Positions 1 to 32,500 of a stretch of 32,500 nucleotides of DNA are shown in pieces. Where the stretch lies: assembly GCA_012517325.1 (NCBI GenBank), contig JAAYVF010000023.1:1-32500 (forward strand), in the 5' to 3' direction. A program made the position numbers and the translations under genes. The notes beneath the pieces were generated by a model, which was not told the DNA's origin, did no database searches, and saw only the letters and a list, made by a program, of their open reading frames with translations. Each line of letters begins with the position of its first letter. Within the stretch, counting starts at the first letter, position 1. The DNA is from Myxococcales bacterium (GTDB lineage Bacteria > Lernaellota > Lernaellaia > Lernaellales > Lernaellaceae).

Positions 1-1063
1 CGAGCGCCAGCACGGTTTTCTTTCCCTTTTCCAACCGGACCGCACCGCTGAGCCAACTCGCTTTTTGCTGCGCGGTGACGCGGTATTCGCCCGGTTCCAG
101 GCCGATGCTCATCGGCTGGCCCGGCCGTTTGTTCACCTCGGCGACCAGGCGGCCCTGGGAATCGCGGATGAAGAAGCGCCCGTTCATTTCGGCGGGCAGT
201 TCCAGCAGGGCGGAGATTTCGTTCAGATCGGTCAGCACCAGGTCGCCGGCGCCGGCCAATTGAAAATCGTAACTCGGGTGCTGCGGACCGGCGCGGGTCG
301 ATTCGGTGCGGGCCAGCGTTTCGTGGAAGGCGTAGTGGTAGGCCTCGTTGATGCTCACCCGCCCGTCGCGGTTGTCGTCGGCCGCGCCGCGCAGGCCGGA
401 AATCAGGTAGTGCGTGAAGAAGGAACCGCCGACGCGATCCGACTCCTGCGCCGCTTCGTCGGCCGACGAGGAAGTCAGAAAAGCGTGGCCGCGCACGGCG
501 GTCGACGAGTCGACCAGAAACGCCGAACGCCGCGTACCGCCCTTTTCGCGGGTCAGCGCGCCGGAAGCGCAGGAATCGAGAATGGCGACGCGCACGTCGG
601 CCGAAAGCCCGTCGATCGCCTGGCGCATCTCGCTGTAGGAGAAGTGCTCGCCGTTGAGCAACAGTCCGCGCTCGTCGGAGTGGCCGGAATAATAGACGAT
701 CACTTCGATCCGCTGGCCGGACCGTTTGGCCTCGCGCAGGATGCTTTGCAATTGGCGGAACCCGGTCTCCAGGCCGTTGCGGCTCGGATCGGTCAGGACG
801 TAGGCGTCGGCCGGCGCGACGCCGCCCAGTTCCTGCATGAGTTTCGATACCGCGCCGGCGTCGCTCGTCGCGAACTTGAGCCGGATGCGATTCTTGCCGC
901 CGTTATTGGCGCCCACGACGAAAATAAAGCGCCGGAAGGCCTGATCGCCGGCCGCCGGCTCGGCGGCGACGGCGGCGCGAACCGCCGGCCACGCCGCGAA
1001 AAAGATCAGCAACGCCAGACCGGCCGCGCATATTTTTTGCCGCCAGGCAATGGAACAATTCAT
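1..1063 (-). CDS. Caspase-like (peptidase C14 family) protease, partial at left edge
   Basis: Reading left from ATG 1063 gives an open frame of 354 codons that is still open at base 1, so the C-terminus is missing. The N-terminus is a clear signal peptide or anchor (basic start, then AGLALLIFFAAWPAVRA). The caspase fold follows: FIFVVGANNGG opens the first strand, the catalytic His is H128 in YYSGHSDERG, and the catalytic Cys is C165 in AILDSCASGA. Beyond residue about 260 the sequence reads as a beta-rich domain (FFIRDSQGRLVAEVNKRPG). Both catalytic residues are present, so I expect an active cysteine protease acting outside the cytoplasm, probably in the periplasm. Its ATG lies one base after the stop of the DUF4384-like gene, so the two are translationally coupled. 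The family is clear; substrate and role (signalling, death-like or regulatory proteolysis) are unknown. Confidence 0.85.
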   Translation of the reverse strand, partial: MNCSIAWRQKICAAGLALLIFFAAWPAVRAAVAAEPAAGDQAFRRFIFVVGANNGGKNRIRLKFATSDAGAVSKLMQELGGVAPADAYVLTDPSRNGLETGFRQLQSILREAKRSGQRIEVIVYYSGHSDERGLLLNGEHFSYSEMRQAIDGLSADVRVAILDSCASGALTREKGGTRRSAFLVDSSTAVRGHAFLTSSSADEAAQESDRVGGSFFTHYLISGLRGAADDNRDGRVSINEAYHYAFHETLARTESTRAGPQHPSYDFQLAGAGDLVLTDLNEISALLELPAEMNGRFFIRDSQGRLVAEVNKRPGQPMSIGLEPGEYRVTAQQKASWLSGAVRLEKGKKTVLAL

Positions 1064-1064
1064 T

Positions 1065-1859
1065 TCAAGGGTTCCTCGTCGGCTTGCGAAGGGTCAGCCC
1101 GGTCACCGTCAGACCCGGGGCCAGGGAAAGTCCCGCTTTCGGATCGCGGGAGGCCGCACGCAGCACGTCCAGCAGCCGCGGCACGTCGATTTCCGTTTTG
1201 GCGGTGATGAAAAAGAAGCGCTCGAACAGCGGCGCCCGGTCCAATTCGTAGGCGAACGGCAGGGAATGAACGCCGCCGTCATCCAACCGGGTCGAGGCGG
1301 ACGGATCGGCCGGGAAATGAAGCGTCACGTTGCCGCCGCCGTCCACCGAGACGATCGCGCCGTAAGCGGCGTCGCCGGCCAGATAGCTGATTTGCAACAG
1401 GTCGCCGGCCCGGACCACGTCGCCGTCGCGCAGCTCGCGCACTTCGTCATCGGTTTTCAAGTGAACGAACAGCCGGCTGTCACCCTTGACCCGTTCCATG
1501 CCGCCGGCGATTTCATTGGAGTCTGGCAGAGCGCCGTGCAAGAAGGGCCAGAGAAGGAAACCGCCGACCACCAGCAGCGCGACGGCGCTCAGCGCGGCCA
1601 TGGCCGGCGAGAGGAATCGCGCCATGGCGCGACGGGGCGACCGCGACGCGGCGGCCTGACGCCGAATGGCGGCGGCGAGCAACCGCGGCGGGTACTGTTC
1701 GAGGATTTCCCGGTCGGACGCCGGCAGGGCGGCCAGCCGCGCCTGGGCGTCGGCATCGGCGGCGATCCGGGCGCGGATCTCCTCGGCCTGGCGCGTCGGC
1801 AACTCGGACAAGGCGGCCTGTTCGAGCAGCAGATCGGGGATTTTGCGCTTTTCGCTCAT
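1065..1859 (-). CDS. Single-pass membrane protein with DUF4384-like C-terminal domain, probable anti-sigma factor
   Basis: 264 residues. Residues 1-80 are a charged, Ala/Arg-rich cytoplasmic region without the Cys/His pattern of zinc-finger anti-sigma factors. Residues about 84-108 form one membrane segment (MAALSAVALLVVGGFLLWPF). Residues about 130-230 resemble the DUF4384 beta domain: a RDGDVVRAGDLLQISY strand, then AYGAIVSVDGGGNVTLHFP. The tail SLAPGLTVTGLTLRK is beta-rich. The ATG at 1859 shares a base with the TGA of the upstream sigma-factor gene (TGATG), and the caspase-like gene starts one base after this stop. Topology and position fit a membrane anti-sigma factor that senses something outside the cytoplasm and holds the ECF sigma factor. 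That role is inferred, and the DUF4384 resemblance is by eye. Confidence 0.7.
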   Translation of the reverse strand: MSEKRKIPDLLLEQAALSELPTRQAEEIRARIAADADAQARLAALPASDREILEQYPPRLLAAAIRRQAAASRSPRRAMARFLSPAMAALSAVALLVVGGFLLWPFLHGALPDSNEIAGGMERVKGDSRLFVHLKTDDEVRELRDGDVVRAGDLLQISYLAGDAAYGAIVSVDGGGNVTLHFPADPSASTRLDDGGVHSLPFAYELDRAPLFERFFFITAKTEIDVPRLLDVLRAASRDPKAGLSLAPGLTVTGLTLRKPTRNP

Positions 1860-2344
1860 CACGCAACCCCCTCGAGTTCCACCAGCCGGCCGCGCAGCGT
1901 CCGCAGCCGTTTGCGCACGCCGGACACGGAGAGCCCGACCTGGGCCGCCACTTCTTCCAGGGTCAGTCCGTCCAGCAGATGCAGCACGGCGATGGTTTGC
2001 GTGGTGGCTTTTTCGCGGCCGAACAATTTGCCCAGGACGTTGCGGGCCTGGAGGGAGGATTCGGCCTCGGCCGTTTGGGCGATGCGCCACAGCAATTGGT
2101 CGTCGATCGTTTCTTCCGGCCGGCGGCCGGCCGCGCGGATCTTGTTCAGGCAGACGCGGGTGGCGGTGGTATACAGCAGGCTGGAGGGCGCCAGGTCGTT
2201 CAAGTCGTCCCGGTGACGCAACAGGCGGACGAAGGTGTCCTGCATCGCGTCCCGCGCCAGTTCCTCGTCGCGCAGCAATTTTCGACATCGGCGCAGCACC
2301 ATGGGGCCGTATCTCCGGTAAAGTTCTTCGATGTCGATTCCCAC
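1859..2344 (-). CDS. ECF-type sigma-70 family RNA polymerase sigma factor
   Basis: Sigma region 2 is visible in DIEELYRRYGPMVLRRCRKLLRD followed by AMQDTFVRLLR. Region 4 is visible near the C-terminus as LLDGLTLEEVAAQVGLSVSGVRKRLRTLRGRL, a helix-turn-helix that would bind the -35 element. No region 1 or 3 is present, as is typical of the ECF group. The frame is open back to a GTG at 2377, but the GTG at 2344 is preferred because GGACGGAG precedes it and it yields the usual short N-terminus (about 161 residues). Its stop overlaps the start of the membrane DUF4384-like gene, the classic layout of an ECF factor with its cognate anti-sigma factor. It probably directs its own operon, including the caspase-like protease, in response to an envelope signal. 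I could not identify its promoter motif. Confidence 0.87.
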   Translation of the reverse strand: MGIDIEELYRRYGPMVLRRCRKLLRDEELARDAMQDTFVRLLRHRDDLNDLAPSSLLYTTATRVCLNKIRAAGRRPEETIDDQLLWRIAQTAEAESSLQARNVLGKLFGREKATTQTIAVLHLLDGLTLEEVAAQVGLSVSGVRKRLRTLRGRLVELEGVA

Positions 2345-2437
2345 GTACCTGACTCCGTCCTTCGCTTGATCTAACACCGTAACCGATTGTTTCCGTCACC
2401 GCCGCGCGAAAAGAATCGGCGGACCGATTGTAAATGG

Positions 2438-2471
2438 AAAAACGGCCCGCCGGAATAGACCGGGCGGGCCG
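2438..2471 (-). terminator. Rho-independent terminator after the lipoprotein gene
   Basis: On the minus strand a GC-rich inverted repeat (arms CGGCCCGCC at 2443-2451 and GGCGGGCCG at 2463-2471) is followed by a run of five T. It lies 25 bases past the stop of the lipoprotein gene and before the sigma-factor gene, so it separates those transcripts. Confidence 0.8.
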
Positions 2472-2495
2472 CTTGGCGGACTGGCTTTACGGTGT

Positions 2496-3317
2496 TTATT
2501 GCGTGCGGATTTGCATGGATCGCCAGTCGGTGCCGGTCAGGCGGACCCGGCCGCCGGTGTCGGTTTCGAAAAACAGTTCCTGCCGCAGCACGCAATAGAG
2601 CGGCAACGATTCGTGGCCATTGGTCTTGAGGGTTTGGGAGTCGGAGTAATCGGGCTCGAAATCCTTGTCGATCGAAAACCAGTAGAACGTCAGATCGTCC
2701 TCGTCCGGCTGATCGGTGAAGGCGCGGAGTTCGACTTTTCCGTCGGTGACCGTGTATTCGCCCTGGGTGTTCGGCGAAATTTCCTTGCCGCCCTGGGAAA
2801 CGACGATCTCGGTCAGCACGGGATTTGTGAGCCGCCGGTCGGGTTCGCGCTCGGAAACGACGAACATTTTGTAGGCCAGGCGGGCTTCCTGATTCATGTC
2901 GCCGTTTTTGAAAATCGCGGCGACGACCGTCAGCAGCAGGCCGTTTTCCTGGAAGGGGCCGAACCGCTCCTCCAGTTGGTCGCGGTCGAGCACCGTCCAG
3001 ACGAACGGCTGCCCGGGTGAAGTGACGGCGGCGGTCGCGGGATCGAAAGCGTTGCTGTCCTCCGTTTGAGTCGCGTTGCCGCCGACGATCGTCCAGGCCA
3101 TCGGCCCATCGTAGGCCAGGCCGTCCTCGCGCACGGCCAGGGCGGTGAAGGTGATTTGCTCGCCGGGCGCCGCCTCCAGCGGATCGGCCTGAATGGCCAG
3201 GAAGCGTTGCGAATCGAGGTAGGCGGCGGACTCGAAATCGGCCATGTCGCAGCCAAGCGACGGGAAAAGCATTCCGGCCAGGAAACACCAAACCGCGGGC
3301 AGGAGGAATTTTTTCAT
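2496..3317 (-). CDS. Lipoprotein with Ig-like/beta-sandwich regions, function unknown
   Basis: 273 residues from the ATG at 3317, chosen because AGGGAG sits seven bases upstream and the product begins with a textbook lipoprotein signal (MKKFLLPAVWCFLAGMLFPSLGC; lipobox PSLGC). A longer in-frame start at 3368 would be translated from a repeat hairpin and is rejected. The mature part looks beta-rich. Residues about 40-115 start with ADPLEAAPGEQITFTALAV, typical of bacterial Ig-like repeats, and a second similar stretch follows from LTEIVVSQGGKEI. There are no catalytic motifs. It should be anchored to a membrane, probably the outer one. It follows the TonB-receptor gene across a cluster of hairpins, so co-transcription is uncertain. 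It may be a surface accessory to that receptor, but nothing proves this. Confidence 0.75.
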   Translation of the reverse strand: MKKFLLPAVWCFLAGMLFPSLGCDMADFESAAYLDSQRFLAIQADPLEAAPGEQITFTALAVREDGLAYDGPMAWTIVGGNATQTEDSNAFDPATAAVTSPGQPFVWTVLDRDQLEERFGPFQENGLLLTVVAAIFKNGDMNQEARLAYKMFVVSEREPDRRLTNPVLTEIVVSQGGKEISPNTQGEYTVTDGKVELRAFTDQPDEDDLTFYWFSIDKDFEPDYSDSQTLKTNGHESLPLYCVLRQELFFETDTGGRVRLTGTDWRSMQIRTQ

Positions 3318-3337
3318 TTCACGTCTCCCTCGCAGGC

Positions 3338-3370
3338 GGTTGAAAAAGGCCGTCCTGGCCTTTTTCAACC
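3338..3370. repeat. Perfect 14-bp-stem hairpin (first of four)
   Basis: Arms GGTTGAAAAAGGCC (3338-3351) and GGCCTTTTTCAACC (3357-3370) surround the loop GTCCT. The A/T-rich outer stem flanking a GGCC core lets it act as a terminator in either direction. The same hairpin recurs at 18213-18245. Confidence 0.85.
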
Positions 3371-3415
3371 GCGCTCAACAAAAAGTGTGGTTTTTCTTTC
3401 GCTTCATTTTCGGCA
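3339..3415 (+). repeat. 77-bp dispersed repeat, copy A
   Basis: This stretch matches the reverse complement of 18169-18245 over 77 bases with two mismatches by eye. It comprises the GTTGAAAAAGGCC hairpin, a CGCGCTCAACAAAAAG spacer and a TTTCGCTTCATTTTCGGCA tail. Both copies lie between genes, so it is probably a family of intergenic hairpin elements in this genome. Confidence 0.85.
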
Positions 3416-3483
3416 ACTTCGGAAGTTGCCGAAAATGGCGATCCATCCCTGGATCGCACGCCGGGTGTTTTTCAACACCCGGC
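3405..3483. repeat. Three further contiguous hairpins; the last probably terminates the TonB-receptor transcript
   Basis: Hairpin 2 has 16-bp perfect arms at 3405-3420 and 3422-3437 (CATTTTCGGCAACTTC and its complement). Hairpin 3 has 8-bp arms at 3438-3445 and 3450-3457 (GCGATCCA/TGGATCGC). Hairpin 4 has 10-bp arms at 3460-3469 and 3474-3483 (GCCGGGTGTT/AACACCCGGC, loop TTTC) and touches the stop codon of the TonB-receptor gene. They are almost contiguous, leaving little unpaired sequence. Confidence 0.8.
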
Positions 3484-5774
3484 TAGAACCGGCCTTGAAG
3501 GCCGACGGTCGGCATGAACGCCGGGAAGGAAATCGCTTTTTTCTCGGTGTAGTCGTAGTTGTACTCGTAGCCGACCGGGTATTTGTTCCAATAGACGTTT
3601 TGCACGTCGAGATAGGTGGTGAGTTGCCAGGAATTGAACGTCCAGATCTTGTCGATGCGGATATCCAGCTTGTGGTAAGGCTTTTCCCGCTCGCCGTTGA
3701 TTTGCTCGTCGTAGACCGGGATATACGAATCGGTGTCCGCGTTGTAGAGCGCGCTCCGAATATCGGTATACGGCAGGCCGCTGGTGAACTGGAACTTCGC
3801 GCCCAGCCGCCAGTCTTTTTGCGCGCCCAGAATGTAACTGGCCAGCACGACGAAATTGTGGGTTTGATCCTGATCGAAATAGCGCCAATCGGCGTCGGCG
3901 TTGTCCTTGCGTCGCGAAACCGTATAGGTATACGACACCCAGCCCATGAAGCGATCCGTCAGCCGCTTGCGCGCCAGCAATTCGACCCCGTGGATCTTGC
4001 CCTGGCCGTCGTTGGTGTAAACGGGCTCGTCGTCGCGGCCCGACACGACCATGCCGTACAGGCGCTTGTAATAGCCCTGCAGGTCGACCGTCCAGCCTTC
4101 GCCGAAATCGTATTCGGCGCCGCCCGCGTAAAGCTCGGCGGTTTCCGTATCGAGATTCTCGTTGCCGTAACCCTTCAGGTACTCGTCCAGCGACGGCCAC
4201 TGGTGATAAAGCCCGGTCGCCGCTTTCAGGGTCAGGCCTCTCCAGGGGAAGACCTTGGCCGAGAGGCGCGGATCGTAGGAGGTTTTACCGAGATAAGCTT
4301 GATAATTGACGCGGGCGCCGGGAACGATATTCAACCAAGAAGCGGGATTCATCACGTCTTCCACGTAGAACGACGGCTGAAAAACGTCGCCGGTCACGTC
4401 GATGTGATAAGTCTCCTCCGAGGCGTCATCGAAACCCGGTTCCCCCTCCCGGGGCGCGTGGGGTACGTTCGCTTCGATGCTGCCGAAACCGTAATCGCCG
4501 TCGATGCCGAGGCGTAATTCGTTCCATTTGGCCAAGCGGACGGAAAAATCATCGCGGAATTGAATATCGCTGGTTTTTCCTTTCAGCGTGAAATTGTCGC
4601 CGAATTCGTATTCCTCGTCCGAGTAGAGGTAGTTTACGTGCAAGCTGTTGCTCACCCGCTCGTTAGGCGTCCAGGTCCAGGCCAAGCCCGGCTGGTGCCA
4701 GGAGACTCGGATGTTGAAGGTGTCGGAACTGAACGGATCCTTGCGCTCGTCACTTTCGTCGATGATCGACATCCCGTCATCCGAACCGAAGGCGAATAGT
4801 TGCAGCAGGTGGTCGTTGCCCAGATGATAATTGACGATCGCCTGGTAATCGTAAAACCGCGGCGCCAAGGTGAATTGCGCCTGATCCTTGGGAATCACCA
4901 CGGGAAGGATGAAATCGATGAAGCTGCGCCGGACGCCGACCGCGCCGGAGGCGTTCTTGCCCAGCGGCCCCTCGAAAATCATGAAGGTGGCGTACGTGTT
5001 CAGATCGACCAGCCCGCCCAGGCGATCGGTCCGCGGTTCCCGGTTGGTCAGTTCCACGATGCCGCCCAGGGCGTTGCCGTATTTCACGCTGTAAGCGCCG
5101 GGATAGTAAACGATATCCTGCAGCAGTTCGGCGTTGACGATGGAGTTCATGCCGCCGAAGTGGAACAGTTGCGGAATTTCCAGCCCGTTGAGTTTGTAAC
5201 CGCTGTCCTCGGGGCCGGTACCGCGAATCACGAGGCCGTCGTTGCCGAAACCCATGACACTGGTAGCCGCGACGCCCGGCAGGCTTTCGAGCACGCGAAT
5301 GGGATCGTTGTTGGCGCCCGGGACGCCGGTCAGTTCTTCTTTTTTCAATTCCTGCCGCGAAACGACCTCGGGTTCGCGCTTTCCGATGACGGTCACCTCA
5401 TCCGCCTCGTAACCCGGCAGCGATTGCAGGTAACAGTTCTTGCGGGTCGGTTTACCCGCGCGCACGGTCACGGTCGCCTCGAACGGTTCGCTCAGGTCGT
5501 CGGTGACGGTCAGCACGTAATCACCGGGCGACAGGTTTTCGAAGGTGAACGCTCCTTGGTCATCGGTCACGGTTCCCCACGTGCGGTTCTCGTCGTTCCA
5601 ATCTTTTAATTGAACGGCGAGTTGCGGTTTGGGCAGGCGGGTTCCCTTGACCATGATGATCCCGGTCAGGGATCCCAGGGCCGGCTCCTCAGCGGCTGCC
5701 GCGCCGGCGAGGAACGGAATGAGCAAGCCGAGCAGCGCCAGGCCGAGGCCGATTCGCACGGTGTTGTTGGTCAT
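3483..5774 (-). CDS. TonB-dependent outer-membrane receptor with N-terminal carboxypeptidase-regulatory-like domain
   Basis: 763 residues from the ATG at 5774, chosen for GGAG at a normal distance and a proper signal peptide (MTNNTVRIGLGLALLGLLIPFLAGAAAA). Residues about 32-110 are a carboxypeptidase-regulatory-like beta-sandwich (GSLTGIIMVKGTRLPKPQLAV, then DDQGAFTFENLSPGDYVLTV). A TonB-box-like DEVTVIGKR follows, then the plug (LESLPGVAATSVMGFGNDGLVIRG, and YKLNGLEIPQLFHFGGMNS). The rest alternates as beta strands of a 22-strand barrel and ends in Phe (PTVGLQGRF), the usual signal for barrel insertion. It should import a ligand with energy from TonB/ExbBD, none of which is in this window. 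The ligand is unknown; no heme or cobalamin motif or riboswitch was seen. A downstream lipoprotein gene may be functionally linked. Confidence 0.9.
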   Translation of the reverse strand: MTNNTVRIGLGLALLGLLIPFLAGAAAAEEPALGSLTGIIMVKGTRLPKPQLAVQLKDWNDENRTWGTVTDDQGAFTFENLSPGDYVLTVTDDLSEPFEATVTVRAGKPTRKNCYLQSLPGYEADEVTVIGKREPEVVSRQELKKEELTGVPGANNDPIRVLESLPGVAATSVMGFGNDGLVIRGTGPEDSGYKLNGLEIPQLFHFGGMNSIVNAELLQDIVYYPGAYSVKYGNALGGIVELTNREPRTDRLGGLVDLNTYATFMIFEGPLGKNASGAVGVRRSFIDFILPVVIPKDQAQFTLAPRFYDYQAIVNYHLGNDHLLQLFAFGSDDGMSIIDESDERKDPFSSDTFNIRVSWHQPGLAWTWTPNERVSNSLHVNYLYSDEEYEFGDNFTLKGKTSDIQFRDDFSVRLAKWNELRLGIDGDYGFGSIEANVPHAPREGEPGFDDASEETYHIDVTGDVFQPSFYVEDVMNPASWLNIVPGARVNYQAYLGKTSYDPRLSAKVFPWRGLTLKAATGLYHQWPSLDEYLKGYGNENLDTETAELYAGGAEYDFGEGWTVDLQGYYKRLYGMVVSGRDDEPVYTNDGQGKIHGVELLARKRLTDRFMGWVSYTYTVSRRKDNADADWRYFDQDQTHNFVVLASYILGAQKDWRLGAKFQFTSGLPYTDIRSALYNADTDSYIPVYDEQINGEREKPYHKLDIRIDKIWTFNSWQLTTYLDVQNVYWNKYPVGYEYNYDYTEKKAISFPAFMPTVGLQGRF

Positions 5775-5903
5775 CGTTGCACTCCGAATATCGCGGCGGT
5801 TGCCGTTGCGCCGCGCCATGGATCCCGACTATCGCCGCAATGAACCATTCCATTCAACACCCGAGGTGTATCCTTTTGTCACCCCAGCCGACTGAATGGT
5901 TAA

Positions 5904-6689
5904 TTATTTTTTCTTGATCAGCGATGCATACGCGTTGTGATTGTGGATCGACTCGAAGTTTTCCACTTCCACGCTGTACCAGGTGATGTTGCGATGGGCG
6001 TCGAGGCGCTGGGCGACGTTGCGCACCACGTCCTCGACGAAAACCGGGTTGGCGTAGGCCAGCTCGGTCACGTATTTCTCGTCTTCGCGCTTGAGCATCG
6101 AATAAACGGCGCTGGACGACGATTCTTCGGCCAAGGCGATGATTTCCTCGATCCAGACCATGCGCTCGAAGCGGAAGCCGATGGTGATGATGCCGCGCTG
6201 GTTGTGCGCGCCGGAATCGGAGATTTCCTTCGAGCAGGGGCAAAGGGTGGAGACCGGCACCCGCACGAAGATCTGCACGTCGTAGTCGCCGTTGGTGATC
6301 GAACCGACGAACCGGCAGCCGTATTCCATCAACCCGCGCGCCCGCGAAACCGGCGCTTCCTTTTCGACGAAATAGGGGAACTCGACCTCCAGATGGGCCG
6401 ACTCGGCGTGCAGCCGCTGCCGGATGCCTTGCAGGATATCGCGCAGCCCGTCCACCGAGATTTCGCCGCCGCACTCGTTGAGCGCCTCGACGAAACGGCT
6501 CATGTGCGTGCCTTTGAATTCCTGCGGCAGATTCACGTACATGTTGAACGTGCCGACGGTGTGCTGTTCGCCCTTGGCGCGGTCGAGCAGCCGGATCGGA
6601 TAGCGCAGGTCTTTCACCCCGACCTTGTCGATCGGAATGTTGCGTTCGTCGCGCCGGCTGGCGACATCGACGAGATCGGGTTTGGTCAC
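5904..6689 (-). CDS. folE2: GTP cyclohydrolase I, FolE2 type
   Basis: 261 residues, the normal length for the FolE2/MptA family (COG1469), which converts GTP to 7,8-dihydroneopterin triphosphate in folate synthesis. The family fingerprint STLCPCSKEISDSGAHNQRG is present, giving C150 as the expected metal/active-site Cys and H162 as the partner His; EFPYFVEKEAPVSRARGLMEY also matches the family. The start is a GTG at 6689, seven bases after the folD stop, with AGAGG inside the end of folD, so the two are coupled. FolE2 enzymes use several metals and often replace zinc-dependent FolE when zinc is scarce. I see no Zur-like site here, so constitutive use is equally likely. Confidence 0.92.
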   Translation of the reverse strand: MTKPDLVDVASRRDERNIPIDKVGVKDLRYPIRLLDRAKGEQHTVGTFNMYVNLPQEFKGTHMSRFVEALNECGGEISVDGLRDILQGIRQRLHAESAHLEVEFPYFVEKEAPVSRARGLMEYGCRFVGSITNGDYDVQIFVRVPVSTLCPCSKEISDSGAHNQRGIITIGFRFERMVWIEEIIALAEESSSSAVYSMLKREDEKYVTELAYANPVFVEDVVRNVAQRLDAHRNITWYSVEVENFESIHNHNAYASLIKKK

Positions 6690-6696
6690 GAGCGGC

Positions 6697-7584
6697 TTAC
6701 CTCTGGTTCAACCGCCGCCGCGCGGCGGTCAGCGTGTTTTTCATCAGCATGGTGATGGTCATCGGGCCGACGCCGCCGGGCACGGGGGTGATGACGCCGG
6801 CGACCTCGCGCGCTGCCTCGAAGTCGACGTCGCCGATCAGCCTGGCCTTGCCCGAAGGCGTGGTGCCGATGCGGTTCACGCCCACGTCGATGACCGTCGC
6901 GCCGGGGCGGATCATGTCGGCGGTGATCGCCTTGGGCCGGCCCGCGGCCACGATCAGGATATCGGCCCGGCGGGTGTGCGCCGCCAGGTCGCGCGTTTTG
7001 GTGTGGCAGATCGTCACCGTGGCGTTGGCGTGAACGCCTTTTTGCACCAGCAGCATCGCGATCGGTTTGCCGACGATGTTCGACCGGCCGACGACGACCA
7101 CTTCCGCGCCCTCGATCGGCGTGCCGGCGCGGACGATCATTTCGCGGATGCCGGCTGGCGTGCAGGGCGGATAGATGATGTTGCCGATCAACAGGCGGCC
7201 GACGTTCACCGGGTGGAAGCCGTCGACGTCCTTGTCCGGGTCGATGGCCAGCAGCACCTTGTGCTCGTCGATATGCCTGGGCAGCGGCACCTGGACCAGC
7301 ACGCCGTCGACACTTTCGTCGGCGTTGAGCGCGCGGACCAGGTTCAGCAATTCGGCCTCGGTGACGGCGGCGGGCAGGTGGTGATGAACCGACTGATAGC
7401 CGAGTTCCTCGCAGGCCCGGATTTTGCCGGTGACGTAGGACACCGAACCCGGATCGTCGCCCACCAGAACCGTCGCCAGGCACGGCGCGATGCCGTGCTC
7501 GACCTTCAAGCGGGCGGTCTCTTCCTTCAATTCCGACCGAATGGCCGCCGAAATTTCCTTACCGCTGATGATCCGCGCGGTCAT
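6697..7584 (-). CDS. folD: Bifunctional methylenetetrahydrofolate dehydrogenase / methenyltetrahydrofolate cyclohydrolase
   Basis: 295 residues from the ATG at 7584; a GTG two codons earlier is possible, but GGAGG spaces best to the ATG. It is a soluble enzyme interconverting 5,10-methylene-, 5,10-methenyl- and 10-formyl-tetrahydrofolate with NADP. Visible signatures are the catalytic Lys motif SYVTGKIRACEELG, the substrate loop VQVPLPRHI, the dinucleotide site VVVGRSNIVGKPIAMLL and the C-terminal PVPGGVGPMTITMLMKNTL. It is first in a two-gene operon with folE2, joining one-carbon metabolism with pterin supply. A likely promoter lies at 7647-7674. Confidence 0.95.
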   Translation of the reverse strand: MTARIISGKEISAAIRSELKEETARLKVEHGIAPCLATVLVGDDPGSVSYVTGKIRACEELGYQSVHHHLPAAVTEAELLNLVRALNADESVDGVLVQVPLPRHIDEHKVLLAIDPDKDVDGFHPVNVGRLLIGNIIYPPCTPAGIREMIVRAGTPIEGAEVVVVGRSNIVGKPIAMLLVQKGVHANATVTICHTKTRDLAAHTRRADILIVAAGRPKAITADMIRPGATVIDVGVNRIGTTPSGKARLIGDVDFEAAREVAGVITPVPGGVGPMTITMLMKNTLTAARRRLNQR

Positions 7585-7646
7585 GACCACCTCCGACCGG
7601 ACGCCGTCGCCGCCGCAATGCCGGCATCCCGAGTAAATGGGGGTGT

Positions 7647-7674
7647 CTTATACCACGAAACGCCCGGGCGGCAA
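7647..7674 (-). promoter_or_regulatory. Candidate sigma-70 promoter for folD-folE2
   Basis: On the minus strand TTGCCG (7674-7669) and TATAAG (7652-7647) are separated by 16 bases, about 63 bases before the folD ATG. Each box matches the consensus at four or more of six positions. Confidence 0.55.
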
Positions 7675-7727
7675 AGCGAGCGCCCCTTGTTTTGCCACGC
7701 GGGCCTGTCTAATCTGACGAAAAACAA

Positions 7728-7747
7728 ACGGTTTGCTCACAAACCGT
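7728..7747. promoter_or_regulatory. Perfect inverted repeat in the leader of the phosphodiesterase gene
   Basis: ACGGTTTG-CTCA-CAAACCGT, an 8-bp perfect inverted repeat ending 20 bases before the ATG at 7768, just upstream of the GAAAGGA ribosome-binding site. It could be an operator or an RNA hairpin controlling translation. Confidence 0.45.
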
Positions 7748-7767
7748 GAAGAAAGGATCTGCGGCAG

Positions 7768-8754
7768 ATGCAACGTTTTGAAATGTCGGCGATTTTTCTT
7801 CTCCTGCTCGCGGCCGTTTCGCTGCTGGGCGTCCAGATTCAGAATATCGGCCACCGCGGTTCGGGGACCAATCAGGCCGACAACCCCTTGCCGGAAAATA
7901 CGATTCCGAGTTTCTTGCAAGCGGTGGCGGACGGCGCGGACATGATCGAACTGGATGTCCTGCTGACCGCCGACGACGAACTGGTGGTGATTCACGACGC
8001 CACGCTGGACCGCACCACCGATTGCACCGGGCGGGTGGTCGAGAAGAATCTTTCGGAAATCGTCGTCTGCGACGCGGCGGAAGGCACATCGCTGGAAGGA
8101 ACGGGCGTGACCCTCCCGACGCTCGCCGAGGTCTTCGCGGCCGTCGCCCTCCCGGTGAACGTGGAAATCAAATCCGACGACGTCGGCGGGGCGTACACGG
8201 CCGAACACATCGCCGCGCGGGTGCATGAGGTCGTCGAGGCGGCCGGGGCGACGAATCGCGTGTTGATTTCAAGTTTTTCGCTGGCGGTTTGCGAGGCGGC
8301 GAAGGCCGCCGGCGATCTGCCGGTCGCCTTCCTGACCAGCGAACTGAACCTGCAGGCCCAGATCGACGCTGCCGTGACGGCCGGGCTCGACGGCATCCAC
8401 CCCCAGGCCACGCTCACCTTCAAAACGCACGTCGATTACGCGCACGAGCAGGGCTTGTTCATCAACGTCTGGACGGTCGACGGCGCGCTGGCGATGCAGG
8501 CCAATATGGCCAAGGGTCCGGACGGCATCATCACCAACGACGTGGACATCCTCGCGGGTTTGCTGGAAACCGACGACGACACCGCCGACGACGACACTAC
8601 CGCCGACGACGATGATGACGACAATGACGATAACGATGATAATGATGACAATGACGATAATGATGATAATGACGACAACGACGATAACGACACCGCCACT
8701 GTTGATGATGACGACGATGACGATGATGACAACGATTCCGGCTGCGGGTGCTGA
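7768..8754 (+). CDS. Secreted glycerophosphodiester phosphodiesterase with Asp/Asn-rich tail ending SGCGC
   Basis: 328 residues. A hydrophobic N-terminus (SAIFLLLLAAVSLLGV) suggests export. The GDPD TIM-barrel signature is complete: H29-R30 in NIGHRGSG, E43 in PENTIPSFL, E61 and D63 in MIELDVLLTAD, and H76 in VVIHDATLDRTT; late strands appear in LPVNVEIKS and LFINVWTVDG. The enzyme would hydrolyse glycerophosphodiesters to glycerol-3-phosphate and an alcohol, outside the cytoplasm. The domain ends near residue 268. It is followed by about 58 residues of almost only Asp, Asn and Thr, including eight consecutive DDN triplets, and then SGCGC. Such a tail suggests a surface or calcium-binding stalk with a terminal cysteine anchor, which is inference. 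The start could also be M6; GAAAGGA precedes M1 by about 10 bases. Confidence 0.88.
   Translation: MQRFEMSAIFLLLLAAVSLLGVQIQNIGHRGSGTNQADNPLPENTIPSFLQAVADGADMIELDVLLTADDELVVIHDATLDRTTDCTGRVVEKNLSEIVVCDAAEGTSLEGTGVTLPTLAEVFAAVALPVNVEIKSDDVGGAYTAEHIAARVHEVVEAAGATNRVLISSFSLAVCEAAKAAGDLPVAFLTSELNLQAQIDAAVTAGLDGIHPQATLTFKTHVDYAHEQGLFINVWTVDGALAMQANMAKGPDGIITNDVDILAGLLETDDDTADDDTTADDDDDDNDDNDDNDDNDDNDDNDDNDDNDTATVDDDDDDDDDNDSGCGC
8617..8688 (+). repeat. Low-complexity 9-bp repeat, eight DDN units
   Basis: Eight tandem GAY-GAY-AAY units encode Asp-Asp-Asn. The third codon positions vary between T and C from unit to unit, so the protein repeat is conserved more strictly than the DNA repeat. Confidence 0.9.
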
Positions 8755-8796
8755 AAAAAGACCGGCCGCCGCATCTTGCCAAAACGCCGACGTGGG

Positions 8797-8825
8797 TTAA
8801 CTTTCTAGAGTGAATCCGGTATATT
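8797..8825 (+). promoter_or_regulatory. Candidate sigma-70 promoter for the GAPDH-like gene
   Basis: TTAACT (8797-8802), a 17-base spacer and TATATT (8820-8825). It predicts a start near 8832 and a leader of about 65 bases containing the 8843-8854 palindrome. Confidence 0.6.
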
Positions 8826-8842
8826 GTTTTCGTGGGCTTGTC

Positions 8843-8854
8843 CGGTTGCAACCG
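8843..8854. promoter_or_regulatory. Perfect 12-bp palindrome CGGTTGCAACCG in the GAPDH-like gene leader
   Basis: The palindrome lies 18 bases past the -10 box and 44 bases before the ATG at 8898. Its position suits a repressor operator. No regulator is identified. Confidence 0.4.
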
Positions 8855-8897
8855 AAAACCAACTTAATATTCATTGGTTAGGTGGAGGAGTGTCGAT

Positions 8898-10052
8898 ATG
8901 TCTCCCAAAAAGAAACAAGCTGAGACGAAGGCGGCGGGACTAGGCGGAAACGGCGAATACGAACGCATTCAACGCGACGTGCTGGTCGTCGGGGTCGGCA
9001 CCATCGGCGAGCCGCTGACGCGCCTGCTGCTGGCGCACCGCGAGCAACTGGGCATCGGCAACGTGTATTTCGCCAAGTTCAACCCCACCGACCTAGGCAC
9101 GGTCAAACTCCTCAAAGAAGCCGGCGGCAAGTTCGTGATCTGGAAAGATACCGAAATGCACTTCGAGCACATTTTCGCGCAGGCGGGCCTGACGATCGAC
9201 GGCACGATCGAGGACGCGTTGAAGCGCGTGGCCGTCGTGGCCGATTGCACCAACCGCGGCAACCGCCTGAAGGAAGAGCATTACTCGCGCACCAATTACC
9301 CGATCGGTTTTCTCGCGCAGGGCAGCGAGGAGGGCTTTGGCCATCCCTTCGCCTTCGGCGTGAACGACGCCACGCTCGTCCCGGGCAAGGACAAATACCT
9401 GCAAGTCGTGTCCTGCAACACGCACAATATCCTGGCGGTGTTGCGGTTGGCGCGCACGGTCGGCGAGGAAATCCTCGACAGCGATTTCGTGCTGATGCGC
9501 CGGATGAACGACATCAGCCAATCGGGCTCGGCGATCGCGTCGCCTTCCGTCGATAAGGTGAAAAACGACAAGTACCCGGGCTATGGCAGCCACCAGGCTT
9601 TCGACGCGGCGCGGGTGATGCGAACCATGGAAGTCGAGCTGCAAGGCCGGATCCATTCGACGGCGCTGAAGCTCAACAACCAGCTCATGCACCTCAACCG
9701 GTTTCGGGTGAAGGTGAAGAAGCACGTCAAATTGTCCGACGTGGTCGACGCGATCAGGGCCGATCAACTGTTGTCGCTCAGCTATTTGCGCGACATGAAC
9801 CTGGTGTTTTCCAAGGGCCGCGACCACGGGTTCCACGGCCGGATCTTCAACCAGGCGGTGCTCATCGCCGATTCGCTCGAGGTGTCGCCGGACGGCCACG
9901 AAATCTACGGCGCCTGCTTCACCCCGCAGGACGGCAACAGCCTGCTGACCAGCGTCGCCGCCGTCTCCTGGTTCTTCAACCCGAAAAACTACAAGGAAAA
10001 GATGAAAGCGCTGGCGGGCTATCTCGAACGATTCCACGTGATTTACGCCTAG
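8898..10052 (+). CDS. Archaeal-type (type II) glyceraldehyde-3-phosphate dehydrogenase-like protein
   Basis: 384 residues from ATG 8898, which has GGAGGAG about eight bases upstream; an in-frame start at 8874 is less likely. The N-terminal Rossmann motif is VLVVGVGTIGEPLTRLLL. The catalytic centre is VSCNTHNILAVLR with C173 as nucleophile, equivalent to the SCNTTGL stretch of archaeal GAPDH. RRMNDISQSGSAIASP matches the archaeal RRxxDP region, and HSTALKLNNQLMHLNRFRVKV matches the strand carrying the catalytic His. Family members are near 340 residues; this one has a Lys-rich N-terminal extension of about 25 residues. It should oxidise glyceraldehyde-3-phosphate with NAD(P), in the cytoplasm. 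The sequence is clearly diverged, so the exact substrate is less certain than the fold. It stands alone between a promoter and a terminator. Confidence 0.72.
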   Translation: MSPKKKQAETKAAGLGGNGEYERIQRDVLVVGVGTIGEPLTRLLLAHREQLGIGNVYFAKFNPTDLGTVKLLKEAGGKFVIWKDTEMHFEHIFAQAGLTIDGTIEDALKRVAVVADCTNRGNRLKEEHYSRTNYPIGFLAQGSEEGFGHPFAFGVNDATLVPGKDKYLQVVSCNTHNILAVLRLARTVGEEILDSDFVLMRRMNDISQSGSAIASPSVDKVKNDKYPGYGSHQAFDAARVMRTMEVELQGRIHSTALKLNNQLMHLNRFRVKVKKHVKLSDVVDAIRADQLLSLSYLRDMNLVFSKGRDHGFHGRIFNQAVLIADSLEVSPDGHEIYGACFTPQDGNSLLTSVAAVSWFFNPKNYKEKMKALAGYLERFHVIYA

Positions 10053-10068
10053 GCGAGAATCAACAACG

Positions 10069-10102
10069 GCGAGGCGGGCGCGAGTTCGCCTCGCTATTTT
10101 TT
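10069..10102. terminator. Bidirectional rho-independent terminator
   Basis: GCGAGGCG (10069-10076) pairs with CGCCTCGC (10087-10094) and is followed on the plus strand by a TATTTTTTT run. It serves the GAPDH-like gene and touches the stop of the convergent membrane-protein gene. Confidence 0.8.
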
Positions 10103-10759
10103 TACGTTGCTCAACCGGAGGTATTCGGCGAAGACTTCTTCGTCGCTCCGACCCGCGGCGCGCAGGGCGTCGAGCTGCTCCTGGATTTCCGGCGCGATCG
10201 CCGGCTCGGCCGCCCGCCGTTTTCGTTCGGCCGCCATTTTTTTCAGTTGCACGAGCGGATCCCGCGCGTTCCAGCGTTCGACCCAGTCGATCTCGGGTTG
10301 CCGGTACCGCGGGCTTTTGGCGCGCAGTTGCGCCTGCAACTCGGCGATCTTGCCGGGCATGTCGCTGAAATGGATGTGTAAGGGCTTTTTCCGATCCGCC
10401 AGATGGATGTGCAAGGCGGGCGCCTTGGATTTCGAATAAACGACGCCGAAGCGGCGGAAACGAGGCCCGGTGTCGATCGCTTTGATGGACAAGGATTCGA
10501 TTTGGTCCCAAGGGATCAATTCGGATTGCAGCCCATCGTGATTGAGCAGGCCGTTCTCACGGACCTCCGCGCCCTTCCAGTAGCGAAAGGTGCGATAGAG
10601 GCCGAAACCGGCCAGCAGCAGAAAGAACAGCACGCCGGATAAAAGAACGGCCGCGACCCCCAGCAGGATGAAATCCGCGGCGTCGTTCAAGGAAAATTCG
10701 AATCCAAGCCAGATGGCGCAAATCGCCAGGCAGGCCAGATAGATCACGAGTTTTTTCAT
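10094..10759 (-). CDS. Two-pass membrane protein of unknown function
   Basis: 221 residues. Two hydrophobic helices occupy residues about 4-20 and 30-54 (FILLGVAAVLLSGVLFFLLLAGFGLY). A cytoplasmic part follows whose first section (ENGLLNHDGLQSELIPWDQIESLSIKAI, then LHIHLADRKKPLHIHF) has the strand pattern of PH-like domains of bacterial membrane proteins. The last 60 residues are charged and helical. The ATG is 12 bases after the stop of the giant sensor kinase on the same strand, so the two are probably co-transcribed, but no functional link is visible. I do not recognise a named family. Confidence 0.7.
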   Translation of the reverse strand: MKKLVIYLACLAICAIWLGFEFSLNDAADFILLGVAAVLLSGVLFFLLLAGFGLYRTFRYWKGAEVRENGLLNHDGLQSELIPWDQIESLSIKAIDTGPRFRRFGVVYSKSKAPALHIHLADRKKPLHIHFSDMPGKIAELQAQLRAKSPRYRQPEIDWVERWNARDPLVQLKKMAAERKRRAAEPAIAPEIQEQLDALRAAGRSDEEVFAEYLRLSNVKK

Positions 10760-10771
10760 GCCGCAGCGCCC

Positions 10772-13700
10772 CTATTTGCCGTCGAGCACTTCCCGCACTT
10801 TGCGCACCAGGCTGTCGATGGCAAAGGGCTTTTGCAGGAAGTTGGTGCCTTCATCGAGCACGCCGTGATGGGCGATGGCGTTTTCGGTGTAGCCCGACAT
10901 ATAGAGTACGCGCAGACCCGGCCGCAAGGAAAGGATTTTTTCGTACAACTGCCGGCCGTTCATGTTCGGCATCACCACGTCGGTCAGCAGCAGGTCGAAG
11001 CGAACGGCGGGATCCTCGGCCAGCAAATAGGCCCGGCCGCCGTGGTCGACCGCGATCACCTTGTACCCCTGCCGCTCCAGCACCTTCTGGGCGAGGTTGC
11101 GCACCATGTCCTCGTCCTCGACCAGCAGGATGGTTTCCGTTCCGGTCGGTAAAGCGGCCTGGATTCCCTTGGCGACGGATTCGACCTTGCCGGTAACCCG
11201 CGGCAGGTAGATTTTGAACACGGTGCCGACGCCGATTTCCGAATAGACGTTGATGAAACCGCTGTTTTGCCGGACGATGCCGTAGATCATCGACAGGCCG
11301 AGGCCGGTGCCCTTGCCTTTTTCCTTGGTGGTGAAAAACGGCTCGAACAGGTGCGCCTGGATTTCCGGCGACATGCCGCACCCGTCATCGCTGACGGCCA
11401 GTTGGATATACGCGCCCGGTTTGACGTCCAGATGACCGCGGGCGTATTCCTCGTCGATCTCGGCGTTGGCGGTTTCGATCGTCAGCTTGCCGCCGTCGGG
11501 CATGGCGTCGCGCGCGTTGACGGCCAGATTGATGATGACCTGTTCGATTTGGTGCGGATCGACTTTCACCGAGCCCAGGTCTTTCGCCGGCCGGAAAACG
11601 AGCTCGATATCCTCGCCGATGAGCCGTTTGAGCATCTTGGTCGCGCCGGCCAGCAATTCGTTGAGGTCGATCACCCGAGGGTCGATGACCTGCTTGCGGC
11701 TGAAGGCCAGCAACTGGGCGGTCAGCGAAGCCGCTCGCTGGGCCGCCTTCTGGATTTCCGACAGATCGGCGTGCATCGGATCGCCCTGGCGCAAATCGCC
11801 CATTAGGATTTCGGTGTAACCGGAGATGCTCGTCAGCAGGTTGTTGAAGTCGTGCGCCACGCCGCCGGCTAGCCGCCCCACGGCTTCCATCTTCATTGCC
11901 TGGCGCAACTGATTTTCCAGCTTGTCCTTTTCCTGTTCGGCCTGCCGGCGATCTCTGACCGCGAAAGCCAGCGAAACCAATGAGGCCATGTTGATTGCGA
12001 ATTGTTCTTCGTCCTGTGCCCATTGACGCGGCTGATCGACCGCTTCGAAACTCAACAACCCGCCCATCCGCCCCTGCAGCCAGATCGGCGCATCCAGAAG
12101 CGAGCAGATGCGGTTGTCCCGGTGGTAGGATTCCGGAACCTCGCGCGTCCGCGGGTCCGTGTAAACATCCGTGGCGGCAATGACCTGGCCAAGCTGATGC
12201 GCCTGCGTATAAGAAGGAAAATCACGACAATCGTAGGCTTGGCCCTGGGAGTGTCGCCGGGGGCTGCGCTCAAAAAGGTCGACACACTCGAGGCGCTGAT
12301 AGTCCTCTGAATACAACCACACGCTGACCCGCTCGGTGGCCATGATTTCCGCGCAGGCCTCGGTCAACTCCTGCAGCGATTTATCGAGATTGCCTTGAAA
12401 AAGCGAACCCTCTTGCATGAGCGAAAGCACGAGCGTCGTCTGGCGCAGGAGCATTTGCTCGCGCCGGACCATTTCCGCGGCGGCGCGTTTTTCCTCGGTG
12501 ATGTCGCGCATGATCGCCGAGAAGAACTCGATCGATCCGTCGAAGGCCGGGTGGGATAGAATGACTTGCGAAACGGGAATTTCCCGCCCGTCGTGATGTT
12601 GAATCGCCGATTCGCTTTTCCAGACACCGTCGCGGGCGGCGGTCGGAAAGGCTTCGGTCGTGATCATTTTCGTGGCCCAGGCCGGATGAACGTCGGCAAC
12701 CTGATGCTCGGCAACTCTTTCATCCGCGGCCCAGCCAAGCATTTGCTTGCCGGCCGGATTCAAATAGGTGAGCTGGCTGTCCGGCGTGGCCATCGCCACC
12801 AGGTCGGTCGTGCTTTCCAGGATGGCGGTGAGGCGCGCTTTTTCTTCCTCGGCCTGTTTTCGTTGGCTGATATCGGAGTGAGTGCCGATCACCCGCAACG
12901 GCTTGCCGTCCGGCGTCCAACTGATCACCTTGCCACGGTCTAGAATCCATTTGTAGGTTCCGTCCTTGCAGCGCATCCGATACTCACTGACATAAGTCAG
13001 TGATTGACCCGCCAAATGCTGGTCGAGATCGCGATAAACGTGCTCGCGATCCATCGGGTGAACCAGTCGATCCCAGGCGGAAAAATCCTCTCCGAACTCG
13101 TCATCCTCATAACCCAACATCCGTTTCAATTGACTCGAAAAGAGAACCTGATTGGTTTGGGCGTTCCAATCCCAGACGCCGTCGCCGGCGCCCTCGAGGG
13201 CGTACTGCCACCGTTCCTCGCTTTCCCGAAGCGCGATCTCGGCCCGTTTGCGCTCGGTGATGTCCAGAGCCGTAAAAGTGATGCTTACGGAGGGGTCTCC
13301 CGGGGACATCGGCGTCAACGACAATAAAATATCGATGATACTGCCGTCCTTTCGACGGCAGCGGATTTCCTGCGTTCCGGTGCCTTTTTGGGCAATTTGG
13401 CGGAATAACACCTCACCGGTGAGCTGGGCCTCCTCGATCGTCGGATATAACATTTGAACATTTTGTCCGATTAGCTCTTCTTGCGAATAACCGGTTATTT
13501 CGCAGAGGCGTTGGTTGACTTCCTGGAAGATCTGGTTGCGTGTCACGCCGATGCCCGTGGGCGCCACGCGGAAGATGCTTTGCAGCCGTTCCTGGCTTTC
13601 GCGCAATGCCGTCTCGGCGCGTTTGCGCTCGGTAATGTCGCGGATCAATCCCAGGGTGCCGACGGATTGTTCGCCGGCCTGCGCCAGCGAACCGCTCACT

Positions 13701-16700
13701 TCGCCGTTGAACGTGCCGCCATCCTTTCGTTTGATGAGCAATTCCAGCCGGGTGGTGCGCTTACCCGTAGCCATGGCTTCCCGAAATTTTTCCATGGCGA
13801 TCGGAATCTGATCCGCGGGCAGAAATTCGGGGAACACCCGGCCGATCATTTCTTCGGGTCGCCAACCGAAGATGTTTGTCGCCGAAGGAGTAATGTAGGT
13901 GACCTTGCCTTCATCGTCGGTGGTATAGAGCACATCTTCCAATTGCTCGGCCATGTCGCGGAACTTTTGTTCGCTTTGGCGAATTCGCTCCTCGGCGATC
14001 AGCCGTTCGGTGATGTCCAGGAAAAGCGCCGTCATGGTGTCGGCGCCGGAATGAAAAGCGTAGACCTCATAGGCGCCGTGAATCTGATTGTCGCGGTAAG
14101 TGACGGATGAGGTTTGCCAAAGGCCGCCGTTTTTCGCGATCTCGCGATAACGCGTGGGTATTTCCGTCTCGATCAAGGGTGGAAACGCCTCCTCGATGGT
14201 CTTGCCGATAAATGGTTGGTGATCCAAGCCCAGGATGCGGTTGGCGGCCGGGTTGGCGCCGGTGAAGATCAGACGGCCGTCCGCTTCCAAGCGGTACATG
14301 TGCATTCCCATCGGCGAGGCCTCGACAATGCTGCGGAAGCGTTCCTCGCTTTCGCGCAAAGCGTTTTCGGCCCGTTTGCGATCGGTGATATCCAACGCGG
14401 TGAAAATGACGCCTTTGGCGAGATCCCGCGGATCCATCGGTGTCGAGACCAGCCAGATGTCCATGATCGAGCCGTCCTTGCGCCGCCAGCGCGTTTCCAC
14501 GGCGCCGGTTCCTTGCGCGGCGATCTGGCGATATTTTTCCGTGCCGACGTACTCAAATTCTTCCTGGGTCGGGTACAAAAGGCGGGCGCTTTGCCCGAGG
14601 AGTTCCTCCGGCGTGTAGCCGGTCATTTCGCAGAGGCGCTGGTTGACCTCAAAATTGATTCGGTTCCGAACCAACCCGATACCGGTGGGCGCCACGCGGA
14701 AGATGCTTTGCAATTGTTCCCGGCTTTCACGAAGCGCCGTCTCGACTTGCTTGCGTTCGGTGATGTCGCGAATCAGGCTGATGAAATAGCGGGGATTGCC
14801 GTCGGCGTCGCGCAGGGTCGAGGAGTGTGCTTCGACCAGCGCCCGGCCGCCGTTTTTCAGGCGGATGCGATATTCCATGGTTTCGGAATGTCCGCTGTTC
14901 AGCGACCGGGCAATGTTGGCGGCTACTTTCCGGCGATCTTCCTCGTCCAACAGGTCCATGATGTTTTTCATGTCGGCCAGCAATTCCTCGACCGTTTCCA
15001 CGCCGTAGAGCAGCGGCGCTTGCCGGCTGGCGGAAAGGATATTGCCTTGCAGGTCGTACACCAGGATCGGATCGGGCGAAGCTTCGACCAGCGCGCGATA
15101 CCACTCTTCGCTTTCTTTCAAGGCTTGCGCGGCTCGTTTACGTTCGGAAATGTCGCGGGACAGGCCGTGCACTTCCACTTTGCCGGTGTGCGGATTTTGA
15201 TAAAAAGTGGTGGCGATTTCGGTCCAGATCGCCGTCCCATCCTTGTGTGGTTGTTCGATTTCATCGCGATAGGTGTGATCCGGCGGCACCTTTCCGGAAA
15301 GATAGTCGCTGACTCGTTGCCGAAGCACTGCCGTCCACTTTTCCCTTTCCTCCGGTTGGAAGGAGAATTCCAACGGCTGGGCGATAATCTCTTCCGGGGT
15401 ATAGCCCAGCAGTTTCTTAATGGAGGGGCTGACATAGAGAAAACGCATGCTTTCCGTATCCAGCGACCAGACGATGTCGTTGATCCGTTCGGTCAGCTCG
15501 CGGTACTTGTTTTCGCTTTCGCGCAGTTCTTGCTCGGCTTTGCGGCGCTCGGTGATATCCGAAAAAATCGTAAAAACGCGATAGGGGGTCGATTCGCCGG
15601 GCAGGAATTCGGGCATCGCGTCGATGAGGATCCAGCGCATTTCGTTGAATTGCGGCTGAAACACGGCCATCGTCTTGCCGAGAAGCGGTTTGCCGGTTCG
15701 CAGGGCGACCATCGACGGGTGCTCTTCGCCCGGAATCGGCATGCCGTCCTCGTGAATGGAACGCCAGGCGGGATCGATGGATTTGCGGCCTTGCAATTGC
15801 TCCAGGGACAGACCGAGAATTTTTTCGGCGGCGGGATTGGCATTGGTGATCCGCCCTTCGGCATCCTGAAAAACAATGCCTTGTTCCATGAATTGGAAGA
15901 GCGTGCGATAGTCTTCCTCGCTACGACGCAACGCCGCTTCCGCTTTTTTACGCGCCGTGATGTCCTCATGCTGGAAAATGGCGTGTTTGACGCGGCCGGA
16001 CGCGTCCAGTACAGGGGTCACATTGACTTCGATGATGATATCCACGGTTTTTTGAAATTGGAGAGATCGCAGGGTGCCGCTGTTCCAAACCAGGGGAAAC
16101 CGAACCACTTCCCCTTTTTCGTAGACCCGCCGGATCAGCGGCATGAACCCCTGTTCCTCGACGATGTTGTCCTGAAAGATATTGTACTGGCCGAGGACTT
16201 CGTCGGCGGTGATGTTCAGTAATTTGCAGCAGGCTTTGTTGATACGGATCAGGGAGCCTTGCGCGTCGGAAATCCACATGGGGAAGGGGCTGTCTTCGAA
16301 AATGCGGTTCAGAAAAACTTCCGACCCGCGCCTCGCTTCCTCGGCCAGCTTGCGGGCGGTGATGTTTCGTTGCACTCCCCAAACGCGCTTGAGCAGGCCG
16401 TTTTCCACGATGCCGCGGTAACTTTCGACGATATAAACGGGCCGGCCGTCGGCCGCAACTTCCTGTTCTTCCCTTTCGGCGATTTTAAAATCGGACGAGC
16501 CGGCCAAATCGGCCATTTGCGCGCCGCAGTTCGGCGCGAACTCGGTGACGAGATGGCCGACCATCTTATCGGGCGGCAAACCGTACATGGCCGATAACGC
16601 GACGTTCACCTCGCCGATGACGGCGCGTTCGGCGATCTGCGTTTCCAGAATTTCCCGCGGCTGATCGATCGCCACCGGTGGATTCAGGTCGATGCGAAAG

Positions 16701-17410
16701 ATGCCCTCGCCGGCGTTGGCGATGAAGTTGCTGTAACGATCCTCGCTCTCCCGCAGTTCTCGTTCGCGTTGCTGAATTTCCCGGTGAGCGCGGCGCTGGA
16801 TAATCAGAAACAGTCCGAAGACCAACACCAGGGTCATCAGGGCGATCGGCAGGGCGATCTGGGAAATGATTTCCCGTTTCCAGGTCGAAGCGTCGATATC
16901 CATGCCGAGCACCGCCACGACGGCGCCGCCATGCGGATCAAGAATGGGCACCAGGGCGCTGACCCAGGTTCCCCACCGGTCGGTGTAAGGGCCTTGCACG
17001 GCGGATTGTCCGGTGTCGAACAAGCGGCGAAAATCGGCCGAGGCTTCGGTATAGGTTTGTCCGGGCGGGGAGTAATCCTTGGAATCGGGGGGCTCGGAAT
17101 CCACCAAGAAGAATACGGCGCCGTCGATGCGGCGGCCGGTCAGATAGATGAAACGGCATTTGGTGTCGATCGACCGAATCAGTGTCAGACGCTCTTTCAG
17201 GTGGAGATAAGTGGATGAATTCAGGTCCGCTTCCGTACCGGTGATCGTTTGGAGTTGGGCGAAATCAATCGTTTGGGCGACCAAACGCCCCTGATCGAGT
17301 AAAACGTCGCGCTGTCGGCGATCGGCGATGCGCGCGGTCCACCAGATGAAAAAAATACCAATAATCAGCATGGCCGTGACCGCAAAGGAAAGCCAATTTT
17401 TTCGCTTCAT
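10772..17410 (-). CDS. Hybrid sensor histidine kinase with eleven PAS domains, GAF and receiver
   Basis: About 2,212 residues from ATG 17410; in-frame starts at 17488 (ATG) and 17527 (TTG) are possible, and no start has a strong Shine-Dalgarno. Order: membrane helix 1 (residues about 7-25), an extracytoplasmic Cache-like sensor of about 155 residues, helix 2 (about 183-203), eleven PAS/PAC units from about 220 to 1640 (most ending in a DITERKRAE-like linker), and a GAF domain (about 1650-1815). The kinase core has the phosphoacceptor H1853 in [12 protein letters not shown]-box [15 protein letters not shown]1 DDGCGM, F-box FEPFFTTK and G2 [10 protein letters not shown]. The C-terminal receiver has phospho-acceptor D2144 in [12 protein letters not shown] and Lys in LQKPF. 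PAS 6 and PAS 9 are near-copies. No DNA-binding output is attached, so it likely signals through phosphotransfer or the receiver. The ligand is unknown. Confidence 0.93.
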
Positions 17411-17545
17411 TTTTCTCTTTTGGCCTCGCGGACGGAATTTTCTTTTTTTCTGTACTCGAACAAAGGAAGAAAAAGTCTTTTCTCGCATCAAACGACGCCA
17501 TGAATCCAATGATCGGTCGATCCTCAAAAAAGAACCATTAATTGC

Positions 17546-17573
17546 ATTTTACTCTTCTAAACGCGAGACGCAA
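17546..17573 (-). promoter_or_regulatory. Candidate sigma-70 promoter for the sensor kinase
   Basis: On the minus strand TTGCGT (17573-17568), a 16-base spacer and TAAAAT (17551-17546). The surrounding 17400-17580 stretch is more A/T-rich than its neighbours. A transcript would start near 17539. Confidence 0.5.
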
Positions 17574-17676
17574 TTGGATTGCCGGTTCCGCGCCGATTCA
17601 TGCCGGCCGGTCGACCGATGATTTGTCGGCGGTCGACCCGAGGAGAGGGAAATGGCTGACGATCCCCCTGCGGCGA

Positions 17677-18141
17677 TCATTCCGGCATCAAATCATCCGG
17701 CACCTGAACGGCCACCACGCGGCCGCGCGCGCATACGACGCCCTGTGCGGTGAGCGTGGAACTGACCACGACCTTGCGGCCCTTTACCTCCTCGACCTTG
17801 CCGCGCACGATGAGCGGCACTCCGGCCGGTGTCGGTTTCAGGAAGTCCACGTGCAGCGAGGCGGTCAGGAACCGGCGGGGCGGCTGGGTGTCCATTTCCC
17901 GGCCTTCGGCGCGATAGGCGGCGGCCGCCGCGGTGCCGGTGCTGTGGCAATCGATCAACGAGGCGATGAGCCCGCCGTAAATGAAACCCGGAATGGCGAC
18001 GTGCTGTGGCCATGGGGTGAACGTGCAGATCGATTCCTCGCCGTCCCAATAGCTTTTGATTTGCAACCCATGCTCATTGAGGCGGCCGCAACCGTAGCAA
18101 TGGCTGACCGAATCCGGGTAGTAATCCTGAAACGCTTTCAT
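17677..18141 (-). CDS. PaaI-family hotdog-fold thioesterase
   Basis: 154 residues, a normal length for a single hotdog domain. The N-terminal HCYGCGRLNEHGLQIKSYWDG is typical of PaaI-like thioesterases. The hotdog helix is GFIYGGLIASLIDCHSTGTAAAA, and the later strands include ASLHVDFLKPTPAGVPLIVRGKVEEVKGRKVVV. It should hydrolyse an acyl-CoA thioester in the cytoplasm; the acyl group is unknown. GGAGG precedes the ATG by about six bases. It is read in the same direction as the kinase, but a promoter candidate lies between them, so I treat it as a separate unit. Confidence 0.85.
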   Translation of the reverse strand: MKAFQDYYPDSVSHCYGCGRLNEHGLQIKSYWDGEESICTFTPWPQHVAIPGFIYGGLIASLIDCHSTGTAAAAAYRAEGREMDTQPPRRFLTASLHVDFLKPTPAGVPLIVRGKVEEVKGRKVVVSSTLTAQGVVCARGRVVAVQVPDDLMPE

Positions 18142-18168
18142 CCGAACCTCCGGTGTTGAGTGACGCGC

Positions 18169-18245
18169 TGCCGAAAATGAAGCGAAATAAAAACCACGCT
18201 TTTTGTTGAGCGCGGTTGAAAAAGGCCAGGACGGCCTTTTTCAAC
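18169..18245 (-). repeat. 77-bp dispersed repeat, copy B (inverted relative to copy A)
   Basis: Reverse complement of 3339-3415 with two mismatches by eye. It sits between the end of the beta-barrel gene (stop at 18252) and the start of the thioesterase gene. Its GTTGAAAAAGGCC/GGCCTTTTTCAAC hairpin lies seven bases past the beta-barrel stop and probably terminates the polysaccharide-export operon. Confidence 0.85.
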
Positions 18246-18251
18246 AACCTG

Positions 18252-19508
18252 TTAAAACGACAACCAGTCCGGGCGCGGCGAGGTGAGGGCGAGGCGCAGG
18301 GTGATGCGATGGGCCACGATGCGGTCGCCGTCGCCCTCGGCCACCGGATGGCTTTGTTGCTCGAGGTAGTTGTAAGCGGCGCCGAGACCCAGCCAGTTGA
18401 AGAAGTAGTAGTTGAACGCGCCCGTCGCGCGCCAGGCGTCGATGTCGGTGACCGTTTGCAGGTAATTGGTGTAACCGGCTTCCTCGTAGGTTTCGATGTG
18501 CCGCGTCCAGCGCTCGTCGAGGCGGGCCGTGACCGACTGCGCGAGCACCGCGCCTTCCAAGCCGTGCGCCGGCGCGTAATTGCGCTGGTACGAGGCGCTG
18601 GCCTGCATCCGCCAGAACAGCTTGACGATGTCCATCCGCTGAAACCATTGCAGGTCGTCGAGCTGGTAGGCGCCGTTGCGTTCCACCGCCGGCAGAATCA
18701 CCCCGGACCGGGTTTCGAACGACAGGCTCGGCGTCGCCGTGTAACGCAGGCCGACGCCAGGCGTGTGCGTGTCGAAATCGGCGCGGTTCTCCATTCGCAC
18801 CGGGAAGGACGGATCCATCGAATAATCGTGGTCCCAGTAATGCCGCAGAAAGTCGAAATGCTGCGAATAGAGGGCGCGGTTGAAGTCGTAGAAAGTCAGA
18901 AAGGCGTAGGACGGGTCGAACTGTTTGGTCCAGGTCAGGTTGAATTGATGTTCGACCGTATCGAAAAACGAGGGTTCCTTGAATTCGGTCGTGTAGAAGG
19001 AGTAGCCGCCTTCGAGGACGGAGGTGCGGCTGAGGTTCCAGGTCGTGGTGGCGAAGAGCCGGTTGGCGATGGATTCGGTGCGCAGCGATTCCAGGGTGGT
19101 GCTCCGCGAGAACGGCTGGTCGCGCGGATCGGTGGTGTAGATGATCTCGTCGCCGACGGTGGTGCGCAGGGTCGGGGTCACCCAGTAAGACCAGCCGAGG
19201 CCGCCGGTATAGAATTCCGGCCAGCCGTCGTACTGCTCGTGATCGATGACGTGGCGGAAGCCGGCCGCGATGCCGATGAACGCTTCGTGACGGAAGGTGT
19301 CGTAGCGCAGGCGCAGGCCCGGTTCGAAGGTCACCGAATAGGCGGCGAACTTCTCGTCGGCGACGCTTTCCGGCGTGAGCAGGAAATTATCGGTCCATTC
19401 GCCCATCAGGTTGAAGGTGGGCAACAGCGAAACCTTGCCCGCCGCCCGCGCCGTGACCGGCAACAGCAGCAGGCTCAGCAACAACAGCAGCGGCAGTCGC
19501 CGGCGCAC
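18252..19508 (-). CDS. Outer-membrane beta-barrel protein of the polysaccharide-export operon
   Basis: 418 residues with a clear signal peptide (MRRRLPLLLLLSLLLLPVTARA). The mature protein is an alternating amphipathic strand pattern rich in Tyr, Trp and Phe (for example LGWSYWVTPTLRTTVGDE and SVLEGGYSFYTTEF) and ends in Phe (RPDWLSF), the usual barrel insertion signal. The start is a GTG at 19508, two bases before the stop codon of the Wza-like gene, so translation is coupled. Outer-membrane barrels of this size are often encoded in exosortase-type exopolysaccharide clusters, where they are proposed to form an export pore. That role is inferred from context. Confidence 0.75.
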   Translation of the reverse strand: MRRRLPLLLLLSLLLLPVTARAAGKVSLLPTFNLMGEWTDNFLLTPESVADEKFAAYSVTFEPGLRLRYDTFRHEAFIGIAAGFRHVIDHEQYDGWPEFYTGGLGWSYWVTPTLRTTVGDEIIYTTDPRDQPFSRSTTLESLRTESIANRLFATTTWNLSRTSVLEGGYSFYTTEFKEPSFFDTVEHQFNLTWTKQFDPSYAFLTFYDFNRALYSQHFDFLRHYWDHDYSMDPSFPVRMENRADFDTHTPGVGLRYTATPSLSFETRSGVILPAVERNGAYQLDDLQWFQRMDIVKLFWRMQASASYQRNYAPAHGLEGAVLAQSVTARLDERWTRHIETYEEAGYTNYLQTVTDIDAWRATGAFNYYFFNWLGLGAAYNYLEQQSHPVAEGDGDRIVAHRITLRLALTSPRPDWLSF

Positions 19509-19509
19509 G

Positions 19510-20115
19510 TCAGGGCACGACGAGGGTGTCGCCGGGGCGCAAGGGCACGTCGTTGTCCTTGCCGCCGACGATGCGGTCGTAATCGACGGCGATGCGCTGC
19601 GAACCCTTCGCGGTCTGGCGAAGGATCAGCAGGCGGCCGCGCGCCGCGAATTCGGTGAAGCCGCCCGCCAGGGCGATCGCCTGGACCACGGTCGTCCGGC
19701 CGGTGATCGGATAAATCCCCGGGTGGGCGACCTGGCCCTGAACGTAAATGCGGTAGGAATTGACCTGGGTGACGATCACCGTCACGGTCGGTTCGTTGAG
19801 ATACCGGGAGAAGGCTTCCTTCAATTCCTTTTTCAATTGATCGGTCGACTTGCCGGCGGCCGGCATGTCCCCGACCAGCGGCAGCGTGATGCGGCCGTCG
19901 GGGCGCACCGGCACCTGGCGCGAGAATTCCGGGTTTTTCCAGACGTTGATGTCGAGCATGTCGCCCGGCCCGATGACGAATTCGTTGGTATCGATCTGCG
20001 CGTCGGCGTTGCCCGGCTTGACGGCCGCCGAATCCGGGCTGACCGCCCCCGTGCCGAAGCAGCCCGCCGCCCACAGCGCGGTCAGGAACAACAGAACCAG
20101 CATCCTCCCCTTCAT
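19510..20115 (-). CDS. Wza-like polysaccharide export lipoprotein
   Basis: 201 residues from ATG 20115, chosen because AGGAG lies upstream and the product begins with a lipoprotein signal (lipobox LWAAGC). The polysaccharide-export domain begins at EFVIGPGDMLDINVWKNPEFSRQVPVRPDGRITLPLVG. An SLBB-like domain follows (IYVQGQVAHPGIYPITGRTTVVQAIALAGG), and the protein ends DVPLRPGDTLVVP. Wza-type proteins oligomerise in the outer membrane as the exit channel for capsule or exopolysaccharide. The protein is shorter than Wza, as in many exosortase-associated exporters with one SLBB domain. It is the middle gene of a three-gene operon, 13 bases after the tyrosine-kinase fusion gene. Confidence 0.92.
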   Translation of the reverse strand: MKGRMLVLLFLTALWAAGCFGTGAVSPDSAAVKPGNADAQIDTNEFVIGPGDMLDINVWKNPEFSRQVPVRPDGRITLPLVGDMPAAGKSTDQLKKELKEAFSRYLNEPTVTVIVTQVNSYRIYVQGQVAHPGIYPITGRTTVVQAIALAGGFTEFAARGRLLILRQTAKGSQRIAVDYDRIVGGKDNDVPLRPGDTLVVP

Positions 20116-20128
20116 GCGCCCGTCTCCT

Positions 20129-22048
20129 TTAGACTTGGGGTTCCTCGGCCTTTTCCACGATGCTTTCCGGATGCGACGGCTTGCCGTACCGGCCGTAACC
20201 ATATCCGTACTTGCCGTAGCCGTAGCCGTAACCGTAACCGCCGTAGCGCCCGCCGCGGGCTTGCGCCAGCCGGCCTTCGATGTCGTTGAGCACCAGGCCG
20301 ATGATCGGCTTCTGGTACAGGTCGTCGAGGGTGCGCGAGACCACTTCGCGCGGCGTCACGCGCGCTTTGACCGCCAGGATGACCCCGTCGACCATGTCGG
20401 CGAGTTGCACCGTGTCGGGAATCGGGATCACCGGCGGCGAATCGATGACGACGTAATGGAACAAACCGCGCGCCCGTTCGAGCAAGGCGCTCATTTTCGG
20501 GCTGATCAGATAGGTGAACGGATCCTGCGGCACCTCGCCGGCGGGCATGACGAACAGGCGCGGCAACTCGAAATTGTAAAACGCCTCAGAAAAATCGCAT
20601 TTGCCCTGCAGCACCGTGGCCAGGCCGTTCTTGGCGCCGTCGATCCCCAGCACTTCGTTGACCTTCGGCGCGCGCAGATCGGCGTCGATCAGCAAAACCC
20701 GCACCGTCGGTTCCTGGGCGATCGTCGCCGCGAAATTGATGCTGGTGACGGTCTTGCCTTCCTGCGGGACGCTGCTGGTCACCAGGAAAACGCGCCGTTT
20801 GGCGTTTTCCTCGGAAGAAATCAGCTTGTTCCACAAAACGTGATACTGCCGCACCGCTGCCGGGTCGTCGCCGATGATCGCCGGGATCATTTCCTTCGAG
20901 GTTTTGTGCGAGATGCGCAGAATGCCGACCTTTTCGGGCAGATCGACGACCGCCGGCAGCGGCGGCCGTTTGCCGGCGCGCGGCCGTGTGCGGATTTTGC
21001 GCACCTTACGGACTTTCTGTTCGACCTGGCGGCCGTCGGGCAACTGCACGATCCGCCGCACGACGCGCACTTCCTCGCGCTCGCTGGGCGCGGCCGCGTC
21101 CTCGCCGTCGATTTCGGTCGTTTCCGCCACGGCGCCGCGCGGCGCCGCGGACGCGGCGGCCGACGCCGCAGGTTGGTTGAGGGTGACCGGGGCCACCGAC
21201 GCCATGCCTTTCGGGGCCTGTTCCTCCGGTTCTTCGTCGGCGTTGAGTTGCATCAGGTCTTCGATCGTCTCCTGAATGAACTCTTCCGCCACTTGTTTCT
21301 GCTTGCGCGCCATGCCGAGCAGCAGGGCGTTGTCGCAAATGGTGTTGATCAGGCGCGGGATGCCTTTGCTGTGGCGATAGACCAGATCGATCGCGCCTTC
21401 GGTGAAGATCTCGGGGTTCTGCGCGCCCGCCTGCGAGAGGCGGTGCAGGATATAGGCCTTGGCGTCCTTGTAGGTCAGCGGTTTGATTTCGGTGCGCAGG
21501 TTGATGCGCTGTTTGAGTTGCCGGAATTTGTGGCTGTTCAGGACGAATTTCAGTTCCGGCTGGCCGACGAGGATGATCTGCAGCAATTTGTTGGTGCGCG
21601 TTTCGAGGTTGGTCAGGAAGACGATCTCGTTGAAGATCTCTTCCGACATGTTGTGGCCTTCGTCGATGATCAGGATCGTTTTCTTGCCGTTATCCAGCCG
21701 TTTTTCGAGATATTTGCGCAGAATCAAGACGTTTTCGGCCCGTTCGCCGCCTTTTTCCTCGATGCCGAAATCGGCGAACAGGTAACGGTAAAGGCTCATC
21801 GAATCGACGTGCGTATCGAAGAGAATCGCCACCTTCGTTTCGGGATCGAGCTGCGAGAGCAGCGTATAAATCATCGTCGTCTTGCCGACGCCGACCTCGC
21901 CGGTCACCACCATCAGGCTCTTGCGCTCCTGGATGCCGTAAAGCATCTGCGCCAGGGCTTCATGGTGCGAACTGGACATGAAGACGAATTCCGGGTCGGG
22001 GGTGATGGAAAACGGCAGTTTTTTCAGGCCGTAGTACTCGGTGTACAA
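20129..22048 (-). CDS. Fusion of ExeA-type AAA ATPase and bacterial tyrosine autokinase (BY-kinase) with Tyr/Gly-rich tail
   Basis: 639 residues from a TTG at 22048. This start is chosen because GGGAG sits six bases upstream and the protein then begins YTEYYGLKKLPFSITPDPEF, the usual start of ExeA/exosortase-associated ATPases; an ATG at 22114 would add 22 residues. Domain 1 (about 1-285) is the AAA ATPase, with Walker A GEVGVGKTT near residue 52 and Walker B TILIIDEGHN near 125. A low-complexity Ala/Glu and Arg/Lys linker follows. Domain 2 (about 375-590) is a CpsD/Wzc-like kinase: Walker A SSVPQEGKTVTS, Walker A' VLLIDADLRAPK and Walker B VVIDSPPV. The tail (about 600-624) has nine Tyr alternating with Gly, the expected autophosphorylation cluster. 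In exosortase exopolysaccharide clusters these two functions are usually separate genes. It should regulate polysaccharide polymerisation or export. Confidence 0.9.
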   Translation of the reverse strand: MYTEYYGLKKLPFSITPDPEFVFMSSSHHEALAQMLYGIQERKSLMVVTGEVGVGKTTMIYTLLSQLDPETKVAILFDTHVDSMSLYRYLFADFGIEEKGGERAENVLILRKYLEKRLDNGKKTILIIDEGHNMSEEIFNEIVFLTNLETRTNKLLQIILVGQPELKFVLNSHKFRQLKQRINLRTEIKPLTYKDAKAYILHRLSQAGAQNPEIFTEGAIDLVYRHSKGIPRLINTICDNALLLGMARKQKQVAEEFIQETIEDLMQLNADEEPEEQAPKGMASVAPVTLNQPAASAAASAAPRGAVAETTEIDGEDAAAPSEREEVRVVRRIVQLPDGRQVEQKVRKVRKIRTRPRAGKRPPLPAVVDLPEKVGILRISHKTSKEMIPAIIGDDPAAVRQYHVLWNKLISSEENAKRRVFLVTSSVPQEGKTVTSINFAATIAQEPTVRVLLIDADLRAPKVNEVLGIDGAKNGLATVLQGKCDFSEAFYNFELPRLFVMPAGEVPQDPFTYLISPKMSALLERARGLFHYVVIDSPPVIPIPDTVQLADMVDGVILAVKARVTPREVVSRTLDDLYQKPIIGLVLNDIEGRLAQARGGRYGGYGYGYGYGKYGYGYGRYGKPSHPESIVEKAEEPQV

Positions 22049-22374
22049 AGCGATCTCCCGTGAATGAAAAATTTCGTGAAACGCTAGCATGCTTGCCGGA
22101 AGCCTGTCAAGCAAAAGGCGGGGTTTTACGGGATTTTTATGAAAATATTATGACAGTAACGAACATTGGGGAAATTTTCACTCGATACCAACAGTGGCAT
22201 CCTGCGCGGCGAAGATACACAATATCTTGAATTTTTCCCGGGGCTGCTGCAATTTTCACTTGCAAAGAATGTAGGGATAGGGTAGGAAAAATCCAATTGG
22301 CACTCCGCAAGATTTCAATCGGCACGGACTCCGGCACGGTCGTTGCGTGCCGCCGACGGTAAAGGGTATCAAGC
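22049..22374. other. A/T-rich intergenic region between divergent genes
   Basis: 326 bases separate the kinase-fusion start from the VOC-fold gene start. The stretch 22115-22290 is clearly richer in A/T than its surroundings. On the minus strand TTGACA at 22110-22105 with a weak -10 about 17-18 bases on could serve the export operon. A frame reading minus from 22418 has no convincing ribosome-binding site or family and is not called. Confidence 0.5.
22332..22346 (+). promoter_or_regulatory. Sigma-54-like promoter candidate upstream of the VOC-fold gene
   Basis: CGGCAC-GGTCG-TTGC matches the sigma-54 -24/-12 pattern (GG and GC separated by 10 bases) about 29 bases before the ATG at 22375. GC-rich DNA produces such matches by chance, and no sigma-54 activator gene is seen nearby. 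Confidence 0.3.
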
Positions 22375-22749
22375 ATGCTCGGAGAAGGCACCGGCGTGTT
22401 GGTGTGGCTCGGAGTCACCCAGTTGCAACGCGCTTGCGATTTTTACGGGAAAACGCTCGGCTTGGTTCTCGATTACCAGAACGATGAAGCCGGCTGGGCT
22501 GAATTGCGGCATCCGGCCAGCGGAACGCGCGTGGGCCTGCGGCTGACCGACGAGGACGAACTCAATCCGGCGGGCGGCGCGACGTTGGTTTTCGATGTCC
22601 AGAATCTCAAGGTCTCGATGCGCGAATTGGAAAAACAAGAGGTTCTCTTCCTGACCGGCGAGATGAACCTGAACGGTTTCCGGTTCGCCACTTTCGTCGA
22701 TCCCGACGGCAACAACCTGCAGCTTCGGCAAGCGGACGGCGGGTCCTAA
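22375..22749 (+). CDS. VOC-superfamily (glyoxalase/bleomycin-resistance-like) protein
   Basis: 124 residues, one VOC unit made of two beta-alpha-beta-beta-beta modules. Module 1 starts VLVWLGVTQLQRACDFYGKTLGLVLDYQNDEAGWAEL; module 2 has ATLVFDVQNLKVSMRELEKQEV and ends FATFVDPDGNNLQLRQ, the usual closing motif. Members are dimeric metalloenzymes or binding proteins; the substrate cannot be told from the sequence. It is monocistronic, closed by a strong terminator about 40 bases after the stop, with a possible sigma-54-type promoter upstream. No obvious Shine-Dalgarno is seen, only the A/G-rich stretch GGTAAAGGG. Confidence 0.82.
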   Translation: MLGEGTGVLVWLGVTQLQRACDFYGKTLGLVLDYQNDEAGWAELRHPASGTRVGLRLTDEDELNPAGGATLVFDVQNLKVSMRELEKQEVLFLTGEMNLNGFRFATFVDPDGNNLQLRQADGGS

Positions 22750-22788
22750 ACGACCGGCGATCCGCTTGATCATCTTTCCTGTTGGATA

Positions 22789-22816
22789 AAGCCACGCTGG
22801 CGGCGTGGCTTTTTTT
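22789..22816 (+). terminator. Rho-independent terminator after the VOC-fold gene
   Basis: AAGCCACGC (22789-22797) pairs with GCGTGGCT (22803-22810), followed by a run of seven T. Confidence 0.9.
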
Positions 22817-22901
22817 CGCTGTCGCCCGGCTGCTTGTTGGCGGCCTCGTTTGGCGGTAAACCAGGGCGAACGATTCATCGCAACCGCCGGAGGGCAGATC
22901 C

Positions 22902-23204
22902 ATGCCGATCGCGCAATTGACGGTCGTCCCGCTCGGCACCGGCGACACCTCGCTTTCCGGGGCGGTCGCGGCGGTGGTGGCGGCGATTCGCGACACGGGC
23001 ATCCGGTATCGGCTGACGCCGATGGCCACGGTGCTCGAAGGCTCGATCGAGGAAATCCTCGCGGCGGTCCGTGCCGCGCACGAGGCCGGCTTCGCCGCCG
23101 GCAGCGGGCGCGTCTCCACGTCACTGACGATCGACGACCGGCGCGACAAGGCCACCTCGATGGCGCACAAGGTCGCGGCGGTCGAAGCCAAAATGAAGGA
23201 TTGA
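22902..23204 (+). CDS. MTH1187/YkoF-family thiamine-binding-like protein
   Basis: 100 residues, the usual length of the MTH1187 family (COG0011). The pattern is typical: an N-terminal strand IAQLTVVPLGTGDTSLSGAVAAVVAAI, then the strand GIRYRLTPMATVLEG and helix SIEEILAAVRAAHEAGFAAG, ending RVSTSLTIDDRRDKATSMAHKVAAVEAKM. Members are small cytoplasmic ferredoxin-like proteins that bind thiamine or related pyrimidines. GGAGGG lies about 11 bases upstream of the ATG. The glycosyltransferase gene starts 12 bases after the stop, so they share a transcript, though a functional link is not apparent. Confidence 0.9.
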   Translation: MPIAQLTVVPLGTGDTSLSGAVAAVVAAIRDTGIRYRLTPMATVLEGSIEEILAAVRAAHEAGFAAGSGRVSTSLTIDDRRDKATSMAHKVAAVEAKMKD

Positions 23205-23216
23205 AGCGTCCGCATC

Positions 23217-24344
23217 ATGTCCGTTGAAAGCCGCCCGCTCGTCACCTTGCACGTGGACCTCGCCGACGAATGGCGCGGCGGTCAGCGGCAAGTGTATCTG
23301 CTGGCGACCGGGCTGGCCGACCGCGGTCATCCGACCCACGTGGCGACGCGCCCCGGCACCCCGCTGGCGCGGCGGCTCGCCGGCACTCCCGTTCGGGTGC
23401 ACGAAATGGCCTGTCGGGGCGAATGGGACCTGGCGGCGGCTCTGCGGTTGGCCGGGTTGGCGCGGGAAAACCGCGTCGAGTTAGTCGCGGCGCACGCCAG
23501 CCATCCGCACGGGCTCGCGGTCTGGGCGCGCTGGTTCGGCATGCGGGCGCCGCTCGTGGTGCATCGACGGGTGGATTTTCCCGTCCGCGCGCATTTTTTC
23601 AATCGCGGCAAATACGCGGCCCCGGCGGCGTATATCGCGATCAGCGAGGCGGTGAAGGCGATTCTCGTGCAAGGCGGCGTGCCGGCGGCGAAGATCGCCG
23701 TGATTTCCAGCGGTGTTCCCGCGTTCGCGGCGGTGCCCGGAGCCCGGGAGAAACTGGCGGCCGAGTTCGGGCTCGATCCGGCCCTGCCATGGGTCGGCGA
23801 TGTGGCCAGCCTCGTCGATCACAAAGGTCATGCTCATCTGCTGGCCGCCTGGTCGCGACTGCGCCGGGACGGAATCCGGGCCGAATTGATCCTCATCGGC
23901 GACGGGCCGCTCGGCGAATCGCTCCGGTTGCAGGCCGAGCGGTTGGGCATCGCCGGCGCCGTGCATTGGCTGGGCTGGCGTGAGGACGTACCTGCCTGGT
24001 TGTCGGCGCTCGACGTATTTGTCATGACCAGCGTCACGGAAGGATTGTGCACGGCGATTCTCGACGCCATGGCGGCGCGGATTCCGGTGGTGGCCACGGC
24101 GGCGGGCGGGATTCCCGAACTGGTTCGCGACGGACAAACGGGGCTTCTGGCGCCGGTGGGAGACGACGCGACCATCGCCGAGCGCTTGCGTTTCGCGTTG
24201 CGGGAGGGCGAGTCGGCAAAAGCCATGGCCGAGCGGGCATTTCGGGAGGTGTGGCAGCCTCGTTCGGCGGCGACGATGGTTGGTCAAACCGAAGAATTCT
24301 ATTGTCGTCTAACCCAGGATAGCAATTCTAACACTTTGAATTAA
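23217..24344 (+). CDS. GT-B fold glycosyltransferase (GT4-like)
   Basis: 375 residues. The N-terminal half begins LVTLHVDLADEWRGGQRQVYLLATGLADRGH, the acceptor-side GT-B fold with the conserved Gly-Gly loop. The second half is a Glycos_transf_1 domain: WVGDVASLVDHKGHAHLLAAW, LILIGDGPLGESLR, VHWLGWREDVPAWLSALDVFVMTSVTEGLCTAILDAMAARIPVVAT and GGIPELVRDGQTGLLAPVGD. The usual E-x7-E nucleotide-sugar motif appears as EGLCTAILDAMA, with Asp at the second position. It acts at the cytoplasmic face on a lipid-linked or polysaccharide acceptor, donor unknown. It lies about 1.2 kb from the divergent polysaccharide-export operon and could contribute to the same polymer. Confidence 0.9.
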   Translation: MSVESRPLVTLHVDLADEWRGGQRQVYLLATGLADRGHPTHVATRPGTPLARRLAGTPVRVHEMACRGEWDLAAALRLAGLARENRVELVAAHASHPHGLAVWARWFGMRAPLVVHRRVDFPVRAHFFNRGKYAAPAAYIAISEAVKAILVQGGVPAAKIAVISSGVPAFAAVPGAREKLAAEFGLDPALPWVGDVASLVDHKGHAHLLAAWSRLRRDGIRAELILIGDGPLGESLRLQAERLGIAGAVHWLGWREDVPAWLSALDVFVMTSVTEGLCTAILDAMAARIPVVATAAGGIPELVRDGQTGLLAPVGDDATIAERLRFALREGESAKAMAERAFREVWQPRSAATMVGQTEEFYCRLTQDSNSNTLN

Positions 24345-24390
24345 AAGCACAATCCGGCAGGTTTCGATTCGCCGGGGCCGGAAACGGGCC

Positions 24391-24419
24391 TTGCGCCCCC
24401 AAGGCGTAGATGATACATA
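24391..24419 (+). promoter_or_regulatory. Weak sigma-70 promoter candidate for the XRE-cupin gene
   Basis: TTGCGC (24391-24396), a 17-base spacer and TACATA (24414-24419), 31 bases before the ATG at 24450. Confidence 0.35.
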
Positions 24420-24449
24420 CAAACCACATTTCAGCGGCGTGGAGGATTT

Positions 24450-25049
24450 ATGTCGCCCAGCATTGCCAACCAGCTTAAACGTTTGGGGATTGGCCGCAAA
24501 ATCGAAATCCTCCGCAACGCGAAGCATCTAACCTTGAGCGATATGGCGAATCGCCTGGGAATTTCCGAAATCCTGCTTCAACAAATCGAGAATGACAGCG
24601 TACCGCCGACCGTGGCGACGCTACTGAACATCGCCAAGCTGCTGGGCGTGGGCATCGATCACTTTTTCACCGACGAGGAAGAAGCCGGCAAAATCGAGGT
24701 GACGCGGGTCGACGAACGGCTGACGATCCAGCACGACACGCGGTTGGAACAGAGCGACCGGCTGACATACAACTATGAGAGCCTGGCCTATCGCCTGGCA
24801 CACAAGCACATGGAGCCGTTTTTCGTCGAATTCGTGCCCCAGGCGCACGACGAAGCGCCGTTGTCGCACGACGGCGAGGAATTCATCCACGTGGTGGACG
24901 GCGAATTGGACTTCATCAGCGGCGATACGCACATTCGCTTGTGCCAGGGCGATTCCCTGTATTTCTATGCCCAGATACCGCACACGTTGCGGGCCGTCGG
25001 CCATAAAAATGCCAAGGCGATTATAGTCCTGTATCCATACGCCAACTGA
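24450..25049 (+). CDS. XRE-family transcriptional regulator with C-terminal cupin domain
   Basis: 199 residues. An XRE helix-turn-helix fills residues about 15-70 (KIEILRNAKHLTLSDMANRLGISEILLQQIENDSVPPTVATLLNIAKLLGV). A cupin barrel follows (about 110-195), with EFVPQAHDEAPLSHDGEEFIHVVDGELDFISGD and DSLYFYAQIPHTLRAVGHKNAKAIIVLYPY. Such two-domain regulators bind DNA with the first part and a small effector in the cupin pocket. GGAGG precedes the ATG. It is directly upstream of, and parallel to, the 2-oxoacid oxidoreductase operon, with a terminator-like hairpin between, so it is a plausible local regulator of that operon. Confidence 0.9.
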   Translation: MSPSIANQLKRLGIGRKIEILRNAKHLTLSDMANRLGISEILLQQIENDSVPPTVATLLNIAKLLGVGIDHFFTDEEEAGKIEVTRVDERLTIQHDTRLEQSDRLTYNYESLAYRLAHKHMEPFFVEFVPQAHDEAPLSHDGEEFIHVVDGELDFISGDTHIRLCQGDSLYFYAQIPHTLRAVGHKNAKAIIVLYPYAN

Positions 25050-25082
25050 ACGGCGGGGCCTGGGGGCCCCGTCGCCGTTTAA
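25050..25082 (+). terminator. GC-rich hairpin between regulator and oxidoreductase operon
   Basis: CGGCGGGGCC, loop TGGG, then GGCCCCGTCGCCG with one bulge, followed by TTTAAG. It may terminate or attenuate transcription before the oxidoreductase genes. Confidence 0.55.
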
Positions 25083-25138
25083 GCGGACTTTCGACGCCGC
25101 GCCGTGGTTTGCCGCGGCGTCCAACTCGGGAGAAGGCA

Positions 25139-25687
25139 ATGATTGAAATCAGGTTTCACGGACGAGGCGGCCAGGGGGCGGTGATCGCCAGTAAGGTGAT
25201 GGCCGTCGCCCTGTTCATGGAAGGTCAATGGGTGCAGAGCTTTCCGAAATTCGGCGTGGAGCGCCGCGGCGCGCCGGTCGAGGCGTTTTTGCGTATCGAC
25301 CAGGAGAAGATCCTGCTGCGCAACAACGTCTATTCACCCGATCACGTCGTGGTGCTGGATCCGACGCTGATGGAGGCGACCGACGTGACGTCGGGCCTGC
25401 GTAAGGGCGGCATTCTGCTGATCAACACCACCAAGAAGCCGGCCGATTTTCCGCAACTGGCGGCGTTCAAGGTGGCTTGCGTCGACGCCTCGGCGATCGC
25501 GGCGAAAAACCGGCTCGGTTCGCCGGCGCAGCCGATCGTCAACACCTCCATCCTCGGCGCCTGCGCCAAGGCGATGGGGCTGGTGTCGATCGACTCGATC
25601 TGCAAGGCGATCGAGGAAGAAGTGCCCATCAAGCCCGCCGCCAACGCCACGGCCGCGCGGCAAGCCTACGAACAAGTCATTCTGTAA
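25139..25687 (+). CDS. 2-oxoacid:ferredoxin oxidoreductase, gamma subunit
   Basis: 182 residues from ATG 25139, with GGGAGAAGG just upstream. The family fingerprint is strong: [43 protein letters not shown] and [12 protein letters not shown]. Gamma subunits bind the CoA moiety at the interface with the alpha subunit and carry no cofactor. It is the first gene of a tight gamma, delta-fusion, alpha, beta operon, with gaps of a few bases. The substrate (pyruvate, 2-oxoglutarate, 2-oxoisovalerate or aryl pyruvate) cannot be settled from this subunit. Confidence 0.93.
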
Positions 25688-25701
25688 CGACGAGGGTTAA
25701 C

Positions 25702-27456
25702 ATGGCCGAATACAAACCGATTGTTTTCGCCGGAGCGCACGATATGCCCGACATGGCGATGTCGATCGCCACGATGCTCTGGAATCGTACCGGGAGCTGG
25801 CGATATCTGCGTCCGCGCTACCAGGATCACGTACCGCCGTGCAACGAAGCCTGCCCGGCGGGCAACGATATCGAGGGATTCATCCGCCTGATCGGCGAGG
25901 GCAAGCCGGCGGAAGCCTGGCGCCTCTTGAAAGAAGAAAACCCGCTGCCCGCGGTCACCGGCCGCGTCTGCTTCCACCCCTGCGAACGGGCCTGCAACCG
26001 GCAATACTTCGACGAACCGACGTCGATTCAAGCGCTGGAACGCTACGCGGCCGATCACGCCGGCGCGCCGGTCGGTTTGCTCGCGCCCGAGTCGGGCAAG
26101 AAAGTCGCGGTGATCGGCGCCGGCCCGGCGGGATTGGCCGCGGCCTATCACTTGCGCCGCCTGGGCCACCGGGTGACGGTTTTCGACGCGCTGCCCAAGG
26201 CCGGCGGCCTGCTGCGCGTCGGCATCCCCGCCTACCGCCTGCCCGACGAAGTGCTCGACCGGGAAGTCGCCGCGATCGCCGCACTGGGCGTGGATTTTCA
26301 ACTGAACAAACACGTGGGCCGCGACGTTCCGTTCGCGCAATTGTCGGCCTCTGACGCGGTGTTCGTCGCCACCGGCGTACACGCCAACCGCAAGCTCGAC
26401 ATCCCGGGCGAGGACGCCGCGGGCGTCGTTTCCGGCCTGGGCCTCTTGTCCAAGGTCGCCCTGAGCCAGCCCTTCGAATGCGGCCGGAACGTGATCGTGA
26501 TCGGCGGCGGAAACAGCGCCGTGGACGCGGCGCGGGTCGCACGGCGGCTGGGCGCGGCAGTCGCGGTTTACTACCGCCGCACCCGCGTCGAGATGCCCGC
26601 CTTCGAGGAAGAGGTCAACGACGCCGAACACGAGGGCGTGCGGCTGGAGATGCTGGCCGCGCCGGTGCGGGTCGTCGTCGAAAACGGCCGCGTCGCGGGC
26701 GTCGTGCTGCAACGCATGGAGCTGGGCGAACCCGACGAATCCGGCCGCCGGCGCCCGGTGCCGGTGCCCGGCAGCGAATTCACCGCGGCCTGCGACATGC
26801 TGGTGACGGCGATCGGCGAGGCCGGCGACTTGGAGTTCCTGCCGGCCGACGTGAAGCGGCAGTGGGGCAAGATCGCCATCGACGAGTTCGGCCTCACCAG
26901 CCATCCCGGCGTCTTCGCCGGCGGCGACATCGCCAGCGCCCAGCAGAACGTGGCCCAGGCCCTGGGCGACGGCAAGCGCGCCGCGATCGCCATCGACCGC
27001 TACCTGCGCGGCGAAACGGTGGCCGCGATCGGCGGCAACATCCTGATCGGCCAGCGCGGCTGCGTCTCGATGGCCCAGTACACCGGCCAGGGGGCCAGCC
27101 ACGGCAAGATCATCGGCCAGAAGCACGTCGTGCCCTTCGAGGAAATCAACGTCTGGCACTTCGAAAAGGAACCGCGCGACGTCATGCCGCGGATCGCCGA
27201 CGAGAAGCGCCTGGCGGGCTTCGCCGAAATCCACCTCGGCCTGACCGACGAGCAGGCCCGGCACGCCGCCGAACGCTGCTTCCACTGCGGCGTCTGCACG
27301 ATGTGCGACAACTGCTACATGTACTGTCCCGACGTCTCCATCGCCCACAAAACGGACGGCGGTTACGGCTACGACATCAACTTCGACTATTGCAAGGGTT
27401 GCGGCATCTGCGTCAAGGAATGTCCCCGCTCGGCAATGGTTCTAGGGGAGGAGTAA
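25702..27456 (+). CDS. GltD-like FAD/NAD(P) oxidoreductase fused to 2x[4Fe-4S] ferredoxin: electron-transfer subunit of the 2-oxoacid oxidoreductase
   Basis: 584 residues. Residues about 50-105 carry the N-terminal iron-sulfur Cys pattern of the GltD family (PPCNEACPAGNDI, then GRVCFHPCERACNR). The FAD site is VAVIGAGPAGLAAAYHLRRLG (near 137) and the NAD(P) site is IVIGGGNSAVDAARVARRLGA (near 265). A GltD-type C-terminal FAD motif is seen in GVFAGGDIASAQQNVAQALGDGKRAA. From residue about 520 a ferredoxin follows: CFHCGVCTMCDNCYMYCP and CKGCGICVKECPRSAM, giving two clusters as in delta subunits. It sits between gamma and alpha, in the place of a plain delta subunit. It should pass electrons between the ketoacid catalytic core and NAD(P)H through ferredoxin centres and FAD. 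The start is ATG 25702, 14 bases after the gamma stop. Confidence 0.92.
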   Translation: MAEYKPIVFAGAHDMPDMAMSIATMLWNRTGSWRYLRPRYQDHVPPCNEACPAGNDIEGFIRLIGEGKPAEAWRLLKEENPLPAVTGRVCFHPCERACNRQYFDEPTSIQALERYAADHAGAPVGLLAPESGKKVAVIGAGPAGLAAAYHLRRLGHRVTVFDALPKAGGLLRVGIPAYRLPDEVLDREVAAIAALGVDFQLNKHVGRDVPFAQLSASDAVFVATGVHANRKLDIPGEDAAGVVSGLGLLSKVALSQPFECGRNVIVIGGGNSAVDAARVARRLGAAVAVYYRRTRVEMPAFEEEVNDAEHEGVRLEMLAAPVRVVVENGRVAGVVLQRMELGEPDESGRRRPVPVPGSEFTAACDMLVTAIGEAGDLEFLPADVKRQWGKIAIDEFGLTSHPGVFAGGDIASAQQNVAQALGDGKRAAIAIDRYLRGETVAAIGGNILIGQRGCVSMAQYTGQGASHGKIIGQKHVVPFEEINVWHFEKEPRDVMPRIADEKRLAGFAEIHLGLTDEQARHAAERCFHCGVCTMCDNCYMYCPDVSIAHKTDGGYGYDINFDYCKGCGICVKECPRSAMVLGEE

Positions 27457-27459
27457 GCC

Positions 27460-28614
27460 ATGAAAAAAGTGCTCATGGGAAACCATGCGGCGTCCTGGGC
27501 GGTGATGCTGGCGCGCGTCAAGGTGATTTCCGCCTATCCGATCACCCCGCAGACCCACATCGTGGAAGAGTTGTCCGAGATGTGCGCCGACGGCCGGCTC
27601 GACGCCAAGTTCCTCAAGGTAGAATCCGAGCACTCGGCGATGGCCAGCGTGGTCGCGGCCTCGTCGACCGGTGTGCGCACCTTCACCGCCTCGTCGTCCA
27701 ACGGCCTGCTCCTGATGCACGAAATGCTGCATTGGGCGGGCGGCGCGCGGCTGCCGATCGTCATGGTCAACGTCAACCGCGCCGTGGCCCCGGGCTGGAA
27801 CATCTGGGCCGATCAAACCGATTCGCTGGCGCAACGCGACACCGGCTGGATCCAGATCTACGTCGAGGACAACCAGGAAGTGCTCGACACCGTGCTGCAA
27901 GGCTACCGCCTCGCCGAGCAGGTGAAGCTGCCGGTCATGGTGTGCTACGACGCGTTCTTCCTGTCGCACACCTACGAGCCGGTCGACATCCCCGACATCG
28001 AAAAAGTCGACGCCTTCCTGCCGCCTTACGAACCGGAGTTCTACCTCAACCCGAAAGATCCGCACGCCTTCAACGGCCTGGTGCAGCCCGACGTATTTCT
28101 GGAAATGCGCTCGAAGATCCAGGCCGCGATGGACCAGGCGATCGAACTGGCCCCCACGGTGGGCGATGAGTTCGCCGCGCACTTCGGCCGCCGCTACGAC
28201 CTGGTGGAGGCGATCGACTGCGACGACGCCGAAACCGTGCTGATCACCACCGGCACCACGACCAGCCCGGCCCGTGTGCTGATCAAGAAGTTGCGTGCCG
28301 AAGGCAAACGTGTCGGCGTGCTGAAGCTGCGTTATTTCCGGCCGTTCCCGACCGCCGAAATTCGCCGCGTTCTACTCGGCAAGAAACGGGCGATCGTCAT
28401 CGACCGCAACATCAGTTTCGGTAAGGGCGGCATCTGGGCCGACGAACTGCGCGGCGCGCTGGCCGGTCAGACCAAGGCGCCCCAGGTCTTCGGTTACGTC
28501 ATGGGCCTGGGCGGCCGCGACATCACGCCCGACCAACTCGCCGAGGTGGTCGCCGAAGCCGAAAAAATGAAAAAGGCCGACCGCCTGATCTACTGGAAAG
28601 GGTTGAAGCCATGA
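27460..28614 (+). CDS. 2-oxoacid:ferredoxin oxidoreductase, alpha subunit
   Basis: 384 residues, typical of alpha subunits. The N-terminal domain I begins MKKVLMGNHAASWAVMLARVKVISAYPITPQTHIVEELSEM, with the YPITPQ motif that contacts thiamine pyrophosphate. KVESEHSAMASVVAASSTGVRTFTASSSNGLLLMHEMLHWA is the conserved pyrimidine-binding region. Domain II starts near residue 255 (TVLITTGTTTSPARVLIKKLRAEGKRVGVLKLRYFRPFP). It forms the catalytic heterotetramer with the beta and gamma subunits. GGGGAGGAG lies eight to nine bases before the ATG, within the end of the preceding gene. The beta gene overlaps the stop by four bases (ATGA). Confidence 0.94.
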   Translation: MKKVLMGNHAASWAVMLARVKVISAYPITPQTHIVEELSEMCADGRLDAKFLKVESEHSAMASVVAASSTGVRTFTASSSNGLLLMHEMLHWAGGARLPIVMVNVNRAVAPGWNIWADQTDSLAQRDTGWIQIYVEDNQEVLDTVLQGYRLAEQVKLPVMVCYDAFFLSHTYEPVDIPDIEKVDAFLPPYEPEFYLNPKDPHAFNGLVQPDVFLEMRSKIQAAMDQAIELAPTVGDEFAAHFGRRYDLVEAIDCDDAETVLITTGTTTSPARVLIKKLRAEGKRVGVLKLRYFRPFPTAEIRRVLLGKKRAIVIDRNISFGKGGIWADELRGALAGQTKAPQVFGYVMGLGGRDITPDQLAEVVAEAEKMKKADRLIYWKGLKP

Positions 28615-29498
28615 GAGAGAACTATCCCCGCGAAGAGCTGATGATGAGCGGTCACTTGGCTTGTCAGGGTTGCGGCGGTTCGGCCGCGATGCGCCACGTC
28701 CTCAAGGCGATGGGCCCCGATACGATCGTCGTGCAGCCGGCCTGCTGCTGGACGATCATCGCCGGCATGTTTCCCTACAACGCGCTGAAGGTGCCCGTTT
28801 TGCACACCGCGTTCGAAACCAGCGGCGCGGCGCTCTCGGGCATCAAGGCCGCGCTGGACATGAAGGGCGACACCAAGACCCAGGTGATGGCCTTCGCCGG
28901 CGACGGCGGCACCTTCGACATCGGCCTGCAGGCCCTGTCGGGCGCGGCCGAGCGCAACGAGGACGTTATCTATTTCTGCTACGACAACGAGGCCTACATG
29001 AACACCGGCGTCCAGCGGTCCGGCGCCACGCCCGACAAGGCCTGGACGACCACCACGCCGGCCAATTCGCCCAAGCAGGGGCCGAAGAAGGACATGGTCC
29101 AGATTCTCGCCGGGCATAAAGCGCCGTACGTAGCCACCGCCAACGTGGCTTTTCCGGAAGACCTGATCGCCAAGGTGAAGAAGGCGAAGGAAATCCGCGG
29201 CACCAAGTTCATCCACATTCTGTCGCCGTGCCCGCCGGGTTGGAAAACCTCGAGCGAGCAGACGATCGAGATCGCCCGTCTGGCCACCTACACCAAGGTG
29301 TTTCCGGTGTACGAGGTCTTCCACGGCGAGGAATACCGCATCAACATCGAACCGCGCGATATTCCGGTGTTCGAGTACTTGAAGCTGCAAGGCCGCTTTC
29401 GCCACCTGACCAAGGAAGACGTGGAAGCGATCCAGCGCCGCGTCGATTACGACTACAAGGTGCTGCTGCGCAAGGCGCAACAGGAAAAGCTCGACTGA
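28611..29498 (+). CDS. 2-oxoacid:ferredoxin oxidoreductase, beta subunit
   Basis: 295 residues. It holds the thiamine-pyrophosphate site: GDGGTFDIGLQALSGAAERNEDVIYFCYDNEAYMNTGVQRSGATP, with the conserved GDG and the YDNxxYxNTGxQxS run typical of pyruvate oxidoreductase beta subunits. The N-terminal CQGCGGSAAMRHVL and the Cys-rich QPACCWTIIAG fit the proximal [4Fe-4S] cluster ligands. IHILSPCPPGWKTSSE also matches the family. The ATGA overlap with the alpha gene gives coupled translation. Closeness to pyruvate-type beta subunits is an impression only; substrate assignment stays open. Confidence 0.94.
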   Translation: MRENYPREELMMSGHLACQGCGGSAAMRHVLKAMGPDTIVVQPACCWTIIAGMFPYNALKVPVLHTAFETSGAALSGIKAALDMKGDTKTQVMAFAGDGGTFDIGLQALSGAAERNEDVIYFCYDNEAYMNTGVQRSGATPDKAWTTTTPANSPKQGPKKDMVQILAGHKAPYVATANVAFPEDLIAKVKKAKEIRGTKFIHILSPCPPGWKTSSEQTIEIARLATYTKVFPVYEVFHGEEYRINIEPRDIPVFEYLKLQGRFRHLTKEDVEAIQRRVDYDYKVLLRKAQQEKLD

Positions 29499-29525
29499 GA
29501 TTCGCGACTCCTGATTCATCGCCGA

Positions 29526-29547
29526 GGCCGGCGGCCGTCCGCCGGCC
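29526..29547 (+). terminator. GC-rich hairpin after the oxidoreductase operon
   Basis: GGCCGGCGG, loop CCGT, CCGCCGGCC: nine perfect base pairs beginning 28 bases past the beta-subunit stop. No long T run follows. Confidence 0.6.
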
Positions 29548-29665
29548 TTGCGTTTATCGACCGAAGCGATTGTCATTAACCGTCGTTCCGTGCGGAAGCC
29601 GGAGGCCGAAGTTGAGCGGCCGGAATGATTGCCGTGATTGCCGATTGTCCCGGAGGTAACGCCCG

Positions 29666-30295
29666 ATGACCGAAGCCGCGGTTCGCTCGCTGCAAATCTT
29701 GCGTTCGCCGGATCATTTTCAATGGTATGTCGTGGCGCTGCTCGCCGGGGTGATCTACGCCTACGCCACCGAGGTTGAAAAAAGGAACTGGCACGCGGTC
29801 GTGGCCGGGCTGACGTTCTGGATCAACGAGTTTCTGTACGAAATTCTTAATTCGCTGCTGCTGTACATCACCGGTTACGCGCCAATGTGGTGTACGCCCG
29901 GTGAGACGGCCTACCTGATCACCACCGGCCTCAATATCGAAATCGCCGCCATGTTTTCGGTGGCCGGCCTCGTGCTGATCAAGCTGCTGCCGGCCGATAA
30001 AAAAGTGAAAGTGCTGGGCCTGCCCAACCGGCTGCTGATCCCGGCGCTGCTTGGCCTGTTTTGTGTTTTCGTGGAAGTGCTGCTCAACCAGTGGGGCGCC
30101 CTGGTCTGGGAATACTGGTGGTGGAAATGGCCGAACATCTACCTGCTCGTCATCGGCTATTGCGCGCCGTTCTATCTGCTGGCCTGGTTCTACGATCGCT
30201 TCTCGCTACGCGCGAAAACCATCGTCTTCGCGATCTGGGCCGCCCTGGCCCTCGGCGGTTGGCTGCTCTTTGCCGTCGCGCTGAAGTGGATTTGA
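29666..30295 (+). CDS. Multi-pass membrane protein of unknown function
   Basis: 209 residues with about six hydrophobic segments, near residues 20-36, 45-68, 82-106, 123-142, 155-174 and 185-207. It is rich in Trp (a WEYWWWKWPNIYLL run) and has few polar motifs. I do not recognise a named family. CGGAGG sits eight bases before the ATG. It stands alone between the terminator-like hairpin of the oxidoreductase operon and the promoter of the aldolase-dehydrogenase pair, so context gives no function. Confidence 0.75.
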   Translation: MTEAAVRSLQILRSPDHFQWYVVALLAGVIYAYATEVEKRNWHAVVAGLTFWINEFLYEILNSLLLYITGYAPMWCTPGETAYLITTGLNIEIAAMFSVAGLVLIKLLPADKKVKVLGLPNRLLIPALLGLFCVFVEVLLNQWGALVWEYWWWKWPNIYLLVIGYCAPFYLLAWFYDRFSLRAKTIVFAIWAALALGGWLLFAVALKWI

Positions 30296-30330
30296 ACCCG
30301 TGGACTGTCACCGAGCGGCGATTCCTCAAT

Positions 30331-30359
30331 TTGTGCATCGACCATTGGCGTGTTAAAGT
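30331..30359 (+). promoter_or_regulatory. Candidate sigma-70 promoter for the LsrF-like/dehydrogenase pair
   Basis: TTGTGC (30331-30336), a 17-base spacer and TAAAGT (30354-30359), 45 bases before the ATG at 30404. Confidence 0.5.
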
Positions 30360-30403
30360 GCCTTTTTTGAACCAAAACCACCCTTCCGCATCAGGAGGAA
30401 AAG

Positions 30404-31207
30404 ATGGACTGGGGACTGCAAAACCGGATGGCGCGGATCATCGATCCGAAGGACAACCGCTGCGTCATGCTGGCGGTCGATCACGGCTACTTCCAGGGGC
30501 CCACGACCGGCCTGGGCGCGCCCAAGCCGCTGTTTAAAACCCTGCTGCCGCACGCCGACGCCCTTATGCTGACGCGCGGCCTGTTGCGCTCCTGCACCGA
30601 CCCCGGCCAGGCCAAGGACACACCGATCGTCCTGCGCGTCTCGGGCGGCGCGAGCATCCTGAAGGAATTGTCGAACGAGGGCCTGACGGTGGACATGGAA
30701 GATGCGATCCGCCTGAACGTGTCGGCCGTGGCGCTGTCGATTTTCATCGGCGGCGAATACGAGCGGCAATCGCTGCTCAGCCTGACCGAAATGGTCAACG
30801 CCGGACAGCGGTACGGCATCCCGGTGCTGGCCGTCACGGCGGTCGGCCGCGAGATGGTGCGCGACGCGCGTTACCTGGCGCTGGCCAGCCGCATCGCCGC
30901 CGAGCTGGGCGCGAGCATCGTCAAAACCTATTACTGCGACGATTTCGAAAAAATTACTTCAACCTGCCCCGTGCCGGTGGTGATCGCGGGCGGCAAGAAG
31001 CTCGAGGCGAAAGAAGCGCTCGAACTGGCTTACAACGCCATTCAACACGGCGCGGTCGGCGTCGACATGGGCCGCAACATCTTCCAGAGCGATTCGCCGT
31101 TGGGCATGATCAAGGCTGTGCGCGCCGTGGTGCACAAGAACGCCAAACCGAACGAGGCGTTCGAGATTTACGAATCGTACCGGGCCAAGGGCGCGGCGCG
31201 CCCGTAA
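30404..31207 (+). CDS. LsrF-like class I aldolase/thiolase (DeoC/FbaB superfamily)
   Basis: 267 residues. From residue 1 it aligns closely, from memory, with E. coli LsrF starting about 30 residues in: [63 protein letters not shown] and [11 protein letters not shown], ending [11 protein letters not shown]. LsrF transfers an acetyl group to CoA from the phosphorylated autoinducer-2 breakdown product. The Schiff-base Lys is K174 in SIVKTYY. No N-terminal extension is possible, because an in-frame stop lies 12 codons upstream; AGGAGG precedes the ATG. None of the other lsr genes is present, so the true substrate may be another sugar phosphate (the superfamily includes fructose-bisphosphate aldolase and aminodideoxyheptulosonate synthase). 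The dehydrogenase gene follows after 18 bases. Confidence 0.88.
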
Positions 31208-31225
31208 CCGCCGGAGGGACCGACC

Positions 31226-32254
31226 GTGCGCGTCGCGATGTACTACAGCAACCGGGACGTGCGAATCGAGGAGCAGCCGAAGCCGGTGATCGGCCCCGGC
31301 GAAATCCTGCTGCGCGTCCACGCCAGCGGCATCTGCGGCTCGGACGTGATGGAATGGTACCGCCGCGACAAGGTGCCGCTCGTGCTGGGCCACGAGGTGG
31401 CGGGCGAGGTGGCCGAGGTCGGTGAGGGCGTGACGGCCTGGCAGGTCGGCGACCGCATCGCGGCCAGCCATCACGTGCCGTGCCACACCTGCCACTATTG
31501 CCGCACCGGCCATCCGACGGCTTGCGAAACGCTGCACCGCACCAAGTTTTATCCGGGCGGCTTCGCCGAGTACGTGCGCCTGCCGGCGATCAACGTCGAC
31601 CGCGGCGTCTACCGCGTTCCCGACGGGCTGTCGTACGTCGAGGCGTCGTTCGCCGAGCCGTTGGCCTGTGTCCTGCGCGGTCAGAACAAGATCGGCATTC
31701 CGCCCGGCGCCAGCGTCCTGGTGATCGGCGTCGGCGTCTCCGGCCTGATGCACGTCGAACTGGCGCGCGCCCTGGGCGCCGGCCGAATCTTCGCTACCGA
31801 CCTCTCGCCCTACCGGCTGGAACAGGCAGCGCGGTTCGGCGCGACGGCTACGTTCACGGCGGCGGAGTACGACGCGGCAAAGCTGCGGGCGCTCAACGAC
31901 GGCCGGCTGGCCGACCGCGTCATCGTCACGTCCGGCGCGGGCGCGGCGATTCAGCAGGGGCTGGATTCGGCCGAGCGCGGAGCGACGGTGCTGGTCTTCG
32001 CGCCGACCGACGAGGGCGTGAAATTCCCGCTCGATATCAACCGCTTTTTCTGGCGGCTCGACCGCACGCTGACGACCACCTACGCCGGCGCGCCGGCTGA
32101 CCACATCCAGGCGCTGGACCTGATCGCCGCCGGCCGTTTCCGGGCGCGGGACATGGTGACGCACGTGCTGCCGCTGGCGCGGATTCAGGAAGGCTTCGCG
32201 CTGGTCGCGCGCGGCGACGCTTCGCTCAAGGTGGTGATCGAACCGCAGGAATAA
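31226..32254 (+). CDS. Zinc-dependent medium-chain dehydrogenase (threonine/sorbitol dehydrogenase-like)
   Basis: 342 residues from a GTG with GGAGGG nearby; an ATG four codons on is possible. Catalytic zinc ligands are C37 (SGICGSD), H56-E57 (LGHEVAGEV) and likely the Glu in SFAEPLACVLRG. The structural zinc Cys quartet is complete: C86, C89, C92 and C100 in VPCHTCHYCRTGHPTAC. The coenzyme domain starts at VLVIGVGVSGLMHVELARALGAGRIFATDLS, with an acidic residue at the end of strand 2 that suggests NAD preference. It should oxidise a polyol, amino alcohol or sugar alcohol. Being second in a pair with the LsrF-like enzyme, it may make or consume that enzyme's substrate; the metabolite is unknown. 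Confidence 0.9.
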   Translation: MRVAMYYSNRDVRIEEQPKPVIGPGEILLRVHASGICGSDVMEWYRRDKVPLVLGHEVAGEVAEVGEGVTAWQVGDRIAASHHVPCHTCHYCRTGHPTACETLHRTKFYPGGFAEYVRLPAINVDRGVYRVPDGLSYVEASFAEPLACVLRGQNKIGIPPGASVLVIGVGVSGLMHVELARALGAGRIFATDLSPYRLEQAARFGATATFTAAEYDAAKLRALNDGRLADRVIVTSGAGAAIQQGLDSAERGATVLVFAPTDEGVKFPLDINRFFWRLDRTLTTTYAGAPADHIQALDLIAAGRFRARDMVTHVLPLARIQEGFALVARGDASLKVVIEPQE

Positions 32255-32288
32255 ACGGCTGGCGATATTTTCCAAGCGCTGAGCGGCG

Positions 32289-32442
32289 CCGAAGAGCCCG
32301 CCCTGAGCACAGTCGAAGGGTAGCAGCCGCGATATAAACCTTCACCGTAAGCTGGAAATCACACCAGGAGCGCAAGCGACCTGACTGGTGTAGGAGCGGC
32401 TTAGCAGCCGCGATAAAAACCCTCGCCGTCTTTCCGTGCGCC
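32289..32442. repeat. REP-like palindromic repeats at the right edge
   Basis: Three pieces are visible: CCCTGAGCACAGTCGAAGGG (32301-32320); TAGCAGCCGCGATATAAACC (32321-32340), which recurs with one mismatch at 32402-32421; and the hairpin GCGGCT-TAGC-AGCCGC at 32396-32411 within GTAGGAGCGGCTTAGCAGCC. After both copies a degraded match continues (TCACCGT..GGAAATCACAC against TCGCCGT..GGAAACCACAT). Such units are scattered between genes in many bacteria. I see no convincing coding sequence between 32255 and 32500. Confidence 0.75.
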
Positions 32443-32500
32443 AGCCGGAAACCACATGTCTGCTTGCCTTGGTGCTTCATGCCGTAGGCATGATTGAATC

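Follow-up and report, generated by a model that had tools for sequence, protein, structure and literature searches.

The window, a 32,500-nt stretch of DNA covering bases 1-32500 of its contig, opens with three adjacent genes encoding a sigma factor, a membrane protein and a caspase. This locus raises the question of whether the three form a signalling switch and, if so, what an exported caspase would do in it. The original prediction described three coupled open reading frames (ORFs), and all three are present, on the minus strand and tightly joined (Table 1). The sigma stop codon and the start codon of the middle gene share a one-base overlap (TGATG), as predicted, but at 1861-1857 rather than 1859-1861; the middle stop codon and the caspase start codon are separated by a one-base gap (TGA-A-ATG, 1067-1061), exactly where it had been placed. 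The caspase gene is incomplete. As the contig begins at base 1, the caspase C-terminus and the downstream neighbors are absent from the assembly.

In the sigma protein, Sigma70_r2 (Pfam) scores 54 bits against a cut-off of 24 and TIGR02937 (NCBIfam) 69 bits against 42.9, and region 4 models score just under their cut-offs. A short protein with regions 2 and 4 corresponds to an ECF sigma factor. Of its two possible starts, the GTG codon is the likelier, because the start of the longer ORF falls within the −10 element of the predicted promoter.

Table 1. Features of the three-gene locus and the adjoining operon (positions in the window)
Feature	Position	Strand	Basis and remarks
ECF sigma factor (regions 2 and 4)	1859..2344	−	GTG start 2344; Sigma70_r2 1.4e-14, TIGR02937 3.5e-19
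Predicted membrane anti-sigma factor (middle protein)	1065..1859	−	AlphaFold2 mean pLDDT 86; hhalign E=9.5e-43; NF052375 matches of relatives
Parts of the middle protein (residues, as modeled)	zinc-less anti-sigma domain ~1-72; TM helix 87-102; disordered linker 108-122; periplasmic DUF4384-like beta domain 129-258		
Exported caspase (Peptidase_C14)	2..1063	−	PF00656 1.3e-9; His128/Cys165 intact; then start of beta domain
Predicted ECF promoter of the trio, GGTGAC-N16-GGTGTT	2373..2400	−	Exact match; overlaps long-ORF start 2377
Second predicted promoter copy, GGTGAC-N16-GGTGTT	5856..5883	−	Exact match; 36 bases before first possible TonB-receptor start
TonB-dependent receptor, N-terminal CarboxypepD_reg + Plug; predicted sigma target	3483..5819	−	Pfam; promoter
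Putative lipoprotein, probable receptor companion	2496..3317	−	Lipobox-like N-terminus by inspection; weak alignment

The window's caspase matches PF00656 (Pfam) at 38.6 bits, with a cut-off of 21.4. Both catalytic residues (H128 and C165) are seen directly in the protein, as predicted, and none of the 49 aligned relatives departs from the equivalent His and Cys; a caspase fold with this His-Cys dyad places the protein in peptidase family C14. A sequence search of the PDB with the window's caspase gave no match, and a profile of its relatives finds metacaspases.

Complete relatives are mostly 650-850 residues long. One of them, from locus L028, is 57% identical to the window's caspase over the common part, and its structural model consists of a signal helix, a caspase domain (residues 41-290), a small beta domain, LA_2272-type repeats (NF047436) and eight long C-terminal strands. 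Using Foldseek, the front part of this model matched metacaspases (7qp1, E 9.5e-6) and the back part matched the outer-membrane proteins OmpT, PorB, NspA, OprF and OmpA with probabilities of 0.97-1.0 and weaker E values of 0.003-0.02. As modeled, the complete relatives join a caspase to repeats and, at the C-terminus, an outer-membrane barrel, and from homology we infer the same repeats and barrel at the lost end of the window's protein. The position of the caspase domain between signal peptide and barrel puts it most likely on the periplasmic side. The earlier picture of an exported protease at work outside the cytoplasm survives with respect to export. In relatives, the protease is no free periplasmic enzyme but part of a barrel fusion.

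The middle protein had been described as lacking a zinc-finger anti-sigma domain. The zinc finger is indeed absent: HxxxCxxC, the motif of ZAS proteins, is found neither in the window's middle protein nor in the conserved columns of its subfamily. Homology nevertheless marks the protein as an anti-sigma factor, with zinc-bearing homologues in the same operon type. The strongest evidence is that the motif occurs in more distant homologues, most of which adjoin a caspase. Among 22 homologues picked for HxxxCxxC, the H, C and C are invariant in 22/22, as expected from the selection, and 15/22 match zf-HC2. Profiles of the zinc-less and zinc-bearing proteins align over their full length, suggesting that the window's subfamily lost the zinc ligands and kept the anti-sigma domain. 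The NCBIfam model NF052375 (“anti-sigma factor”) is matched by 35/57 relatives (best 5.6e-10), with a weak match in the window's own protein (0.016). Because zinc-bearing homologues occur in the same operon type and most relatives match NF052375, we identify the middle protein as a putative zinc-less membrane anti-sigma factor, which would bind the sigma factor encoded upstream of it.

The AlphaFold2 model, built with 57 relatives, begins with four confident helices at residues 9-72, followed by the membrane helix, the linker and a confident beta domain. This is the layout of an anti-sigma factor, with a helical cytoplasmic domain, then a transmembrane helix, and a gene adjoining that of the sigma factor. 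The DUF4384 match is below threshold (Pfam; 17 bits, cut-off 27). A structure search of the PDB with the whole model returned mostly generic immunoglobulin-like sandwiches, none below E 0.001, and gave no guidance on the helical domain.

We considered the R-x-K-G motif after the transmembrane helix (K conserved in 100% and G in 99%) as a caspase cleavage site and rejected it, as the motif is also present at loci with no caspase detected in the vicinity (L146, L159 and L161, and as V-K-G in L164 and L165). For this reason, it looks structural and does not help in choosing between a caspase that is part of the switch and one that is its effector. L164 and L165 each combine a sigma gene with a zinc-less anti-sigma/DUF4384 protein, and a conserved, unrelated downstream gene replaces the caspase.

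A scan of genomes yielded 368 caspase relatives, and the locus counts were taken from the best 80 of these 368. According to record titles, the 80 loci belong to Myxococcota, Spirochaetota, Fibrobacterota, Latescibacterota, Fermentibacteria, Aminicenantes, Gemmatimonadota and others. The original prediction proposed a search for the same three-gene order in other genomes. In the best 80 of 368, the middle gene lies directly upstream of the caspase in 72 loci and is itself preceded by the sigma gene in 57, giving the whole trio; when the count is confined to loci with at least 1.7 kb ahead of the caspase, the numbers are 61/67 and 52/67. Several of the exceptions can be accounted for: L073 and L102 have divergent sigma and anti-sigma genes adjoining, L037 has a mis-called ORF start, and others lie at contig ends. 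The commonest junction is a 4-nt overlap (30/57 and 39/72 loci). The arrangement is far above chance expectation, confirming regulator, membrane protein and exported caspase as a recurring operon. Pairwise distance matrices of the three proteins correlate with r=0.70, 0.76 and 0.80 (permutation maximum 0.29), a result that shared descent alone could yield. The window's genome holds a single copy of the module and six class relatives of this genome hold no close copy, which makes the distribution patchy.

Several of the records have features of their own. At L041, a second anti-sigma-like gene (3046-3659) directly follows the caspase gene (761-3079), possibly as tandem cassettes. In L097, L104 and L106, from records of Latescibacterota and Gemmatimonadota, two caspase genes flank a conserved gene of ~560 residues that comes directly after the first. 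L045 (BNCN01000010.1) is titled Comamonas sp. KCTC 72670, has a locus typical of Myxococcus, and is probably mislabelled. The sole Peptidase_C14 match listed in the whole-genome Pfam search is a 636-residue protein at L027:5959-7869 (G000:C11), which has no trio around it in rough gene calls; the same search did not list the window's own caspase.

When upstream regions from 20 myxobacterial genomes were aligned, a bipartite element emerged ahead of the sigma gene, GGTRAC-N16-GGTGTT. It precedes 26 of 55 trios in its strict form and 43 of 55 in a relaxed form, compared to ~0.01 and ~0.08 expected from mononucleotide shuffling, and the spacer is always 16 in the strict matches ahead of trios. 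Judged by sequence, it corresponds to the bipartite autoregulatory promoter of an ECF sigma factor. The whole 5.25-Mb genome contains two exact copies, both in the window, and one copy of the backward-read control. Across 27 genomes of a Myxococcus-type genus (g110), the element occurs 270 times, versus 33 for the control. In Anaeromyxobacter-type genomes, the strict element is largely missing, and several of the 55 trios are without even the relaxed form. We note that these promoter assignments are predictions from sequence; some of the sites are due to chance and some have no obvious target.

The second copy in the window precedes an operon for a TonB-dependent receptor and a putative lipoprotein. 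The receptor has no STN signalling domain by Pfam and is 28% identical to a receptor encoded upstream of a Citreicoccus caspase gene; the lipoprotein aligns weakly to lipoproteins adjoining TonB receptors or caspases in L024, L031 and L091. Away from trios, the element stands before exbB at the head of exbBD-tonB operons in L024, L030 (two tandem sites) and L091. Other genes 3′ of it encode TonB receptors (L031, L256), putative lipoproteins and barrel-only relatives of the caspase C-terminus. These sites suggest that the switch also turns on the adjoining receptor/lipoprotein operon, with outer-membrane receptor genes under sigma control as far as promoter prediction goes. The description of the module as self-contained was too narrow, because the promoter of the sigma gene also stands before this operon.

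The nature of the apparent targets bears on a different reading, namely a sigma-controlled effector operon for programmed death or against phage. Cell death is a frequent theme in the discussion of metacaspases (PMC3501461), but the apparent targets here are TonB and outer-membrane genes. Furthermore, none of the window's three proteins has a PADLOC match, a complete relative gave only a weak generic caspase match (6e-4), and the EACC1-associated caspase model NF047832 reaches 61 bits against a cut-off of 140. We regard a death or anti-phage role as very improbable.

Two further observations concern the receptors and the intergenic DNA. An unusual architecture, in which an N-terminal TonB_C domain is fused to Plug and barrel, is found in receptors near modules or promoters (L030:1607-4252, L024:5232-7940, L031:10728-13313 and L256:207-2990). 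Between the TonB-receptor and lipoprotein genes of the window lie dense perfect palindromes (3336-3372, 3405-3437 and 3460-3483). The first, GGTTGAAAAAGGCC-N5-GGCCTTTTTCAACC, has four exact genomic copies (on C23, the window's contig, and on C29, C58 and C61), and its core recurs at 18224-18241, pointing to a REP-like or terminator-like repeat family.

Some genomes carry the module in split form. In all 17 Myxococcus-group genomes examined, one locus encodes the sigma factor, an anti-sigma factor and a third protein, mostly ~200 residues long, that has the barrel end only and no caspase; a second locus encodes an anti-sigma factor and the full caspase-barrel protein, and has no sigma gene. In 3/3 Archangium-type genomes, the sigma locus is without a third gene. 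In 20/20 genomes with two anti-sigma loci, the promoter element is present at the locus with the sigma gene as well as at the sigma-less anti-sigma/caspase locus, although the shared ancestry of split-locus genomes means that few independent events are represented. Conservation between the two anti-sigma paralogues of one genome is highest in the sigma-binding domain (65%), against 54% in DUF4384 and 24% in the linker, which suggests that both bind the same sigma factor. The caspase travels with the anti-sigma factor and not with the sigma gene. As the third gene of the sigma locus is barrel-only or missing, the caspase is dispensable in cis; it may act in trans or at some other place.

Our preferred explanation, to which we assign a probability of roughly 45%, is a trans-envelope ECF signalling module that resembles cell-surface signalling and whose outer-membrane component carries its own caspase. 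It builds on the gene linkage, the anti-sigma identity, the caspase-barrel architecture of relatives and the promoter with its target genes, all obtained by computation. The sigma factor would transcribe its own operon and the neighboring TonB-receptor/lipoprotein operon from GGTRAC-N16-GGTGTT promoters. The anti-sigma factor would hold the sigma factor through its zinc-less four-helix domain and extend its DUF4384 domain into the periplasm. The third protein would be an outer-membrane barrel whose N-terminal caspase domain most likely faces the same compartment. When the outer membrane senses a change, the caspase would be set free or brought into place to cut the periplasmic part of the anti-sigma factor, and a membrane (site-2) protease would then free the sigma factor; the window's genome has three matches to M50 site-2 proteases. 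Sigma binding, topology, the signal and the anti-sigma proteolysis are the elements of this scheme that we infer.

The split loci also fit a caspase that is the output of the circuit and not its switch. Here, the sigma pair would sense the envelope in some other way and induce the caspase to process envelope or extracellular proteins, with any effect on the anti-sigma factor being secondary. Both types of locus, even the one that has no sigma gene, carry the caspase 3′ of a sigma-type promoter. The sigma pair is retained where the third gene encodes the barrel alone or is missing, and the other apparent targets are likewise outer-membrane proteins and lipoproteins. This possibility explains the data nearly as well as the switch model does. 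However, no other linkage of the caspase is as close or as persistent as that to the anti-sigma factor (72/80), and it is kept where the sigma gene is missing, which would be needless for a mere output; we consider the output reading less likely than the switch.

Retention of a barrel-only third gene alongside the sigma and anti-sigma genes is also compatible with regulation that does not involve proteolysis. In classical cell-surface signalling, the receptor shields the anti-sigma factor from proteolysis (PMC11637429). By analogy, the caspase domain or the barrel might bind DUF4384 and protect or inhibit the anti-sigma factor, with catalysis serving self-processing or nothing at all. The invariance of the catalytic His and Cys in 49/49 aligned relatives makes this unlikely.

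If the caspase-switch model is right, the trio may be a new type of cell-surface signalling, in which a barrel component with a dedicated site-1 protease, the caspase, cuts the periplasmic domain of the anti-sigma factor and switches on TonB-dependent uptake. We put this forward tentatively, together with the physiological, non-death role that it would give to a large branch of bacterial caspases in Myxococcota, Spirochaetota, Fibrobacterota and other phyla. Most bacterial caspases have no established role, and cell death has dominated their discussion. One large caspase group is linked here to an outer-membrane signalling circuit by its gene order, translational coupling, shared promoter and protein architecture, and this circuit appears to control TonB-dependent receptors. 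The trio would be a widespread but unstudied three-gene switch, and its promoter sequence offers a direct, cheap genetic read-out in non-pathogenic myxobacteria, several of which have the module in split form.

Operons of this kind were described in 2012 by Asplund-Samuelsson et al., who assigned four of the five metacaspases of M. xanthus to operons that also hold sigma-70 factors and reported conservation of such operons in Myxococcus, Anaeromyxobacter, Haliangium, Sorangium, Ralstonia and Fibrobacter (PMC3501461). With sigma-70 and metacaspase genes in one operon, the window's locus belongs to this group. In the part of that text that was searched, the term “anti-sigma” has 0 occurrences, and the operon section is without a promoter, barrel fusion or target genes (PMC3501461). 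The EACC2/TRADD-N caspase systems also have caspase and ECF sigma genes in one neighborhood (PMC8195603); the window differs in having no EACC domain at cut-off and in having an anti-sigma factor and, as its relatives suggest, an outer-membrane barrel. ECF54 resembles the trio in pairing a sigma factor with a caspase-clan protease in a conserved context with CHAT/subtilase neighbors, whereas its proposed regulation is by proteolysis without the anti-sigma factor that the trio has (PMC8999054). A literature search, which covered subscription journals thinly and did not extend to the promoter, found no paper on an outer-membrane caspase of such a kind. Beyond the sigma-metacaspase operons known since 2012, what looks new is the identity of the anti-sigma factor, the fusion to a barrel, the promoter and the regulon.

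The fec genes are ordered sigma, anti-sigma, outer-membrane protein, as in the trio. FecI-FecR-FecA further resembles the module in consisting of an ECF sigma factor, a single-pass anti-sigma factor with a periplasmic domain and an outer-membrane barrel, with the sigma factor driving TonB-receptor genes (PMC9249621, PMC11637429). Despite this similar gene order and layout, we do not count the trio as a FecIRA member, because searches of Pfam and NCBIfam up to E 1 gave no match to the FecR family, the window's receptor has no match to the STN domain of a TonB-dependent transducer, and the outer-membrane partner, by the architecture of relatives, carries a protease. In addition, fecIR is transcribed by sigma-70, whereas the trio's sigma gene has its own predicted sigma-type promoter (PMC9249621, PMC11637429). 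The site-1 protease in ECF surface signalling has been described as still unidentified (PMC11637429), and the caspase of the trio is a concrete candidate for such a built-in protease.
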